Below, one piece after another: positions 1-64,000 of a stretch of 64,000 bases of DNA (the stretch's first letter is position 1; every line of letters starts with the position of its first letter). The notes below the pieces were generated by a model. The model saw only the letters and a program-made list of their open reading frames with translations, made no database searches and had not been told where the DNA came from. Position numbers and translations under genes: made by a program. This stretch comes from Bacteroidota bacterium. Its GTDB lineage: Bacteria; Bacteroidota; Ignavibacteria; Ignavibacteriales; Melioribacteraceae. The DNA is taken from NCBI GenBank assembly GCA_023381535.1, contig JAMCSN010000236.1:1-64000 (forward strand), in the 5' to 3' direction.

Positions 1-188
1 CTGAAAGACGAAATCATTTGGTGGATTGTCCCGCTTGATCGTGGCGCCGAAATTTTATCGGGGCGCCACAGCGGGATCCCGCCGAAGGCGGGAAAATTCA
101 TTGATTCACATTTCTTATCTAATCCTTGTCAATCTTAACCTTCAGCAATCATGCACCGACTGCACCACCAAATGATTTCGTCTTTCAG
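1..188. repeat. 24-bp perfect inverted repeat pair enclosing hairpins
   Basis: Bases 1-24 are the exact reverse complement of bases 165-188. Between the arms lie two further hairpins: 41-48 with 62-69 (GTGGCGCC/GGCGCCAC) and 78-83 with 87-92 (CCCGCC/GGCGGG). No convincing gene lies in this stretch, and the small open frames across it follow the repeat. The left arm begins exactly at the window edge, so the repeat may extend further. It could be a small mobile repeat or a large cruciform; its function is unknown. Confidence 0.7.
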
Positions 189-271
189 TCTAATCCAAAC
201 AAACTCGCGCAAAGGGGACATCTGTTTCCGAAAAAATTGAAAAGGGGATTTAGTTTTTCTATAAAAAAAAA

Positions 272-287
272 TCCCGCTTCGGCGGGA
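272..287 (-). terminator. Hairpin with T-run on the minus strand
   Basis: TCCCGC-TTCG-GCGGGA forms a tight stem with a UUCG-type tetraloop. On the minus strand it is followed by a run of nine T (the A-run at 262-271), the form of an intrinsic terminator. No minus-strand gene is seen immediately upstream, so it may be a relic or part of the surrounding repeats. Confidence 0.45.
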
Positions 288-321
288 CAAGTTATGGCGT
301 TTCAAAACACGAGATGCAATG

Positions 322-363
322 CCCGTCAAGACTTGGTGTTGCCGAGGCTGATATCGCGTCTAC
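322..363. repeat. Dispersed repeat copy 1 (CCCGTCAAGACT family)
   Basis: This roughly 42-bp stretch closely matches 58441-58484. Both begin CCCGTCAAGACT, continue with TTGCCGAGGCTGAT and end with CGTCT and TAC. Both copies are intergenic. A related but more rearranged stretch lies at 22816-22889. They look like members of a small non-coding repeat family. Confidence 0.6.
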
Positions 364-380
364 GTTAATTGATTTGGATA

Positions 381-839
381 ATGAATTATTACATAATCGA
401 CGGCAATAATCTAATCGGCAAAATTAAGTCTTTGCAAGAGCTTCAACGCAAGGATAAACGTTCAAGTCGTGAAGGATTGGTGAACATTCTAAACCGTTAC
501 TTTGCCGGTAGGAAATTAAAATTAACACTCCACTTAGATGGTTATTCAAATCTGCCTCTTCATCTTTCACAAGGAAGAATAATATATTCTGAACATCAAG
601 CAGCAGACATTAAAATTCGCGAGGAGATCGAGCGTTCAAAAAATCCAAAGCTCATCATATTGGTTTCATCAGACCAAAGTTTAATGAATTATGCACGGGT
701 TAATAGTGCGACGGTAATTAAATCGGAAGAGTTTTATAAGGAAATAGTAAAATCACAAGAGAAGAATGAAGAGGCAGATAGGATAAAGGAATTGGAGAAA
801 GAGAAAAAAATGTTCATGGATTTGTTTGGAGGTGAGTAG
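381..839 (+). CDS. NYN-domain (YacP/Rae1-like) putative endoribonuclease
   Basis: About 152 residues with the PIN-like NYN fold signature. There is an N-terminal strand with an acidic motif (YYIIDGNNLIG, Asp7), a middle segment AADIKIREEIE, and a third acidic motif VSSDQSLMNYA; together they form the usual metal-binding acidic cluster of this RNase superfamily. The last 40 residues are Lys/Glu rich, probably helical, and end in MDLFGGE. An ATG twelve bases upstream (369) is also open, but the conserved domain begins at the ATG at 381. YacP/Rae1 proteins cleave ribosome-associated RNA, so a similar role is inferred. It converges with rpmB across a shared terminator. Confidence 0.75.
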   Translation: MNYYIIDGNNLIGKIKSLQELQRKDKRSSREGLVNILNRYFAGRKLKLTLHLDGYSNLPLHLSQGRIIYSEHQAADIKIREEIERSKNPKLIILVSSDQSLMNYARVNSATVIKSEEFYKEIVKSQEKNEEADRIKELEKEKKMFMDLFGGE

Positions 840-890
840 ACGTTCCTGTCCCGTAGTTCGAATTGGAAATTCGACTAACATTTAAAACAA

Positions 891-915
891 AAAATCCCGC
901 AGAGGCGGGATTTTT
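891..915. terminator. Bidirectional intrinsic terminator between the NYN gene and rpmB
   Basis: TCCCGC (895-900), loop AGAG, GCGGGA (905-910), flanked by an A-run on the left and a T-run on the right. It lies between two convergent genes and can serve both strands. Confidence 0.75.
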
Positions 916-936
916 AATTTCTGAGCCAACTAAAAA

Positions 937-1176
937 TTATCTGGCTTTAATCTTTTTTTCTTTTACGAGCTTTGCAATTTCACTTGTTCCGTTCTTCGAA
1001 ATAGTTCTGAGCGCGCTTGCGGTAACTTTAACTGTGACGAATTTATTCAACTCTTTAACCCAGATTCTTTTCTTCTGAAGATTAGGCAAAAATCTCTTTT
1101 TAGTCTTGTTATGAGCATGTGAAATACTATTGCCGCTTACCGGACCAACACCTGTAAGTTGACATTTTCTAGCCAT
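937..1176 (-). CDS. rpmB: 50S ribosomal protein L28
   Basis: 79 residues, full length for bacterial L28. The N-terminus MARKCQLTGVGPVSGNSISH is the conserved start of the family, followed by the HNKTKKRFLPNLQKKR segment and the basic C-terminus. It is a structural protein of the large ribosomal subunit. The Shine-Dalgarno-like AGAGG lies a few bases upstream of the ATG. The gene stands alone, without L33, between the bidirectional terminator and its own candidate promoter. Only two of the four Cys positions found in zinc-binding L28 versions could apply, so a zinc ribbon is not supported. Confidence 0.97.
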   Translation of the reverse strand: MARKCQLTGVGPVSGNSISHAHNKTKKRFLPNLQKKRIWVKELNKFVTVKVTASALRTISKNGTSEIAKLVKEKKIKAR

Positions 1177-1205
1177 TTAGTAACCTCTTTTCATTTTACG
1201 GTGGC

Positions 1206-1237
1206 GAAAAATAGTAAAAATATACTTAACGCAAAAA
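1206..1237 (-). promoter_or_regulatory. Candidate Bacteroidota-type promoter of rpmB
   Basis: Read on the minus strand, TTTTTG (1232-1237) is followed after 18 bases by TATTTTTC (1206-1213). This resembles the Bacteroidota -33 TTTG / -7 TAnnTTTG promoter, with one mismatch at the last base. It would give an mRNA leader of about 25 nt ahead of the rpmB ATG. This is a motif match only. Confidence 0.45.
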
Positions 1238-1246
1238 CAGTTTGAG

Positions 1247-1278
1247 AAAAAAATAAAGGCGGTCTCGAAACCGCCTTT
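1247..1278 (-). terminator. Intrinsic terminator of the ferritin gene
   Basis: AAAGGCGGT (1270-1278 read in reverse) pairs with ACCGCCTTT, and a T-run follows on the minus strand (1247-1253). It begins 12 bases past the ferritin stop codon and abuts the rpmB promoter region. Confidence 0.85.
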
Positions 1279-1289
1279 GGTAGTCAAAA

Positions 1290-1781
1290 CTATTTGGATC
1301 TCATACCCAGCTCACGATCGAGAAAGAAGAGTGAGCTTTTGTTATCGCCGATCAGTTTAAACTTGTGAATGATCTGATTTACTGTTGCTACTTCTTCAAC
1401 CTGTTCAGTAACAAAGTAGTTGAGAAAAAGATTAGAGGCATAGTCTTTTTCCTGATTAGCCAGCGCAACAAGTTTGTTGATCCGTTCTGTAATGTAAAGT
1501 TCGTGCTTGTGAGCTTCTTCAAAAGCAGCAATAGGAGATTTCCAATCAGACTTTGGTTTTTCAATTGCGTCCAAAGAAACTTTGCCTCCAACATCGTTAA
1601 CATACTTGAAAAATTTCATGGCGTGACCGTATTCCTCTTGCGACTGAATTTTCATCCAAGCGGCAAATCCCATCCAGTTTTGCGATTCGAAATACGCAGC
1701 CATTGATAGATAAAGGTATGAAGAAAAAATTTCTGCGTTGATTTGATCGTTCAATGCTTTTTCCATTTTCTCAGACAGCAT
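1290..1781 (-). CDS. ftnA: Non-heme ferritin (iron storage)
   Basis: 163 residues, the usual FtnA length, forming a four-helix bundle. The ferroxidase ligands are visible: Glu in LNDQINAEIFSSYLYLS, the ExxH pair in QSQEEYGHAMKFF, and a later Glu and Gln in the ITERINKLV and YFVTEQVEEV helices. Ferritin oxidises Fe(II) and stores Fe(III) in a 24-mer shell. A good GAGAGAGG ribosome site precedes the ATG. The gene stands alone with its own terminator. No heme-binding Met typical of bacterioferritin is evident. Confidence 0.95.
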   Translation of the reverse strand: MLSEKMEKALNDQINAEIFSSYLYLSMAAYFESQNWMGFAAWMKIQSQEEYGHAMKFFKYVNDVGGKVSLDAIEKPKSDWKSPIAAFEEAHKHELYITERINKLVALANQEKDYASNLFLNYFVTEQVEEVATVNQIIHKFKLIGDNKSSLFFLDRELGMRSK

Positions 1782-1914
1782 ATTTACCTCTCTCTCGTTT
1801 AGTTTAGATTATTAAACCTATTAGAAAATATCTATTTGCGGCTAATTATTCAAATTCTTACTCTACTAACGAAAAATGATCTAGTTAAGTTCTAATCAGA
1901 ACATTGAGGCAAAT

Positions 1915-3663
1915 ATGAAAAAACTGTTCTTTCTTTTCATCCTTTCATTCACAACAGTTTTCCCGCAGAAAATTTCCGAAGAATGGAAAACTTTTTTTGA
2001 AAAATCGAATTTTCTATCAACTCCTAATTATGCAGTAACTATTGAGTATTTCCAAAAGCTTGCTAAACATTCTCCGTATGCAAAGCTGATTACATTTGGG
2101 AAATCACCTCAAGGTCGTAGTCTCTATTGTTTGATTGTATCTAAAGATAAAGCGTTCACACCGGCATCAGCAAAGAAAACGGGCAAGCCAATTTTGATGA
2201 TTCAGAATGGAATCCACGCCGGAGAAATTGAAGGTAAGGATGCATCTATGCTTTTGTTGCGTGAAATTTTAGTTACAAAAGAAAAACAAAACTTGCTAGA
2301 TAAAATGATTTTGCTGGTTATTCCCGTTTTCAACGTTGACGGGCACGAACGGATTAGTCCATACAACAGAATTAATCAAAACGGTCCTACAGAAATGGGG
2401 TGGCGGACTACGGCGCAAAACTTAAATCTCAACCGCGACTACACTAAAGCCGATGCGCCGGAAATGAAAAGTTTCTTGAAACTGTTTAATTCATGGCTGC
2501 CCGATTTTTTCATTGATACTCACACTACCGATGGACGAGATTTTCAATATCCTGTAACATACGGAATAGAAAAAAATGGAAACGTTCCGCCGATGACGAG
2601 ACGGTGGATTCGAAATGATTACATCCCGAATATGGAAAAGGAAACAGAGGCAAGCGGGTTTAAAATTTTGCCGTACGTCGGTTTCAAAGACGATGACCTT
2701 CACAAAGGTTTGGTTGATTGGGTCTCCGATCCGAGATTTTCCCACGGTTATGCCGCCATTCAAAATCGTCCCGGACTCTTGATCGAAACGCACATGTTGA
2801 AACCGTACAAGGAAAGAGTATTCGCAACAAAAGCTGTAATCACAGCGACTATGGATGTGATTGCCGATGAAAACAGAAAATTAGTTGAGCTGAACAAAGA
2901 GGCTGACAAATTTGTTGTTGACACTTACTCATCCGGCAAAAAAGCATTTCCTCTAACTTTTCAAATGGACGAAAAGAATTCAAAAAAAGTTTACAAGGGA
3001 ATTGAGAGCGAGATGGTTGACAGCTGGGTTACCGGCAAAAAGATAATCCATTATACCGGCAAACCGTTTGATGTTGAAGTCCCGTACTATGATGAAGCAG
3101 TGCCGAAGGATTCCGTTTACGCGCCAAAGGGTTATTTGATTCCAGCTGAATTCGAAAACATTGTTGAGATTATGAAACTTCATGGAATCAAAATTGAGAC
3201 AATTAAAAAAGAAAAATCTTTTTCGGTTGAGAAATATAAATTCAAAAACGTGAAGTTTGGATCATTCCCGTTCGAAGGAAGATCCCAGCCGCAGTATGAA
3301 TTTGATAAGCTGAATGAAACTGTCACAGTTCCGGCTGGCACATTATACGTTTCGGTAAATCAGAGAACGGTAGGAGTGATATTGCATCTTCTAGAACCGT
3401 CCGGCACAGACTCGTTTGTTAAGTGGGGATTCTTCAGTTCAATATTTGAACGAAAAGAATATTTTGAAGATTACTCGATGGAACCGATTGCGCGGAAGAT
3501 GGCGGAAGAAAATCCGAAACTGAAAGAGGAGTTTCTTAAAAAAGTTGAAAGCGATGAAAAGTTTAAGAACAGCGCGCGGCAAAGATTGGATTTCTTTTAT
3601 CAAAGATCGCCGTATGCCGACAGCCAATTAAATGTCTATCCGATCATAAGAGTTGTCGATTGA
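1915..3663 (+). CDS. Secreted M14 family zinc carboxypeptidase
   Basis: 582 residues. A signal peptide (MKKLFFLFILSFTTVFPQ) precedes a peptidase M14 domain over about residues 35-330. Zinc ligands are His101 and Glu104 (IHAGEIEG) and His203 (DTHTTDG). Arg174 in NLNRDYTKAD is the expected substrate-carboxylate binder. The C-terminal 240 residues are an extension not recognised as a named domain. It probably trims C-terminal amino acids from peptides in the periplasm or outside the cell. GAGG sits 5 bases ahead of the ATG. It is likely a single-gene unit with the same nutritional role as the S9 peptidase at 23582. Confidence 0.9.
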   Translation: MKKLFFLFILSFTTVFPQKISEEWKTFFEKSNFLSTPNYAVTIEYFQKLAKHSPYAKLITFGKSPQGRSLYCLIVSKDKAFTPASAKKTGKPILMIQNGIHAGEIEGKDASMLLLREILVTKEKQNLLDKMILLVIPVFNVDGHERISPYNRINQNGPTEMGWRTTAQNLNLNRDYTKADAPEMKSFLKLFNSWLPDFFIDTHTTDGRDFQYPVTYGIEKNGNVPPMTRRWIRNDYIPNMEKETEASGFKILPYVGFKDDDLHKGLVDWVSDPRFSHGYAAIQNRPGLLIETHMLKPYKERVFATKAVITATMDVIADENRKLVELNKEADKFVVDTYSSGKKAFPLTFQMDEKNSKKVYKGIESEMVDSWVTGKKIIHYTGKPFDVEVPYYDEAVPKDSVYAPKGYLIPAEFENIVEIMKLHGIKIETIKKEKSFSVEKYKFKNVKFGSFPFEGRSQPQYEFDKLNETVTVPAGTLYVSVNQRTVGVILHLLEPSGTDSFVKWGFFSSIFERKEYFEDYSMEPIARKMAEENPKLKEEFLKKVESDEKFKNSARQRLDFFYQRSPYADSQLNVYPIIRVVD

Positions 3664-3728
3664 GATTACAGTTTTGGAAAAGAAGTTTAATCGTTACTTT
3701 TGATTGTAGAAAAATGTAATTAGGTGTC

Positions 3729-4988
3729 ATGAAGTTCGACGACAGATTTTTACGAATCACATGGGGAATATTGATTGCGGTTATCACAACGCAGCTTGCG
3801 TTTGTCTATCCGTCGTACATTGTGTTTAACTATTTCTCGGCAACCGATCTAATTTGGATTGAAGCAGCAGTAACCGCAATTTTTCTGTTCGATATATTTA
3901 TTAACGATCTGTTGAAAAGAGCCTGGCACAACAAACGTTTTTCTGATTCTTCCGGAATTACTTCTTCGACATCTAGAATAAGTCTTATTGTAGATATTCT
4001 CGCTGCCGTTCCTTTCGTACTCGTTTTCAATTTGAAAATATTGATACTGCTGCGACTTTTGAAGCTTGTCCGGGTCGGCGAGATGATGCATGAATTACGG
4101 CAGTGGGCAAATCGATATTCGAACCAACTCACAATTTTGTTTTTCTTTTTCTGGATTACATTGATAGCGCATTGGCTCTGCAGCGGTTGGCTTCTACTAA
4201 ACGTAAAACCGTCTGACACCGACGTCTGGTCATGGTACGTTAACTCGCTTTATTGGACGATTACGACTCTTACGACTGTCGGTTATGGAGACATTACGCC
4301 GGTAACCAATGCTCAAAAATTTTACGCGATGTTTGTAGAACTTGCCGGAGTGTTAACCTACGGCTATTTGATTGGAAATGTTGTGAACATCTTGTCGAAG
4401 AAAGATCCTTCGAAAACAAAATTCCGCGAGAATATGGAAAAGCTTTCTGCGCTTTCGCGTTTGAGAAATCTTCCGTCGAGTCTTCAAGAAAGGATTAAAG
4501 ACTACTACGTTTACATGTGGAAGAAGAAAATGGGTTTCGATGAAGCCGAGTTTATTGACGGTCTTCCGATCGGATTGAAAAAAGAAGTTTCGCTGCAGCT
4601 CAAGAAAGAAATTGTAGAGAAGATTCCGTTATTTCAAAATACAACCGAACATTTCTTGATGGAGATTGCACTAAGATTGAAGCCGATGGTTTCCATCCCC
4701 GGTGAAATAATTTTCCGGCAAGGTGATATTGGTCATGAAATGTTTTTCATAGTAAAAGGTAAGGTCGCAATTATTAAATCGGAAAATAAGGTCGTAAAAA
4801 TTTTGAACGACGGAGATTTTTTTGGCGAGATTGCGTTATTCAAAAACGTTACGCGCAATGCAACTGTTCGTTCCGAATCGTACTGCGATCTTTACTGCCT
4901 TGATAAAGAAAATTTTGATTTTGTTATGAACCAATATCCGGCGTTCGCTTCAAAAATAGAAGAGCTGGCAAATCAGAGAACCGAATAG
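3729..4988 (+). CDS. Six-TM potassium channel with cyclic nucleotide-binding domain
   Basis: 419 residues. The N-terminal half has the helix pattern of voltage-gated-like channels, including an Arg/Lys-bearing S4 (LRLLKLVRVGE), S5, a pore loop with the potassium selectivity filter TVGYGD at about residues 182-187, and S6. A C-linker follows, then a cAMP/cGMP-binding domain over about residues 285-415 with the phosphate-binding cassette motif GEIALFKNVTRNATVRS. It resembles the MloK1/HCN-type family. Ligand-gated K+ flux is inferred. mtgA follows 14 bases downstream, so the two may be co-transcribed. Confidence 0.9.
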   Translation: MKFDDRFLRITWGILIAVITTQLAFVYPSYIVFNYFSATDLIWIEAAVTAIFLFDIFINDLLKRAWHNKRFSDSSGITSSTSRISLIVDILAAVPFVLVFNLKILILLRLLKLVRVGEMMHELRQWANRYSNQLTILFFFFWITLIAHWLCSGWLLLNVKPSDTDVWSWYVNSLYWTITTLTTVGYGDITPVTNAQKFYAMFVELAGVLTYGYLIGNVVNILSKKDPSKTKFRENMEKLSALSRLRNLPSSLQERIKDYYVYMWKKKMGFDEAEFIDGLPIGLKKEVSLQLKKEIVEKIPLFQNTTEHFLMEIALRLKPMVSIPGEIIFRQGDIGHEMFFIVKGKVAIIKSENKVVKILNDGDFFGEIALFKNVTRNATVRSESYCDLYCLDKENFDFVMNQYPAFASKIEELANQRTE

Positions 4989-5002
4989 TTTGTGATTGGC
5001 AC

Positions 5003-5710
5003 ATGAAAATATTTTTACGCATAGTAAAATTTGCAGCTTCATTCGCACTCATTTACACAGCCATCTCGGCTTTCGTTGTAATTTTCTTCCGCTTCATTGA
5101 TCCTCCGGTAACGGCGTTCATCAATTCCAAATCCGATCCGATTTATGGGCTCATTTCGACATCGGATGTTAAGCAGAAAAGTGTTTCGATAAAAAATGTT
5201 TCCAAGTATGCGGCATTAGCAGCAATTGCTTCCGAAGATCAATTGTTCTTCGAGCATTACGGTTTTGATTTCAATCAGATTGAAAAAGCCATGAAGGAGA
5301 ACGAACGCAGAAAAAGAATCCGCGGGGCGAGTACTATATCGATGCAAGTCGCTAAAAATTTATTCCTTTGGTCGGGTAAAAATATTGTCCGCAAAGGATT
5401 CGAAGCTTACTACACATTGCTTCTTGAAACGCTATGGAGTAAAGAAAGAATAATCGAAGTCTATCTAAACGTTGCCGAGATGGGAAAAGGAATTTACGGC
5501 GTTGAAGCTGCGTCAAGGACTTACTATAACAAACCGGCAATAAAACTTAATCCGACTGAAGCTGCAACTATAATCGCAATCTTGCCTAACCCGGCTAAGC
5601 GGGATCCGAGAAGACCAACGAGTTATTTGATCAACCGACGGAATAATATTTTACATCAGATGAATTTGATAGGCGGTGTGGAAATACTGAAAGACTATAT
5701 CGACTATTGA
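5003..5710 (+). CDS. mtgA: Monofunctional peptidoglycan glycosyltransferase
   Basis: 235 residues, normal MtgA length. One N-terminal membrane anchor (about residues 8-31) is followed by a GT51 domain. Conserved motifs are ASEDQLFFEHYGFD with catalytic Glu78, GASTISMQVAKNLFLW (108-123) and KERIIEVYLNVAEMGKGIYG (147-166). It polymerises lipid II into glycan strands on the outer face of the inner membrane and has no transpeptidase domain. It is 14 bases from the channel gene. Confidence 0.95.
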   Translation: MKIFLRIVKFAASFALIYTAISAFVVIFFRFIDPPVTAFINSKSDPIYGLISTSDVKQKSVSIKNVSKYAALAAIASEDQLFFEHYGFDFNQIEKAMKENERRKRIRGASTISMQVAKNLFLWSGKNIVRKGFEAYYTLLLETLWSKERIIEVYLNVAEMGKGIYGVEAASRTYYNKPAIKLNPTEAATIIAILPNPAKRDPRRPTSYLINRRNNILHQMNLIGGVEILKDYIDY

Positions 5711-5713
5711 AAC

Positions 5714-6166
5714 TTACTGCTTCTTCGGTTTGCCTTCATTGATAATTTCTATACACTTCTGATAAACTTTTTCGATATCTGAATTTTTGAAAAGAGGGTG
5801 GTTAAAACGGAAATCGGGATTATCTGTTTCAACATTGTATGAATAGCTTTTTAGAACGTTGTCTTTTTCGTCGTAATAGATGATTTGCAGAATGCTGTAC
5901 CGCCCCGATTGCTTGTTGAATAAGTAATAAGTTCTTGTTTTGTAAATGTCGCCGTCAACTTCGTCAATCGTGATTGGTTTTTTTGTTTCTTCGAGCGTCC
6001 AGACATAAAATTCGTTGCCCTGAAAACTTGATAAACCGGTTACGTTGATGTAAAGAGAACCTTCGCTATCAATAGTTACAGGTACCCAGTTCTCTGTTGT
6101 CTGTGAATAAACAAGCCCAGCAGAAACGAACAAGATAATTAACGGCAATATTTTTTTAATCTTCAT
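5714..6166 (-). CDS. Hypothetical secreted protein
   Basis: About 150 residues beginning MKIKKILPLIILFVSAGLVYSQ, a clear signal peptide ending before TTENW. The open frame extends upstream to 6268, but that extension reads through the tandem GIY-YIG repeat, so the ATG at 6166 (or the adjacent one at 6169) is chosen. The mature part is beta-rich (WVPVTIDSEGSLYINVTG...) with a basic C-terminus. I do not recognise a family. Its 5' flank directly follows the leftmost copy of a tRNA-Ser 3' end and is probably the original sequence downstream of that tRNA. Confidence 0.65.
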   Translation of the reverse strand: MKIKKILPLIILFVSAGLVYSQTTENWVPVTIDSEGSLYINVTGLSSFQGNEFYVWTLEETKKPITIDEVDGDIYKTRTYYLFNKQSGRYSILQIIYYDEKDNVLKSYSYNVETDNPDFRFNHPLFKNSDIEKVYQKCIEIINEGKPKKQ

Positions 6167-6264
6167 CATTAGCCTACCAAACATTTGCGGAAAGGGGGGG
6201 ATTCTCCCTAAGGGATCCCTTTGGGAGAACCTACGGTTAATCATGTTATTTCTTTTCGTTTCAG

Positions 6265-6483
6265 TCACTTATATCCCTCAATACTTTTGAAAAACAACTC
6301 ACGCTTTAATGCTTCAGTTCTTGTATCATATTTTTCTGAGTAATGTAAAATCCAAGGACGATGGCCTTTGGAATATCTTACTTTGCCAGAATTATGTTCG
6401 TGCAATCTCTTTTCTAAATTTCCGGTTGAACCGTAATAAAAAGAGTTATCCTTGAGACTTTTCAAAACGTATGCAAAGTACAT
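6265..6483 (-). CDS. GIY-YIG nuclease-like mini-protein, copy A (truncated)
   Basis: 72 residues starting MYFAYVLKSLKDNSFYYGS, a GIY-YIG fold of the small UvrC-N/URI type. Visible are the AYV...YYG strands, the Arg in LEKRLHEHNSGK and the Glu in TEALKRELFF. It ends at EGYK because a TGG codon present in copy B is TGA here, removing about 8 residues. The longer frame starting at 6531 only reads through the repeat. It is nearly identical to copy B. Whether it is expressed is unclear: upstream it has just the tRNA tail. Confidence 0.7.
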   Translation of the reverse strand: MYFAYVLKSLKDNSFYYGSTGNLEKRLHEHNSGKVRYSKGHRPWILHYSEKYDTRTEALKRELFFKSIEGYK

Positions 6484-6537
6484 GCGGAAAGGGGGGGATT
6501 CCTCCAAAGGAGTCCCTTTGGGAGAACCCACAGTTAA

Positions 6538-6780
6538 TCATGTTATTTGTTTTCGTTTTAGCCACTGATACCCTTCAATACTTTTGAAAAACAATTCACG
6601 CTTTAATGCTTCAGTTCTTGTATCATATTTTTCTGAGTAATGTAAAATCCAAGGACGATGGCCTTTGGTATATCTTACTTTGCCTGAATTATGTTCGTGC
6701 AATCTCTTTTCTAAATTTCCGGTTGAACCGTAATAAAAAGAGTTATCCTTGAGACTTTTCAAAACGTATGCAAAGTACAT
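6538..6780 (-). CDS. GIY-YIG nuclease-like mini-protein, copy B (intact)
   Basis: 80 residues: MYFAYVLKS..., then a conserved Arg (KRLHEHNSG) and Glu (EALKRE), the layout of single-domain GIY-YIG endonucleases. The open frame continues upstream to 6864, but that part is simply the tRNA-Ser gene read as protein. The real ATG at 6778-6780 starts two bases past the tRNA discriminator base, so it has no independent ribosome-binding site. Many Bacteroidota carry such single-domain GIY-YIG genes, often next to tRNAs. A nuclease role is inferred; a DNA target is not known. Confidence 0.8.
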   Translation of the reverse strand: MYFAYVLKSLKDNSFYYGSTGNLEKRLHEHNSGKVRYTKGHRPWILHYSEKYDTRTEALKRELFFKSIEGYQWLKRKQIT

Positions 6781-6781
6781 G

Positions 6782-6870
6782 CGGAAAGGGGGGGATTCGA
6801 ACCCCCGGTTCCAGTTACCCGGAACAACGGTTTTCGAGACCGCCGCATTCAACCACTCTGCCACCTTTCC
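6782..6870 (-). tRNA. tRNA-Ser (anticodon CGA)
   Basis: On the minus strand the acceptor arms are GGAAAGG / CCTTTCC (6864-6870 with 6783-6789), with a G discriminator at 6782. The anticodon stem-loop GCGGT-CTCGAAA-ACCGT gives CGA. A long variable arm (TTGTTCCGGGTAACTGGAAC) and a T-loop GTTCGAATC mark it as class II. CCA is not encoded; the sequence continues directly into the GIY-YIG start codon. Confidence 0.95.
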
Positions 6871-6968
6871 AAAATTGATGCGCTAAGATAAAAAAAATTT
6901 GATTGTAAATGCTTTCCGATTTTTCCGTATTAACAATTATTGATATATTTGCGCGACATTTTCCAGAT

Positions 6969-7055
6969 GGAGAGGTGCAGGAGTGGTTGAACTGGCTACC
7001 CTGGAAAGGTAGTGTACTCGCAAGGGTACCGTGGGTTCGAATCCCACTCTCTCCG
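6969..7055 (+). tRNA. tRNA-Ser (anticodon GGA)
   Basis: Acceptor GGAGAGG pairs with TCTCTCC (one G-U). The anticodon arm CTACC-CTGGAAA-GGTAG gives GGA. A long variable arm (TGTACTCGCAAGGGTAC) and the T-arm GTGGGTTCGAATCCCAC follow. The discriminator is G and CCA is not encoded. It is divergent from tRNA-Ser(CGA), about 100 bases away. Confidence 0.97.
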
Positions 7056-7110
7056 CACGGATTTAGATTAACCTCTCTCTCAACACCTACAAAAAAAATA
7101 GCGGTGAGAA

Positions 7111-7674
7111 ATGAATCTGGGGAAAACACTTCTTGTTACCGGCAGAAAAGAATGGCGGCAGTGGCTCAAGAAAAATTACGATAAAGAAAAAGAAATTTGG
7201 CTGGTCTATCCCAACAAGCACTCTAAGAAAAAGCGAATTGAATATAACGACGCTGTTGAAGAAGCGCTATGTTTTGGTTGGATTGACAGCAATGTGAAAA
7301 AAGTTGATGAACTCTCACACGCGCAGCGTTTTACTCCGCGCAAACCAAAAAGCAAATACTCTCAAGCAAATATTGAACGATTGAGAAAACTTTCCGAAGA
7401 AGGAAAGCTTTTGCCGGAAGTTAATTCCACTGTTGAAAAAATAATTTCCCAAAAATTTATCTTTCCAAAAGATATTTTGAATACGATCAAAGCAAATCCA
7501 GTCGCATGGAAAAACTACAAGGAGTTTTCGGAACCTTATAAACGAATTTGCATTGCTTTTATCGAAGGTGCGCGAAAACGACCTGCTGAATTTGAAAAAC
7601 GACTTTCATATTTCGTCAAAATGACTGAACAGAATAAAATGTTCGGCTTCGGCGGGGTAAATATCTATTACTGA
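7111..7674 (+). CDS. YdeI/OmpD-associated (OmdA-like) family protein
   Basis: 187 residues. The N-terminal WRQWLKKNYDKEKEIWLVYPNK, the middle EEALCFGWIDSNVKKVDE and the RFTPRKPKSKYSQANIERLRKL segment are typical of the YdeI/OmdA family, sometimes called bacteriocin-protection proteins. The C-terminal part (KRICIAFIEGARKRPAEFEKR) matches the family's helical tail. It is a soluble cytoplasmic protein of unclear biochemical role. It starts 55 bases after tRNA-Ser(GGA). Confidence 0.8.
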   Translation: MNLGKTLLVTGRKEWRQWLKKNYDKEKEIWLVYPNKHSKKKRIEYNDAVEEALCFGWIDSNVKKVDELSHAQRFTPRKPKSKYSQANIERLRKLSEEGKLLPEVNSTVEKIISQKFIFPKDILNTIKANPVAWKNYKEFSEPYKRICIAFIEGARKRPAEFEKRLSYFVKMTEQNKMFGFGGVNIYY

Positions 7675-7710
7675 CTCACCTTACGCAACTTTTGTTAATA
7701 CAAGCATTCT

Positions 7711-8031
7711 TAATCTTGATCTTACTCACTCATGTTACGTAACAAACAAAAACTGTCCGCCAGTGGCGAGATTTTCAACATTATGTCGCCCCGCTGGGGC
7801 TTTGACTGTTTTTGGTGCATGGATGCTACCAATATGCCGCTCCTATCGGAGCTTTTAGAAATGGCATTCTTCGCGTTATTTTGTAGTGTTCATAGTCCCT
7901 GAGGGACGAAATATTGGTAGAAAGGTTGTCTCCTCCCTTAGTTTAAGCTCCAGAGAAGCGACATATGTCGAAGGTATAAAATTATTTCAACCTTCTTTTG
8001 CGTAACATGAGTTACTCATAATCTTGATCTT
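7711..8031. mobile_element. MITE-like element of nested palindromes with flanking direct repeats
   Basis: Terminal inverted repeats ACTCATGTTACG (7728-7739) and CGTAACATGAGT (8001-8012) enclose about 285 bp without a gene. The 13-base direct repeat TAATCTTGATCTT lies just outside on both sides (7711-7723 and 8019-8031), as a target-site duplication would. Inside are palindromes GCCCCGCTGGGGC (7788-7800), GCTCCTATCGGAGC (7839-7852), GTCCCTGAGGGAC (7895-7907) and GACATATGTC (7960-7969), plus a long-range pair CTACCAATAT / ATATTGGTAG (7826-7835 / 7911-7920). A second terminal-like stretch, CTCACCTTACGCAAC, sits at about 7675-7689. No transposase is present. Confidence 0.55.
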
Positions 8032-8059
8032 TTTAAGGGTTAACTGCGGATTAAGATTA

Positions 8060-8121
8060 AGAGCTCGCCTCGCTTCCCGTCTCGCCTTCGGCTTGCCGAG
8101 GCGGACGCTCTTCGAAGCGGG
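8060..8121. repeat. GC-rich nested hairpin repeat
   Basis: In an otherwise AT-rich gap, CGCCTTCGG pairs with CCGAGGCG around a short CTTG loop (about 8083-8103), and CGCTTC near 8070 pairs with GAAGCG near 8114. It looks like a dispersed palindromic repeat. The remaining 250 bases up to the adhesin start hold no clear gene or RNA. Confidence 0.45.
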
Positions 8122-8373
8122 CAAGATCATGCTCATGAGCAAGACAATAGTTAGCCTCTGATATTTCTTCTTAAAACAGATCAGATTTTTCATGTAAAAT
8201 TCATAATCGATCTGACCTCTCGTTTAATCTCAAATCAATTCTCTATCTCATTCTGACACAAATAGAACCTAACGTGACGCCAAATTGCTTCGTTTTCAAG
8301 CTGAAATCGCAGTAATTGATGGCATTATGGTTGCCTTTATCTCCCCATGATTGAAATCCAAAGGAGGAGTAAA

Positions 8374-11300
8374 GTGGTTCATAATTACAGAATACTTAGC
8401 CGAATGATTATGATTTTATCTTTCATAGTCGTTAGTTCTTCGTTAACCTTTTCACAAACCAAAGGACCTAAAAAGGTAACCGATCATACCAGCATTGCAC
8501 AGATTACAGCACGCGGCGATGGGCTGGGCATTAAATTTACAATTCCAACAACAGGCCAGCCCGACACTTATTTTTCCGGTACATTGTTAGGAACTCTCAA
8601 TTCCCAATCCAAGAAATTTTACTGCATCGATATTGGTCACCATCTGGCTTTCAACGACGATTATTGGGACGAAGGGAATACGCCGGCGGAAATCACTTAC
8701 ATATTGAACAATTATTTCCCTTACAACACTTCTAACTATCCGGGAAAACTTTCCGACATTAACAAAGAAGCAGCGGCAATTCAATTTGCCATTTGGCATT
8801 TTAGCGACAATGCGGATCCAAGTACGATTCAGAGCAATGACGCAGTTAAGAACAGAGCAAATGAAATAATTGCTGATGCAATTGCCAACAGCGGAAATGT
8901 TATTCCTCTTGAAACACTAATTATAATTCCTACGTCACAATCCTTCGTACAGGGAACTCCTGCTACGTTTGATGTTTACGCTCTCGACCTTAACGGCAAT
9001 CCGATACCGAACTTGAATATTACTTTGACAACAACGCTCGGCACCTTAAGCATGACAAGCGGTACAACGGATGCAAACGGAAAACTTGGCCCGATCACGC
9101 TTACTAATTCCGGTACCGGCACAGCAACAATCAATGCTCAAGCTCAAGTAATGATTCCGCAAGGAACAAAATATTATAATGTTGCGGCTCCAAACGACAA
9201 ACAGAAATTAGTACTTGCAACACCGGCTTCAGATTTGAAAGAAGTCAACGCGACCGTTACGTGGTACACCAAACCAAGCGGCTGCGATCTAAACGGATAT
9301 ACTACTTTTACGCAGGGCGGATGGGGCAGTCCTTCAAACAGTGCACCGGGAAAAATTAGAGATCAATATTTCAGTACTGTATTCCCGAGCGGTTTGGTTA
9401 TTGGAAATGCAAGTGGAAATTATAATCTAACCTTAACAAGTGCGTCGGCAGTTAAAGATTATTTACCTGACGGCGGAACCGCGGCTGCATATACCCAAAA
9501 CTATTCAAACCCAACCAGTCACATAAATACTCTTTCAGGACAGTTGGTAGCACTGAAATTAAATGTTGCGTTCAGCGCTGCGGGAGTACTTGGTTCGAAC
9601 ACAACAAAATTAGGCGATCTTGTAATTGCATCCGGACCGTTTTATGGAAAGACGGTTAGCCAGATGTTGGCACTTGCCGAAACTGCAATAGGCGGCGGTT
9701 CGTTAAACGGCTATACATTCAGCCAATTTAACGATGCTGCAACAGCAGTGAACGAAAATTTTGACAACGGTACGGTTGATAAAGGTTATTTAACTTGCAA
9801 CGTTCCGCCATGTGAAAACACAATTGGCGATTTTATATGGCACGATAAAAATCATAATGGAATTCAAGATGCGGGCGAACTAGGAATTCCAGGAGTAAAA
9901 GTTGAATTACTGCAGGGCACAACAGTTGTTGCAACAGCAACCACAGATGTAAACGGAAAATACTCTTTCGCTAACTTATCTAACGGCGGTTACACGGTAA
10001 GAATAGCAGCATCAAACTTTGATGTCGGCGGTGCGTTATACAGCAACGGTCAAATAAAATGGTACGCTTCGCCGAACAACAGCGGTTCAAAAAATACAAC
10101 TCTTGCTTGCGGTGACGATTTGACACTTGATTTCGGCTACTACAAAACATGTGTAAGCTTAACCAAAACCGCTGATAAACAATCCTACAACAAGGGAGAC
10201 ATTATTACTTATACATTCGTTGTAGAAAATTGCGGTGATATTCAGCTACACGGCGGCGTAGATATTTTTGATGCAATGCTGAATCCAAACGGAAATCATT
10301 TAATAAAACATATCGATGTTCTCAATCCAGGTGCCACAACAACATTTACAATGACTTATCAAACTGGTGACAACGATTGCGGACAAATCACTAACACCGC
10401 AAGAGCAGAAGGTCATCCTTCCGATGGTTCGGCGACGGTTGTTGACGAAAGCAGCGTCACCGTAACGGTAGTGTGTGTAGATAATAAAGCCGACCTTAAA
10501 ATTGAAAAGACAGTAGATAATTCAAATCCGAATTGCGGCGACAACGTTACGTTCACAATCAAAGCTACAAACCTGGGACCAAGCGATTCGCACAATGTTA
10601 CTGTAACTGATTTGTTACCGGCTGGTTTGGATTATGTTTCCGCAACACCTTCTCAGGGCACTTACGATCTTACAACCGGTATCTGGACGATCGGCAATCT
10701 GGCTAACGGTGCGTTTGCAACCTTAGCAATTACTGTAAAAGTTGATTGCGGGCAGATTAATAACTCCGGTTTTGATTTTGGTGTAGCAAAAGATTTCAAC
10801 TTATTTGTACTTGAAGATGCAACTCAGCCTTCTTCTGATACACAAGGAAAAGTTGCAGTCGGTCACAATGCATCGTTCTCAAATTACAGTATCGGTGATC
10901 AACTTCCGGCTAACAGCGGCGACGTTCTGATTGTTGGTAATGATTTAACCTTCACTAGCGGTGCGGTCTATAACGGTAACGTTGTTTACGGACATGCTAC
11001 AAACTTACCGCAGCCAGGTGTCAGCATCAGCGGCGGAACTTTGAGGAAGGATAATGTAATTGACTTCGCGGCAGCTAAAGCGTACTTGGAAAGTTTATCA
11101 ACCACGCTTTCAACTCACACTGTTAACGGAACAACAACATTCCAATACGGCGGATTGACATTAACCGGAACCGATCCTTACTTGAATGTATTCAAAGTAA
11201 ATGGATCAGATCTTTCAACTGCTAATAATTTTACAATTGATGTTCCGAACGGCTCGGCGGTTCTCGTTAACATTGATGGTACAACCGTTAGCTGGACCGG

Positions 11301-12801
11301 CGGTCATACTGTAAACGGAACAGCGATCAATAATGTACTTTATAATTTCTATCAAGCAACTTCTCTTACAATTCAAGGAATAGATATAAGAGGATCAATC
11401 TTAGCGCCATTCGCAGCAGTTAATTTTGTAAGCGGCGTTCAGAACGGTCAGATGATTTGCAAATCACTTACCGGAATGGGTCAGTTCAATTATCAGATGT
11501 TCGACGGCAACATTCCATTTGATTTGAAGATTACAAATGTTGCATCCGTAACTTCTTCTTCGGCTCCCGATCCGGATGCAAACAATAACAGTGCAAGTGC
11601 AACAATTACTGTCGGCAGCACCAATGGCGGCGGAAACAACGGTAACGGCGGAAATGGCAACGGAAACTGGCAGTCGGTAGGTTCATTCGGTAACGGCGCC
11701 ATTGTTTATACTTTGATCTACGACGGAAGCACAATTTATGCCGGAACATGGGGCGGTAAGATTTTCAAATCAACAGACGGCGGAACAAACTGGACATTGA
11801 TTAACGTCGGCATGAATGCATCGTTTATCTGGTCGCTGAATGTTAACAGTGGTTATCTCTTTGCAGCAACAGAAAAAGGTGTATTCAAATTTGACGGCTC
11901 AAGCTGGATATTAACAAGTCTCTCCGGAAAAGATGTTCATGCACTCGCATCCAAGAGCGGCATTCTTTACGCCGGAACATGGGGATTTGGAGTATTCATG
12001 TCATCAGATAACGGTTCAACATGGACAGCAATCAATGACGGATTCAACGGATTCTTAGCAGTACAGGCTTTGACAGTAACTGGTAACGGCGATTTATTTG
12101 CCGGAATCATCGGCGGCGGAATCTTTAAGCTGACTTATGGAACTACCACATGGACAAAAGTTGGATGCCAAAATGTTTGGTCGCTCGGTGCAACTTCAAC
12201 CGGTATCTTTGCCGGAACATTCGGTGACGGACTTTACAGATCTCTCGATGGCGGCGCAACATGGACGAAGTTAAGTTCGCTCGGAATTACGTTCGTCTAT
12301 TCAATCTCTGTAGATGCAAGCAACAAGATTTATGTTAGCTCGATTACAAGCGGTATTAAAGTTTCTTCCGATGACGGCAATACATGGTCTGATCTTGGTT
12401 TGAGCGGAGCTGGCGCTTGTTCGGTAGTTGCTAATCCGAATTCCAACAACGTATTTGTCGGAACCAAATCGGGCAGCATTTACAAATCTGGCGACGGCAA
12501 TACCGCAACATCGGTTAACGGAACGGATACAATCCCGGCAGAATTCAATCTTGCTCAGAACTATCCGAATCCATTCAACCCGGCTACAACAATTCAGTTT
12601 GCTGTACCGGTTAGCGGAAGATATTCGCTGAAAGTTTACAACGTACTCGGTCAAGAAGTTGCTAATTTGATCGACGGTGAAATTAGTGCCGGCATTCACA
12701 ACGTAAACTTTAACGCAAGCAGTTTTGCTTCCGGAATGTACATCTACAGATTCAGCGGCAACAACGTTAACATCTCTAAAAAGATGATCTTGATGAAGTA
12801 A
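8374..12801 (+). CDS. Giant T9SS-secreted multidomain adhesin with thioester domain
   Basis: 1475 residues from a GTG at 8374; AAGGAGG six bases upstream decides this start over the ATG at 8347. Order: signal peptide (to about 25); thioester-like domain with Cys84 (FYCIDIG) and Gln137 (IQFAIW), the pair expected to form an internal thioester; bacterial Ig-like domain (about 180-270); region of unknown fold (280-480); SdrD/CnaB-like domain (480-590); DUF11 repeat (591-695); second DUF11 (705-1075) interrupted at about 799-1047 by a choice-of-anchor A domain; Gly/Asn linker; beta-propeller of BNR-like blades (STDGGTNW, SSDNGSTW, SLDGGATW); T9SS type A sorting domain (1387-1475, NLAQNYPNPFNP). 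Probably surface exposed and adhesive. Confidence 0.88.
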   Translation: MVHNYRILSRMIMILSFIVVSSSLTFSQTKGPKKVTDHTSIAQITARGDGLGIKFTIPTTGQPDTYFSGTLLGTLNSQSKKFYCIDIGHHLAFNDDYWDEGNTPAEITYILNNYFPYNTSNYPGKLSDINKEAAAIQFAIWHFSDNADPSTIQSNDAVKNRANEIIADAIANSGNVIPLETLIIIPTSQSFVQGTPATFDVYALDLNGNPIPNLNITLTTTLGTLSMTSGTTDANGKLGPITLTNSGTGTATINAQAQVMIPQGTKYYNVAAPNDKQKLVLATPASDLKEVNATVTWYTKPSGCDLNGYTTFTQGGWGSPSNSAPGKIRDQYFSTVFPSGLVIGNASGNYNLTLTSASAVKDYLPDGGTAAAYTQNYSNPTSHINTLSGQLVALKLNVAFSAAGVLGSNTTKLGDLVIASGPFYGKTVSQMLALAETAIGGGSLNGYTFSQFNDAATAVNENFDNGTVDKGYLTCNVPPCENTIGDFIWHDKNHNGIQDAGELGIPGVKVELLQGTTVVATATTDVNGKYSFANLSNGGYTVRIAASNFDVGGALYSNGQIKWYASPNNSGSKNTTLACGDDLTLDFGYYKTCVSLTKTADKQSYNKGDIITYTFVVENCGDIQLHGGVDIFDAMLNPNGNHLIKHIDVLNPGATTTFTMTYQTGDNDCGQITNTARAEGHPSDGSATVVDESSVTVTVVCVDNKADLKIEKTVDNSNPNCGDNVTFTIKATNLGPSDSHNVTVTDLLPAGLDYVSATPSQGTYDLTTGIWTIGNLANGAFATLAITVKVDCGQINNSGFDFGVAKDFNLFVLEDATQPSSDTQGKVAVGHNASFSNYSIGDQLPANSGDVLIVGNDLTFTSGAVYNGNVVYGHATNLPQPGVSISGGTLRKDNVIDFAAAKAYLESLSTTLSTHTVNGTTTFQYGGLTLTGTDPYLNVFKVNGSDLSTANNFTIDVPNGSAVLVNIDGTTVSWTGGHTVNGTAINNVLYNFYQATSLTIQGIDIRGSILAPFAAVNFVSGVQNGQMICKSLTGMGQFNYQMFDGNIPFDLKITNVASVTSSSAPDPDANNNSASATITVGSTNGGGNNGNGGNGNGNWQSVGSFGNGAIVYTLIYDGSTIYAGTWGGKIFKSTDGGTNWTLINVGMNASFIWSLNVNSGYLFAATEKGVFKFDGSSWILTSLSGKDVHALASKSGILYAGTWGFGVFMSSDNGSTWTAINDGFNGFLAVQALTVTGNGDLFAGIIGGGIFKLTYGTTTWTKVGCQNVWSLGATSTGIFAGTFGDGLYRSLDGGATWTKLSSLGITFVYSISVDASNKIYVSSITSGIKVSSDDGNTWSDLGLSGAGACSVVANPNSNNVFVGTKSGSIYKSGDGNTATSVNGTDTIPAEFNLAQNYPNPFNPATTIQFAVPVSGRYSLKVYNVLGQEVANLIDGEISAGIHNVNFNASSFASGMYIYRFSGNNVNISKKMILMK

Positions 12802-12817
12802 TTTGATTCCTCCCAAG

Positions 12818-12851
12818 AAGAGGCAAGCGAAACAAAATACGTTTGCCTCTT
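12818..12851. terminator. Hairpin after the adhesin gene
   Basis: AAGAGGCAAGCG (12818-12829) is the exact mate, apart from one base, of CGTTTGCCTCTT (12840-12851), 16 bases past the adhesin stop. A strong stem without a good T-run; it may protect the mRNA end or act with the next hairpin. Confidence 0.55.
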
Positions 12852-12875
12852 CTGCCAATATGAAACAGTTTGCAG

Positions 12876-12905
12876 AGGGGCCCGGTAACGGGCTCTTTTG
12901 CTTTT
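12876..12905 (+). terminator. Intrinsic terminator downstream of the adhesin
   Basis: AGGGGCCCG-GTAA-CGGGCTCTT with a T-rich tail (TTTTGCTTTT). This is the second hairpin in tandem after the adhesin gene. Confidence 0.7.
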
Positions 12906-13057
12906 AAAGAATCGAATTTGTTTCTTATTCAATCTGTTAACTAATCATTTTGCACTGAGAATAATTTTTAATATCCTTGCATTAATCTTATTCAAGAAGT
13001 GGAAAATGTTACGCGGTACACTTTGGTTGCTACAACTCATAAATTATTGAGGAGCCG

Positions 13058-14275
13058 ATGAAACGTATTTCTTTTTTTCTGATTTTTCTTTTCAGCATAA
13101 GTCTGTTTGCGCAAAACCAACTTTCTTCGGATGAACTTTTTGTGAAAGCCAGAGACGCGGCATTCAACCAGAAGAATAGAAAACTTGCACGCGAGCTTTG
13201 TAAAACCATTCTAATAAAAAGTCCCAACTACAGCGACGTCTCGGTTTTTCTTGGGAGACTGTACACATGGGACAGCATGTACGACAGCGCCAGAACCGTC
13301 TTAACAAATGTTTTGCGAAGGGATTCAACCAACGAAGATGCCATCAATGCGGCTATCGATCTTGAATACTGGTCGGGCAACTCGCCGAAAGCGCTTGAAT
13401 ATTGTAACCGGGGATTGGGGTATAATCCAACATCTTCCGACTTTTTACTAAAGAAGGCGCGCGTGCTGGATGATCTGGAAAGATATGACGAAGCTTTTGC
13501 TGTTCTTGAAAAACTTCTCTCTCTTAACAGTTCCAATTCCGATGCATTGTCGTTCGCGGAAAGATTGAAAGAAAAAGTTAGAAAGAACGCAATCGGAGTT
13601 ACGTATGAATACGACAAGTTCGACAAAACTTTCGACCCGTGGCAATTAGGATCGATAAGTTATTCGCGGCGCACTCCAATCGGAACAGCGATTGTCAGAA
13701 TGAATCTTGCCAGAAGATTTGGAACAAATGGTGCGCAATACGAAGTGGACATGTACCCGCGGTTCGGCAACGGAATTTATTCTTACTTAAACTTTGGTTA
13801 TTCACAAGACGGATTGTTCCCGAAGAACAGATACGGCGCTTCGCTCTACATTAGCCTTCCACTCAGTTTTGAAATCGACGGCGGTTTTCGTCTCCTCAGA
13901 TATTCCAGCGACACATGGATTTACACTTTTGCTTTGGGAAAGTATTACGGAAACTATTGGTTCTCGCTTAGAACATTTATTACACCTTCAGTTGAAAAAG
14001 CTTCTCATTCATATTCGTTGATTGTTCGTTATTACTTTTCAAGTGCCGATGATTATTTGGCGTTATCGGTCGGTACCGGAATTACGCCGGACGAAACTTC
14101 GATTGACCTTCAAGGCAACTGGTTGAAGTCCAATAAATTTGGATTAGAGTATCAGTCGAAAGTGAGCCGTGTTTTAATTCTTAATGTATCCGGAGATTAT
14201 AATAGTGAAGAATATCTCACCGATAGTTTTCGTACTAAATTATCGTTCGGTATGGGAATTAAGTTTTTATTTTGA
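13058..14275 (+). CDS. YaiO-like outer membrane protein with TPR domain
   Basis: 405 residues. A signal peptide (MKRISFFLIFLFSISLFAQ) is followed by TPR-like helical repeats to about residue 175, then an amphipathic beta-strand C-terminal half (for example IGTAIVRMNLARRFG, YDKFDKTFDPWQLGSISYSRR) ending in KLSFGMGIKFLF, an outer-membrane barrel end. This TPR-plus-barrel architecture is that of the YaiO/PgaA-like family linked to exopolysaccharide export. GAGG precedes the ATG. It is followed 12 bases later by an unknown membrane-anchored protein and faces a convergent GT2/sulfatase operon, which supports a polysaccharide role. Confidence 0.8.
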   Translation: MKRISFFLIFLFSISLFAQNQLSSDELFVKARDAAFNQKNRKLARELCKTILIKSPNYSDVSVFLGRLYTWDSMYDSARTVLTNVLRRDSTNEDAINAAIDLEYWSGNSPKALEYCNRGLGYNPTSSDFLLKKARVLDDLERYDEAFAVLEKLLSLNSSNSDALSFAERLKEKVRKNAIGVTYEYDKFDKTFDPWQLGSISYSRRTPIGTAIVRMNLARRFGTNGAQYEVDMYPRFGNGIYSYLNFGYSQDGLFPKNRYGASLYISLPLSFEIDGGFRLLRYSSDTWIYTFALGKYYGNYWFSLRTFITPSVEKASHSYSLIVRYYFSSADDYLALSVGTGITPDETSIDLQGNWLKSNKFGLEYQSKVSRVLILNVSGDYNSEEYLTDSFRTKLSFGMGIKFLF

Positions 14276-14287
14276 TTGAATGAACGA

Positions 14288-15457
14288 ATGAAAAAAAAAC
14301 ATCTCATCGGTATAGTTGCGCTCATCCTCGTCGTTTCTATGCTGCCGGTATTGATGTTCTTATCGTGGTTAGTTAAACCGGAGAAAGAACTGAAGGTTGC
14401 GATTGTCGATAAGACCGTTCTAACCACGCAAGGCAACGAACACGAATCCTTCAACTGGATTTTGACTCACGAAAAATACTGCAAGCCAAACCGCGATTTA
14501 TATTCCATATCCGAAGACTATTACGGTTTCTTTCCGAAAGATAAATGGCAGTATCTGGTAAAAGATTTTCAAAAATACGACGACTCCGCGCTTAACGATT
14601 TTGCCGACAGAACTGACATGATTTATTTCACGGACACGTACGGCATCTTCAACAAAGACTGGTTCAGTAATAACATAAGAGGAGAATACTCAAAGCTGAT
14701 ATACGGCGGGATGACGCTTAATGATTTGAAACTTTTGGATTTGATGAAACAGAAACACAAATTAATTTTAACAGAGTTCAACGATATTGCAACGCCCACT
14801 TCAAGATCGGTACGTTCGATGTTCGAAGATATGTTCGGTGTGCAGTGGACGGGATGGACAGGCAGATATTTTTTCAGTCTCGATACAACGGTTAACAAGG
14901 AAATACCGGTATGGGTTACACGCGACTACAAATATCAGCACAACAATCAATGGCCGTTTAAAAAATCCGGAATCGTTTTGGTACACAATAAAGGCAAAGT
15001 TGAAATTCTTGAGTACAAAAAAGATCTTAACGAAGAGGTGCCGTACATAATCTCGAACGATCTGAATCAAAATAGATTTCAAATTCCAAGAAAGATAAAG
15101 TACTCATACTGGTTTGATGTGATGCTCACGAGGCAGACGAATAATGTTGTTTCCGTTTACCGGATTTTTTCAAATGCTCGCGGCGACTCGATTCTAAAAT
15201 CAATCAACATTCCGAATCCGTTTCCGGCGGTAATTGAACACTACGACAGCGATTATAAATTTTATTATTTCTGCGGCGACTTCTGCGATAACCCGACTGA
15301 TTCTTTTCTTGCAAAGTTTGAGGGAATTACAAAGTTCAGATGGTTCATGTATCCATCCAACGACGTGGCGGAACGGAAAAGTTTTTTCTGGTTATACTAC
15401 GAGCCGCTAGTAAGCAATATTCTGAGAAATTTTTACAACGCATTACCTGAAAAGTAA
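14288..15457 (+). CDS. Hypothetical membrane-anchored protein of the polysaccharide locus
   Basis: 389 residues. One N-terminal membrane helix (IGIVALILVVSMLPVLMFLSWLV) is followed by an extracytoplasmic region. I do not recognise the family. Segments such as KELKVAIVDKTVL, DMIYFTDTYGIF and KHKLILTEFNDIATPTS look like alternating strands and helices of a Rossmann-like, possibly glutamine-amidotransferase-like fold; this is only an impression. The ATG at 14288 is preferred to the TTG at 14276. It is probably co-transcribed with the YaiO-like gene, and a part in polymer modification or export is inferred from position. Confidence 0.7.
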   Translation: MKKKHLIGIVALILVVSMLPVLMFLSWLVKPEKELKVAIVDKTVLTTQGNEHESFNWILTHEKYCKPNRDLYSISEDYYGFFPKDKWQYLVKDFQKYDDSALNDFADRTDMIYFTDTYGIFNKDWFSNNIRGEYSKLIYGGMTLNDLKLLDLMKQKHKLILTEFNDIATPTSRSVRSMFEDMFGVQWTGWTGRYFFSLDTTVNKEIPVWVTRDYKYQHNNQWPFKKSGIVLVHNKGKVEILEYKKDLNEEVPYIISNDLNQNRFQIPRKIKYSYWFDVMLTRQTNNVVSVYRIFSNARGDSILKSINIPNPFPAVIEHYDSDYKFYYFCGDFCDNPTDSFLAKFEGITKFRWFMYPSNDVAERKSFFWLYYEPLVSNILRNFYNALPEK

Positions 15458-15459
15458 CT

Positions 15460-17475
15460 TCATCTCCAATTGAGCAGACTATCGGGCACTAACGTTCCAG
15501 TCTGGATCATAAAATTATTCCTCTGCTTGAAATCATCGAACATGTTTGCGATTTTGTTTTCAACTACGTTGTCATCGATAGGGGAGATGTCCAAATCCGG
15601 ACTAATCTTGTAAAGTGTCTTATCGGAATAGAAATAATCTTGGTACAGATAATCCAATAGTTCATTCTTGTTTCGCATAAGCGGGTAGCTGTGTATGTTT
15701 CTAAATTGTCGTGCCGTATCCAAAGTGGAACCGATAAAAGTTGATGAGGTAATTTTTTTAGTTTGATATCGGTCCGAAAGAAATGCAAGCAGAGTCGGAG
15801 TTATATCGAAATGCGAAGACACCGATGAAAATTTTGCAGTTCGTTTCAGAAGAGGAGAATAAATAATCAGCGGAACATGAAACCGGTCTATCTGGGTCGT
15901 GATCGGTATTTCCGGCATTCTGTGATCGCCGGTAATGATGAAGATAGTGTTGTTGAAGTCGTCTCTCTTTTTGTAGGCATCAAAAAATTCCTTGAATGCA
16001 TCATCGGTATAGAGAACACATGAAAGTATATCTCTATAATTTTTTACGGCATCCATTGTCTGCGGGTCCAAATTAAGTTTGGAATAAACGGCATCAAATT
16101 TCGTCCGGTAGTAGTCCATGTTATCAACGATGAACGGCGAATGCATCGATAAAGTGAGATAGATATTCATCTGGTTCTCGGTTTTGCAAGAATTAATTAT
16201 GTCAAAACTTCTTTTGAATAAATCCTTGTCGCCGTATCCCCAAGAAAAACCGCTGCTTGCCGTCGGCATTTTTTTGTAACTGTTGCCAAAATTTTTCTGG
16301 TCAAGGATAAGATCGATGTTCTGCTTGTGAAGGAAAACATCCATCAAATCGAAATGTGCGTCTCCGCCGTAGTAGAAATTTGCAGCGTATCCGTAATGTT
16401 TCAAATACTTGATTAGAGAAAAATGGCTGGGCATTTTATCACCCATCTCAAGAAAACCTTTTTCGCCAAAAGGGAGTGAACCGAATATCGAAGGCAGTGC
16501 AGCAAATGTTCTTCCGCCGGTGCTCAAAAAGTTTTCCCAATAAAGACTTTTTTTCTCCAACGAATCGAGAAACGGCGTAAAACTTCCTAAGTAAGCGTTC
16601 TCACCGGAATACCCGCGTCCCAAACTTTCTGTAATAATGAAAACGAAGTTCGGCTTTTTGTCGCTCACGTTAAAATAGTTTGCAAGTACGTCGGGAGTTT
16701 TTTCTTCATGAAGAAACGGATATTTGTCGTTCGTATAGTTGAACGAAATATTGTCCCCGTCGCTTTTCTCGATATAATAATTTGAAACCGGCAGCTCGGT
16801 ATCTTTCTCGAAAAGATAGGTGTAGGTTTTAGATGAGAAGAACTGCAGTTTATTAACAACGGCAAAATAAACCGAAGTGTTTGTAAAATCTTTTGGCTGA
16901 GGTTCAAATCCGGAACCGAAAAGCACTGAAACAATCATTAAAAAAACTGAGAGAGTAACAAACTTTTGGTTGAGTTTAATTTTTCTGAAAAATAATAATG
17001 CAACTACGATTGCAGCAACAAAGATGGCGAAGAACAAAAAGTAGAGTGGGTTCATTCCGCCGGCGGCAGTTACAGTTTCCTGTATTTCAGAAAGCGAATA
17101 CCCGAACAAATCCGATCCCAGCGGAATTGCTGACTTCGAAAAATAGAGTACAAGCAAAAGGTAAATCAGAACGACCAGCACAGACAAAATGTTTAAGACT
17201 ACTTTAGCGGTAGATTTATGAATGAAGAATAATACGAGGTAAAGCGCGCCGATAAAAGCAACGGCTTCAAGAAAAAATAAAATATCGTAAAAGAATGAGC
17301 TAAGCAGCAAAATTATTCTTGAGCCTTGCCCGGCAACGTGACTCCATGTGAATACGATTTCGTATGTCCTGATCAAAAGAAAAATTACAAGCAATCCCAG
17401 AACGGTAGAAATGAAATAGCTAAGAGCATCACTAAGCCTGCTTCGTTCTTTTTTATTGTAAACCAAGTTTTGCAT
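15460..17475 (-). CDS. LTA-synthase-like membrane sulfatase / phosphoglycerol transferase
   Basis: 671 residues. Five predicted N-terminal membrane helices (about residues 20-185) are followed by an alkaline-phosphatase-superfamily domain. The metal-binding Glu lies in FIITESLGRGYSG (Glu283). The likely nucleophile is Thr323 in STGGRTFAALPSIFGS, placed like the catalytic Thr of LtaS. Metal ligands also occur in FIITGDHRMPE. Relatives transfer phosphoglycerol or phosphoethanolamine from lipids to glycans or lipids. It is next to a processive GT2, so it may decorate the polymer made there. It converges with the 14288 gene with a 2-base gap. Confidence 0.82.
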   Translation of the reverse strand: MQNLVYNKKERSRLSDALSYFISTVLGLLVIFLLIRTYEIVFTWSHVAGQGSRIILLLSSFFYDILFFLEAVAFIGALYLVLFFIHKSTAKVVLNILSVLVVLIYLLLVLYFSKSAIPLGSDLFGYSLSEIQETVTAAGGMNPLYFLFFAIFVAAIVVALLFFRKIKLNQKFVTLSVFLMIVSVLFGSGFEPQPKDFTNTSVYFAVVNKLQFFSSKTYTYLFEKDTELPVSNYYIEKSDGDNISFNYTNDKYPFLHEEKTPDVLANYFNVSDKKPNFVFIITESLGRGYSGENAYLGSFTPFLDSLEKKSLYWENFLSTGGRTFAALPSIFGSLPFGEKGFLEMGDKMPSHFSLIKYLKHYGYAANFYYGGDAHFDLMDVFLHKQNIDLILDQKNFGNSYKKMPTASSGFSWGYGDKDLFKRSFDIINSCKTENQMNIYLTLSMHSPFIVDNMDYYRTKFDAVYSKLNLDPQTMDAVKNYRDILSCVLYTDDAFKEFFDAYKKRDDFNNTIFIITGDHRMPEIPITTQIDRFHVPLIIYSPLLKRTAKFSSVSSHFDITPTLLAFLSDRYQTKKITSSTFIGSTLDTARQFRNIHSYPLMRNKNELLDYLYQDYFYSDKTLYKISPDLDISPIDDNVVENKIANMFDDFKQRNNFMIQTGTLVPDSLLNWR

Positions 17476-17548
17476 TTCTCAAGTCATTATTTTGTTTTTA
17501 AATTTAGATGTTTCTCTTCTCTCAAAAAACAATTGATCATTCAATCTT

Positions 17549-18961
17549 TTATAACTTATTAGTAAGCCCTTTCTTTTCCATCTTACCCCATTCTCTGTCG
17601 CCGAGAAAATATTCTAATGTTCCCTTAAATCTAAAGTAGGATGAGATCTGTCGATAACCGAAATTTTCTACGATAGCAATAACAAAAAGTTCCAGCAAAT
17701 GACTGTAGCGCGAATACTTTTTGAACGTCAGCTCTTCGAAGATAACCGACAGCAGCGACAAAATTACGCCGTATAAAATTGCAACCGAAAGAAAAACGAT
17801 TGTGAAACTTAACGGTACTAAACCGAATATTACGGAAACCAAAAAAACAAAATAACCGAACACTTCAATAATTGGTCCCAGCATTTCAAAAATTACGAAG
17901 TACGGAAATACAACCATTCCTAAAAGTCCGTACTGCGAGTTGAACAATAATTTTCTGTGAAGCAAAAGACTAATGATTGTTCCTTTCTGCCATCGTTTTC
18001 TTTGTAAGCCCAAAGTCTTCAATGTCTCCGGCGCTTCCGTCCAGCATACCGGATCGGGAATAATTGCAATGCGGGTTTCGGGATTGTCGTTTCGAAACAG
18101 TCTCTGAATTCTAACGATGATTTCCATATCCTCGCCGATGCACCCGTTTAGAAATCCGCCGATCTTAACGAGAACATCTTTTTTGAAACAACTAAACGCG
18201 CCGGAGATTATCAAGATTCCGTCCATTGCGTCGAAACCGTTTCTGCCGAACATAAACGCGCGCAAGTATTCAACAACTTGAAATTTTGCAAGCCAAGATT
18301 TTGGAAGCCCGACGTTTTCAACAAAACCTTTGTTGATGTCGCATCCATTCGCAATTCGAATTGTTCCACCGACTGCTACAATGTTTTCATTTTCCATGAA
18401 GGGATAGCTGACTTTCAGTAAGCCGTCCCGCTCGATGATCGAATCGGCATCAACGACTATGATCAGTTCATTTTCGGAAATATTTATTCCGGCGTTAATG
18501 GAATCCGCCTTGCCGCCGTTTTCTTTGTCAACTAGGATCAAGTTTTTATAACCTTTGCAAAGAAAAACCGATCTTACTTTTTGAGTGGGAAGATTATTAT
18601 ATGGAAGGTAGGGGATTTCAACCGCGTTGAATTTCTCTTGAAGCAAACTCAAAGATTTGTCTTTCGAACCGTCGTTTACAACTATGATTTGATATTCTGG
18701 ATATTCTAATTGAAGCAGCGCTTGTACAGAAGTTATGATGCCCGCTTCCTCGTTGTATGCCGGAACAATAAGCGATATGGATTTGAATTTTTTCAGCCGG
18801 AAGATTTCCTTCAGATCTTTGTAAGTCTGTCTGTTCAGATATTGCTTCAGCTTGAAGAAGGAAAGGAAACACAAGAGGAGGTAAATACTTCCGAGAACAA
18901 AGAAGTAATAAATAAAAAACTGATTCAGTGTTTCGTTTATATATTTAAGCGATTCATGCAT
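17549..18961 (-). CDS. Processive family 2 glycosyltransferase (PgaC/NdvB-like)
   Basis: 470 residues. N-terminal membrane helix (about 15-36), then the GT-A domain with all processive-synthase motifs: Asp97 (VVNDGS), DAD at 171-173, ED at 277-278 (GEDME) and Q320-RKRW-324. Three or four C-terminal membrane helices (about 330-430) form the likely translocation channel. It polymerises a beta-linked sugar from UDP- or GDP-sugar at the inner membrane; the sugar cannot be told from sequence. It overlaps the upstream HEAT gene by 8 bases, so the two are translationally coupled. Confidence 0.88.
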   Translation of the reverse strand: MHESLKYINETLNQFFIYYFFVLGSIYLLLCFLSFFKLKQYLNRQTYKDLKEIFRLKKFKSISLIVPAYNEEAGIITSVQALLQLEYPEYQIIVVNDGSKDKSLSLLQEKFNAVEIPYLPYNNLPTQKVRSVFLCKGYKNLILVDKENGGKADSINAGINISENELIIVVDADSIIERDGLLKVSYPFMENENIVAVGGTIRIANGCDINKGFVENVGLPKSWLAKFQVVEYLRAFMFGRNGFDAMDGILIISGAFSCFKKDVLVKIGGFLNGCIGEDMEIIVRIQRLFRNDNPETRIAIIPDPVCWTEAPETLKTLGLQRKRWQKGTIISLLLHRKLLFNSQYGLLGMVVFPYFVIFEMLGPIIEVFGYFVFLVSVIFGLVPLSFTIVFLSVAILYGVILSLLSVIFEELTFKKYSRYSHLLELFVIAIVENFGYRQISSYFRFKGTLEYFLGDREWGKMEKKGLTNKL

Positions 18962-20021
18962 TTTCTAAAATTCTTTTCTCTAAAATAATTCTATTGGCAA
19001 CTGTTGATACTTCTTTATTCGGTGAATTCCACGCCAGTTCAAACAGTTTCGATTTGGCGTCACGTGAACCGTTATACATCGCGTAAGCGGCGGCAATTTT
19101 TACTTCCAGGTCTTCATCGTTAATCCGTTTAATGATTTTATCTTCGTTGGATGTATCGCCGATCTTGCTAATAGCCCTTATTGCCGCCGCGCGTATGTCC
19201 GCACGGGAATGATTTAAGAAAAATCTAAGCGAGTTAACCGAGTCTATGTTTTCAATTTCACCGAGGTATCTAATTGATTCAAGTATTAGGGCTTTGTTGC
19301 CGCTGTAAACAAGAATTTTCAGAATAACGTCCAGTGCTTCTGCGTACTTAAAATGCCAGAGAACTGTGATTATGATTTGCTGAATCTCGTAATCCTTCTC
19401 GATCGCTAGTCTTTTGGTCAGCGGTTCACAAATGGTTCTATCGAATTTTATAATCATGGATAAAATGCTGTCGCCGGTAAATTGTCTTCTAGATTTAGCC
19501 GCATCAAGGATTTGATCGATCATAGTTACGGCATCGAGATAAGCGAGACTTTCTACTGCAGTTCTAAAAATCATTTGGTTCGATTCATTCAGTTCACCGG
19601 CAAGCAGATTAACAACTTCATCGCTTTTTACAAAACGCAGAAAGTAAATTGCTTCAATACGTTTTTTCTTTCGAAAGCTTTTTAAGTTTTTTATGAAATA
19701 CGTTTTCAAGTCGCTTTCGGTTACTAACTTTTTAAGCTGCTCCAAATCTTCTCCCTTTAGGTGAAGGAAAAATGAAGTTAGAAAAAAAATCAAATTCGGA
19801 TAGCTCGATTTTGGTATTCTTGCAACGATAGTCTTCGGGTCCGATTGTGAAGTAAGATAATCCAAAACTTCATCCTGCCAAAGCGATGTAAACTTATTCT
19901 GCCGTTTTTCCCTGAAGTAGTTTACCAGTCTAAGCAAAAGAAGACTGGACATAAAAAGGTAAGTGAGGAGTAAAAAGAAAGAGAGCGCAATTATTAAATA
20001 TAGATTGTGACCGCTTAGCAA
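18954..20021 (-). CDS. Membrane-anchored HEAT-repeat protein
   Basis: 355 residues. N-terminal membrane helix (LIIALSFFLLLTYLFMSSLLLL) followed by helical repeats; the C-terminal part (SRADIRAAAIRAISKIGD, DEDLEVKIAAAYAMYNGS) shows the HEAT/PBS-lyase repeat pattern. Such repeats are protein-docking scaffolds. Placed between a response regulator and a processive GT2, and overlapping the latter, it probably serves as an adaptor for the polysaccharide synthase at the inner membrane. Confidence 0.8.
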   Translation of the reverse strand: MLSGHNLYLIIALSFFLLLTYLFMSSLLLLRLVNYFREKRQNKFTSLWQDEVLDYLTSQSDPKTIVARIPKSSYPNLIFFLTSFFLHLKGEDLEQLKKLVTESDLKTYFIKNLKSFRKKKRIEAIYFLRFVKSDEVVNLLAGELNESNQMIFRTAVESLAYLDAVTMIDQILDAAKSRRQFTGDSILSMIIKFDRTICEPLTKRLAIEKDYEIQQIIITVLWHFKYAEALDVILKILVYSGNKALILESIRYLGEIENIDSVNSLRFFLNHSRADIRAAAIRAISKIGDTSNEDKIIKRINDEDLEVKIAAAYAMYNGSRDAKSKLFELAWNSPNKEVSTVANRIILEKRILENA

Positions 20022-20092
20022 GACTTACTCCCATCTTTGAACGATTTTGTTGTAACTCTTAAATCCTTGGTAGCGAAAGCAAAGGCAGCCCA

Positions 20093-20467
20093 TCATTTCA
20101 GAAGTGCTTTTTGGATTCGCATAAGGAGTTCCGAAGTTGAGAAAGGTTTTGTAATGTAATCCGCGGCGCCGGCACGCAATCCTTCCAGAATAATGCTTTC
20201 GTGAGAATAGGTTGAAAGCAGTATCACCGGTATGTCGGCAATCTCCGGAGTAGATTTAATTTGTTTCAAGATTGTCAACCCGTCAACAATAGGCATCATA
20301 ACATCGGAAATGACCAATGAAACCTTGTTGGTGAGAAGATAGTCGGTAACGTTCTCGCCATTCGGAAAGACAACTATCTCATAGCCTTCTTTGGCTAACT
20401 TGAATTGTATCAACCGAGTAACACCCTCGTCATCTTCAATCAGAATTATCTTTTTTTTATTTGCCAT
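20093..20467 (-). CDS. Single-domain response regulator (CheY-like receiver)
   Basis: 124 residues, receiver domain only. Acidic pair in IEDDEG, phospho-acceptor Asp in LVISDVMMP, conserved Ser/Thr in LLSTYS and Lys in DYITKPFS. There is no output domain, so it must act by protein contact, plausibly on the HEAT protein/GT2 complex that follows 71 bases downstream. No histidine kinase is nearby. Confidence 0.9.
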   Translation of the reverse strand: MANKKKIILIEDDEGVTRLIQFKLAKEGYEIVVFPNGENVTDYLLTNKVSLVISDVMMPIVDGLTILKQIKSTPEIADIPVILLSTYSHESIILEGLRAGAADYITKPFSTSELLMRIQKALLK

Positions 20468-20596
20468 CGTGTTTTCATTAAATCATTCACAGACCGCTTC
20501 ATGATATTGGCTGAAATACCATGATTCCGCCGGAAATGCAGAAGTCAATTATGGATACAATAATTTAACAAAAAAAGGAAAATATACCTACCGTTG

Positions 20597-20695
20597 AGAG
20601 GGTGTGTGATAATTCATTTTTTAGAAAAAATGTTTTGATTTCATTTTAAAAACAAAACCGAAATTTGCTTGACGGTCTATTTTCACTCACCCTCT
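20597..20695. repeat. Inverted repeat upstream of the response regulator
   Basis: AGAGGGTGTGTGA (20597-20609) and TCACTCACCCTCT (20683-20695) are complementary at 12 of 13 bases with a 73-base AT-rich spacer. The spacing is long for a terminator. It may be an operator pair, a cruciform or the ends of a tiny element, and lies 130-228 bases upstream of the response regulator start. Confidence 0.5.
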
Positions 20696-20720
20696 TGAAG
20701 TGCCGGTTTAACAGATTTCG

Positions 20721-21140
20721 TTATCGAAGCAACTTTGCAATTTCAAATTGCTTCTCGCTTGTTTTAGCGGAAGTGGATTTTTGAATCTTCTCAAACTCAC
20801 TTAATTGCCATTCGGGAGAGATATTGTTTTTGTCACCCACGGCTTTGAGCCAATTCATTTCATAAAGATGAATGCCCTTATCGGCAAAAGCGATTCTGAT
20901 TCCGTCTTTCAAAAATGCTTCTGCAATTTCCTTATCTGAAAAAAGCGGAGGATCATCAATTATGTATTCGTTTTCCAGCAAATCGTTGACGGCTTCCTCG
21001 CAAAAACTTTTGCTGAAACCAAGAATGTGAGAAAGTTTTAAAACCATCTGTCTTTCGGCTTTACCGATTTTCCCGTCTTTGCCGATAAGAATCAGAATCG
21101 ACCTAAGATAATTACTTTTATCCTGAATCTTGATTTCCAT
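20721..21140 (-). CDS. TerB-like small protein
   Basis: 139 residues, all-helical. The segment LIGKDGKIGKAERQMVLKLSHILGFS has the D-G-x-I...E pattern of TerB/DjlA-type domains, and a second, similar helical unit follows. The C-terminus is Ser/Lys rich. No signal peptide or membrane helix. Function is unknown. It is divergent from the aldehyde dehydrogenase gene. Confidence 0.6.
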   Translation of the reverse strand: MEIKIQDKSNYLRSILILIGKDGKIGKAERQMVLKLSHILGFSKSFCEEAVNDLLENEYIIDDPPLFSDKEIAEAFLKDGIRIAFADKGIHLYEMNWLKAVGDKNNISPEWQLSEFEKIQKSTSAKTSEKQFEIAKLLR

Positions 21141-21246
21141 TTCGCGCTCAAATAATCGGAAATAATTTAATAAATATTTGATAATTTATGACAAGCAAAT
21201 GTGGTCGAAAATATTTTCTGCAAACAAACGAAACAGCGGAGTTAAT

Positions 21247-22812
21247 ATGAATCAGAAAACCACGTCAACAAATCCCGCCACCGGTGAAATTCTCGGTCAT
21301 ACAAAGTTAAACACTGAAGACGAACTTAAAAAGATGATATCGACTGCAAGAAAAGCACAGAAAGAATGGGAAGGCACCGAAATATCCGGCAGAGTATCAA
21401 AAGTAAAAGCATTGCGTAATTATCTGCTGGAGAACGCAGACAAGATTGCCGAAACAATTTCGCGCGATAACGGAAAAACCAGAGTTGATGCTCTTGCAAC
21501 GGAAATATTTCCGGCTTCAATGGCTGTTTCGTTTTATTGTAAAAACGCGAAGAAATTTCTTAGTGATCAAAAACTGCGCGCCGGAAGTATTATGCTGGTA
21601 AACAAAAGAAGTAAAATTGTCCGCATACCATACGGTGTTGTTGGAGTTATATCACCGTGGAATTACCCATTCTCAATTCCATTTTCGGAAGTAGTTATGG
21701 GTTTGCTTGCCGGCAATGCTGTGATTCTGAAAACAGCAGCTGAAACACAAATGGTCGGGCAAATCTTAAAACAAGCATTTGAATACGCGAACCTTCCAAC
21801 GGGTATTTTCAATTTTATAAATATCCCCGGCAAGATTGCGGGAGACGCTTTTTTGGAAGCCGGTATCGATAAAATATTTTTCACCGGTTCTGTTGCAGTT
21901 GGCAAATATTTGATGGAGAGAGCGGGAAAAACTTTAACCCCGATTAGTCTTGAACTTGGCGGCAACGATGCAATGATTGTATGCGAAGATGCCGATCCTT
22001 ACCGATCTGCAATGGGAGCGCTCTGGGCGGGATTTCAAAATGCCGGGCAATCATGCGGCGGTGTGGAAAGAATTTATGTTCATAAGAAAGTCTATAACGA
22101 CTTCATGAATATTCTCAAAGACAAAATTGAAAATTTGCGCGTCGGGTATGACGAGCAGTTTGATTCCGACATGGGATGCATGACAACCGAAAAACAAGTT
22201 AAGACGGTAAAAAATCACGTTAACGACGCACTCAAAAAAGGAGCGAAAGTTTTTGCCGAATCAAAAATTCCGAGCAACGGTAATCTTAAAAATTTTCTCC
22301 CGGCAATGGTGATTACGGATGTAAATCATGATATGGCGTTAATGCGCGATGAAACTTTCGGTCCGGTTGTTGGCGTGATGAAATTCTCCAACTACGATGA
22401 AGCAATTCGTCTTGCAAATGATTCGTACTTGGGATTAACCGGTTCCGTTTGGACGAAGAGCTCTAGTTGCGGAGAATCAATAGCTAAAAAAATTAAAGCC
22501 GGCGTTGTTACTGTTAACGATCATCTTATGAGTCATGGAATGGCAGAAACTCCGTGGGGCGGTTTCAAACATTCCGGTATCGGAAGAACACACGGGCGCA
22601 TGGGTTTCGACGAAATGACTCAGCCGCTTGTAATTGTTAAAGATATTCTTCCGTTCGTAAAGAAAAATTTGTGGTGGCACCCGTACAATAAAAATCTTTA
22701 CAATGGATTGAAAGGCGCGATGAATCTTTTGTATGGGATTACTTTGAGTGCGCGCGTTAAAGGAACAAAAGATTTATTAAAAATCGTTCCACGAATTTTT
22801 CAGAAAAATTAA
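21247..22812 (+). CDS. NAD(P)-dependent aldehyde dehydrogenase
   Basis: 521 residues from the ATG at 21247, which has a GCGGAG ribosome site upstream; the frame is open from a TTG at 21178. Aldehyde dehydrogenase superfamily: GVVGVISPWNYPFS binding segment, FFTGSVAVGK cofactor loop, catalytic Glu in ISLELGGND and catalytic Cys in NAGQSCGGVERIY. The C-terminal extension (about residues 455-521, KKNLWWHPYNKNLYNGLKG) is longer than in succinate-semialdehyde dehydrogenases and resembles plant and bacterial ALDH22-like proteins. The substrate is not determinable. Confidence 0.9.
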   Translation: MNQKTTSTNPATGEILGHTKLNTEDELKKMISTARKAQKEWEGTEISGRVSKVKALRNYLLENADKIAETISRDNGKTRVDALATEIFPASMAVSFYCKNAKKFLSDQKLRAGSIMLVNKRSKIVRIPYGVVGVISPWNYPFSIPFSEVVMGLLAGNAVILKTAAETQMVGQILKQAFEYANLPTGIFNFINIPGKIAGDAFLEAGIDKIFFTGSVAVGKYLMERAGKTLTPISLELGGNDAMIVCEDADPYRSAMGALWAGFQNAGQSCGGVERIYVHKKVYNDFMNILKDKIENLRVGYDEQFDSDMGCMTTEKQVKTVKNHVNDALKKGAKVFAESKIPSNGNLKNFLPAMVITDVNHDMALMRDETFGPVVGVMKFSNYDEAIRLANDSYLGLTGSVWTKSSSCGESIAKKIKAGVVTVNDHLMSHGMAETPWGGFKHSGIGRTHGRMGFDEMTQPLVIVKDILPFVKKNLWWHPYNKNLYNGLKGAMNLLYGITLSARVKGTKDLLKIVPRIFQKN

Positions 22813-22815
22813 AAA

Positions 22816-22889
22816 CTCAGAGACTCGACGTCTAGTCGAGACTGGCGTCTTCGCGAGGCAGAGTCTTGACAGGCGGTGAGTCTCAGAGA
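22816..22889. repeat. Rearranged dispersed repeat (GAGACTC family)
   Basis: Between the aldehyde dehydrogenase and the YgiT-like gene, CAGAGACTCGACGTC and GTGAGTCTCAGAG form the ends of a foldable stretch with GAGTCTTGACAGGCGG inside. The core GTCTTGAC is the reverse complement of GTCAAGAC found in the repeats at 322 and 58441. Confidence 0.5.
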
Positions 22890-22972
22890 AATAATAATTA
22901 GAAATTGCACGGCAGACAAGCTGGATGTTTTGTAACCCTGAGTGTTACTTTGAGCAAAAAAAATACAAATAA

Positions 22973-23200
22973 TTAAGCCGCCTTATATTCTCTGATATCC
23001 ACTTGAACACCGCTACTATTTACTTCTTCGGCAATGTTCAATAAACTTTCTGTAATGTTTTGTTCGATATATTTTTCGCCACAATTGTTACACACCTGGC
23101 ATGGTACGCTCTTAAAGACAATAACTGTCTCTTCTCTATTTAGAGTAACAATGGTTTTGCCATCGACGGTCTCACCGGACTTACAAATCATACATTTCAT
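22973..23200 (-). CDS. YgiT/MqsA-type zinc finger protein (putative antitoxin)
   Basis: 75 residues with a four-Cys zinc ribbon: CMIC near the start and CQVCNNCGEKYIEQ at about 34-46, the N-terminal half of MqsA. The HTH DNA-binding half of MqsA is missing; only a short tail (VQVDIREYKAA) follows. It overlaps the preceding DUF4258 gene by 4 bases (ATGA type), a typical toxin-antitoxin arrangement. Antitoxin function is inferred from family and position. Confidence 0.8.
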   Translation of the reverse strand: MKCMICKSGETVDGKTIVTLNREETVIVFKSVPCQVCNNCGEKYIEQNITESLLNIAEEVNSSGVQVDIREYKAA

Positions 23201-23472
23201 ATTATCCTCCTTTCAAACTTTTCATCCCATCTACTTTTATCTGGTTCATAAACAGTAATAATTATTGTTTGATCTTCTTCAATGTTCTCTGCAACAACTA
23301 TATGTATCGGTCTCTTGTTAACAAATCCTAATATCAGTTTTGATGGGTAGGGCTGATCATGTTTGTATTCTTCAATCACTTTTCCCTCAATGAGAATCTT
23401 ATTTATATCCACATAAGTTATTTTTCTTTCAAACATTCTTTCAATAGCATGAAGGCGGAATATTAACTTCAT
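23197..23472 (-). CDS. DUF4258 protein (putative toxin partner)
   Basis: 91 residues. MKLIFRLHAIERMFERKITYVDI at the start, KVIEEYKHDQPYPSKLILG in the middle and a strand-rich end (PIHIVVAENIEEDQTIIITVYEPD) match DUF4258, a small RelE/BrnT-like fold often paired with antitoxins. His8 and Arg12 in the HAIERMFER segment are typical conserved residues. It is first in a two-gene unit with the YgiT zinc-finger gene. Confidence 0.8.
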   Translation of the reverse strand: MKLIFRLHAIERMFERKITYVDINKILIEGKVIEEYKHDQPYPSKLILGFVNKRPIHIVVAENIEEDQTIIITVYEPDKSRWDEKFERRII

Positions 23473-23547
23473 TTGTTCGTTCTCATTTCACGCAATAAAA
23501 TTAATTAATAAACCGAATATTTACAAAGTCTATAGAAATTGTAACGT

Positions 23548-23569
23548 GAGACTCGCTGCGGCGAGTCTC
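23548..23569. repeat. Perfect 9-bp stem hairpin
   Basis: GAGACTCGC-TGCG-GCGAGTCTC lies 13 bases beyond the prolyl oligopeptidase stop codon. It may terminate that gene, but it lacks a T-run and resembles the GAGACTC repeats nearby. Confidence 0.55.
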
Positions 23570-23581
23570 TGCATTTGAAAT

Positions 23582-25699
23582 CTAAAACTTCGGCGTTAAA
23601 CCCATATTATAAAACATGAACGACCACAAGTCGGTGTAAAGCTCAATTGATTTGGATGTGCTTGTACCGGCTCCGTGTCCAACCTTAGTTTCTATTCTAA
23701 TCAATGTTGGGTTCTTACCGCTGTTTTTTTCTTGCAGTGTTGCCGCATACTTAAACGAGTGCGCCGGAAATACGCGGTCATCGTGATCGGCAGTGGTTAT
23801 CATAGTAGCGGGGTAGTCGGCGCCTTTCTTAATATTGTGAAGAGGAGAATATTTTATCAAATAATTAAATTGTTCCGATTTGTCGCTCGATCCGTATTCC
23901 GGCACCCACGCCCAGCCGATTGTAAACTTATTATAGCGAAGCATATCCATTACGCCAACCATCGGGAAAGCTACTCTAAACAAATCCGGTCTTTGATTAA
24001 TAACAGCGCCGATAAGCAAACCTCCGTTTGAACCGCCTTGTACGGCAAGTTTGTTAGGACTGGTATATTTATTTTTAATTAGGTATTCAGCCGCAGAAAT
24101 AAAATCATCGAAAACATTTTGCTTTTTATTGAGCATGCCGGCTTTGTGCCAAACTTCGCCGTATTCACTTCCTCCGCGTAAACATGCAGATGCATAGACA
24201 ACTCCGCTTTCGAGAAGAGGAATTCTTGCAACACTAAACGATGGAAGAATTGGAATATTGAATCCGCCGTACGCGTAAAGCAAAGTCGGATTGTTGCCGT
24301 TAAGTTTCAAACCTTTCTTATAAACGATGAACATCGGAACCTTTGTGCCGTCTTTGCTTTTGTAGAAGACTTCTTTTGTTTCGTATGAAGAAGGATCGAA
24401 GGAGACCGCAGACTTTCTGAACAGTTCGGATTTATTATTCTTAACGTCGTACTTGTAAATGGTTGGAGGATATGTGAACGATGTAAAAGTGTAGAACGTT
24501 TCATTCTCGTCTTTCTTCCCTCCGAAACCGTTAACAGTTCCCAGTGCAGGAAGCTTTACATCGTATAAATATTTTCCGTTTGGCTGATAAACCGAGACTT
24601 TGCTGTTGGCGTCCTTCAAATATGTAACTATTAATTTTCCGCCGACGAATGAAACCGATTGCATCACATATTTTGATTCCGGGATGATTGTTTTCCAATT
24701 CTTCTTGCCGGGTTTCTTCGGATCGATCAGAACTAATTTGTTGTTAGGTGCGTTCCAATTTGTAGTTACAAGAAATTTACCGTCGAGGTCGTCAACTAAT
24801 CCGTATTCTGCGTCCGGCTTGTCAATAAATTTTACGATTGATCCGCCGTTGGAAAGGTCTTGATACCAGAGCATGTTCTTGGTTGATGAACCGTCCCACA
24901 CAGAAACGACAAGAAATTTTTCATCATCGGTTACACCGGCGCCGAAGCCGCGTTTTGGATTTTCTTTGTCTTCGAGAATCAATTTATCGTCTGATTGCGG
25001 TGTGCCGAGTTTATGGAAATAAAGTTTCTGAAATTCATTTGCTTGTTTAAGTTCTTCACCGGGTTTCGGCTCATCGTAACGTGAGTAATAGAAGCCGTCC
25101 TTGTACCAAGCGGTGCCGGTAAACTTCGCCCATTTTATTACGTCATCGGTTAATTTTTTTGTTTGTACGTCCATTACGTAAAATTCGCGCCAGTCTGACC
25201 CGCCGCGTGAAATCCCGTAAGCCAAATATTTGTTATCGTTTGAAATCGCCAATCCGCCGAGACTGACGGAACCGTCGCTCGATAATTTGTTCGGATCGAG
25301 AAGAACTTCCGGTTTTGCATCCAAACCGTTCTGCATATAGATTACGTTTTGTTCCTGCAGACCATCATTTTTTGAGTAGATGTAATAGCTGCTGTGTTTT
25401 GATGGCGCTGAATATTTTTCGTAATTCCATAAATCCGTTAATCTTTTTCTTAGTGCGTCACGGAAAGGAATCTTGGAAAGGTATTCTTCCGTTACCTTGT
25501 TCTCTGCTTCAACCCATTCCGCTGTTTCTTTGGAATTGGTATCTTCAAGCCAGCGGTAAGGATCGGCAACCTTTATTCCGTGGTAATCATCAACATGATC
25601 AACTTTTTTTGCAACCGGATATTTTATTTTCTGTTCTTGCGCTTGAGTTGAAACAAACAAAATTACTGTTAGAAGAATCGAACTGCATAATGTTCTCAT
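23582..25699 (-). CDS. Secreted prolyl oligopeptidase (S9A family)
   Basis: 705 residues. Signal peptide (LCSSILLTVILFVSTQAQ), then the start of the POP fold (HGIKVADPYRWLEDTNS), a seven-bladed propeller (about 80-420) and an alpha/beta hydrolase domain. Catalytic Ser in VQGGSNGGLLIG, Asp in TADHDDRVFPAHSFK and His in KVGHGAGTS are all present. It cleaves after proline in short peptides; the signal peptide places it in the periplasm or outside. Full family length. Confidence 0.94.
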   Translation of the reverse strand: MRTLCSSILLTVILFVSTQAQEQKIKYPVAKKVDHVDDYHGIKVADPYRWLEDTNSKETAEWVEAENKVTEEYLSKIPFRDALRKRLTDLWNYEKYSAPSKHSSYYIYSKNDGLQEQNVIYMQNGLDAKPEVLLDPNKLSSDGSVSLGGLAISNDNKYLAYGISRGGSDWREFYVMDVQTKKLTDDVIKWAKFTGTAWYKDGFYYSRYDEPKPGEELKQANEFQKLYFHKLGTPQSDDKLILEDKENPKRGFGAGVTDDEKFLVVSVWDGSSTKNMLWYQDLSNGGSIVKFIDKPDAEYGLVDDLDGKFLVTTNWNAPNNKLVLIDPKKPGKKNWKTIIPESKYVMQSVSFVGGKLIVTYLKDANSKVSVYQPNGKYLYDVKLPALGTVNGFGGKKDENETFYTFTSFTYPPTIYKYDVKNNKSELFRKSAVSFDPSSYETKEVFYKSKDGTKVPMFIVYKKGLKLNGNNPTLLYAYGGFNIPILPSFSVARIPLLESGVVYASACLRGGSEYGEVWHKAGMLNKKQNVFDDFISAAEYLIKNKYTSPNKLAVQGGSNGGLLIGAVINQRPDLFRVAFPMVGVMDMLRYNKFTIGWAWVPEYGSSDKSEQFNYLIKYSPLHNIKKGADYPATMITTADHDDRVFPAHSFKYAATLQEKNSGKNPTLIRIETKVGHGAGTSTSKSIELYTDLWSFMFYNMGLTPKF

Positions 25700-26010
25700 T
25701 GCTCACTCCGAAATTAATTTTCATCTTTTGAATTGTTCGAAAAATAAAATGTCTGTCTTTGAAAACCAAGCATTGTTTTTGAAATACGTTTTAATTCTTG
25801 GTGAACATGTGTCAAAATGGTGGGCTCCATTTTTATTGCTTCGCATACTCAAACCTATCTATTTTCCTTACGTTAATTTTCCATTATATGGAAGTTGTGC
25901 CGGTGATTAGAAAAAAGTTATAACCTATTAACAGATAGATAAATCCAAGTAACATTTTATTTTTTTCGTCGGCACATCAATCTTAAAAAAAATTCTTATA
26001 GAGGTTATTT
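25700..26010. other. Intergenic region between the S9 peptidase and gdhA
   Basis: 311 bases separating divergent genes; it must hold promoters for both. AT-rich in the 100 bases before gdhA. A 60-codon frame at 25728-25910 has no family signature and no ribosome site and is not called. No RNA gene or strong hairpin seen. Confidence 0.5.
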
Positions 26011-27300
26011 ATGAGCAGCAACAAAGCTTTTAATCCATTCGAGATGGCGCAAACGCAGTTTGATAAGGTAGCGGCAATACTCGATCTCGATGATGCAACA
26101 CGTCAGATTTTAAGAAACCCATTGAGAGAATATCATTTCAGCATTCCAGTTAGAATGGACGATGGAACAACAAAAGTATTTAGAGGATTTAGAGTTCAGC
26201 ATAACGATGCACGCGGACCTAGCAAAGGAGGAATTCGATTCCATCCTCAAGAAACAGTTGATACGGTGAGAGCCCTTGCGATGTGGATGACTTGGAAATG
26301 TGCTGTCGTTAACATTCCATTAGGCGGCGGAAAGGGCGGTGTGATTTGCGATCCCCATCACTTAAGCATGAAAGAACAAGAACAAATTTGCAGAGGTTGG
26401 GTCCGCCAGATGGCAAAGAATGTCGGTCCGTTGAACGACGTACCGGCGCCGGATGTTATGACAAACGCGCAGCACATGTTATGGATGCTCGATGAGTTCG
26501 AAGCAATTCACGGATCAAAATTTCCAGGATTCATAACCGGCAAACCGGTCGGCATGGGCGGATCGCTCGGAAGAACGGAAGCTACGGGTTACGGAGTTGT
26601 GTTCACGCTTCGTGAAGCGTTGAAAGACCTCGGCATTCGTCCGCAAGATACTTCCGCAGCAGTCCAAGGTTTTGGAAATGTTGCGCAGTATGCAATCGAA
26701 CTTTATCAGCAGCTTGGCGGAAAAGTTATTTGCGTTTCAAGCTGGGATGAAAACGATCACTGTTCATACACTTTCAGAAGAAAAAGCGGAATCGATTTAC
26801 GCGAGCTTCTGAAGATTACCGATAAGTTCGGAGGTATCGACAAAACCGAAGCGAAAAAACTTGGTTATGAAATTCTTGACGGTGATGCATGGATAGAGCA
26901 GGAAGTTGACATACTTCTTCCGGCAGCTTTAGAAAATCAGATTCGTCAAGACAACGTGAATAAGATCAGTCAAAAAGTTAAAGTTATTGTTGAAGGCGCA
27001 AACGGTCCAACAACGCCTGAAGCAGACAAGGTAATTCAAGAAAAAGGAATTTTTGTTATTCCGGATTTTCTTGCAAATGCCGGCGGCGTTACGTGCAGTT
27101 ACTTTGAGCAAGTTCAGAGCAACATGAATTACTTCTGGGAAAAAGATGAAGTGCTCGGCAAGTTGGATGTGAAGATGACCGCAGCGTTTCATGCAGTAAG
27201 CGACTTGGCTAAGAAAAGAAATCTCTACATGCGCGATGCTGCTTATGTAATTTCTGTTAGCAGAGTAGCGCAAGCTTGCAAAGATAGAGGTTGGGTGTAA
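26011..27300 (+). CDS. gdhA: Glutamate dehydrogenase (Glu/Leu/Phe/Val dehydrogenase family)
   Basis: 429 residues, the length of the hexameric class. Substrate-binding segment VRALAMWMTWKCAVVNIPLGGGKGGV with catalytic Lys, then Asp in DVPAPDVMTN; Rossmann domain with VQGFGNVAQYA; late motifs VEGANGPTTPEAD and NAGGVTCSYFE. It interconverts glutamate and 2-oxoglutarate plus ammonia. AGAGG precedes the ATG. It stands alone with a terminator and probably feeds amino-acid carbon into the TCA cycle. Confidence 0.95.
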   Translation: MSSNKAFNPFEMAQTQFDKVAAILDLDDATRQILRNPLREYHFSIPVRMDDGTTKVFRGFRVQHNDARGPSKGGIRFHPQETVDTVRALAMWMTWKCAVVNIPLGGGKGGVICDPHHLSMKEQEQICRGWVRQMAKNVGPLNDVPAPDVMTNAQHMLWMLDEFEAIHGSKFPGFITGKPVGMGGSLGRTEATGYGVVFTLREALKDLGIRPQDTSAAVQGFGNVAQYAIELYQQLGGKVICVSSWDENDHCSYTFRRKSGIDLRELLKITDKFGGIDKTEAKKLGYEILDGDAWIEQEVDILLPAALENQIRQDNVNKISQKVKVIVEGANGPTTPEADKVIQEKGIFVIPDFLANAGGVTCSYFEQVQSNMNYFWEKDEVLGKLDVKMTAAFHAVSDLAKKRNLYMRDAAYVISVSRVAQACKDRGWV

Positions 27301-27334
27301 ATTAGTATTTAGATTAGTATTGAGTCTTTAGACG

Positions 27335-27372
27335 AGCCGGGAATTGCGGTAATCGATTTCCGGCTTTTTTTC
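27335..27372 (+). terminator. Intrinsic terminator of gdhA
   Basis: AGCCGG (27335-27340) pairs with CCGGCT (27360-27365), extended by AAT/ATT, and followed by TTTTTTT. It lies 35 bases past the gdhA stop. Confidence 0.8.
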
Positions 27373-27481
27373 TCCGAGGGCGGTTTAATTCGCCGGATGT
27401 GGGTAAGTGCCAAATCTTCTTCCTATTGAGGCGAATAAAATATAATTTGTTTTCAGATACTTCTCTTTATACTACGAGAAG

Positions 27482-29257
27482 ATGCATTTGAACAGTTCAT
27501 TTTCAAATAATGATATTTATCCGCGCTTCGATCGAAAGTTTTTTGAATCCAGCGAAGCGATAACCTCGATAGGCGATGGTTCTCTCGGCGGTAAAGCCAG
27601 CGGACTTGCCTTCATCAAAAAAACTCTTCAAGAAAAAATCTCTTCCGATGAATTTCCCGATGTGCTCACCAATATTCCGCGGATGGTTGTAATTCGCACG
27701 GATGTTTTCGATGCATTCATGTCCCGGAATAATCTGTACGAGATTGCTTATTCAGATGAACCTGATGAACATATTGCAATGGCATTTATTGATGCAAGTC
27801 TGCCGGTAGAAATTCTCGGTGATCTTCGCGCGCTGATCGAAAACATTCACGTACCATTGGCGGTCAGGTCGTCGAGCATGCTTGAAGACGCGAAGCATGA
27901 ACCGTTTGCCGGAATTTATGCAACCAAGATGATTCCAAATAATCAGCCGGACCCCGATCAAAAATTTATTGTTCTACGTGAAGCTATAAAATTTGTTTAC
28001 GCTTCAACATTCTTCAAAACCGCGAAAGATTATTTCAAAGTTTCTTCGCACTCAATTCATGACGAAAAGATGGCTGTGATAATTCAAGAAGTTGTGGGAC
28101 AGCAATATTACGATCGTTTTTATCCAAACTTTTCCGGTGTTGCGCGTTCGTTCAATTATTATCCAACCGGAAGATCTAAACCGGAACACGGAGTAGTTAA
28201 TCTTGCTCTTGGTCTCGGCAAAACAATTGTTGACGGCGGCCTCGTCTGGAGTTATTCACCCTTGTCGCCGAAATCCGGTCCTCCGTTCGGCGATCCGCAT
28301 GATATGATGAAAAATACTCAGACGACTTTCTGGGCTGTCAACATGAATCCCGTTTCGGAATACAATCCGGCAAAGGAAACAGAATACATGAATCACTTGA
28401 GTCTTACTGAGGCAGATTACGATTCGACAATGAAATATATTGCATCGACGTACGATGTCTCGTCTCAGAGAATAGTTTTAGGAGTTGGAGTTGACGGACC
28501 GCGTGTTTTGAATTTCGCTCCGCTTCTCGCTATGAATGAATTTCGTTTCAATGATTTGGTAAGAAAACTTCTGTGTGTATGCGAAGAAACTTTGTCGAGT
28601 CCGGTCGAAATTGAATTTGCGGTAAGCGTTTTGTCTGAAGGACCCCATTCGGAGAAAAATGAACAAAAAATTAGACTTGGGTTTTTGCAAGTGCGGCCAA
28701 TGGTCGTTCCCGATGAATCGATTGAACTGGAAGAAAAAGAATTGTTCGGCGGAGATGTGCTGCTCGCTTCCGACAGAGCGATGGGTAACGGGATCGTCGA
28801 TAATATTCTTGACGTAGTGTTCGTCAAGCCGGAAACTTTCGATAAAAAAGATACTTTGAAAATTTCAGAAGAGATTGATTTGATTAACATGGAACTTGTT
28901 GCCGCTAAAAAACATTATGTGTTGATCGGTTTCGGAAGGTGGGGCAGTTCCGACCCATGGTTGGGCATCCCGGTCGAGTGGGGTCAAATTGCCGGTGCTA
29001 AGGTAATTGTTGAATCAACACTTTTCGGAATCAATGTTGAACTCAGTCAAGGTTCGCATTTCTTTCATAACCTAACAAGTTTCAAGGTAAGCTATTTTTC
29101 CATAACTTTTGACGGGCAGTTTAGAATTGATTGGAAGTGGCTGGATAATCAAAAAATTGTTCGCGAAATGAATTTTGTAAAACATGTAAGATTGGAACAG
29201 CCGCTAAAAATCAAAATTGACGGAAGAAAAAGTCGCGGAGTTATTAAAAAATGGTAA
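27482..29257 (+). CDS. PEP/pyruvate-binding (PPDK N-terminal, ATP-grasp) protein lacking the phospho-His domain
   Basis: 591 residues. PPDK_N ATP-grasp features are GSLGGKASGLAFIKK (about 33-47), PLAVRSSSMLEDAKHEPFAG (about 126-145) and VIIQEVVGQQYYDRFYPNFSG. It has neither the phospho-His swivelling domain nor the PEP/pyruvate barrel of PPDK or PEP synthase. In their place is a C-terminal region with GRWGSSDPWLG (about 485-495) and GSHFF (about 524-528), shared with the next gene. Function is unknown; ATP-dependent phosphotransfer is inferred. It overlaps the next gene by 7 bases, implying coupled translation. Confidence 0.82.
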   Translation: MHLNSSFSNNDIYPRFDRKFFESSEAITSIGDGSLGGKASGLAFIKKTLQEKISSDEFPDVLTNIPRMVVIRTDVFDAFMSRNNLYEIAYSDEPDEHIAMAFIDASLPVEILGDLRALIENIHVPLAVRSSSMLEDAKHEPFAGIYATKMIPNNQPDPDQKFIVLREAIKFVYASTFFKTAKDYFKVSSHSIHDEKMAVIIQEVVGQQYYDRFYPNFSGVARSFNYYPTGRSKPEHGVVNLALGLGKTIVDGGLVWSYSPLSPKSGPPFGDPHDMMKNTQTTFWAVNMNPVSEYNPAKETEYMNHLSLTEADYDSTMKYIASTYDVSSQRIVLGVGVDGPRVLNFAPLLAMNEFRFNDLVRKLLCVCEETLSSPVEIEFAVSVLSEGPHSEKNEQKIRLGFLQVRPMVVPDESIELEEKELFGGDVLLASDRAMGNGIVDNILDVVFVKPETFDKKDTLKISEEIDLINMELVAAKKHYVLIGFGRWGSSDPWLGIPVEWGQIAGAKVIVESTLFGINVELSQGSHFFHNLTSFKVSYFSITFDGQFRIDWKWLDNQKIVREMNFVKHVRLEQPLKIKIDGRKSRGVIKKW

Positions 29258-32200
29258 ATGAAAACAAACCTATAGATAACCTCGTTTTTGAACTTCAAGA
29301 GCGCGCTAAGGAATTAAATTGTCTTTACACAATCGAAGACAGTTTGAATAGATCGGACATTTCGCTGCGCCAAGCGTTTCATACGGTCATTAATGCAATT
29401 CCGCCCGGATGGCAATATCCCAAAATTTGCAAAGCAAAATTAGTTTACGGAGATATCGTTTATCAGACAAGCGATTTTGATGAAACGAAATGGTTCATCA
29501 AGAGCGATATCATAGTTCAGGAAAAAGTTGTCGGTCATATTGCAGTTTACTATCTGGAGGATGCGCCGGCGCTGGATGTTGGTCCGTTTCTAAAGGAAGA
29601 AAGAAAATTGTTGGACACAATTGCCGAACGGCTTGGGCATTTTATTCTTCATCAGAAATTGAAAAATGTTTTTAACGAACTCAAAAATGTCCGCGAACAG
29701 GTTGACGGAAGAAAAAAAGGCGAATGGCGTGTTGTGCTTGATATGATTCGAAAGACCGACCCGAATTTATTTATGAGTCTGCTACGAAAAACTTTGCACT
29801 TGTTATGCTGGAAAGGTGTGGAAGAAGCCGAGATGCTGATGAAACACACAAGTCTTTCACGCCGCGGCAGCGAGGATGAACAAAATTACGATGACAACAA
29901 GCCGTTGAAGGTTGTGAAATTTGTCAACTATGATCAATATGTCGAATCGATTTTAAAACTTGCCGATGAAAATTTGCCTGATGAAGTTATACTTTCAAAA
30001 ATTCAGAAATGGATTCAAGAAGACAAATCCGGCGCGCTCGTAAAAGTTGTCGAAACCCAAGATACATCGCTCACCGAGATTGCAGATGCAATTAGAAAAC
30101 ATTATCACATGGCGCCGGAGAAATTTGAACTTCCGCCATCAACGATAAAAGGTTTGCGCGTTTCGCTTCTGCGAAGATTCTTTACCGAGCAGCTCGAATA
30201 CATAAGTGTTGCGAAAGAATATGTTAAGCTGACTGATTTTTACCGTCTGATCGACAAAATGATTTTTCCCGCAGGCAGTCACGGAAAACTTGGCGGCAAA
30301 AGCGCCGGTCTTTTTCTGGCTTATCACATTTTGCAGAAAGAAGCCGAGAACAATCCGGCATTAGGTGATGTTAAAATTCCAAAAACGTGGTACATCACGT
30401 CAGACGGAGTTTTATATTTCATGCAGTATAACAATTTGGAAGAAGTACTCGAACAAAAGTATAAAGAGATTGACGAAGTCCGAATCGAGTATCCTCACAT
30501 TGTTCAGTTATTCATCAACTCGGAATTTCCGCCGGATTTTGTAAAAGGATTGTCGGTGGCTCTCGATGACTTGGGAGATAAACCGTTAGTCGTTCGCAGC
30601 TCGTCGTTGCTTGAAGATCAGATGGGCGCGGCGTTTTCCGGTAAATACAAAAGTTTGTTCCTTGCCAATCAAGGCACCAAGCAGCAGCGTCTTTCCGCAT
30701 TGATGGATGCGATTGCGGAAGTTTATGCATCAACGTTCAGCCCCGATCCGATTGAGTACCGTGCCGAGCGTGGTCTTCTTGATTTTCACGAAGAGATGGG
30801 CGTGATGATTCAACAAGTTGTTGGAACGAGAGTTGGCAGATATTACATGCCGACTTTTGCCGGAGTTGCATTCAGCCATAATGAATACCGATGGTCGCCG
30901 CGAATCAAAAGGGAAGACGGACTATTGCGACTCGTGCCCGGTTTAGGCACCAGAGCTGTTGACCGGCTGAGCGATGATTATCCGGTTTTGATTTCACCGG
31001 GTCAGCCGAATTTGAAAGTAAATGTTTCGCTTGATGAGACGCGAAGATACTCTCCGAAAAAAATTGATGCGATTAATCTTGAGACAAACGAATTCGAATC
31101 GGTTGAAATTGACAAGGTTCTTGAGGAATACAGCAATGAGTATCCCCAGTTTAACGAAATATTTTCCGTCCTCGATGGGACAATGATAAGGCAGCCGACA
31201 CCGCTGGATTCGTTCGATCACTCGAAAGAATTTTTAGTAACATTTGACGGATTGATTTCGAAAACTGATTTCCTAAAAAAGCTCGACACAATTTTGAAAA
31301 CGCTTCAGGCTAAGAACCATTCGCCGGTTGATCTCGAATTCGCTTATGACGGGAAAGATTTTTATTTGCTGCAGTGCCGTCCGCAAAGTTTTTACGGCGA
31401 GGCTTCGTCCGAACCGATCCCCAAAGATATACCCGACGACAAAATAATTTTCACTGCGCACAAACATGTTCCGAACGGAAAAGTTACGAACATTACTCAT
31501 CTTGTTTATGTTGATCCGCAAATGTACACAGAGATATCCGACCGGAATAAAATGCTCCACGTTGGAAGAGCAGTAAGCAAGTTGAACAAAACTCTTCCGA
31601 AGAGAAAATTTATTTTGATGGGTCCCGGCAGATGGGGAAGCCGCGGCGATATTAAACTCGGCGTGAATGTAACGTACTCGGATATCAACAACACTGCAAT
31701 GTTAATTGAGATTGCGAGGAAGAAAGGAAATTATGTGCCTGATCTTTCTTTCGGCACGCATTTTTTCCAGGATCTCGTCGAAGCAAACATTCGCTATCTT
31801 CCTCTATATCCGGATGATGCCGGCGTAATTTTCAATGAAAGATTTTTTAATAAGTCGAAAAATGTTTTCAGCGAACTGGTGCCGGAATATCATTACCTTG
31901 AAGACACAATAAAAGTTGTTGACATTCTTGCATCGACAAGCGGTTATGTTTTAAAAATATTGATGAATGCAGAACTTGACGAAGCGCTTGGTTTGCTGAC
32001 AATTCCATCTTCGGAAGTTGTTGTTGAAAAAGAGAACAAAGAAACGATTGACTACCGGCCTAGCGATCATTGGCGGTGGAGAATGAAGATGGCTGAGAAA
32101 GTTGCGTCCGAACTTGATGCGAAACGTTTCGGCGTGAAAGGGATGTACATTTTCGGCAGCACAAAAAATGCCGTCTCCGGACCGGGCAGCGATATTGATT

Positions 32201-32439
32201 TAATAATTCATATTGATAAATCAAAGTGCGACATCAATGCTTTGAACTTGTGGTTCGAAGGCTGGAGTCTTGCATTGAGCGAAATGAATTACTTGCGCAC
32301 CGGTTACCGCGCTCAAGGTTTGCTCGATGTTCATTATGTCACCGATGAAGATATCAAAAAGAAAAGCAGCTACGCTTCTAAGATTGGGGCGATTACGGAT
32401 GCGGCGCGTCCGCTGAAATTGAAAGCCGCATCGAACTAG
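29251..32439 (+). CDS. PPDK N-terminal ATP-grasp protein fused to a nucleotidyltransferase
   Basis: 1062 residues. N-terminal region (1-130) with a GAF-like look (LNCLYTIEDSL, VVGHIAVYYLEDAPALD), a helical middle, then PPDK_N motifs HGKLGGKSAGLFLA (about 346-359), PLVVRSSSLLEDQMGAAFSG and LEFAYDGKDFYLLQCRP. The GRWGSRGDIKLG (about 793) and GTHFFQ (about 834) region matches the previous protein. At the C-terminus GSTKNAVSGPGSDIDLIIHI (about 969-988) is the GS...DxD motif of a Pol-beta-type nucleotidyltransferase. No phospho-His domain. Probably a partner of the 591-residue protein; the pathway is unknown. Confidence 0.82.
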   Translation: MVNENKPIDNLVFELQERAKELNCLYTIEDSLNRSDISLRQAFHTVINAIPPGWQYPKICKAKLVYGDIVYQTSDFDETKWFIKSDIIVQEKVVGHIAVYYLEDAPALDVGPFLKEERKLLDTIAERLGHFILHQKLKNVFNELKNVREQVDGRKKGEWRVVLDMIRKTDPNLFMSLLRKTLHLLCWKGVEEAEMLMKHTSLSRRGSEDEQNYDDNKPLKVVKFVNYDQYVESILKLADENLPDEVILSKIQKWIQEDKSGALVKVVETQDTSLTEIADAIRKHYHMAPEKFELPPSTIKGLRVSLLRRFFTEQLEYISVAKEYVKLTDFYRLIDKMIFPAGSHGKLGGKSAGLFLAYHILQKEAENNPALGDVKIPKTWYITSDGVLYFMQYNNLEEVLEQKYKEIDEVRIEYPHIVQLFINSEFPPDFVKGLSVALDDLGDKPLVVRSSSLLEDQMGAAFSGKYKSLFLANQGTKQQRLSALMDAIAEVYASTFSPDPIEYRAERGLLDFHEEMGVMIQQVVGTRVGRYYMPTFAGVAFSHNEYRWSPRIKREDGLLRLVPGLGTRAVDRLSDDYPVLISPGQPNLKVNVSLDETRRYSPKKIDAINLETNEFESVEIDKVLEEYSNEYPQFNEIFSVLDGTMIRQPTPLDSFDHSKEFLVTFDGLISKTDFLKKLDTILKTLQAKNHSPVDLEFAYDGKDFYLLQCRPQSFYGEASSEPIPKDIPDDKIIFTAHKHVPNGKVTNITHLVYVDPQMYTEISDRNKMLHVGRAVSKLNKTLPKRKFILMGPGRWGSRGDIKLGVNVTYSDINNTAMLIEIARKKGNYVPDLSFGTHFFQDLVEANIRYLPLYPDDAGVIFNERFFNKSKNVFSELVPEYHYLEDTIKVVDILASTSGYVLKILMNAELDEALGLLTIPSSEVVVEKENKETIDYRPSDHWRWRMKMAEKVASELDAKRFGVKGMYIFGSTKNAVSGPGSDIDLIIHIDKSKCDINALNLWFEGWSLALSEMNYLRTGYRAQGLLDVHYVTDEDIKKKSSYASKIGAITDAARPLKLKAASN

Positions 32440-33272
32440 ATTAATGTTCTCGTTGCTTCATTAGGTTTGTGCGGATCAAATCTGATCAACGCCAACTCCT
32501 TTCCGTCATGTGCGGCGGAAACGCAAAATGTTTCTCCGATCATATCATTCCAGCTTCCTGTGATGCGAGCCGATTCGTGAATGTGTCCGTTGAGCGACAT
32601 CAGCGGCTGTTTCGACTCAATAAATTTTCTAATCGCTATGCTTCCTACGTGAACATCTAACTGAACATGATCGATTGTCCTGCCGTCGAGAGCGGCGCGG
32701 TCTAAATTTGTCTGGTAAGGCGGGCAATGAAAAAGTAAAATTGTATCCGGTAATTTTTTATCCGTAACCAGTTCTTCCAAATCTTTTTTGATCGTTGAAT
32801 ATTTTTTTTCGTGATCGGAAATTTCAACGGTTCGCTTTCCATCTTCCGGCGGAATGCACCCCGGTTCCAAATAACGCGAGACATCGTACTTCTCCCAATC
32901 TTTAAGCAGAAAAGGTGAAGGCGGAATGCATGAGTAACCGATGACAGTGAAATTTTCGTACGCAATTTTTTTGAAGTGAACGTAATTGATCAGTTGGCGT
33001 TCTTCCAAAATTTGTATGGAAGGTTCTTCCGATTTCGCGTCATCGTTACCGAAGATCACAAATATCTGAGGATATTCCGTACCTAGTGATTCTCTGGCTG
33101 ACTTAAACTTCGGCTCAAGATAATCCAAAACAAAATTTTTCCCTTCGAAGTAATGGGGGAGAAGATCGCCGCCAAAAAATACCGCGTTTGGTTTTTCTTG
33201 TTCGATCAGATTGAATAACTTTTCGTATCGTTCAATCTTTCCGTGAAGATCAGAAACAAAATAGCAGAGCAT
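32436..33272 (-). CDS. Calcineurin-like metallophosphoesterase
   Basis: 278 residues. Metal-binding motifs in order: Asp and His in FVSDLHGKIERY, the Asp in FFGGDLLPH, Asn and Asp in IFGNDDA, His in LFHCPPY and GHIHES near the C-terminus. It is of the single-domain phosphodiesterase/phosphatase type, cytoplasmic with no signal peptide. Substrate unknown. Its 3' end overlaps the convergent ATP-grasp gene by 4 bases. Confidence 0.88.
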   Translation of the reverse strand: MLCYFVSDLHGKIERYEKLFNLIEQEKPNAVFFGGDLLPHYFEGKNFVLDYLEPKFKSARESLGTEYPQIFVIFGNDDAKSEEPSIQILEERQLINYVHFKKIAYENFTVIGYSCIPPSPFLLKDWEKYDVSRYLEPGCIPPEDGKRTVEISDHEKKYSTIKKDLEELVTDKKLPDTILLFHCPPYQTNLDRAALDGRTIDHVQLDVHVGSIAIRKFIESKQPLMSLNGHIHESARITGSWNDMIGETFCVSAAHDGKELALIRFDPHKPNEATRTLI

Positions 33273-33288
33273 GGTTAAGCTTATTTAA

Positions 33289-34758
33289 TTAATCTATCTC
33301 GAACCAATTCTCGATTGCCGTGTATTCCTTATCGCTGCTTGTGTTGTGATAATATTCGTTTGTCTTGCGGGAATAAGTGTAATCTTTGGACCAAATTTTT
33401 GCGTTACGGATAACCTCTTCAATTGCGTTCAGCACAATATCAAGTTCTTCGTCCGTCATGGTAGGATGCAGCGACATTCGTACCCATCCCGGTTTCTCGG
33501 AAAGATCGCCTTGATTTATCTTATCGGTAATTCTCTTCGATCTTGTCGGATCGACATGAAGAAGATAATGTCCGTAAGTACCGGCGCAAGAACATCCGCC
33601 GCGCATTTGAATGCCGTACCGGTCGTTCAAAAGTTTAACCATCAAATTGTAGTGAATATCTTCAACATAAAATGAAATCACGCCGAGTCTGTCTCTGCTT
33701 TCCTGAGCAAGAATGTGAAGGGAAGGAATTTTATCGAAACGATCGAAAGCGGTTTGAAGAAGTTCGTGTTCACGCGCTAAAATATTTTTAACATTCATTT
33801 CTTCTTTCAGCTTAATTGCCAATGCGGATTTTATTGCTTGAAGAAATCCGGGCGTTCCGCCGTCTTCGCGCAATTCGATATCGTCGATGTATTTATGATG
33901 TCCCCACGGGTTCGTCCAATCAACCGTGCCGCCGCCGGGGTTATCCGGAATTTTTCTTTTGTAGAGTTGCGAATCGAAAATCAAAACGCCGGAGCTACCG
34001 GGTCCGCCGAGAAATTTATGCGGCGAAAAGAAAATAGCATCCAATTTTTCAAGAGGGTCGGAAGGATGCATATTAATGGCAACGTAAGGAGCCGCTGCTG
34101 CAAAATCTACAAAACAAATTCCGCCGTGCTCGTGAATCATTTTTGCCATCTTATGATAGGGCGGGCTAATACCCGTTACGTTCGATGATGCTGTAAACGA
34201 ACCAATTTTCAGCGCGCGGTCTTCGTAAAGTTTCAAGAGGTGATCGAAGTGATTCAAATCGACAAGACCGGATTCGTCCGGTTCTATAATAACAACATCA
34301 CAAATTGTTTCCAGCCAAGAAGTCTGGTTGGAATGATGTTCCATGTGGGTAAGAAACACTACCGGTTTTTCTTCTTTGGGAATGGAAGTATATCTTTGCA
34401 ACTGTTCAACAACTTTTAATCCAAGTATTCTTTGAAACTTGTTCACAGCCGCCGTCATTCCGTATCCGGCAAACAGTATGACATCTTCTTGAGCAGCGTT
34501 AACATGCTGCTTGATGATTCTTTTTGCCTGAACGTATGCTTTCGTCATCGATGTGCCGGTTACAGACGATTCGGAATGCGTGTTGCCTACCCATGGATAG
34601 AAATTATCGTGCAAAGTTTTTTCTATCGGGTCGTATAATCTGCCGCTGGCAATCCAATCGGCATAGATTATTTTTTTCTTTCCGTAGGGAGAATCGAATT
34701 CTTGATTTATCCCGATTATGTTGTTTCTGAATTTTGAAAAGTATTTTTCCGAAGACAT
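33289..34758 (-). CDS. Class V aminotransferase (cysteine-desulfurase-like)
   Basis: About 489 residues from the ATG at 34758; a TTG at 34773 is also open. Fold type I PLP enzyme: IYADWIASGRLYDPIE at the start, FAGYGMTAAVNK, HMEHHSN, CFVDFAAAAPY and the PLP Lys in FFSPHKFLGGPGSSG. A Cys-containing GGCSCAGTYGH resembles the catalytic-Cys loop of desulfurases. No IscU/SufU partner is adjacent. Sulfur transfer is possible but not shown. About 70 residues longer than IscS. Confidence 0.82.
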   Translation of the reverse strand: MSSEKYFSKFRNNIIGINQEFDSPYGKKKIIYADWIASGRLYDPIEKTLHDNFYPWVGNTHSESSVTGTSMTKAYVQAKRIIKQHVNAAQEDVILFAGYGMTAAVNKFQRILGLKVVEQLQRYTSIPKEEKPVVFLTHMEHHSNQTSWLETICDVVIIEPDESGLVDLNHFDHLLKLYEDRALKIGSFTASSNVTGISPPYHKMAKMIHEHGGICFVDFAAAAPYVAINMHPSDPLEKLDAIFFSPHKFLGGPGSSGVLIFDSQLYKRKIPDNPGGGTVDWTNPWGHHKYIDDIELREDGGTPGFLQAIKSALAIKLKEEMNVKNILAREHELLQTAFDRFDKIPSLHILAQESRDRLGVISFYVEDIHYNLMVKLLNDRYGIQMRGGCSCAGTYGHYLLHVDPTRSKRITDKINQGDLSEKPGWVRMSLHPTMTDEELDIVLNAIEEVIRNAKIWSKDYTYSRKTNEYYHNTSSDKEYTAIENWFEID

Positions 34759-34803
34759 GTTCCGTTTTACCAATCAATTAAAAGTTATGAAATGAAAACG
34801 AAT

Positions 34804-36222
34804 TTATTTTGTTGTTTGTAAAATCCAATCCGAAATAGTTTCTAAAAATCCGGGAACAAATTCTTTTGGTAATTCCGAATACTCGCTTGGATTACCGGTT
34901 TTAGCTTCCTGGTAAAGATGATTAGCTTTCGGGAAAATTACCGACTTAAAATGTTTGTTGCCGGCTTTTGTTAATGCTTCTTCCATTTTGGGTTTATTCT
35001 GCTCGGCTGGAACTTGCAGATCTAATTCGCCGAACGTCATGAATACCGGTATAGTAACTTTTACAAGTGCGTCGTAAGGATTATTTTTTACAAAAAATCT
35101 AAACCACGGATTATTAAAAATTGCGATTTGCGATTGAACATTAGAATTAAGGTAAGCCTCTTTGTCTTGGATTGAAGCCTTAATATTTGAGCTGAGATTA
35201 TTGTAATCTTCTTCAGCAAATTTTCTAATGTCGCCCTTCAACTCGTTGAGGTCTTTATCATTTCTTAACGCATCGTTAATTTTTTTCTGCAGCTCTAAAT
35301 TCTGCGTGATTATGCTGTCGGAAGCGTTAACAGATTGCAAAAGCAATTTCTGTTGTTCAAGGATAAGGTCGCCCCCGTCAACTCCGGAACTTGACATGAG
35401 TACGATAAAAGCAATACCGTTCGAGCGAGCAGCCGCCATCGAAGCAATTATTCCACCTTCGCTGTGGCCTAGCAAACCAATTTTATTCACGTCGATGTTA
35501 TTTTGTTTTTTCATAAATTCAACTGCCGATAAAGCATCGCCAACAAAGTCTTCGGTAGTGGATAACATTTTATTTCCAGTCGATCCGCCTACGCCTCTGT
35601 CATCGTATCGGAGAACTGCAATACCTTTTTTAGTTAAGTAGTCTGCAATCTTTTCGAATATTTTAAATCCATAGATGTTTTCATCCCTATCGTGTGGACC
35701 GCTGCCGGTGAGCAAAATAACTGCCGGATATTTTGCGTTGGCGTCTCCTTTCGGTCTGGTTAATGTGCCGGAGAAAAGAATTGTTCCGCTCTTAAAAACA
35801 ACTTCGTCTTCGGAATAGGGAAGAGGTTCGTTCGGTTTGTTCTCCTGTTGTACCGCAGTTTGTTCAACGCTTCTTTTCAAAATGAAATTACCTTTTATTC
35901 CAGCCTGAAGAACTGTTCCTTTTATCGAATCACCTTTTAGCACTCCGTCAAACTTTGCCATTCCTGCTTGGCCTGGGAGCTCAAAATGGACTTTGGATTT
36001 TTTGTATGTGAATACCGGCAGCTGATATGCCTTCACTCCTTGTGCTGGAATATTCATATATGCGTTCAGCGATTTTCCCGGATTTTCAATCTTGAGCTGA
36101 AACTGTAAATCAATCGTTAACATTTTCAAGTTGCCGCTCCAAAATCCTACGATATCCGTCTGGGCATGTGCATGCGAAGATAAAATTAAAATTACAAAAA
36201 GATATTTCCAGAGAGACTTCAT
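34804..36222 (-). CDS. Secreted alpha/beta hydrolase (S9-like esterase/peptidase)
   Basis: 472 residues. Signal peptide (LFVILILSSHAHAQ), a beta-sandwich N-terminal part (about 25-130), then an alpha/beta hydrolase domain: oxyanion segment LLTGSGPHDRDEN, nucleophile elbow GLLGHSEGGIIAS, acid in TFGELDLQVP and His in FPKANHLYQE. Such proteins are extracytoplasmic esterases or acyl hydrolases. The exact substrate is unknown. Confidence 0.85.
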   Translation of the reverse strand: MKSLWKYLFVILILSSHAHAQTDIVGFWSGNLKMLTIDLQFQLKIENPGKSLNAYMNIPAQGVKAYQLPVFTYKKSKVHFELPGQAGMAKFDGVLKGDSIKGTVLQAGIKGNFILKRSVEQTAVQQENKPNEPLPYSEDEVVFKSGTILFSGTLTRPKGDANAKYPAVILLTGSGPHDRDENIYGFKIFEKIADYLTKKGIAVLRYDDRGVGGSTGNKMLSTTEDFVGDALSAVEFMKKQNNIDVNKIGLLGHSEGGIIASMAAARSNGIAFIVLMSSSGVDGGDLILEQQKLLLQSVNASDSIITQNLELQKKINDALRNDKDLNELKGDIRKFAEEDYNNLSSNIKASIQDKEAYLNSNVQSQIAIFNNPWFRFFVKNNPYDALVKVTIPVFMTFGELDLQVPAEQNKPKMEEALTKAGNKHFKSVIFPKANHLYQEAKTGNPSEYSELPKEFVPGFLETISDWILQTTK

Positions 36223-36281
36223 TTCATTGCCTGTTTGTTAGAGTTGTACAAAATATGATATGAAGATAGTTAGTTTAAAAT

Positions 36282-36311
36282 AAAAAAACCCTTCCAAGAA
36301 TCTTGAAAGGG
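36282..36311 (-). terminator. Intrinsic terminator of rpoD
   Basis: On the minus strand CCCTTTCAAG-ATT-CTTGGAAGGG is followed by seven T (36282-36288). It starts 22 bases past the rpoD stop codon. Confidence 0.88.
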
Positions 36312-36332
36312 CTTTTACAAAATTTTGAATTA

Positions 36333-37193
36333 TTATCCTAAGTAAGCTTTAAGGTTTTTGCTTCTAGTGGAATGACGCAATCGTATTAACGCCTTCTCTT
36401 TAATCTGTCTAACTCTTTCACGGGTCAAATTTAATTTTTCACCGATCTCTTCGAGTGTGAGAGAATGTTCTTTGCCGAGTCCGAAATAAAGACGAATAAC
36501 TTCAGCTTCTCTTTCGGTAAGTGTTGAAAGCGATCTCTCAATTTCTGTTTTCAGAGATTCCTTCATCAATGTGTGATCTGGCGAAGGCTGATCTTCGTTA
36601 GGCATAACATCCAGCAAACTGTTATTGTTATCGTCGCTGTGAGCAAACGGCGCATCCATTGATACGTGACGTCCGGCGATTTGCATCGCGTATGTTACGT
36701 CGGCAACATCCATGTCAAGCTGGTTTGCAATTTCTTCCGGACTGGGTCTTCTTTCAAATTCTTGTTCAAGCTGACTTAATGCTTTGCCCATTTTGTTCAA
36801 AGCGCCGACACGATTTAGCGGAAGACGAACCATTCTCGATTGTTCAGCAATTGCTTGCATGATCGATTGGCGAATCCACCACACAGCATACGAAATAAAT
36901 TTGAATCCTCTCGTTTCATCGAATCTGCGGCCTGCTTTTATCAAGCCAAGATTACCTTCGTTAATCAAATCGCCCAGCGGGAGTCCTTGATTTTGATATT
37001 GCTTGGCAACACTTACAACGAATCTCAGATTCGCTTTCGTTAATTTCTCCAGCGCTGTTTGATCTCCCTTCTTGATCCGAATCGCCAACTCGATTTCTTC
37101 GTTCGGCGTAAGAAGATCAACCTTTCCAATTTCTTGAAGGTATTGATCTAAAGATTTGCTTTCACGGTTTGTAAATTGCTTCGTGATCTTCAA
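36333..37193 (-). CDS. rpoD: Primary RNA polymerase sigma factor RpoD/SigA
   Basis: 286 residues, the short form typical of Bacteroidota, without region 1.1. Region 1.2/2.1 [18 protein letters not shown]; region 2.3-2.4 [18 protein letters not shown]; region 3 [16 protein letters not shown]; region 4.2 [28 protein letters not shown]. It directs transcription from housekeeping promoters. Single gene with its own terminator. Confidence 0.96.
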
Positions 37194-37498
37194 TTCTTAA
37201 CTACTCCTTAATTTTTTTATCTTAACTATCGTTGCTTTTTGAACATAAACAGAACTTTTTACTAAGTGGACATAATAAAGTTCCTCAAGAGAAGATTTTA
37301 TCCTCGCTTGAAAAATAGTTTTCTCTCCTCAACTATTTGGCAAATGAGTGGTTTAAAAGAGAGATACAGCTTACGGTCTCTACAGCAGTTTTTTGATAAG
37401 TTCTTAAAATCACAAGACAAAAATAATTAATAAAGTCTAAATTGTCTATAAAATAATTCATCTGAGAAGCCCTTCTCATGAACCGTCGGTGAATCAGA
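37194..37498. other. Intergenic region between rpoD and the ECF sigma gene
   Basis: 305 AT-rich bases that should carry the rpoD promoter. Near the right end GAGAAG-CC-CTTCTC (about 37464-37477) forms a small hairpin beyond the ECF sigma stop codon and may terminate that gene. No RNA gene or ORF of note. Confidence 0.5.
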
Positions 37499-38164
37499 CT
37501 AATTGACCATAAATTTGGGTGAGTTCTTCAACTTAATATTATCCAATACTAGCCTTGTTGAGATTTGCTTCGAATTTGAAACTTCAGATTCAACAAAACC
37601 ATGATTTTGAGCATACTGGTAAAGTAAAGCGTATAACATTTTTCGGGCACGGTGTAGCCGTGACCTTACTGTTCCAACCGGACAGTCCATGAAATCGGCT
37701 ATTTCCTCGTATGTATATCCTTCAATGTCGCTCAAAAAAACTATTGTTCTAAAATCATCGGGCAGAACCGAAAGAGCGGTGGCAATTTCGTCATCAAGAA
37801 TATCGCTGAAGGCATCGCCCACATAATGTGTTGTTTTCACATCACTGGCTTGAATAGTCTCATAAAAATTCTGAACGTCTTCATAATCTACCTTGTTCGG
37901 TTCTTTGCTGTTCTTTCTGTAATTATTAATGAAAGAATTCTTCATGATTTGGAACAGCCAAGCTTTAGCATTTGTGCCTTTTTCAAATTTGTCAAAGAAT
38001 CTGAATGCTTTTAAAAGTGTGTCTTGAAGCAAATCTTCAGAGTCTTCTTGATCATTCGTCATTTTAAGTGCAAAACTTTGCAAAGCATTAAGATGAGGCA
38101 TTATTTCAATTTCAAAAGCTTCATACTTTTTCTTATTTGTTTCAGAACCAACGTTCTTCTTCAT
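37499..38164 (-). CDS. ECF-type RNA polymerase sigma factor
   Basis: 221 residues. Sigma region 2 (DQEDSEDLLQDTLLKAFRFF, NAKAWLFQIMKNSFINNYRK) and region 4 (LPDDFRTIVFLSDIEGYTYEEIADFMDCPVGTVRSRLHRARK) joined by a linker. The C-terminal 40 residues (YAQNHGFVESEVSNSKQ...) exceed the usual ECF length. No anti-sigma gene is adjacent, so its control is unclear. AT-rich upstream region. Confidence 0.92.
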   Translation of the reverse strand: MKKNVGSETNKKKYEAFEIEIMPHLNALQSFALKMTNDQEDSEDLLQDTLLKAFRFFDKFEKGTNAKAWLFQIMKNSFINNYRKNSKEPNKVDYEDVQNFYETIQASDVKTTHYVGDAFSDILDDEIATALSVLPDDFRTIVFLSDIEGYTYEEIADFMDCPVGTVRSRLHRARKMLYALLYQYAQNHGFVESEVSNSKQISTRLVLDNIKLKNSPKFMVN

Positions 38165-38271
38165 TTAACAACTTTCATATATAGAGTGATTATCCGAATA
38201 ACGAAAAAGAGGAGAACTAAGTTCCATAATCTGCATAAGTGATAGATTGAAGGGGAATGCGTGTGGAAACA

Positions 38272-38296
38272 AGCCCGGAGAATTGATCCCCGGGCT
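38272..38296 (-). terminator. Hairpin after the TRASH/YHS gene
   Basis: AGCCCGG (38272-38278) pairs with CCGGGCT (38290-38296), 11 bases beyond the stop codon of the minus-strand gene. The T-run is weak (TGTTT). Confidence 0.6.
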
Positions 38297-38306
38297 CTTG
38301 AAAAAA

Positions 38307-38681
38307 TTAATTGTCTAAATATTTGGCTCCGTCTTCGCTTAAATTCTTCATGTATTTTTCAGGATTCTTTTTAAATTTTGCAGCGCAGCCTTTGCAGCAG
38401 AAACCGATTGTTTTGCCGTTGTATTCCACGGTCTGTACTTGCTGATCAACATCTTCACCCATTACGGGACAAACCTTGTTCCAGATTTTAGCTTCAGCAG
38501 AAGCTGTTCCTTTGGAATCGCATTTTGTTGAGTCAACACACTTGGAGTGATCTGCCATCTTTTTTTCCATCTTCTTCATCTTCTCCATCGGTTTCTTTTG
38601 CTCTTGTGCGAATGCAGCAACTGAAAGGAAAAGAATAAACATTCCGATTGTGAAAAGAGTCTGAGCAATTTTCTTGAACAT
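38307..38681 (-). CDS. Exported TRASH/YHS-type metal-binding protein
   Basis: 124 residues from the ATG at 38681, chosen because GGAGG lies 5 bases upstream. Signal peptide (MFKKIAQTLF...SVAAFAQ), a Met/Lys/Cys-rich linker (MEKMKKMEKKMADHSKCV), then a YHS/TRASH-like domain: VCPVMGEDV, YNGKTIGFCCKGCAAKFKKNPEKY. The CPxM and FCCxGC cysteines are typical metal ligands, often for copper or heavy metals. It probably binds metal in the periplasm. No copper ATPase gene is nearby. Confidence 0.82.
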   Translation of the reverse strand: MFKKIAQTLFTIGMFILFLSVAAFAQEQKKPMEKMKKMEKKMADHSKCVDSTKCDSKGTASAEAKIWNKVCPVMGEDVDQQVQTVEYNGKTIGFCCKGCAAKFKKNPEKYMKNLSEDGAKYLDN

Positions 38682-38854
38682 TGAAGCCTCCATACTAAGG
38701 AAAATCATATTTGTTAGTTTAGTCTGTTAATTAGATCTCTTGAGCTAGAATTGGGAAACAAAATAAAAATTTTTTTGCTTTGTAAAAAAACTTATTTTTA
38801 CAACCAGATTTTGTTAAACATTAACCACAACTTGTTTATAAGCTTGAGGAGTTT

Positions 38855-39469
38855 ATGAAAATAAAGCCGATCTATATTTATTTGAGCGTGTTTGTAATTT
38901 TTGTAGCAGCCATATTGTTTTTTTCTAGTGGGGCAAAAAAATCAACTGCCATAAATCTAAATCAGAATCAACAAATGCCGAATGATGAAGTGCACAGTAA
39001 ACTGAAAACCGGCGACGAACCTTCCAAATCTAATGTGATGCAAGAAGCAATTGAAAAGTTGAACGTTCTCAAAGCTGATGTTGAAAAGAATCCAAAGGAT
39101 ACATCTAAAGTCCGTGAATATGCCGACATGCTGACCATGTCTCACAAGGGCGACGACGCAATTCAGTATTACAATCAGATTCTAAATGTAGATCCGAAAA
39201 GAATTGATGTGCTGCTGCAACTTACGTATGTATATTTCAACAAAGGCGACTTAGCGAAAGCCGATGATTATACAAATAAAATATTGAAGATTAATAAGAA
39301 CAATCTTTTCGCACTATACAACACCGGTGCTATTGCCCAGGCAAAAGGCGACAGCAAAAAAGCGAGAGCGGCATGGCAAGATTTGTCAAAAAGGTATCCC
39401 AATACAGAAGTTGGCAAACTTGCCGGCAGATCAATTCAGCAGCTCGATGCAATGGGCTCCGGGAAATAA
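38855..39469 (+). CDS. Membrane-anchored TPR protein
   Basis: 204 residues. N-terminal membrane helix (YIYLSVFVIFVAAILFFSSG), a low-complexity linker, then about three TPR units (DTSKVREYADMLTMSHKGDDAIQYYNQIL, VDPKRIDVLLQLTYVYFNKGDLAKADDY, NLFALYNTGAIAQAKGDSKKARAAW). TPRs act as protein docking sites. Resembles CycH/NrfG-like TPR proteins, but no cytochrome genes are near. GAGGAG precedes the ATG. Confidence 0.8.
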   Translation: MKIKPIYIYLSVFVIFVAAILFFSSGAKKSTAINLNQNQQMPNDEVHSKLKTGDEPSKSNVMQEAIEKLNVLKADVEKNPKDTSKVREYADMLTMSHKGDDAIQYYNQILNVDPKRIDVLLQLTYVYFNKGDLAKADDYTNKILKINKNNLFALYNTGAIAQAKGDSKKARAAWQDLSKRYPNTEVGKLAGRSIQQLDAMGSGK

Positions 39470-39525
39470 ATTCTTATTGTAAGAGCAAGTTGTTTCATCA
39501 AAATATTCTGAAACGATTGTACTTA

Positions 39526-40311
39526 TTAGTCAGTGAATATTTTTGTGATATAAGATTTTGGAATGATCTCAAAGTAGCGGTTTCTTAATGCGATATTCTT
39601 TGGTGCACCGTGCCAAATTTCTTTTCCATCTTCTTCTCGCTGTACGAATTTATTCTTCATGCTAAATTTTGATTTATCAGCTGTAACGAAAAATGGTTTC
39701 TTGAACTCATTACAAAGAATCGCCAGAGTTTTGCTGCCGACTTTGTTAACCACATTGCCGTTTTTTAAAACAGTATCTGCGCCTATCAGAACCGCATCGG
39801 ATTTCTGAACATACTCGCTCATCATCGATTCCGTTATAAGTTGAACTTTGATTCCGGCTTCAGCTAAACTAGAAGCCATAATTCTTCCTTCCAGTTTAGG
39901 TCTTGATTCACAGACGATCACTTCCAAATTTCTTTTTTCCTTTCGAATCCGTTTAAGAAGTTCCAAGACTGTCCGGCTGTTGGAAATCGTTAGAACAATC
40001 TTATGTCGTTTGAAATAGGGGAGAGCATTAACAAATTTTTTATTGTTTGATCTTGTTTCTTTGTCGGAGTTCAAGAAAAACTTGGAAGATAATTTACCGG
40101 TGCGAATTAATTTGTTCAGTTCCAACAAGTACTTCTGAATATTTTCAAACGATTGAAAATGTTTTTTCAACGTTGGAATTAATCTTTGGATGCTCTGAAC
40201 ATTTTTCTGTTTCTTCGAAAGGTAGTTGTTCAACTTGAGCAGAAGTTCACCGCTTCCGGAAGTTTTATCGGAAAGAATTTTTTTCAGTGCGGCATCGCCA
40301 ATGATTGCCAT
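39526..40311 (-). CDS. IF-2B (eIF-2B alpha / MtnA-like) family protein
   Basis: 261 residues. The C-terminal half has family signatures: VLTISNSRTVLELLKR, VIVCESRPKLEGRIMASSLAE, SDAVLIGADTVLKNGNVVNKVGS and FFVTADKSKF. Relatives include methylthioribose-1-phosphate isomerase and ribose-1,5-bisphosphate isomerase; the GADTVLKNGNVVNKVGS motif is shared by all. It is shorter than MtnA (about 340). A sugar-phosphate isomerase role is possible. The 12-base gap suggests co-transcription after the universal stress gene. Confidence 0.8.
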   Translation of the reverse strand: MAIIGDAALKKILSDKTSGSGELLLKLNNYLSKKQKNVQSIQRLIPTLKKHFQSFENIQKYLLELNKLIRTGKLSSKFFLNSDKETRSNNKKFVNALPYFKRHKIVLTISNSRTVLELLKRIRKEKRNLEVIVCESRPKLEGRIMASSLAEAGIKVQLITESMMSEYVQKSDAVLIGADTVLKNGNVVNKVGSKTLAILCNEFKKPFFVTADKSKFSMKNKFVQREEDGKEIWHGAPKNIALRNRYFEIIPKSYITKIFTD

Positions 40312-40323
40312 TGTATTAAATTA

Positions 40324-40797
40324 TTATTGCTTGGCGCCGAATTGAAAACCCTTTATCGGTTCACGCAGCGTGAGAACAGGACACGGAGCTTTACGAACAA
40401 CTTTTTCCGCTGTGCTGCCGAAAAGCATGTGCTCAACGCCGGTGTGACCGTGAGTTGCAATGATAATTAAGTCAACATCTTTTTCAGCCGCAGTATCATT
40501 GATCTCCACAAAAGGTTTGCCGGTTTTAATTATGCATTCAACTTTCATTGCCGGATCGATGGAAGTTTTTGCAAGGTTGTTCAATTCTTCTTCCGCGCGT
40601 TTACTCAGATCAATATCGGTTGAAGGAATAGCAACCTGTCCCATGCTGAAGTCTGCCGGATAAATAACCGGTTCAACAACATATATCAAATACATTTTCG
40701 CATTAAAATGTTTTGCAAATTGAACAGCATACTTCAATGCGTTCTTTGAGTAATCCGAGAAATCAATCGGCACTAGAATTTTTTTTATTCCATCCAT
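40324..40797 (-). CDS. Universal stress protein (UspA family)
   Basis: 157 residues. Begins KKILVPIDFSDYSKNALKYAV and ends with the ATP-binding signature GHTGVEHMLFGSTAEKVVRKAPCPVL, fitting the G-2x-G-9x-G-(S/T) pattern, so nucleotide binding is likely. GGGAGG precedes the ATG. It lies 10 bases after the CNBD protein gene in a probable four-gene unit. Confidence 0.93.
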   Translation of the reverse strand: MDGIKKILVPIDFSDYSKNALKYAVQFAKHFNAKMYLIYVVEPVIYPADFSMGQVAIPSTDIDLSKRAEEELNNLAKTSIDPAMKVECIIKTGKPFVEINDTAAEKDVDLIIIATHGHTGVEHMLFGSTAEKVVRKAPCPVLTLREPIKGFQFGAKQ

Positions 40798-40807
40798 AAC
40801 TTCCTCC

Positions 40808-41341
40808 CTACTTTTTTCGATTAATGTTGTAAAGAGTAAAATAATCTTGATTCAAATTTCTTAACCGCGTGGCTATGATTTGAGAAATGCCGCGTAAAAT
40901 ATTTACGCCTTCCTTCGGAAACTTTTCGACAAATTCATCCAAGTCCGGCTTAAATATGACGGCAATTTGAGTTTCTTTCAAGGCAATTGCCGAAGCCGAT
41001 CTTTTTTCTTCATCCAAGAGAGCAATTTCTCCGAAAAAATCTCCACGGTTTAGAAGAGCGAGATCGAAACGGTGGTGTTCTTCTTCGCGTGTTATTAATA
41101 TTTCGCCATCTACGATGATGTAGAGACCGATGCCCGGATCGCCTTGAAAAAATATATGTTCGTTTGCTGCGTAAACGCGGTTGTGAATTAGCTTTATGAG
41201 TAACTTCAAATGGTGCGATTTCAAATTCTTGAACGGCGGCATCGACTTGAGTACTTCTTCGAGATCATCCTTTTCGGTTGGAGTTTTGAAAAGATTCTGC
41301 CAGAAACTGCTTCTTATAATTACTTCCGGTTGGTTTTCCAT
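40808..41341 (-). CDS. Cyclic nucleotide-binding domain protein
   Basis: 177 residues, one CNBD (about 30-150): NEHIFFQGDPGIGLYIIVDGEILI, GDFFGEIALLDEEKRSASAIAL. The phosphate-binding cassette contains GEIALL and the Ser/Ala pair but lacks the canonical Arg. No HTH output domain follows, so it is not a Crp-type regulator. Probably a sensor acting by protein contact. It sits between hisA and the usp gene. Confidence 0.85.
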   Translation of the reverse strand: MENQPEVIIRSSFWQNLFKTPTEKDDLEEVLKSMPPFKNLKSHHLKLLIKLIHNRVYAANEHIFFQGDPGIGLYIIVDGEILITREEEHHRFDLALLNRGDFFGEIALLDEEKRSASAIALKETQIAVIFKPDLDEFVEKFPKEGVNILRGISQIIATRLRNLNQDYFTLYNINRKK

Positions 41342-41350
41342 TTTAACCTC

Positions 41351-42103
41351 TCATGCAAAGATTCCCGCTTCTGCAACTCGCCAAATTTTTTGACATGGAA
41401 ATTTATTTTCGTAAAGTGCGCGGCCGATTATGACAGAATCAATGTAGTCGCTCGCTTCTTTCTGCAATTTAATCAAATCGCTGTAATTTCCAATACCGCC
41501 GGAATGAGTTACCTTGGCTTCGGTAACGGTCGCAATTTTCTTCGACAACTCGATATTTGGACCCGTTAACATTCCGTTTGTTAGCACATCTGTCACAATA
41601 AATCTTTTTGCGCCGAGTTCCTTCAATCGTTTTGCGTAATCGCCCGCATTGATTCCCGTATGCTCTTGCCTTCCGCGGGTTACCACTTCTTCATTTATTA
41701 CGTCAATTGCGGCAACAACACGGTTCGGTGTGAACTCATCTAAAATTTTTTTGAACTCGTCCGGATTCTCCCAAGCCATTGTTCCGATTACAATTCTTGA
41801 GACACCAAGCTCGAATGCGTTTTTCGCGTCCTCATGTGTTCTAATTCCGCCGCCCATTTCCACCGGGATAATTACCGACTTACAAATTTTTCTGATGATT
41901 TCGAAATTTGCATGAGAATGTTCATGTGCGGCGTTGAAATCAACAACATGAAGCGCCTTAGCATTTTCTGCCCGCCAAATCATTGCCATTTCAACCGGAT
42001 CGTTGCTGTATTCCGAACAATGCAGTTCCGGAATCCCTTTAACAACTCTCACAATTTTTCCGTCTTGAATATCAATGGACGGTATTACGAGAATCTTTGC
42101 CAT
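41351..42103 (-). CDS. hisA: HisA-type ribotide isomerase
   Basis: 250 residues from the ATG at 42103. A TIM barrel with both catalytic aspartates of HisA: IPSIDIQDGKIVRVV (Asp11) and VVAAIDVINEEVVTRG. Phosphate loops MGGGIRTHEDA and HSGGIGNYSDL are present. HisA isomerises ProFAR in histidine synthesis. No other his gene is in the window; the neighbours are signalling genes, so either the his genes are scattered or the enzyme has a related role. Confidence 0.85.
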   Translation of the reverse strand: MAKILVIPSIDIQDGKIVRVVKGIPELHCSEYSNDPVEMAMIWRAENAKALHVVDFNAAHEHSHANFEIIRKICKSVIIPVEMGGGIRTHEDAKNAFELGVSRIVIGTMAWENPDEFKKILDEFTPNRVVAAIDVINEEVVTRGRQEHTGINAGDYAKRLKELGAKRFIVTDVLTNGMLTGPNIELSKKIATVTEAKVTHSGGIGNYSDLIKLQKEASDYIDSVIIGRALYENKFPCQKIWRVAEAGIFA

Positions 42104-42204
42104 TAAAATTCCCACTACTCCCGTTCTTAATTTATTTCTTCAACCACACTTTGAAGAGTTTTCATTATCAATCGAAATATACAAAAGTATTAAGATTTTA
42201 GGGT

Positions 42205-43119
42205 ATGGATGGTTCATATCGCTTTTCAAATTTAGGAAATCGCATGATTCTTGACTTTACTTGCTTAAAATCTGATATTACAAATCGTATGGCTAAAAAT
42301 TATACGTTTTTAGCATCCGACGGAGAAAAAATAAGAGCAACATTTCGAAGCGAAAACGAAGAGTCGAAACGACTATTAATCTTCGTTCATGGATTCAAAG
42401 GGTTTAAGGATTGGGGATTCGGACCATACTTGAGCGAGTATTTTTCGAAAAAAAGATTTTCGGTTTTAACTTTCAATTTTTCGCATAACGGAATTGGAGA
42501 CGCGGAAACTGAATTTACCGAGCTTGACAAATTCGCAAAGAATACGTTTTCAAGGGAGGTGCGCGAGCTTGATGAAATTATTTCGGCTGTGCGTAACGGA
42601 TTCTTTAATCTTGCGAAAGACGTGAAAATTGGCTTAATTGGGCATAGCCGGGGAGGTGCGATTGCAATTCTTGCATCTTCCAAAAGAATGGATGTCAGTG
42701 CGGTTGCTACCTGGTCGGCAATTTCAAAATTGGATCGGTATTCAGTAAGGCAAAAAGAAGAGTGGCGGAAAAAAGGTTTTTTTGAAGTTTTGAATACGCG
42801 CACGAATCAAATGATGCGATTAAACGTTGAATTGCTTGACGATATCGAAAAGAATTCCGGCGGTTTTCTAAACATCGAAAATGCAACAAAAAAGTTGAAC
42901 CGACCTCTGCTGATTGCTCATGGTGATCAAGATTTAGCGGTACCGATTGCGGAAGCAGAGCAGATTTACGAATGGTCGGATAAATCAAATACGGAGTTTT
43001 TCAAATTGTTCGGTACGGGACACACTTTTGATATCGTTCATCCTTTTAACGGTACAACGGAAAAATTTGAAAAGCTTTTAGATAAAACAACAAAATTTTT
43101 TAATCAATATTTGAACTAG
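42205..43119 (+). CDS. Alpha/beta hydrolase
   Basis: 304 residues as read from the ATG at 42205; an ATG at 42244 with AGGA six bases upstream, or one at 42289, may be the true start. Oxyanion loop FVHGFKGFKDWGFGPYL, nucleophile elbow LIGHSRGGAIAI, acid in AHGDQDLAVP and His in GTGHTFDIVHP. Cytoplasmic serine hydrolase, substrate unknown. It ends 8 bases before bioY, so the two are likely co-transcribed. Confidence 0.85.
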   Translation: MDGSYRFSNLGNRMILDFTCLKSDITNRMAKNYTFLASDGEKIRATFRSENEESKRLLIFVHGFKGFKDWGFGPYLSEYFSKKRFSVLTFNFSHNGIGDAETEFTELDKFAKNTFSREVRELDEIISAVRNGFFNLAKDVKIGLIGHSRGGAIAILASSKRMDVSAVATWSAISKLDRYSVRQKEEWRKKGFFEVLNTRTNQMMRLNVELLDDIEKNSGGFLNIENATKKLNRPLLIAHGDQDLAVPIAEAEQIYEWSDKSNTEFFKLFGTGHTFDIVHPFNGTTEKFEKLLDKTTKFFNQYLN

Positions 43120-43127
43120 AGGAAAAA

Positions 43128-43703
43128 ATGGCTTTAAAAGAAAACGTCAAAAACAATCCATTGGTAATATCACTTTCAAAAATCAGAAGTTCGGAACTGT
43201 TTTGGGTAATCTCATTTACAGTTCTAACATTTTTAGCAGCACAGGTCGAGATTCCGACACAACCTGTTCCGTTTACACTTCAAACAATGCTGGTTCTGCT
43301 TGCAGGCGCATTTCTTGGTTCGCGCAACGGAGCTTATAGTCAAATTGTCTATTTAGCTTTGGGCGTAATAGGCATTCCCGTGTTTGCCGGTTTTAGTTTC
43401 GGATTGGCGAAAATATTTGGACCAACCGGCGGTTATCTTCTCTCATTTCCATTCGCCGCATATCTTGTTGGTTACATCGTAGAAAAGAAAAACGGTACGC
43501 TTGCATTAATCCTTTCATTTGTTCTTGGACAATTATTAATACTTTTTGTTGGTGCAGCGTTCCTTGCAGTTTTTATGAATGGCGATTTCAGTAAAGCAAT
43601 GTTTAGCGGAGTGGTTATTTTCTCGGTTTGGGATATTATTAAAATAAGTGCCGCAGTCAGCATTTATAAAGCTGTTTCGAAAAAGTATCCCAAGCTTCCA
43701 TAA
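43128..43703 (+). CDS. bioY: BioY biotin transporter (S component)
   Basis: 191 residues, about six membrane helices. Family motifs LAAQVEIPTQPVPFTLQTM and AGAFLGSRNGAYSQIVYLALG, then GPTGGYLLSFPFAAYLVGY. BioY is the substrate-binding subunit of ECF biotin importers and can work alone. No EcfA/EcfT genes are adjacent. GAGG precedes the ATG. Confidence 0.95.
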   Translation: MALKENVKNNPLVISLSKIRSSELFWVISFTVLTFLAAQVEIPTQPVPFTLQTMLVLLAGAFLGSRNGAYSQIVYLALGVIGIPVFAGFSFGLAKIFGPTGGYLLSFPFAAYLVGYIVEKKNGTLALILSFVLGQLLILFVGAAFLAVFMNGDFSKAMFSGVVIFSVWDIIKISAAVSIYKAVSKKYPKLP

Positions 43704-43717
43704 TCCGGTTACCGCTG

Positions 43718-45709
43718 ATGAGACAGATCATTTTTCTGATAATATTTAGTGGGGCGATTGGATTCTTTGTTTACAATCTTAGGAGAATCTTCTCGTACAT
43801 CAAATTGGCTCAGCCTGAGAACCGGTTTGATAATCCTTCGCGAAGAATTAAAAACGTTTTAAAAATTGGTTTGGCTCAATCTAAAATTTTGCGTGAGCCT
43901 GTTGCCGGATTGATTCACGTTTTAATCTTCTGGGGATTTCTATTATTTCTATTGTCGGTTCTTGAGGCGATCATACAAGGATTTTACCCGCCGTTTTCAT
44001 GGCATTTTCTCGGACCGATTTTTTCTCTTTTAACTCTGGTTCAGGATTTCTTTGGTCTCTTCGTGATCATTGCGGTTGTATGGGCGCTCTACAGAAGATT
44101 CATTCAAAAAGTTGCACGGCTTCAGCTTGAAGGACACGGCTTGGATGCGGCGGCAATCCTTTTGATGATCTGGGGAGTTGTTGTTGCCATGTTCGGTCAG
44201 AACATTACACACATTGCAAATGACAACTTTCATCTTGCAGACTATGAACTGCGTCCGGTTTCACTTTACTTCAGCGGATTGTTTTTCAACGGTACAAGCG
44301 AAACTTCCAAAACTCTTTACGAATTTTTCTGGTGGATGCACATCGTTGTTGTCTTCGCGTTTATGAATTTTCTTCCGTACTCAAAACATTTTCACGTAGT
44401 TACGTCACTGCCGAATGTTTACTTCAAAAAAGTTGGACCGCATAAAAACGCTCTCAAAAAACTTAATCTTGAAGATGAAAATCTTACTCAATACGGCGCG
44501 GCAGATTTTGAACATTTGAATTGGAAACAAGTCTTGGACGGATTTGCGTGTACCGAATGCGGCCGCTGTACTGCTTCATGTCCGGCTGCAAATACCGGTA
44601 AGAAATTATCTCCGCGAGAAATTATCGGGAGCATTCGTCGCTGCACCGAAGCTAAAGCACCGTTGATGTTAGCCGGAGTTGGCGAGGATAACGAAGTCAT
44701 TCAAGAAACTTTGGTTCATAATTATATCACCGACGACGAACTATGGGCGTGCACAACATGCATGGCTTGCGTTTACGAATGTCCGGTTACGATTGAACAT
44801 GTGGATTCTATAGTTGACATGAGAAGAAACCTTGTGTTAACAGAATCAAATTTCCCGGCAGAATTAAATGTAGTTTTCAAGAACATCGAGACAAATTTTA
44901 CACCCTGGGCGTTCAACTCACAAGACAGAGCAAATTGGGCAGAGGGAATGAACATCAAAACGATGGCGGAAGATGCTAGCGGAGAATATTTATTCTGGGT
45001 CGGGTGCGCCGGTTCATTTGATGCGCGATATCAAAAAGTTACAAAAGCATTTGCACAAATAATGCAGAAAGCCAATGTTGATTTTAGAATCCTTGGCGTT
45101 GAAGAAAAATGTAACGGTGATACCGCACGGCGTCTCGGCAACGAATATCTCGCCCAAATGATGATGCAGGAAAATGCAGAGACGTTGAATAACTACGGCG
45201 TAAAGAAAATTGTTACCGGCTGTCCCCACTGTTATAATTCTTTGAAGCATGAGTATCCGCAATTCGGCGGCAACTTTGAAGTAATTCATCATTCGGAGAT
45301 GATTCAAAAACTTCTTAACGAAGGAAAGATCAAACTGAAAGAGGGGAATGACAATTCTAAAATAACTTATCATGATTCTTGTTATCTTGGAAGATACAAC
45401 GACATTTACGATTCACCTCGCGACCCGCTGAAAATGATAAACGGAGTTGAACTTGTTGAAATGAAGAGAAGCAGAGATAAAGGTTTCTGTTGCGGTGCAG
45501 GCGGCGGCAGAATGTTCCTTGAAGAAAAAGAAGGTACACGAATTAATATTAATCGAGCTGAAGAAGCAGTAAATACAAGTGCTGACACAATCGCTTCGGC
45601 TTGTCCGTTCTGTATGACAATGATGACCGACGGAGTTAAGTCGCTTGATAAAGCGGAAGAAGTTCAAGTAAAAGATATTGCAGAAATAATTCTGGAAAAC
45701 TCAGTATAA
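43718..45709 (+). CDS. HdrD/EtfQO-like Fe-S membrane oxidoreductase
   Basis: 663 residues. Five or so membrane helices at the N-terminus (about 1-225) of the nitrate-reductase-gamma/HdrE type, then two 4Fe-4S ferredoxin motifs (CTECGRCTASCP, CTTCMACVYECP), then two CCG domains (TGCPHCYNSLKHEY, DSCYLGRYNDIYD, FCCGAGGGRMF). Relatives pass electrons from EtfAB or thiol donors to quinone. No etfAB is adjacent. It probably joins flavin electron flow to menaquinone. Confidence 0.88.
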   Translation: MRQIIFLIIFSGAIGFFVYNLRRIFSYIKLAQPENRFDNPSRRIKNVLKIGLAQSKILREPVAGLIHVLIFWGFLLFLLSVLEAIIQGFYPPFSWHFLGPIFSLLTLVQDFFGLFVIIAVVWALYRRFIQKVARLQLEGHGLDAAAILLMIWGVVVAMFGQNITHIANDNFHLADYELRPVSLYFSGLFFNGTSETSKTLYEFFWWMHIVVVFAFMNFLPYSKHFHVVTSLPNVYFKKVGPHKNALKKLNLEDENLTQYGAADFEHLNWKQVLDGFACTECGRCTASCPAANTGKKLSPREIIGSIRRCTEAKAPLMLAGVGEDNEVIQETLVHNYITDDELWACTTCMACVYECPVTIEHVDSIVDMRRNLVLTESNFPAELNVVFKNIETNFTPWAFNSQDRANWAEGMNIKTMAEDASGEYLFWVGCAGSFDARYQKVTKAFAQIMQKANVDFRILGVEEKCNGDTARRLGNEYLAQMMMQENAETLNNYGVKKIVTGCPHCYNSLKHEYPQFGGNFEVIHHSEMIQKLLNEGKIKLKEGNDNSKITYHDSCYLGRYNDIYDSPRDPLKMINGVELVEMKRSRDKGFCCGAGGGRMFLEEKEGTRININRAEEAVNTSADTIASACPFCMTMMTDGVKSLDKAEEVQVKDIAEIILENSV

Positions 45710-45746
45710 TTAATAAACTACTTACACAACCTTAGGAGGAGGATCT

Positions 45747-45947
45747 ATGAACGAAAAATATTTAAAACTCATCGAATACTTACAAAGCCTTGAACCCGAC
45801 GTAACAAAGTTCTACGAAAAAGGCCAATCGGCTGCGGGTACACGTCTGAGAAAAGGTTTGAGCGAACTAAAAAGAATGGCTCAAGAAGTTCGTAACGATG
45901 TGCAAGCCGTTAAAGCTGAAAGAAAATCGGCGAAAGGCGGCAGCTAA
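45747..45947 (+). CDS. Histone H1-like protein (Hc1 family)
   Basis: 66 residues. DVTKFYEKGQSAAGTRLRKG, then LSELKRMAQEVRNDVQAVKAERKS and a short basic tail. This is the N-terminal helical core of Hc1-type nucleoid proteins common in Bacteroidota; the long Lys/Ala-rich C-terminal tail of chlamydial Hc1 is absent. Strong ribosome site AGGAGGAGG. It likely binds DNA. Single gene with a good terminator. Confidence 0.85.
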   Translation: MNEKYLKLIEYLQSLEPDVTKFYEKGQSAAGTRLRKGLSELKRMAQEVRNDVQAVKAERKSAKGGS

Positions 45948-45967
45948 TCTTTTCACCGTTTGATGAG

Positions 45968-46002
45968 TAGGTCGGATTAGTTTTAATCCGGCCTATTTTT
46001 TT
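45968..46002 (+). terminator. Intrinsic terminator of the histone-like gene
   Basis: TAGGTCGGATTA / TAATCCGGCCTA stem with a GTTT-type loop, followed by seven T. It lies 20 bases past the stop. Confidence 0.9.
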
Positions 46003-46014
46003 ATCAGAATAAAT

Positions 46015-47172
46015 ATGAAAAAACTCTTAATCGTCTTTGTTTTCCTTGTAGTTTCATTTTTCTTTCTATCAATCAACTCTCAAAATAGTGTTCTTGACTC
46101 TGCACAAAATGATTCGACCACAGTTAGAATTTCGATAGTTGGTGATTTAATGTGTCACACTCCCGAAATGGAGTTTGCTAAAGCCGGGCGAGACAGTTTT
46201 GATTTCAAACCGATGTTTGATTCGGTGAAAAAATATTTTTCCGCTTCGGATTTAACTTTCGGAAATTTGGAAACAACGATTTCCGGCAAAGAAAAAAAAT
46301 ACAGCGGCTATCCGTTATTCAACTCGCCCGACGCATTCCTCACTGCAATTAAAGATGCCGGGTTCAATGTTTTGTTCACGGCAAACAATCATACGCTGGA
46401 TCGCGGCACACAAGGAATATTAAGAACGCTGCACAAGATTCACGAGAACGGTATGAGCGCTGTCGGGACGTACCATTCAGAACAAGATCGTGATTCAATT
46501 AGAATCTTTAGCGTGAAGGGGATTAAGATTGCGGTTCTTGCATACACCTACGGATTGAATGGGAACTATCTTCCGCCGAACAAAAAATTCATGGTAAGTA
46601 TAATCGACACATCGTTGATCAGGAAGAACATCGCATCGGCGCGTAAGAAAAGCGCAGATATAGTAATGGTCTATTTTCATTTCGGCGAAGAGTACCAGCG
46701 CAAACCAAACTCGTATCAAAAAAGAATTACTGCTTATACAGAAAAGTACGGGGTAGATATAATTATTGGAAGTCACCCGCATGTTATTCAGCCGATAGAA
46801 TTTTTTCCAATCGCAGCCAATAAAGACAGTGAAGGGTTGATCGCATATTCACTCGGAAATTTTATTTCAAACCAACGTTGGCGCTATTCCGATTCCGGCG
46901 TGATTCTGAACATTGAAATTGCCAAGAGCAAATCTACCGGTGAAACAAGAATATCCAACGTTACATTTGTCCCGACATGGGTGTTCAAAGGTAAAGTGGG
47001 AGAGAGAAATAAATTCATCGTACTTCCGTCTGATACTTCGAAGAATCCAATACCCGCTTACCTTTCCAAATCAGATAGGGCAAAGTTGATTCAATCATGC
47101 GACGACGTTCGCGAAACATTTCAAGCCGTCACCTACCATTTTCAAAAAGTTTTGAACGAAAGAAACAAGTAG
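46015..47172 (+). CDS. CapA-family (PGA capsule-like) exported protein
   Basis: 385 residues. Signal peptide or anchor (LLIVFVFLVVSFFFLSINS), then a metallophosphatase-like CapA domain: VGDLMCHTPEM, GNLETTISG, FTANNHTLDRGTQGI, YFHFGEEY and IIGSHPHVIQP. CapA is needed for poly-gamma-glutamate capsule in Bacillus; other members are of unknown substrate. No capBC genes are nearby. Confidence 0.88.
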   Translation: MKKLLIVFVFLVVSFFFLSINSQNSVLDSAQNDSTTVRISIVGDLMCHTPEMEFAKAGRDSFDFKPMFDSVKKYFSASDLTFGNLETTISGKEKKYSGYPLFNSPDAFLTAIKDAGFNVLFTANNHTLDRGTQGILRTLHKIHENGMSAVGTYHSEQDRDSIRIFSVKGIKIAVLAYTYGLNGNYLPPNKKFMVSIIDTSLIRKNIASARKKSADIVMVYFHFGEEYQRKPNSYQKRITAYTEKYGVDIIIGSHPHVIQPIEFFPIAANKDSEGLIAYSLGNFISNQRWRYSDSGVILNIEIAKSKSTGETRISNVTFVPTWVFKGKVGERNKFIVLPSDTSKNPIPAYLSKSDRAKLIQSCDDVRETFQAVTYHFQKVLNERNK

Positions 47173-47203
47173 CTTGTTGTCATATAAAGTCAATCTTATT
47201 TTT

Positions 47204-47211
47204 TATTTTTG
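47204..47211 (+). promoter_or_regulatory. Candidate -7 element of the MFS/dus/apt operon
   Basis: TATTTTTG matches the Bacteroidota TAnnTTTG -7 motif exactly. It would start transcription 10-15 bases upstream of the MFS ATG. The upstream TTG is 24 bases away, longer than ideal, so this is tentative. Confidence 0.3.
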
Positions 47212-47232
47212 TGCCAACTAAACTTTTCACAT

Positions 47233-48432
47233 ATGCCAAATAAAAACAGAACATCTCTAGTTATAATTTTTCTAACGATCTTCATAGATTTGATGGGATT
47301 CGGAATCCTTATCCCGCTTCTACCTGGATTTGCAATTACAATCGGCATGAGCGATTTCCAGATTGGAATGACCGTTGCGGTTTTTTCCCTTATGCAATTC
47401 TTGTTTAATCCTGTTCTAGGAAGAATATCAGACAGAATCGGTCGCAGACCAATGATATTAATTCCGCAAATGTTATCTGTGATTGGCTACCTTATGTTTA
47501 GTTTTTCCCATTCATTTTTGCTTCTGTTCATTTCAAGAATGATAGGTGGACTTGGCGGAAGCAACATTGCAGTTGCCCAAGCTTACATAGCTGATATTAC
47601 AACCAAGGAAGAAAGATCCAAAGGGATGGGAGTAATTGGTGCGGCATTCGGACTTGGGTTTGTATTTGGTCCTTTGATCGGCGCGTTCTTATCAAAATAT
47701 GGTTATGCTGTTGCAGGATTCGGAAGCGCCTCGTTTTCTTTTATGGCATTCCTGTTTACACTAATTAAATTGCCGGAATCTTTGCACGAGAAGAAAACCG
47801 AATCCAAATTAAATGTTAAAATTTTTGATTTGAAGTACACAAAGAAAACCATCTCGCATCCCGATCTTGGTATTCTCATGCTCTTATTTTTTATAATAAT
47901 TTTTTCGATGGCGAATATATTCGGAACGTTTCCAATTCTGGGTGTAAAACTTTATCATTTCTCTGGGCAAGATAACGGTATGATGTTCGGCATAATGGGG
48001 ATCATTAGTTCTGTCGTTCAAGGCGGATTCATTAGAAAATTGTCTCAATGGATAGGTGAAAAGGGGCTCGTTCTGTTCGGCTCAATTTTAATGATGGTAG
48101 GTTTAGGAATGCTGCCGTACGGACAAAATTTTTTAGGTGTTGCGATTGTGATGGGTCTCTATGCGGTCGGTAGTGCAACGCTTCAACCAACAATCTTAAG
48201 TATGATTTCGAAACATTCACCGGATAATGAACAGGGTGCCGTTCTTGGTCTGAACCAGTCGTTCTCTTCTTTTGCGCGAGTGTTGGGTCCGCTCTGGGGA
48301 GGATTTTCATTTGATTTTTTTGGTTATCAATTCCCATTTTTAACCGGCGCGTTTTTTACACTCATAGCATTTTTATTAACTTATCACTATTTACGGTCTG
48401 AAAAGAAATCTAAAGTTGTAAGCGATGTTTAA
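47233..48432 (+). CDS. MFS transporter (DHA1/TetA-like)
   Basis: About 399 residues from the ATG at 47233; a GTG at 47209 is also open. Twelve membrane helices. Motif A is FLFNPVLGRISDRIGRRPMI after TM2, with motif C-like GAAFGLGFVFGPLIGAFL in TM5. Proton-driven efflux of drugs or small molecules is likely; substrate unknown. It overlaps the dihydrouridine synthase gene by 8 bases. Confidence 0.9.
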   Translation: MPNKNRTSLVIIFLTIFIDLMGFGILIPLLPGFAITIGMSDFQIGMTVAVFSLMQFLFNPVLGRISDRIGRRPMILIPQMLSVIGYLMFSFSHSFLLLFISRMIGGLGGSNIAVAQAYIADITTKEERSKGMGVIGAAFGLGFVFGPLIGAFLSKYGYAVAGFGSASFSFMAFLFTLIKLPESLHEKKTESKLNVKIFDLKYTKKTISHPDLGILMLLFFIIIFSMANIFGTFPILGVKLYHFSGQDNGMMFGIMGIISSVVQGGFIRKLSQWIGEKGLVLFGSILMMVGLGMLPYGQNFLGVAIVMGLYAVGSATLQPTILSMISKHSPDNEQGAVLGLNQSFSSFARVLGPLWGGFSFDFFGYQFPFLTGAFFTLIAFLLTYHYLRSEKKSKVVSDV

Positions 48433-49417
48433 GGTTGGAAAAATAAATATTGAGAAAGCACTTCTTCTCGCACCAATGGAAGATGTAACCGATATCGCGT
48501 TCAGAAGATTATCTAAAGAACTTGGTGCCGATGTTGTCTATACAGAATTTGTGAATTCAGATGGACTGATTCGTTCCAACAAAAAGACTGAACGTAAACT
48601 GGAAATAACAGAAGCCGAACGTCCGGTAGGAATTCAGATATACGGCGGAAATCTTGAGCCGATGATTGAAGCGGCGAGAATCGCTGAATCAAAGGGGCCG
48701 GATTTGATAGACATAAACGCCGGATGCTGGGTTAAGAAGATTGCTCATCGTGGCGCCGGTGCCGGTTTGTTGAAAGATCCGCCCTACATGCAGAAGATGG
48801 TTGAATCGATCGTGAAAGTTGTAAACTTGCCTGTTACAGTGAAAACCAGAATCGGTTGGGATGAATCATCAATTAATATTGTGGAAGTTGCAAAAAGAAT
48901 TCAAGATGCCGGTGCATCTGCATTAACCGTTCATTGCAGAACGAGGGGACAAGGTCACAGCGGTAGTCCTGACTGGAGCTGGATTTCCAAAGTAAAAAAT
49001 GCGGTAAAAATTCCTGTTGCATTAAACGGCGGAGTATTTACCGCTGAAGATGTTGTCAAAGCGTTCAATGAAACAAATGCCGATGCGGTCATGATTGCAC
49101 GCGGCGCAATAGATCACCCTTGGATATTCAGAGAAGCAAAAACTTTGCTTGACGGAATGGAATACAAAGTTGTTTCATCTCATGAAAGAATTCATACTGC
49201 ATTGAAACACCTTCGTTACGAACTGGAAATTAAGGATGCTAAAGCCGCGATTATTCCTTTTAGGAAGTACTACAGCGGATACTTGAAAGGTTTAGACAAT
49301 TCGCACAAAGTTAGACAAGAATTGATGAAGTTGACGGAATATGCTCCTATAGAAGAGTTATTACTTACATATCTCCATGAACTTGAAAACTCAGAATTGA
49401 TAGAAGCTCAATCATAA
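48425..49417 (+). CDS. tRNA-dihydrouridine synthase (Dus family)
   Basis: 330 residues. LLAPMEDVTDIAFRRLSKELG start, GIQIYGGNLEPM, DLIDINAGCWVKKI with the catalytic Cys, VTVKTRIGWDE, LTVHCRTRGQGHSGSPDW, IPVALNGGVFTAED and AVMIARGAIDHPWIF. An FMN-dependent reductase of tRNA uridines; looks like the DusB branch. NAGCWVKK departs from the usual NMGCPV motif, but the Cys is kept. Coupled to the MFS gene upstream. Confidence 0.93.
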   Translation: MFKVGKINIEKALLLAPMEDVTDIAFRRLSKELGADVVYTEFVNSDGLIRSNKKTERKLEITEAERPVGIQIYGGNLEPMIEAARIAESKGPDLIDINAGCWVKKIAHRGAGAGLLKDPPYMQKMVESIVKVVNLPVTVKTRIGWDESSINIVEVAKRIQDAGASALTVHCRTRGQGHSGSPDWSWISKVKNAVKIPVALNGGVFTAEDVVKAFNETNADAVMIARGAIDHPWIFREAKTLLDGMEYKVVSSHERIHTALKHLRYELEIKDAKAAIIPFRKYYSGYLKGLDNSHKVRQELMKLTEYAPIEELLLTYLHELENSELIEAQS

Positions 49418-49429
49418 AACGGAGTGAAT

Positions 49430-49951
49430 ATGGATATCAAAAGTTTGATTCGGGACGTCCCCAATTTTCCTAAGGAAGGAATTATTTTCAAAGATATAAC
49501 TACGCTTTTGAAAAACGCTGGTGGGATGCGGGATGCAACAGAAGAATTGTATAACTTTATAAAAAATAAAAAGATAACTAAAGTAGCTGGAATTGAATCC
49601 CGTGGTTTTATTCTCGGTAGCTTGCTGGCGGAAAAACTGAAAGCTGGATTCATCCCGATAAGAAAACCGGGAAAGTTGCCGGCAGAAACCATTTCCGAAA
49701 GCTATTCACTTGAGTATGGCACCGATTCGATTGAGATTCATAAAGACGCAATTCAAACTGGAGACAAGGTTTTGCTCCACGATGATTTGTTGGCTACCGG
49801 CGGCACAATGGAAGCTGCTTGCAAACTCGTTGAAAGATTGGGCGGCGAAGTGGTCCAAATTTCTTTTTTGATTGAACTGACATTTCTGCACGGTAGGGAC
49901 AAACTGAAAAAATATGATGTGCGTTCTCTTGTTCAGTACGATGCTGAATAA
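49430..49951 (+). CDS. apt: Adenine phosphoribosyltransferase
   Basis: 173 residues from the ATG at 49430 with GGAG upstream; a GTG at 49424 is also open. IRDVPNFPKEGIIFKDITTLL, AGIESRGFILGSLLA, RKPGKLPAETISESYSLEYG, and the PRPP loop VLLHDDLLATGGTMEA. It salvages adenine to AMP. Third gene of the MFS-dus-apt unit. Confidence 0.96.
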   Translation: MDIKSLIRDVPNFPKEGIIFKDITTLLKNAGGMRDATEELYNFIKNKKITKVAGIESRGFILGSLLAEKLKAGFIPIRKPGKLPAETISESYSLEYGTDSIEIHKDAIQTGDKVLLHDDLLATGGTMEAACKLVERLGGEVVQISFLIELTFLHGRDKLKKYDVRSLVQYDAE

Positions 49952-49953
49952 GA

Positions 49954-50646
49954 TTATTCTGCTGAATTTAACCACTTTAGGGGAGCGATCACAACAACAA
50001 ATTCGCCCTTAGTATTTCTTGATAGTAGTGAATTCAACAATTCGGAAGCGGTTCCGCGCCAGGTTTCTTCAAATTTTTTGGTTAGTTCTCGCGCCACAAC
50101 TATCTGACGCTCCGACATGTGTTGATTCAGTTCTTCTAAGAGTTTCTTAATCCGGTAAGTCGATTCATAAAGCACTATAGTTCTTTCTTCCTCAGCCAAT
50201 TGCAATATTTTTTTCTGCCTTCCCTTTTTCTGTGGAAGAAATCCTTCGAATACAAATGAGTCGGTTGGCAATCCGCTTATGCTTAATGCCATTGTAGCTG
50301 CTGTGACCCCGGGGATTCCGGTGACAATAACATTCTCGGCGATTAATTTGTTGACCAAACGAACTCCCGGATCTGAAATACATGGGGTGCCGGCATCCGA
50401 GACAAGAGCGCATGAATTTCCGGCTTCAATTTTTTCTAAAATCCTTTCCACAATTTTTGTTTCGTTATGAGCGTTGGCAACAAGGAGAGGTTTTGAAATT
50501 GCGTAATGATCCAAAAGAATTTTAGTTACGCGTGTGTCCTCACAAATTATAAAATCGACCGAGCGCAGCGTTTCAATCGCGCGAAAAGTTATGTCCGAAA
50601 GATTTCCAATCGGCGTTGCAACAACGTATAAGCGACCTTTTTCCAT
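49954..50646 (-). CDS. rsmI: 16S rRNA (cytidine1402-2'-O)-methyltransferase
   Basis: 230 residues. GRLYVVATPIGNLSDITFRAIETL, CEDTRVTKILLDHY, NAHNETK, LVSDAGTPCISDPG, IPGVTAATMALSISGLPTDSF and FLPQKKGRQKKI are all RsmI signatures. SAM-dependent methylation of ribosomal RNA. Slightly short (E. coli 286) because the C-terminal domain is lacking, as in many Bacteroidota. Converges on apt with a 2-base gap. Confidence 0.94.
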   Translation of the reverse strand: MEKGRLYVVATPIGNLSDITFRAIETLRSVDFIICEDTRVTKILLDHYAISKPLLVANAHNETKIVERILEKIEAGNSCALVSDAGTPCISDPGVRLVNKLIAENVIVTGIPGVTAATMALSISGLPTDSFVFEGFLPQKKGRQKKILQLAEEERTIVLYESTYRIKKLLEELNQHMSERQIVVARELTKKFEETWRGTASELLNSLLSRNTKGEFVVVIAPLKWLNSAE

Positions 50647-50671
50647 TTTGCATTTAAGTTTTTACAAATAT

Positions 50672-50702
50672 AAAAAAAGCTCCAAGACTTTGGAGCTTTT
50701 TC
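50672..50702. terminator. Intrinsic terminator of lat
   Basis: AAAGCTCCA-AGACT-TTGGAGCTTT with A- and T-runs on both sides. On the minus strand it lies 24 bases past the lat stop. It also falls just upstream of rsmI. Confidence 0.88.
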
Positions 50703-50725
50703 TTGTACCATCTGTGGAAATTCCG

Positions 50726-52075
50726 TTATTGAAAATTATGCAGAACGTTCCTTATAATTTTAATTCCTTGATCGATCTGATCTTTTTGAATTATGAGCGG
50801 GGGACGAAAACGAACGGTTCTAACTCCGCAGCCGAGCATTATCAGTTTGTCGCGATAAATTTCCTTCAAGAATTTTGTCCGGAGTTCGGGACTTGGAAGA
50901 TCAAACGAACACATCAAACCTAATCCTCTCGCTTGAGAAACTAATTCCGGAAATTCATTTTGAATTTCCAGCAGATTTTCCAAAAGATAATTTCCCATCA
51001 AGCGCGCATTCTCAACCAAATTTTCTTCTTCAATGATCTCAAAATATTTGCGGGAACGAACCATGTCTGTTAGGTTACCACCCCATGTGGAATTGACCCT
51101 GCTGGATTTTTTGAAAACGTTTTCTGAAATATCATCGATGCGGTCATTAACCATTATGCCGCAGACCTGAACCTTTTTACCGAATGCAACGATATCCGGT
51201 TCAATAAAATATTCATGTGCCCACATTTTGCCGGTTAGCCCGATTCCGGTTTGGACTTCATCCATCATCAAAAGAATTTCGTTCTCATCGGCAATCTCGC
51301 GCAGCTTTTCAAAAAATTCTTTGCGGAAAAAGTTGTCGCCGCCTTCGCCTTGCACCGGTTCTATAATGATAAGCGCAATGTCGTCATGATTATTTTTTAT
51401 AGCTTCATAAATTTCATCGATTGCCTGATGTTCCAATTTCAGAACTTCATTCAGATTATCATTAAGCGGGAATTTTATTTTTGGATTAGTAATTCTCGGC
51501 CAATTAAATTTTGGATAGTGAGCAATTTTCACCGGATCGGTATTCGTTAAAGACATTGTGTAACCGGAACGGCCATGAAATGCTTCGCGGAAATGAATTA
51601 CCTGCTGACCGCGTTCCTGTTTGTAACCTTTAATGAAATTTTTTCTAACCTTCCAATCAAACGCAACTTTCAAGCCGTTTTCAACTGCAAGCGTTCCGCC
51701 TTCAACAAAAAATAAATGATTGAAAGATTCCGGCACAGCTATTCTTGAAAAAGTATCAACAAATTTTGCCATCTCAACCGTATAGACATCTGAGTTTGAC
51801 GGTTTATTCATCGCTGCAATAGCAAGTTCTTCACGGAATTCGGGCGTATTGATTTTCGGATGATTTATTCCAACAGGTGCTGAAGCGAAGAAGGAAAAGA
51901 AATCTAAATATTCGTCACCGTTTTTTTCATCAACTATTGTTAGACCATGGCTTCGGTTTAGGTCAAGCACAAATTCGAAACCATCGACCAGCATTTTTTT
52001 TGCTAAAGTAGAATGAACGTTTTGAGCAGTTATTTCTGAATCTATTTTTTCCGAAATATGAATTGATGTATCCAT
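50726..52075 (-). CDS. lat: L-lysine 6-aminotransferase
   Basis: 449 residues from the ATG at 52075, with GAGGTGG six bases upstream; the ATG at 52078 is a rival. A class III PLP aminotransferase with YLDFFSFFASAPVGINHP, HFREAFHGRSGYTMSLTNTDP, MMDEVQTGIGLTGKMWAHEY, the PLP Lys in VAFGKKVQVCG and NSTWGGNLTDMVRS, the hallmarks of lysine 6-transaminase. It makes 2-aminoadipate semialdehyde from lysine and 2-oxoglutarate. The ALDH7 gene at 53042 would do the next step. Confidence 0.92.
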   Translation of the reverse strand: MDTSIHISEKIDSEITAQNVHSTLAKKMLVDGFEFVLDLNRSHGLTIVDEKNGDEYLDFFSFFASAPVGINHPKINTPEFREELAIAAMNKPSNSDVYTVEMAKFVDTFSRIAVPESFNHLFFVEGGTLAVENGLKVAFDWKVRKNFIKGYKQERGQQVIHFREAFHGRSGYTMSLTNTDPVKIAHYPKFNWPRITNPKIKFPLNDNLNEVLKLEHQAIDEIYEAIKNNHDDIALIIIEPVQGEGGDNFFRKEFFEKLREIADENEILLMMDEVQTGIGLTGKMWAHEYFIEPDIVAFGKKVQVCGIMVNDRIDDISENVFKKSSRVNSTWGGNLTDMVRSRKYFEIIEEENLVENARLMGNYLLENLLEIQNEFPELVSQARGLGLMCSFDLPSPELRTKFLKEIYRDKLIMLGCGVRTVRFRPPLIIQKDQIDQGIKIIRNVLHNFQ

Positions 52076-52338
52076 CATTTTCCACCTCAAATAAAGTGTG
52101 AAAAGATTAGTGAATTAAAACGAATAGAAAAGATGGATGAGTATTTAGAATACTTGCTCGAAGCGGGAGACGAGGTAGTTACGGAGGTTCTTTCTTCCGG
52201 TTATTTTGAAAAATATTTTGTACATGAGCATAACGTGTTAAATTTTCTATAAAAAGATAGTTATATTTAAACGCAGTTTCAATGCCGGAAGTAATAACTT
52301 CTCATAATACCGGATTAGAGTTTCAAATGGTTCGATAC

Positions 52339-52944
52339 ATGAAATATCAAAAAATGCTCGCCGTAATCTTGCTTGCTGCATCGATAATCCTAATTTCGTG
52401 CAATAAAAGCAAAAACAGCGAAGCCGATGCAAGCGAATATTTTTCTTTTGATACATCGAAACTCGGGATGGAAGTTGTTGATCATGATATGGGAATAAAA
52501 TTCTACCCACCGATGAAATGGGAACTGCGCCAGACACAAATTTCAAAAAAGATCGAGTCGCGCGGCGCTGCGGTTAAACCTGAAGATAATTTTATCTACA
52601 AGCCTACTTACGTCTTTTTTAACGATTCAACAAATGGACTGCTGAGTGTCGGCAAAGTGGAAACGAAAGACACGAGCTTAGCAAAGAGCGCTCAGCTTAA
52701 TTTTTATAAAGGTTTGATGGCAACAAAATACAAAGACAATCATCTGACCAGCGTCACTTTTGTTCATTCTAAGATTTATTTCTCGCAGCTTAAACTTGAG
52801 AAAGAAAATTTGACTTCGTTCAAAATTCTGTTTGAAAATGCCAAGCAGGAAATAATTGAACTCGATTACACAATTCCGTCAAAATATTTTGAAGGTTCAT
52901 ACCCTTTCATAAAATCATCGATTGGTTCCATCCGACCCATGTAA
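52339..52944 (+). CDS. Hypothetical lipoprotein
   Basis: About 201 residues from the ATG at 52339; earlier ATGs at 52282 and 52327 are open. Lipoprotein signal: MKYQKMLAVILLAASIILISC with lipobox ILISC. The mature part (HDMGIKFYPPMKWELRQTQ...) is of unknown fold. Located between divergent lat and ALDH7; there is no evidence it acts in lysine catabolism. Confidence 0.72.
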   Translation: MKYQKMLAVILLAASIILISCNKSKNSEADASEYFSFDTSKLGMEVVDHDMGIKFYPPMKWELRQTQISKKIESRGAAVKPEDNFIYKPTYVFFNDSTNGLLSVGKVETKDTSLAKSAQLNFYKGLMATKYKDNHLTSVTFVHSKIYFSQLKLEKENLTSFKILFENAKQEIIELDYTIPSKYFEGSYPFIKSSIGSIRPM

Positions 52945-53041
52945 TAATCGTACACAATTTCCGATGTTGCCATTCCGAATCCAAACTTATTAACTTTACT
53001 CACAAAATATTTTCTTCATATCTAATAGTGACGAGGTAATT

Positions 53042-54574
53042 ATGGAATTTCTAAAAGTACTTGGAATCAAGGATGAGAATTACGGCGCTTCGACGGGAAC
53101 AAATTGGTTTGAGACAAAAGATCAAGGTACGATTAGCGTGGTTTCACCGACAGATGGAAAACTAATCGCAAAAGTTTATCAATGTTCCGGATCCGATTAT
53201 GAAAAAATTATAACGACAGCACAAAGTGCTTTCAAATTTTGGCGAACCGTGCCCGCGCCGAAACGCGGAGAAATAATTCGACAGATCGGACACAAGTTAA
53301 GAGAATTCAAACAGCCGCTCGGAACGCTCGTCTCATACGAAATGGGAAAATCATTGCAAGAAGGTTTGGGCGAAGTTCAAGAGATGATCGATATCTGTGA
53401 TTTCGCGGTCGGAATCTCGCGGCAGCTGTACGGTTTTACGATGATGTCCGAGCGCGAGAAACACCGCATGTATGATCAATACCATCCGTTGGGCGTTGTT
53501 GGAATAATTACAGCTTTCAATTTTCCGGTTGCAGTCTGGGCGTGGAATGCCGCTTTGGCTACTGTTTGCGGCGATGCAAATCTTTGGAAACCGTCGTCCA
53601 AAACTCCGCTCTGCGGAATTGCCGTTCAGAATATTTTGAGCGATGTGATTGTTGAAAACAATTTGCCGGAAGGTTTGTTCTCTTTGGTAATCGGAAAAGG
53701 CTCGACTGTTGGTGAAAGAATTCTCAACGACAAAAGAATTCCGTTGATTTCTCTTACCGGCTCAACCGCAATAGGAAAACATGCAGCAGAAGTGATCGCG
53801 AAACGTTTCGGTAAATCCATTTTGGAACTTGGCGGGAACAACGCGATAATCATGACTGCGTATGCAGATCTAAAAATTGCGGTGCCTGCAGTTGTGTTCG
53901 GTGCGGTTGGAACAGCCGGTCAACGATGCACAACCACAAGACGGTTGATTGTTCATGAAGATATTTATGAAAAAGTTAAAGATTCATTATTGAAAGCGTA
54001 CCAAAGTTTGAAAATCGGCGATCCGCTGAATGAAAAAAATCATGTCGGTCCATTGATTGATAAAGGCGCCGTTGAAGAATTCAAACACGCGCTTAAACAA
54101 GCAGTGCAAGAAGGCGGCAAAATAATTTTTGGCGGAGAACTTTTAAATGGCGCCGGTTACGAATCCGGCTGCTATGTTAAACCGGCAATTGTCGAAGCCG
54201 AAAACCATTTTAAGATTGTTCAGGAAGAAACGTTTGCGCCGATTCTTTACTTGATCAAATACAAAGGCGACGTTCAAAACGCGATTAACATTCAGAACGA
54301 TGTTGTGCAAGGATTGTCATCATCCATATTTACAACAGACATGAGAGAGACGGAAGAATTTCTTTCTCATTGGGGAAGTGATTGCGGAATTGCGAACGTA
54401 AATATCGGAACTTCCGGCGCCGAGATCGGCGGTGCATTCGGCGGAGAAAAAGAAACCGGCGGCGGACGTGAATCCGGTTCCGATTCGTGGAAACAGTACA
54501 TGCGGCGTCAAACCAATACAATTAATTTTGGAACGAAGCTTCCGTTAGCTCAAGGAATTAAGTTTGATTTGTGA
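53042..54574 (+). CDS. amaB: L-aminoadipate-semialdehyde dehydrogenase (ALDH7/antiquitin family)
   Basis: 510 residues, ALDH7 family length. VSPTDGKLIAKV, GIITAFNFPVAVWAWNAALA, LTGSTAIGKH, catalytic Glu in LELGGNNAI and catalytic Cys in TAGQRCTTTRRL. C-terminal GGAFGGEKETGGGRESGSDSWKQY is diagnostic of antiquitins. It oxidises the semialdehyde/piperideine-6-carboxylate made by Lat to alpha-aminoadipate. The symbol amaB is by analogy with Pseudomonas. Confidence 0.9.
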   Translation: MEFLKVLGIKDENYGASTGTNWFETKDQGTISVVSPTDGKLIAKVYQCSGSDYEKIITTAQSAFKFWRTVPAPKRGEIIRQIGHKLREFKQPLGTLVSYEMGKSLQEGLGEVQEMIDICDFAVGISRQLYGFTMMSEREKHRMYDQYHPLGVVGIITAFNFPVAVWAWNAALATVCGDANLWKPSSKTPLCGIAVQNILSDVIVENNLPEGLFSLVIGKGSTVGERILNDKRIPLISLTGSTAIGKHAAEVIAKRFGKSILELGGNNAIIMTAYADLKIAVPAVVFGAVGTAGQRCTTTRRLIVHEDIYEKVKDSLLKAYQSLKIGDPLNEKNHVGPLIDKGAVEEFKHALKQAVQEGGKIIFGGELLNGAGYESGCYVKPAIVEAENHFKIVQEETFAPILYLIKYKGDVQNAINIQNDVVQGLSSSIFTTDMRETEEFLSHWGSDCGIANVNIGTSGAEIGGAFGGEKETGGGRESGSDSWKQYMRRQTNTINFGTKLPLAQGIKFDL

Positions 54575-55070
54575 ATTACTCCTGGTTTCACGTTATCCCC
54601 CTTTTCAAAAAAGGGGGACAGAGGGGGATTCGGAAAAATGCAAAGGCAACAAAAAATCTGAGAAAGAGAAAAGAAGGTATCTCCGCAACAATCAGACATT
54701 TAGTGAAAAAATTGTTTGGATGAATCTTCGGAGAAGACAAATTCTAGGTGAAAGATTTCTCAGGCAATTTGGTGTTGGTAAATTTGTTGTAGATTTCTGT
54801 TGTCCGCGTTTGAAACTTGTAATTGAAATTGACGGTGACTCACATTTTGAGAGTAGGGAGGTAATTGAATACGATAAACAACGGCAAAGTTTTCTTGAAT
54901 CTCTTGCTTTTAAAATTATTAGATTTACAAACAAGGAAGTAAACCAAAATATTGATAAAGTAATTTCTGCAATTGAGTGTGAAGTAAAAGAATTGCAAAA
55001 TATAATGAACCCCTCTCGGTCTCCCCTTTCAAAAAGGGGAGATGAAAAGCGGGGTTCGGAGAGGTCAACC
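54564..55070 (+). CDS. DUF559 (Vsr-like) endonuclease ORF, open in frame into pdxJ
   Basis: The frame is open from a TTG at 54564 through to the pdxJ stop at 55790 without a stop codon; coordinates here end where pdxJ begins. The domain (about 54700-54990) has SEKIVWMNLRRRQILGERF, VDFCCPRLKLVIEIDGDSHF and ALAFKI-type RFTNKEV strands, matching DUF559, a Vsr/PD-(D/E)XK-like nuclease. The only ATG near the left repeat (54638) leads to a stop after seven codons, so the true start is unclear. It lies between palindromic repeats and is probably a mobile insertion. Confidence 0.65.
54597..55067. mobile_element. DUF559 mini-element bounded by palindromic C/G-rich repeats
   Basis: Left end (54597-54633): CCCCCTTTTCAAAAAAGGGGG hairpin then a GAGGGGGATTCGG segment. 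Right end (about 55009-55067): CTCTCGGTCTCCCCTTT, mirrored by AAAGGGGAGATGAAAAGCGG and then GGAGAGG. The two ends are similar in kind: a CCCCTTTTCAAA core. DUF559 lies between. The right repeat supplies the pdxJ ribosome-binding site (GGAGAGG). Element boundaries are estimates. Confidence 0.6.
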
Positions 55071-55790
55071 ATGAGATTCTGTCTAAACGTAGATCACATT
55101 GCAACACTTAGAAACGCAAGGGGAGAAACACAGCCCGATCCCGTAACATTTGCGCTGATGGCGGAACAATACGGTGTGGATGGAATTGTTGTGCATCTGC
55201 GTGAAGACCGGAGACATATCAACGAGCGCGATGTAAGACTGCTTCGCGAACTCATCACAACAAAGCTTGATCTTGAAATGGCAGCAGTGGAAGAAATTAT
55301 AAATATTGCATGCGACGTTCAGCCCGAACTTGCAACATTGGTTCCGGAAAGACGGCAAGAACTTACAACTGAGGGCGGCTTGAATGTTATCGACAATATT
55401 AAACAAGTCCGTTACGCAATCGAACGTTTGCATGAAGCAGAAATTTCCGTTTCACTTTTTATTGAGCCGGATTTAAATCAGATTGATGCGGCGGCAGAAA
55501 TAAAAGCAGATTTTGTTGAACTGCATACCGGTCATTATGCAAATGCTATTGACGAAGAAGGCATCTACGATGAGCTCGAACGAATTCGCGTTGGCGCCAA
55601 ACACGCAAAGAAACTTGGACTTGGTGTAAACGCCGGACACGGTTTGAATTACATCAACATAAAAGAGTTTGTTGCCATAAACGAAATAGATGAAGTTAGT
55701 ATCGGGCAAGCAGTAATCGCGCGCTCGGTATTTGTCGGCATAGAAAAGGCTGTTAAAGAAATGATCGCGCTGACGAAAGGGAAAAATTAA
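55071..55790 (+). CDS. pdxJ: Pyridoxine 5'-phosphate synthase
   Basis: 239 residues, normal length. MRFCLNVDHIATLRNARGE, DPVTFALMAEQYGVDGIVVHLREDRRHI, TKLDLEMAA, LVPERRQELTTEGGL, SLFIEPDL, VELHTGHYAN and GLGVNAGHGLNY are PdxJ signatures. It condenses 3-amino-1-hydroxyacetone phosphate with DXP to give PNP. The start is set by GGAGAGG seven bases upstream. DUF559 is in frame before it, so an N-terminal fusion of up to 169 residues is possible. Confidence 0.96.
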   Translation: MRFCLNVDHIATLRNARGETQPDPVTFALMAEQYGVDGIVVHLREDRRHINERDVRLLRELITTKLDLEMAAVEEIINIACDVQPELATLVPERRQELTTEGGLNVIDNIKQVRYAIERLHEAEISVSLFIEPDLNQIDAAAEIKADFVELHTGHYANAIDEEGIYDELERIRVGAKHAKKLGLGVNAGHGLNYINIKEFVAINEIDEVSIGQAVIARSVFVGIEKAVKEMIALTKGKN

Positions 55791-55878
55791 CGGCGTCAAA
55801 CAATCTATTTGAGATCATTGCGTTTGATAACTTGTCCGTGCCTGTTAATATGAATAGTAAGTCTGTTCAGAGAATTCA

Positions 55879-56115
55879 ATGCAGATAAATGCAATAATTG
55901 AAAAAGATGAAAATGGTTATTTTGCTTTCGTTCCCGATCTCAAGGGATGTTTCAGTCAAGGGGAAACTTTTGAAGAGGCGTTGAAAAATATTAACGAAGC
56001 AGCTGAACTTTATTTGGAAAGCTTAACCGAAAAAGAAAAAAGCGAACTTTTGGCAAAATCTACTTTCATTGCTTCGCTAACTATTCAAACTCCACGCAAT
56101 CTTAAGTCAGTTTAA
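55879..56115 (+). CDS. HicB-like antitoxin-family protein (orphan)
   Basis: 78 residues. INAIIEKDENGYFAFVPDLKGCFSQGETFEEALKNINEAAELYLESL is a HicB fold. No HicA toxin (about 60-80 residues) is in the 80 bases upstream or 35 downstream. The usual C-terminal DNA-binding part is absent, so it is likely a solitary HicB-like protein. Confidence 0.8.
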   Translation: MQINAIIEKDENGYFAFVPDLKGCFSQGETFEEALKNINEAAELYLESLTEKEKSELLAKSTFIASLTIQTPRNLKSV

Positions 56116-56150
56116 GCTTGCAGAGTTTGCCGAGCAATAATTAATCGTTT

Positions 56151-56765
56151 ATGATCTACTACATTACTTTTGGAATTACTTACGCTTTTGCTGCAGCGGT
56201 TCAACCCGGACCGCTTTTCACCTACCTTCTTTCCCGATCAATCAGCAAAGGATGGCGCCACACACTTCCCGCATCTCTTGCACCGTTAATAAGCGACGGA
56301 CCGATAATTATTTTGGTTCTCCTTTTGTTAACCAACGTTCCAAATTCTTTCATTAATATTTTACAGCTTGCCGGCGGATTGTTTCTTCTTTATCTATCAT
56401 ACGGCGCAATGAAATCGTGGAAAGAATTTGATGCTGAAAAAATTGCAGACAAAAATTCCTGTGCGAAAAGTTTGTTTACCGCAACTGTCGTAAATTTTTT
56501 GAATCCGTCACCTTACATAGGCTGGAGTTTGGTGATGGGACCGCTTCTGCTGAAAGGGTGGCGCGAGTCTCCGGCAAACGGAATTTCTCTGCTAGTAAGT
56601 TTTTACGGAACGCTTGTTGTTTGTCTGGCGGTGATGATAATTATTTTCGGATCGCTGAAAAAACTACCGGCAAATGTCAGCCGCTCTCTTCTCGGACTTT
56701 CATTCATCGCATTAGCGTGTTTGGGAATTTACGATTTGTGGATAGGTGCGAAAATCTATTTTTAA
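56151..56765 (+). CDS. LysE-family amino acid exporter
   Basis: 204 residues, six membrane helices. TYAFAAAVQPGPLFTYLLSRSISKGW with the family's PGP motif, then GLFLLYLSYGAMKSW and NFLNPSPYIGWSLVMGP. LysE/RhtB proteins export basic amino acids or homoserine-like compounds. Its last 78 bases (56688-56765) recur as a diverged fragment at 59991-60068. Confidence 0.9.
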   Translation: MIYYITFGITYAFAAAVQPGPLFTYLLSRSISKGWRHTLPASLAPLISDGPIIILVLLLLTNVPNSFINILQLAGGLFLLYLSYGAMKSWKEFDAEKIADKNSCAKSLFTATVVNFLNPSPYIGWSLVMGPLLLKGWRESPANGISLLVSFYGTLVVCLAVMIIIFGSLKKLPANVSRSLLGLSFIALACLGIYDLWIGAKIYF

Positions 56766-56850
56766 TGGAAGGAAGAATTTGAAACTTTATGTTGACATAA
56801 AAATTTTATTAGTATAAGTTGAAACCATCATTAACAACTCACCAAAAAAT

Positions 56851-58419
56851 ATGAATCATCTTTACCTTGGCGATTGCCTGAACGTTCTGCGCGAGAATAT
56901 CAAAGACGAATCCGTGGACCTTATCTATATCGATCCGCCGTTTAACAGCAAGCGCGATTACAATATTTTCTTCGATGATAAAGAAATTCAAACTCAGCGC
57001 ATTGCTTTTGAAGACACTTGGACTTTGACGAACATTCAAGATTCTCTTACCGAGCTTCACACTCTTGAAAATGAAAACCTTTGGGCACTTCTCATAGTTT
57101 ACCAGAAAGTTGCGCCGCACGCTTTTCCGTATTTGGTTATGATGAGTCTGCGCTTGCTTGAACTTCACAGAGTTCTCAAACCTACCGGAAGTTTTTATCT
57201 TCACTGCGATCCGACTATGAGTCATTATTTGAAAACCGTTTGTGACATAATTTTTGGAGAAAGCAATTTCTTAAACGAAATCTTATGGAAGCGATTTAAT
57301 TTTCATGCTGATGCAAAAAGATTCGGCACCATAAGTGACCGCATTTTGTTCTATGCAAAATCCGAGAATTTTATTTTTAACAAGCAAGTGAAAGATTACG
57401 AAGAAGAGTATATCGAGAGTAAATTCACATACCGTGATGAAAATGACAGAAGGTTTAGACTTGATAATTTGAATCCACCAGGTGGTCGCGGGCCAATATA
57501 TGAATTTTGCAGCGTCAAAAAGCCTTGGCGGTTTACAGAAGAAAAAATGAAAGAGCTTGATCGGAATGGATACATATATAAAAAAAGTCAGATACCCCAG
57601 CTGAAAAGATACCTTGACGAGTTACCTGGTCAAGCTGTTCCTGATATTTGGGACGATATTTCTCCTATTAATTCACAAGCGAAAGAACGTCTCGGTTATC
57701 CGACACAAAAACCAAAAGCGTTGTTGGAAAGAATAGTTCAAGCAAGCAGCAACGAAGGGGACACGGTGCTTGATGCTTTCTGCGGATGCGGAACCACAAT
57801 CGATGCCGCGGAATCGCTTCACCGCAACTGGATTGGAATTGATATTTCTCCGATTGCAATTTCACTTATCAAAAGAAGATTGAATGACACGTACGGAAGC
57901 CATCTAAACAGTTTTGAAGTACGCGGAACGCCGACCGACGAACAGAGCGCAATAGAATTGTGGAGACAAAATCCGAATGCGTTTCAAGATTGGTGGCTCA
58001 CGGAGTTCGAAGTTTTCTCTACAACTTTTGGAACAAAAGGCGCGGACAAAGGAATTGACGGTGTCGGTCAATATCTTGTTGATCAAAAAGGGAATGAAAC
58101 AATCAAAGTCGGTTTCCAAGTTAAAGGCGGAACGCATATTCAATCGAAAGATATCGATGCGCTTGTTGGCGCAATGGATAAACATAAATGCCAGCTCGGA
58201 GTTTTTCTAACAATCGAAAATCCAACCAAGCCGATGCTGGATACGGTAGCCGGTTCCGGGTTTGTTCAAGTGCCGGGTTTTCAATATCCGCGTTTACAGA
58301 TTCTAACTCTCAAAGATTATTTTAAGAACAAGCGACCGAAACTTCCGTCTGTGAATATTACGTTCAAAGCAGCGACTAAGAAAGGGAAACAATCTCACCA
58401 AGAAGAATTGGATTTGTAG
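56851..58419 (+). CDS. DNA N6-adenine/N4-cytosine methyltransferase fused to an Mrr-like nuclease
   Basis: 522 residues. Beta-class methyltransferase: DPPF at 28-31 (motif IV), target recognition in the middle, GYPTQKP and DAFCGCGTT (about 308-316, motif I). A C-terminal domain (about 355-480) has KGIDGVGQYLVDQKG, then QVKGGTHIQSKDID: a D...QxK form of the PD-(D/E)XK site as in Mrr-like nucleases (Gln423, Lys425). So one chain may both methylate and cut. The recognition site is unknown. No separate specificity subunit. Confidence 0.85.
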   Translation: MNHLYLGDCLNVLRENIKDESVDLIYIDPPFNSKRDYNIFFDDKEIQTQRIAFEDTWTLTNIQDSLTELHTLENENLWALLIVYQKVAPHAFPYLVMMSLRLLELHRVLKPTGSFYLHCDPTMSHYLKTVCDIIFGESNFLNEILWKRFNFHADAKRFGTISDRILFYAKSENFIFNKQVKDYEEEYIESKFTYRDENDRRFRLDNLNPPGGRGPIYEFCSVKKPWRFTEEKMKELDRNGYIYKKSQIPQLKRYLDELPGQAVPDIWDDISPINSQAKERLGYPTQKPKALLERIVQASSNEGDTVLDAFCGCGTTIDAAESLHRNWIGIDISPIAISLIKRRLNDTYGSHLNSFEVRGTPTDEQSAIELWRQNPNAFQDWWLTEFEVFSTTFGTKGADKGIDGVGQYLVDQKGNETIKVGFQVKGGTHIQSKDIDALVGAMDKHKCQLGVFLTIENPTKPMLDTVAGSGFVQVPGFQYPRLQILTLKDYFKNKRPKLPSVNITFKAATKKGKQSHQEELDL

Positions 58420-58440
58420 TCATTACGTAAAGACGCGCCA

Positions 58441-58484
58441 CCCGTCAAGACTCAGTCTTGCCGAGGCTGATGGCCCGTCTCTAC
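58441..58484. repeat. Dispersed repeat copy 2 (CCCGTCAAGACT family)
   Basis: Close match to 322-363: CCCGTCAAGACT, then CTTGCCGAGGCTGAT and CCCGTCTCTAC. It starts 22 bases past the methyltransferase stop. Confidence 0.6.
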
Positions 58485-58538
58485 CAGCTAAAGAATTCAA
58501 AAACTCATATATTTGTTGTAACATTATGAGTAATTCCG

Positions 58539-58847
58539 ATGAATAAAATTATTAGTGAAAAATTGGAATTTATAAAAGAACTTTGTTTGCATTATGGAGT
58601 CAAAAGTTTATATGTGTTTGGTTCCGGTTCAACAAGTAAGTTTAATGAGGATAGCGATTTAGATTTTTTAATTAGTTTCTCAAATGAACTTTCAATTGAA
58701 GACTATACGGAAAACTATTTTACTATCCACAATAAACTGCAAGAACTTTTCAATAAAAAGATAGATTTAGTTACCGAGAAATCTTTACAAAATCCTTTTT
58801 TTATTCAAAGTGTAAACCAGAGCAAATTGGCTTTGTATGAATCTTGA
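58539..58847 (+). CDS. mntA: MNT-type minimal nucleotidyltransferase (MntA-like antitoxin)
   Basis: 102 residues. VFGSGSTSKFNEDSDLDFLISF holds the GS...DxD nucleotidyltransferase motif (Gly28, Ser29, Asp40, Asp42). In MntA/HepT pairs the MNT protein AMPylates the HEPN toxin to silence it. It overlaps the HEPN gene by 11 bases. Symbol by family, not by test. Confidence 0.88.
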   Translation: MNKIISEKLEFIKELCLHYGVKSLYVFGSGSTSKFNEDSDLDFLISFSNELSIEDYTENYFTIHNKLQELFNKKIDLVTEKSLQNPFFIQSVNQSKLALYES

Positions 58848-59178
58848 GATAAATAAATACTTGTATGATATCAAAACTTCAATAGATTCAATTCTTGAGT
58901 ATCTTGGAGATAAAAAAGATTTTACATTCTACCTTAGCAACAAACTTCTTCGAAGAGCAGTTGAGCGAGAACTGGAAATTATCGGAGAAGCGGCGGGGCA
59001 ACTGTTGAAGATTGATGATAACTTCCCAATAGAAAATGCAAGAAAAATTGTGGATTTAAGGAACTGGGTTATTCATGGATATGATAAAGTAGATGATGTT
59101 ATAATCTGGGGAATTATTTCAACTCAGTTGCCTAAACTCCAATCTCAAGTCGAAAAACTACTACAAGATAATTCATAA
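58837..59178 (+). CDS. hepT: HEPN-domain protein (HepT-like toxin)
   Basis: 113 residues, all-helical DUF86/HEPN. The RNase motif R-X4-H-X-Y is intact: RNWVIHGY (Arg75, His80, Tyr82). LRRAVERELEIIGEAAGQL is the family core. As a HepT-type RNase it probably cleaves tRNA or mRNA when not modified by MntA. Adjacent to a methyltransferase-nuclease gene in an apparent defence patch. Confidence 0.88.
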   Translation: MNLEINKYLYDIKTSIDSILEYLGDKKDFTFYLSNKLLRRAVERELEIIGEAAGQLLKIDDNFPIENARKIVDLRNWVIHGYDKVDDVIIWGIISTQLPKLQSQVEKLLQDNS

Positions 59179-59296
59179 TAATTTTGTGATAGTCCCCTAG
59201 TTAAGAGACCAATCCCCGCCAATAAAGATGGCGGGTAAACTTGATGAAAGTTAGAGTGACCCAGTTAAGGTATGGACCTTGACCGCTACATCAAGA

Positions 59297-59716
59297 TCAC
59301 GACCGCTCTGAATACTTTCTCATTTTTTTCTTTTCGCTTTGTCTTTTCTTGGTTTCAATTCTTTTCTGCTTGGACGCACCCGACGGATTTGTTTTAATTC
59401 TATGTTTCTTTTTGTGAGAAGATTTATCAATCAACTCAATAAATCTTGCTACCGCATCCTGACGATTTTTCTCTTGTGTTCTGAACCGGTTGGCTTCGAT
59501 AATCAAGACATCATTTTTAGTTACTTTTCTTCCGGCAATAGATTTTAATCTTGCCTTCACTTCTTCAGTCAGTGATTTAGAAGAAGCTATATCGAATCGT
59601 AATTGGACAGCAGTTGCAACTTTGTTTACGTTTTGTCCGCCCGGTCCGGACGAACGAATAAAGTTGAATGTTAACTCACTTTCCTTGACTGAAATATTTT
59701 TGTTAATTCTAATCAT
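59297..59716 (-). CDS. arfB: Ribosome-rescue peptidyl-tRNA hydrolase ArfB
   Basis: 139 residues. FNFIRSSGPGGQNVNKVATAVQLRF with the GGQ motif, and a basic C-terminal tail (KKKHRIKTNPSGASKQKR...KKKMRKYSERS) that enters the mRNA channel of stalled ribosomes. Length fits ArfB (YaeJ) and not RF1/RF2. It releases nascent chains on non-stop ribosomes. Confidence 0.95.
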   Translation of the reverse strand: MIRINKNISVKESELTFNFIRSSGPGGQNVNKVATAVQLRFDIASSKSLTEEVKARLKSIAGRKVTKNDVLIIEANRFRTQEKNRQDAVARFIELIDKSSHKKKHRIKTNPSGASKQKRIETKKRQSEKKKMRKYSERS

Positions 59717-59990
59717 GTAATAATCTTTTTGCGTGGTGGTTAAGAATTATTGAGCTGAAGCCCTATTAGCTTTTTCTTGTTATAAACTTTTTCTCATTGG
59801 TTCGCCTCGGCGAATTAGTCCAAAGTCGAATAACCTAAGTCCAAAAGTTAAAGTAATACAATCAATATATGGACCTTAACCGCTTAGTAAAATTGTCTTT
59901 CAAATTTTCTATTTTAAACTACAAAATCTCACCGGGTGATAAAATGATCAACAAAAGAATTTTTGTCGCAGTGATTTTCCTAGCCGCTTT

Positions 59991-60068
59991 CTTCTCGGAC
60001 TTTCATCCATCGCACTGGCTTGTTTGGGAATTTACGATTTGTGGCTGTACGCAAAGGTTTATTTCTAA
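59991..60068 (+). pseudogene. Relic of a LysE-family gene 3' end
   Basis: 78 bases matching the last 78 bases of the LysE gene at 56688-56765, including the shared CGGACTTTCATCCATCGCA-type segment, TTTGGGAATTTACGATTTGTGG, and the TAA stop at the same place. The preceding bases (59944-59990) encode an unrelated signal-peptide-like run (MINKRIFVAVIFLAAFF), so the relic is spliced onto other sequence. No functional gene is left in the 412-base gap 59717-60129. Confidence 0.75.
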
Positions 60069-60129
60069 TGCCAAATGATTATGTTGCAAATAAGAAAATG
60101 GTATTGATAAAATAAATCCCGAGTAACTA

Positions 60130-60921
60130 TTGTCTTTATCACCAAAAGAATCTGCGCTCAAGAAGAAACTAGAATATCATTACAAGTATTTCGATTTCTT
60201 GCAAATCTCTCCGGACCCGCTTGAATTTCCTCACCGCTTCAAAAATTTTCATGACATAGAAATCAGCGCATTTATCTCGTCCATATTCGCATACGGAAAT
60301 GTTAAACAGATCAACGATACGCTGGAAAAAGTTCACAGCATTATCAAAGAGCCGCACCGTTTTGTGATGAAATACAATTACGAATCCGGTCTGAAGAAGT
60401 TTGCGAAAATAAAACACCGCTTTTACACCACCGAAGATATTGCGAGGATGTTTTATGCGCTCAACAAAATTTATACAAGTTACGGCTCACTAAATTATTT
60501 ATTCCTTCTATATTACTTTGACAAAGATGTTAATCTTAAAAACACAATCGCATTTTTCACCGAACATTTTAATTCGTTTCTTCTTGATAAAGGAAAATTA
60601 ACTCAAGGTTTGAAATTTATGTCGCCGGATCCGATGAAAGGAAGCGCATGCAAACGCATGAATCTGTTTTTGCGTTGGATGATCAGAAAAGATGAGCTCG
60701 ATTTCGGATTGTGGAAGGAATTTTCTCCTTCACAACTTGTAATTCCGGTGGATACTCATGTTGCCAAAATCTGCAAACAGTTAGGACTAACAAAACAAAA
60801 AACGACTTCGTGGAAAATGGCTGAAGAGATCACGCAGAAGCTAACGAAGTTCGATCCAAACGATCCGGTGAAATATGATTTCGCTATTTGTCATATTGGA
60901 ATGAGGAAAATGGAATTTTGA
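60130..60921 (+). CDS. TIGR02757 family protein
   Basis: 263 residues from a TTG; no better ATG is available, and the first residues (SLSPKESALKKKLEYHYKYFDFLQI...) fit the family. Conserved parts are DPLEFPHRF, EISAFISSIFAYGNVKQI, SACKRMNLFLRWMIRKDELD, and VIPVDTHVAKICKQLGL. The DTH...CKQLGL region resembles the helix-hairpin-helix end of HhH-GPD glycosylases. Function unknown; a link to DNA repair is only suggested. Confidence 0.85.
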   Translation: MSLSPKESALKKKLEYHYKYFDFLQISPDPLEFPHRFKNFHDIEISAFISSIFAYGNVKQINDTLEKVHSIIKEPHRFVMKYNYESGLKKFAKIKHRFYTTEDIARMFYALNKIYTSYGSLNYLFLLYYFDKDVNLKNTIAFFTEHFNSFLLDKGKLTQGLKFMSPDPMKGSACKRMNLFLRWMIRKDELDFGLWKEFSPSQLVIPVDTHVAKICKQLGLTKQKTTSWKMAEEITQKLTKFDPNDPVKYDFAICHIGMRKMEF

Positions 60922-60933
60922 AGAGCAATTGCC

Positions 60934-61027
60934 AATTGAGAATTGATAATTGAGAATTAATTTCAATTTGATATAAGTTTTTTAATCATTCGCAATTCTA
61001 AATTCGTAATTCTCAATTACTCAATTA
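60934..61027. repeat. AT-rich inverted repeat
   Basis: AATTGAGAATTA (60948-60959) is the exact mate of TAATTCTCAATT (61007-61018), and flanking CAATTGAGAATT / ACTCAATT copies extend both arms. It may be a dispersed repeat or a long hairpin; it sits between the TIGR02757 gene and the OPT gene. Confidence 0.6.
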
Positions 61028-61133
61028 TATGGTTGCTCAGTTAATTTTACCTATTTATATTAGTCGGCATCTTAAATTATTGTTGGATTGAGAATTATTT
61101 AATAAAATATCTCACCATTTACAGGAGAACATT

Positions 61134-63086
61134 ATGGCGGAACAAAAGAAACATGTTCCATTCGTTTCTTCGGAAACAAACATGGCTGAATTCACCGTCC
61201 GAGCTTTAATCATCGGTTTAATTTTGGCAGTTATTCTTGGCGCAGCAAATGCATATCTCGGTTTGAAAGCCGGAATGACAATCGCGGCAACTTATCCCGC
61301 TGCAGTAATCGGAATGGCGATAATTAAATTATTCAAAGGAACAGTTTTGGAAGAAAACTTTGCCAGAACTGTCGGTTCGATAGGGGAGTCGATAGCAGCC
61401 GGTGCAATTTTTACTATCCCGGCTTTTTATATTGCTGGAATATGGAATCCGTTTTTCACAACAGGAAATTATGTTGTTTCAGCTGCCATCATGTTTGCAG
61501 GCGGTGTATTGGGTATTATGTTCGTTGCGTTGTTAAGAAGAGTCATGGTCGAAGACGCGGAGCTTCCGTTTCCGGAATCAGTCGCAGCGGCTGAAATTCA
61601 TAAAGCCGGACAAAGAAGCGGCTCCGGTTCAAAATATTTATTCGGCGCTATGGGCGTCGGTGCTTTGATTCAAGCATTGGGTCAATTCAAATTATTTGCA
61701 ACATCGGCAGATAAATTAATCTCGCTTACAAAAGGAAGTATCTTGTTCCGTTCTCCGGATGTTAGCCCGGCTTACATGGGTGTCGGATACATTATCGGTC
61801 CAAAATTAGCCGCATTAAACTTTAGCGGCGGTGTACTTGCATGGGGATTACTTGCACCCATGATCGCTTATTTTAAGTTTGGCAACACACCAATGACCGG
61901 TATGGATATGCAAGGAACAATCATTCAAGTTTGGAAAGATTATGTTAGACCGATTGCGATTGGCGGAATGTTGGTTGGAGCCGGTTTTACATTGTGGAGA
62001 ATGAGAAAAAGTTTAATGACAGGAATAGCAAGATCGGTCAGCGATGCAAAAAAAGCAGCATCCGGAACTGAAGTTGTAACCGCGAGAACAGATAAAGATA
62101 TTCCGTTCAAATGGATTATGATTGGAATTCTTTTGGTTGGCGTCGCGACATTTTTCATTTATAACTTCTTCGCACATGACGTAATTGCAGCATTGGTTGC
62201 AACTGTTGTAATGATCATCGCCGGATTTTTCTTCGCAGCAGTTTCCGGTTATCTGGTAGGCATAATCGGTTCAAGTAATAATCCAATCAGCGGTTTAACT
62301 TTATCAACTCTTGTTGTTGCCGCATTGTTAATGGTTGCATTGGGAATGAAAGGTACCGAAGGCGTTGCCGCAGTTTTAGGCGTTGCCGCAGTTGTTTGCG
62401 TTGCTGCTGCTGTTGCCGGAGAAATGCTGCAAGACTTGAAAGCCGGACACATTCTCGGCGGTACTCCTTGGAAAATGCAGATCGGAGATATCTTCGGAGT
62501 ATTTATCGCTGCTGCAGTGATGTTTATACCATTGTTCATTTTGCATGAAGGAAATATTAAAGCAGGCGGAACCGGTTTTGGCGGAGAAGCTTTACCGGCA
62601 CCGCAAGCAAGTCTAATGGCAATTTTATCAAGAGGAATTGTTGAAGGACAAATGGAATGGATTCTTATCCTGGTTGGAATGTTGATGGGTGTTGCATTCA
62701 TCATGATGAATGTAAAAAGTCCTATGCTTGTTTCGGTTGGAATGTACTTACCGCTCGGAACAACGTTCGCAATTTTTGTCGGCGGTTTAATTAAAGGTGT
62801 CGTTGATAGAATCAGCGAGAAAAGAAAATTCAACGATGCTCAAAAATCGAGAGTTGAAAATAACGGAATACTGCTTGCTGCTGGATTGATTGCCGGTGAG
62901 GCACTTATCGGCTTGTTGTTTGCGGCGTTCGCATTCTGGGAGATTCCGATATTTGCATTCTTCGAAACGCCGTCTTTCTGGATAAGCTTAATTGTGTTCG
63001 CGTTCATTGCCTGGTATCTAATCAAAATACCGGTTAAGCATGCAGGAAGTCCGGATGAACCTGCTGCTCCTCACGTATCCATGTAA
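61134..63086 (+). CDS. OPT family oligopeptide transporter
   Basis: 650 residues with about 14-16 membrane helices. EFTVRALIIGLILAVILGAANAYLGLKAGMTIAA at the start is typical, as is FPESVAAAEIHKAGQ, and later GTPWKMQIGDIFGVFIAA. Bacterial OPT proteins import di- to pentapeptides or metal-chelate complexes by proton symport. AGGAG precedes the ATG. Together with pepD downstream this points to peptide use. Confidence 0.93.
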   Translation: MAEQKKHVPFVSSETNMAEFTVRALIIGLILAVILGAANAYLGLKAGMTIAATYPAAVIGMAIIKLFKGTVLEENFARTVGSIGESIAAGAIFTIPAFYIAGIWNPFFTTGNYVVSAAIMFAGGVLGIMFVALLRRVMVEDAELPFPESVAAAEIHKAGQRSGSGSKYLFGAMGVGALIQALGQFKLFATSADKLISLTKGSILFRSPDVSPAYMGVGYIIGPKLAALNFSGGVLAWGLLAPMIAYFKFGNTPMTGMDMQGTIIQVWKDYVRPIAIGGMLVGAGFTLWRMRKSLMTGIARSVSDAKKAASGTEVVTARTDKDIPFKWIMIGILLVGVATFFIYNFFAHDVIAALVATVVMIIAGFFFAAVSGYLVGIIGSSNNPISGLTLSTLVVAALLMVALGMKGTEGVAAVLGVAAVVCVAAAVAGEMLQDLKAGHILGGTPWKMQIGDIFGVFIAAAVMFIPLFILHEGNIKAGGTGFGGEALPAPQASLMAILSRGIVEGQMEWILILVGMLMGVAFIMMNVKSPMLVSVGMYLPLGTTFAIFVGGLIKGVVDRISEKRKFNDAQKSRVENNGILLAAGLIAGEALIGLLFAAFAFWEIPIFAFFETPSFWISLIVFAFIAWYLIKIPVKHAGSPDEPAAPHVSM

Positions 63087-63095
63087 TTTTCAATG

Positions 63096-63121
63096 ATGTC
63101 CCGGTGTCAGAGCCGGGACAT
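63096..63121 (+). terminator. Hairpin after the OPT gene
   Basis: ATGTCCCGG (63096-63104) with CCGGGACAT (63113-63121), 9 bases beyond the OPT stop. It has only a weak T-rich tail (TTCATTT), so may attenuate rather than stop transcription into the PqqD-like gene. Confidence 0.65.
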
Positions 63122-63139
63122 TTCATTTAAGGAAATCCT

Positions 63140-63523
63140 ATGCCGCTAAGTTTTCGGGAACGCAGAAAAATATTGAAAGGTAAAAACGCTTTAGAGTTAA
63201 CGCCTGTTCGAATGTATTCGTATGAGACGGATTTGGATTCCCGTGTGACGGTGATAATTCCGAAATTCAAAAAGAAATTTATTGTAAAATATTTTGTGCC
63301 GATGATGAAATCTCCCGATGTAAAGTTGAAACTGGATGAATATGGTTCGTTCGTCTGGCTGAACATGGATGGGGAATCAACTGTCGGGACAATTTCTAAA
63401 CGGATGATGGAAAAATTTGGGGATGGATTTCAAGAAGTTGAAAATCGAATTTCGCGTTACATAACTCAACTTTACGAACAGAGATTAATCACATTTACAG
63501 AATTATTAAAGGAAGGAGAATAA
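63140..63523 (+). CDS. PqqD-like (RiPP recognition element) protein
   Basis: 127 residues. A basic N-terminal half (about 1-70, FRERRKILKGKNALELTP, RVTVIIPKFKKKFIVKYF) and a C-terminal PqqD fold (VKLKLDEYGSFVWLNMDGESTVGTISKRMMEKFGDGFQE). PqqD domains bind precursor peptides in RiPP pathways. No radical-SAM or precursor gene is adjacent in the window. It ends 2 bases before pepD. Confidence 0.8.
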   Translation: MPLSFRERRKILKGKNALELTPVRMYSYETDLDSRVTVIIPKFKKKFIVKYFVPMMKSPDVKLKLDEYGSFVWLNMDGESTVGTISKRMMEKFGDGFQEVENRISRYITQLYEQRLITFTELLKEGE

Positions 63524-63525
63524 CT

Positions 63526-64000
63526 ATGGGAGAAATTTTAGGCCATCTCAAACCGGAATTGGTTTGGAATCATTTCGAAGAATTGTGCAAGTATCCGCGT
63601 CCTTCAAGAAAAGAAGAGAAGGTTGCACAATATGTAGTTTCAGTTGCAAAGAAACTCAATCTCGAATACGCGCGTGATGAATTTGGAAATGTCGTGATAC
63701 GTAAACCGGCAACACCCGGCAAAGAAAATTTAACGCCGGTTGTTCTGCAAGGTCATCTTGATATGGTTGCAGAAAAAAATGCCGACGTTGCTCACGACTT
63801 CGACAAAGATCCTATTCAGCCTTATGTTGACGGTGATTGGGTGAAAGCAAAAGGTACCACATTGGGAAGCGATAACGGTATCGGTGTCGCCGCAGCGCTT
63901 GCCGTGATGGAATCCAAAAATATTGAACACGGACCAGTTGAAGCATTGTTTACGCTGGATGAAGAAACCGGATTGTTCGGCGCTCAATCATTGAAACCCG
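63526..64000 (+). CDS. pepD: Cytosol non-specific dipeptidase PepD (partial, cut by window end)
   Basis: 158 complete codons are visible, of about 480 in PepD; the frame is open to the window edge. M20 family: HLKPELVWNHFEELCKYPRPSRKEEKV, VVLQGHLDMVAEKN (metal His-Asp), TLGSDNGIGVAAALAVM and LFTLDEETGLFGA. It hydrolyses Xaa-His and other dipeptides with zinc. GGAAGGAGA precedes the ATG. Probably co-transcribed with the PqqD-like gene. Confidence 0.93.
   Translation, partial: MGEILGHLKPELVWNHFEELCKYPRPSRKEEKVAQYVVSVAKKLNLEYARDEFGNVVIRKPATPGKENLTPVVLQGHLDMVAEKNADVAHDFDKDPIQPYVDGDWVKAKGTTLGSDNGIGVAAALAVMESKNIEHGPVEALFTLDEETGLFGAQSLKP

What the first reader, a model, noticed from the sequence alone, without database searches (positions are those of the whole stretch)
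6187..6870. GIY-YIG nuclease genes attached to tRNA-Ser(CGA) in tandem 297-bp units, each ending in a copy of the tRNA 3' end
Two units of exactly 297 bp follow the tRNA and each carries one GIY-YIG gene, a palindrome and a 17-19-base copy of the tRNA tail. Three successive tRNA tails therefore exist, and the leftmost one borders the original flank. This is the footprint of a very small mobile unit that integrates at tRNA 3' ends and regenerates them, with a GIY-YIG nuclease as the only protein. The units differ at few bases, so duplication is recent.
Basis: partly seen in the sequence, partly recalled or inferred. Interest (0 to 1): 0.85.

Follow-up and report, generated by a model that had tools for sequence, protein, structure and literature searches.

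The report
Tiny nuclease element parasitising tRNA genes
A 300-base stretch of DNA that codes for one small DNA-cutting enzyme has inserted beside a bacterial tRNA gene, leaving a whole tRNA on one side and a broken tRNA fragment on the other, and the same arrangement recurs beside many different tRNA genes in many bacteria, which points to a widespread and apparently undescribed kind of selfish element.

Summary
After tRNA-Ser(CGA) (6781-6870, minus) lie two 297-bp units, 95% identical, each with an 80/72-aa GIY-YIG gene, a 22-nt double hairpin and an 18-nt copy of the tRNA 3' end. It is no local oddity. In 11 genomes holding relatives, 37 of 42 compact GIY-YIG genes lie within 500 bp of a tRNA, all on its strand; 0 of 9 YhbQ-like ones do. 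Two mirror forms occur: intact tRNA-gene-tRNA 3' fragment, and tRNA 5' fragment-gene-intact tRNA. Fragments of at least 16 nt of the neighbouring tRNA were found in 72 of 82 loci, against 14 of 246 with a foreign tRNA; clean hairpin inserts in them lie in tRNA loops (30 of 34). Empty sites exist: three relatives for the window's site, ten for a 5'-side site. Gene lineages track tRNA isotype (32 changes vs 71 shuffled); the protein is under purifying selection. Three loci are at RNase P RNA genes. Best reading: an intronless homing-type element of structured-RNA genes that leaves one copy intact. Mobility is inferred; cutting is untested. Closest known: fungal mitochondrial mobile ORFs with duplicated gene ends.

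The parts
6781..6870 (-). intact tRNA-Ser(CGA), the target gene
   Evidence: ARAGORN
6483..6779 (-). 297-bp unit next to the tRNA
   Evidence: the repeat finder
6186..6482 (-). second 297-bp unit, 95% identical
   Evidence: the repeat finder
6538..6780 (-). GIY-YIG gene, 80 aa; its ATG begins two bases after the discriminator base of the tRNA
   Evidence: PF01541, 54.4 bits
6265..6483 (-). second GIY-YIG gene, 72 aa, ends early at an in-frame TGA
   Evidence: PF01541, 54.3 bits
6781..6798 (-). 18-nt tRNA 3' end inside the intact tRNA (T-loop middle to 3' end)
6484..6501 (-). 18-nt tail copy
   Evidence: 100% identical
6187..6204 (-). 18-nt tail copy that borders the original flank
   Evidence: empty sites
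6502..6523 (.). 22-nt double hairpin in the T-loop of the tail copy; its second half differs from the other unit by four stem substitutions, two per side, which keep it paired
   Evidence: read
6205..6226 (.). 22-nt double hairpin in the T-loop of the last tail copy
6524..6534 (-). tRNA relic left of the hairpin (ACTGTGGGTTC); its T-stem half is that of tRNA-Ser(GGA), not tRNA-Ser(CGA)
   Evidence: read
6227..6237 (-). same relic in the other unit (ACCGTAGGTTC)
   Evidence: read
5714..6169 (-). original downstream neighbour gene (start codon approximate); its ortholog directly follows tRNA-Ser(CGA) in three relatives
6969..7056 (+). tRNA-Ser(GGA), no element here; in G005 the closest relative of the element sits on this tRNA

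Best explanation
It is a minimal intronless homing-type selfish element of structured-RNA genes, here doubled in tandem. Shown by comparison: a 279-bp unit (gene, short tRNA relic, hairpin) lies in a locus that relatives have empty, flanked by an 18-bp duplication of the tRNA-Ser(CGA) 3' end, and the intact tRNA is kept. Inferred: the 80-aa GIY-YIG protein, whose nearest solved relatives after UPF0213 are the structure-specific Slx1 nucleases, nicks or cuts the tRNA gene at a hairpin loop; repair from a DNA copy that carries the element copies the gene in and duplicates part of the tRNA, so one tRNA copy is whole and the other is a broken remnant. Hairpin inserts collect in the loops of the remnant, where they would destroy the cleavage site. 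The gene is carried on the tRNA transcript. Lineages keep to one tRNA isotype and occasionally switch.
For: Place: of 147 distinct genes taken mostly from the top of the hit lists, 111 lie within 500 bp of a tRNA, 78 downstream and 33 upstream of it, none of these on the opposite strand; 37 of 42 compact vs 0 of 9 YhbQ-like in 11 genomes. Fragments: at least 16 nt of the neighbouring tRNA on the far side of the gene in 72 of 82 loci, 14 of 246 with tRNAs of another isotype; 41 of 50 3'-side copies end at the tRNA 3' end and 24 of 27 5'-side copies start at tRNA base 1; copies perfect to the neighbour in 31 of 39 and 17 of 20, mean identity to other tRNAs 49% and 53%. Empty sites: three genomes for the window's site; ten of 12 for the 5'-side tRNA-Arg(TCG) site, with G307 holding a related but different gene at the same place. 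Lineage follows isotype: 32 changes vs shuffled mean 71, minimum 66 of 100; genome 81 vs 93. Functional protein: of 40 pairs, 15 gave a ratio, dN/dS 0.05-0.26 in 14 and 0.45 in one. Fold: pLDDT 95; UPF0213 and Slx1 by profile. Loops: 30 of 34 clean inserts; 34 of 69 inserts strict hairpins vs 3.7 in shuffles.
Against: No cleavage or transposition was observed. The intact tRNA beside the element in G003 and G307 is identical to that of seven empty relatives, so nothing in its sequence protects it; why it is not cut again is unexplained. Isotype tracking is partly vertical inheritance: all five locus pairs of 71-85% aa identity between genomes have similar flanking DNA on at least one side, two of them on both. 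Duplications run 30-42 bp past the tRNA through its terminator in four loci and 9-15 bp upstream in three, so their ends are not always the tRNA ends. Ten of 82 loci lack a 16-nt fragment (one of them at a contig end). In L093 the fragment after each of two neighbouring tRNA-Ser genes matches the other one better. One 8-gene array has no intact tRNA in the stretch fetched. Fragments were found by likeness to the neighbour, so one search is partly circular; one search is the control. Most named source records are metagenome bins, where tandem repeats can be misassembled.
Confidence: 0.6

Rival explanations
1. Palindrome-led model: the mobile parts are the dispersed hairpins, which enter hairpin loops and make tRNA genes duplicate by template switching; the Slx1-like GIY-YIG protein acts on hairpins, as RAYT transposases do for REPs (recalled), and merely lives in these spots.
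For: The palindrome CCTGCCTGCCGGCAGGCAGG (up to 1 mismatch) has 19 sites in G018, 6 in G003 (3 of them in the units), 3 in G005, 1 in G040, 0 in G001; reversed control 0. Hairpins sit in anticodon, variable and T loops of one fragment (L107). A tRNA-Thr tail with the hairpin and no nuclease gene exists (L138).
Against: The hairpin can be upstream or downstream of the gene, and its sequence changes from locus to locus while the gene family stays; gene lineage follows tRNA isotype.
Confidence: 0.2
2. Host function: the gene is a resident helper of tRNA gene expression or repair, co-transcribed with tRNAs.
For: On the tRNA strand in all 111 linked cases; purifying selection.
Against: Patchy presence with empty sites within a genus, many unrelated tRNAs, tandem arrays and decayed copies, broken tRNA fragments beside it.
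Confidence: 0.08
3. RNA-level process: tRNA-derived cDNA was inserted, which would explain ends that match mature tRNA ends.
For: Fragments often end at the tRNA ends.
Against: Of 26 3'-side fragments of tRNAs whose gene encodes no CCA, only 2 are followed by bases that complete CCA; duplications can run through the terminator or upstream of base 1; the unit encodes no reverse transcriptase.
Confidence: 0.04
4. Ordinary tandem duplication of a tRNA with a passenger gene, not self-driven.
For: Tandem arrays of up to eight units among the loci read; the intact tRNA is unchanged.
Against: One gene family recurs at many tRNA anticodons in two phylum-level samples with the same geometry, which a passive passenger would not show.
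Confidence: 0.08

Closest known systems
Fungal mitochondrial mobile ORFs with duplicated gene ends (Allomyces atp6; Glomus atp6, atp9, cox2, nad3; PMC3630166)
   Same: Endonuclease gene inserted in a host gene together with a copy of part of that gene; the hybrid gene is expressed at the mRNA level and the displaced native end remains behind; the Glomus atp9 case is GIY-YIG (passages seen).
   Different: Protein-coding mitochondrial genes and foreign, diverged C-termini; here bacterial tRNA (and rnpB) genes, fragments mostly identical to the host tRNA, both 5' and 3' forms, hairpins in the loops, a protein of only about 80 aa.
T4 free-standing GIY-YIG homing endonucleases, notably SegB in the tRNA region (PMC2988022)
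   Same: Stand-alone GIY-YIG gene beside tRNA genes, intronless homing (Table 1 and passages seen).
   Different: Phage-borne, in a tRNA intergenic region; the paper's text has no word beginning with 'duplicat'.
Integrative elements that use tRNA 3' ends as attachment sites (recalled, no call)
   Same: Restore the tRNA and leave a direct repeat of its 3' part.
   Different: Need a tyrosine integrase and are kilobases long; no integrase in the 297-bp unit.
UPF0213/YhbQ-YazA and Slx1 GIY-YIG proteins
   Same: Nearest solved sequences and folds.
   Different: YhbQ-like genes in the same genomes are not next to tRNAs (0 of 9).
REP/RAYT and Rickettsia palindromic elements (recalled; PMC3733652 seen only in the listing)
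   Same: Short dispersed palindromes.
   Different: Here hairpins lie in loops of tRNA fragments beside a GIY-YIG gene; the 297-bp unit encodes no transposase.

Membership tests
GIY-YIG nuclease superfamily | GIY-YIG fold and catalytic residues | tested here: met
   PF01541 54 bits; Y5, Y16, G18, R26, H30, E62 invariant in 27 sequences; model pLDDT 95 with best matches to 1zg2 and Slx1
Free-standing homing endonuclease | presence/absence at a fixed site in relatives | tested here: met
   empty sites: 3 genomes, 10 of 12
Free-standing homing endonuclease | site-specific cleavage of the allele without the element | not testable with these tools
   needs enzyme assay
Free-standing homing endonuclease | element disrupts or alters its own target so that the carrier is immune | tested here: inconclusive
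   fragment loops carry hairpins but the intact tRNA equals that of empty relatives
Fungal mORF with duplicated gene end | copy of part of the target gene beside the endonuclease gene, target kept whole | tested here: met
   72 of 82 loci at 16 nt or more, foreign-tRNA control 14 of 246
Fungal mORF with duplicated gene end | duplicated part is foreign and diverged from the native end | tested here: not met
   fragments mostly identical to the neighbouring tRNA: 31 of 39 and 17 of 20
tRNA-targeting integrative element | site-specific recombinase gene | tested here: not met
   the only protein family found in the unit is GIY-YIG
Group I intron with homing endonuclease | intron inside the tRNA, spliced out | tested here: not met
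   the tRNA is uninterrupted
REP/RAYT system | Y1 transposase with cognate REP sequences | tested here: not met
   no such protein in the unit; a transposase elsewhere in the genome was not looked for

The most novel reading that the evidence does not exclude
A natural cleave-and-rescue parasite of structured-RNA genes: a single 80-aa nuclease attacks hairpin (cruciform) loops of tRNA and RNase P RNA genes, an essential gene kept whole by a duplicated copy makes the element hard to lose, and the hairpin inserts in D, anticodon and T loops of the remnant are healed footprints of its cuts. It would be one of the smallest autonomous selfish elements known and would use RNA-gene secondary structure, not one fixed DNA sequence, as its target.
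Probability: 0.3. Interest if true: 0.95.

Novelty: new variant of a known kind. Interest (0 to 1): 0.85.

Why it matters
If right, tRNA genes, common landing sites of large integrative elements (recalled), are also parasitised by units of about 300 bp. The sources that name the window protein's relatives call them 'putative endonuclease', 'GIY-YIG nuclease family protein' or hypothetical (120 of 182 hits listed, most unnamed). Family hits are common: 91 of 148 genomes in the phylum of G003 (overlaps the 63 of 99; most hits not checked for a tRNA). They give a directly testable system for how an essential RNA gene is invaded without being lost, where short palindromes in tRNA loops come from, and why tRNA fragments in tandem exist. 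Open reading frames of this family can start or end inside tRNAs, so they also affect annotation.

Tried and rejected
Rejected: (1) local repeat artefact: the same anatomy recurs in many genomes. (2) Phage or plasmid cargo: tblastn found 16 phage and 3 plasmid records, all under 60% identity (best 45.6%), the annotated ones called yazA or GIY-YIG nuclease family protein; their tRNA context was not examined, and a scan of viral contigs failed. (3) Recoded rescue copy: the intact tRNA in G003 and G307 is the same as in seven empty relatives. (4) RNA-templated copy: see rivals. (5) A subfamily with the motif YYEACLN in the phylum of G011 is mostly not at a tRNA; Rfam on 20 loci chosen from those with a gene lacking a tRNA within 500 bp found rnpB adjacent in three, and a self-comparison of 13 of them found a direct repeat around the gene in two. 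At rnpB a fragment like that at tRNAs was not demonstrated; only an 18-nt match in L209.

Weak points: loci were taken mostly from the top of each hit list. Of the 147 genes, 36 had no tRNA within 500 bp; these include YhbQ-like genes, array members, contig ends, rnpB loci and unexplained ones, and were not fully sorted. Of 55 places I fetched 50, which gave 51 distinct genes. The YhbQ-like/compact split used a motif pattern that put at least one YhbQ-like gene (L041) into the compact class. Fragment detection accepted matches of 8 nt (77 of 82 loci); at that level a foreign tRNA also gives 87 of 246, so I use the 16-nt counts. The tree has 82 columns for 107 rows and many open forks. Loop classes count a breakpoint as loop if an adjacent base is in the loop; loops are 41% of tRNA length by strict count. 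Flank likeness was printed for 25 of 108 pairs. In the genus of G005 one further genome, G110, has a weak GIY-YIG hit just upstream of tRNA-Ser(CGA); I did not study it. That nothing is in print rests on nine searches of an open-access library only.

Full report
THE THING ITSELF. On the minus strand the window reads: tRNA-Ser(CGA) (6870-6781), then at once the ATG of an 80-aa GIY-YIG gene (6780-6538), a short tRNA relic, a 22-nt double hairpin, an 18-nt copy of the tRNA 3' end, then a second unit of the same build with a 72-aa gene, hairpin and 18-nt tail, then the flank. The units are 297 bp each and 95% identical. The tail begins in the middle of the T-loop (GTTC|GAATCC) and the hairpin fills exactly that point. 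Each insert is two 11-nt hairpins; between the units the second one differs by four stem substitutions, two per side, that keep it paired (read).

EMPTY SITE. In the genus of G005 (12 genomes) three genomes, G117, G093 and G113, have tRNA-Ser(CGA) running straight into the ortholog of the window's next gene, with no unit between. G113 has a decayed copy of the gene starting at the 3' end of the neighbouring tRNA-Ser(GGA). In G005 the closest relative is seen on two contig ends (94% over residues 1-36 and 95% over 59-80; that they are one gene is inferred). It sits on tRNA-Ser(GGA) with a tail of GGA type; another gene of the family sits on the 5' side of tRNA-Ser(CGA), and the tRNA pair appears inverted relative to its flanks. 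In the window the relic left of the hairpin has the T-stem half of tRNA-Ser(GGA) (GTGGG, one base changed in one unit), whereas the tail right of it is of CGA type. This suggests that the unit came from the GGA tRNA and that the tail was made from the new target; it rests on one diagnostic base. G110 has a weak GIY-YIG hit upstream of its tRNA-Ser(CGA), not studied.

THE FAMILY. Twelve related loci from 11 genomes were followed by a search of those genomes: 55 places, 50 fetched, 51 distinct genes. Of 42 compact genes 37 lie within 500 bp of a tRNA (18 upstream of it, 19 downstream), all on the tRNA strand; of 9 longer YhbQ-like genes none does. A phylum-level search of 99 genomes (63 with hits at 1e-8) and 70 further loci from its best hits brought the set to 147 genes: 78 downstream and 33 upstream of a tRNA, none of them antisense, 36 without a tRNA within 500 bp. 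With some 50 tRNA genes per genome one expects well under 1% (my estimate, no call). A further sample gave 14 of 15 genes in loci from the phylum of G003 (three were counted before) and 22 of 32 in the phylum of G011, whose genomes are 0.5-2 Mb.

TWO MIRROR FORMS. 3'-side: intact tRNA, gene, tRNA 3' fragment. 5'-side: tRNA 5' fragment, gene, intact tRNA. Of 82 loci with a tRNA within 100 bp, 72 have at least 16 nt, and 66 at least 20 nt, of that tRNA on the far side of the gene; with tRNAs of another isotype the counts are 14 and 7 of 246. Under a looser rule (8 nt, 77 loci) 41 of 50 3'-side fragments end at the tRNA 3' end and 24 of 27 5'-side fragments begin at tRNA base 1. Beyond the tRNA the duplication mostly stops within 0-15 bases; in four loci it runs 30-42 bases through the terminator, and in tandem arrays it is continuous (48 loci). 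Where the fragment end is long enough it is perfect to the neighbour in 31 of 39 and 17 of 20, against mean identities of 49% and 53% to tRNAs of other anticodons (fragments were found by likeness to the neighbour, so this is partly circular). An exception is L093, where the fragments after tRNA-Ser(CGA) and tRNA-Ser(GGA) each match the other tRNA better, as an inversion of the pair would produce.

SECOND EMPTY SITE. G003 has three tandem 5'-side units at tRNA-Arg(TCG). In its genus (12 genomes) ten relatives have this tRNA at the same place without a GIY-YIG gene, and G307 has a different member of the family there, with its own hairpin at the same D-loop position 22|23. The intact tRNA in G003 and G307 is the same as in seven of the empty relatives; two differ slightly and G305 has a diverged tRNA. 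So it is not a recoded copy.

HAIRPINS. Among inserts that lost no tRNA base, 30 of 34 lie in loops, which make up 41% of the tRNA. Under a strict definition 34 of 69 inserts are single or double hairpins, against a mean of 3.7 and a maximum of 8 in 200 shuffles. One palindrome is dispersed outside these units (19 sites in G018, 6 in G003 of which 3 are in the units, 3 in G005, 1 in G040, 0 in G001; reversed control 0), and a tRNA-Thr tail with a hairpin and no nuclease gene exists. The hairpins are therefore not simply part of the unit. I read them as inserts that mark, and would destroy, cleavage points in the copy that is free to decay; this is inference.

PROTEIN. The alignment of 27 keeps the GIY-YIG residues. 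Of 40 pairs compared, 15 gave a dN/dS: 0.05-0.26 in 14, tandem copies included, and 0.45 in one; in the rest dS was saturated. The model has pLDDT 95. Profile search finds UPF0213 BH0048 and EF2693, then Slx1, and weakly I-TevI; Foldseek gives BH0048, Slx1 and I-TevI in that order, with no E-value below 0.001.

LINEAGES. On a tree of 107 tRNA-linked proteins from 38 genomes and the window, tRNA isotype changes 32 times against a shuffled mean of 71 (minimum 66 in 100), side of insertion 22 against 28, and genome 81 against 93. Isotype is much the better predictor. Vertical inheritance contributes: all five locus pairs of 71-85% identity between genomes have similar flanks on at least one side, two on both; of the 19 printed pairs at 63-70%, all on the same isotype, 17 have no flank match at the nucleotide level. 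In G022 sister genes sit on tRNA-Ser(GCT) and tRNA-Ser(GGA), each with the tail of its own tRNA.

RNase P. In three of 20 loci with a gene far from any tRNA, the gene overlaps the 5' end of the RNase P RNA gene by 22-32 bases, same strand. The target class may be structured RNA genes in general.

MECHANISM. Shown: insertion relative to empty sites, duplication of part of the target, intact target retained, many targets, selection on the protein. Inferred: DNA cleavage in a loop by an Slx1-like domain, repair-templated copying, expression on the tRNA transcript. Unexplained: why the intact copy is not cut again. Rivals are a palindrome-led process, a host function, an RNA intermediate and passive duplication; of 26 3'-side fragments of tRNAs without an encoded CCA, 2 complete a CCA, which speaks against the RNA intermediate.

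COMPARISON. Closest in mechanism are mobile ORFs of fungal mitochondria, where an endonuclease gene arrives with a copy of the end of the target gene (PMC3630166, passages seen); they differ in target, in the foreign and diverged ends, and in size. T4 SegB is a free-standing GIY-YIG homing endonuclease in a tRNA region (PMC2988022, passages). The 2006 survey of the superfamily mentions tRNA in three places, none about gene neighbourhood (PMC1564403, passages). Nine literature searches listed no description of tRNA-attached GIY-YIG units in bacterial chromosomes (listings and starts of abstracts seen); the library holds open-access papers only.

VERDICT. New variant of a known kind, with high interest.

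Noticed in passing
L092 1724-2102, L089 1009-1508, L209 990-1480: Members of the family sit directly at the 5' end of RNase P RNA genes, on the same strand, overlapping the first bases; L209 has an 18-nt repeat of rnpB sequence upstream of the gene.
   Followed up: partly
L112 882-3655 (G064 C34): Array of eight GIY-YIG genes 359-373 bp apart, each followed by a tRNA piece that looks like initiator tRNA-Met with a hairpin in the anticodon region, and by a terminator; ARAGORN finds no intact tRNA in the 4.5 kb fetched.
   Followed up: partly
L015, L022, L026, L060, L064: The stop codon of these 5'-side genes is the TAG at tRNA bases 8-10, so tRNA 5' processing would remove the stop codon of the message (inference).
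   Followed up: no
L138 around 1501-1520: tRNA-Thr(GGT) followed by a tRNA-Thr tail with a palindrome but no nuclease gene: a possible solo remnant.
   Followed up: partly
G005 (L149, L161) vs window 5714-7674; L093: The divergent tRNA-Ser(CGA)/tRNA-Ser(GGA) pair appears inverted relative to its flanking genes in G005; in L093 the tails of the two tRNA-Ser genes are swapped.
   Followed up: partly
L158 (G110): Weak GIY-YIG hit (E 1.3e-5) just upstream of tRNA-Ser(CGA) in another genome of the genus.
   Followed up: no
L031 889-1713: Open frame joining a GIY-YIG domain at tRNA-Ala to about 190 residues that look like a methyltransferase (recalled resemblance, not searched).
   Followed up: no
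L189, L193, L194, L197, L215, L216, L217, L047: A related subfamily with a YYEACLN..REKYLKT-like motif in the phylum of G011 is mostly not next to a tRNA; Rfam found only a 5S rRNA farther off in L217.
   Followed up: partly
L137, L143, L145, L147 (G018): Palindrome CCTGCCTGCCGGCAGGCAGG is dispersed, with several copies inside a repeated GTCATTCCGAG...GCGAGG context.
   Followed up: partly
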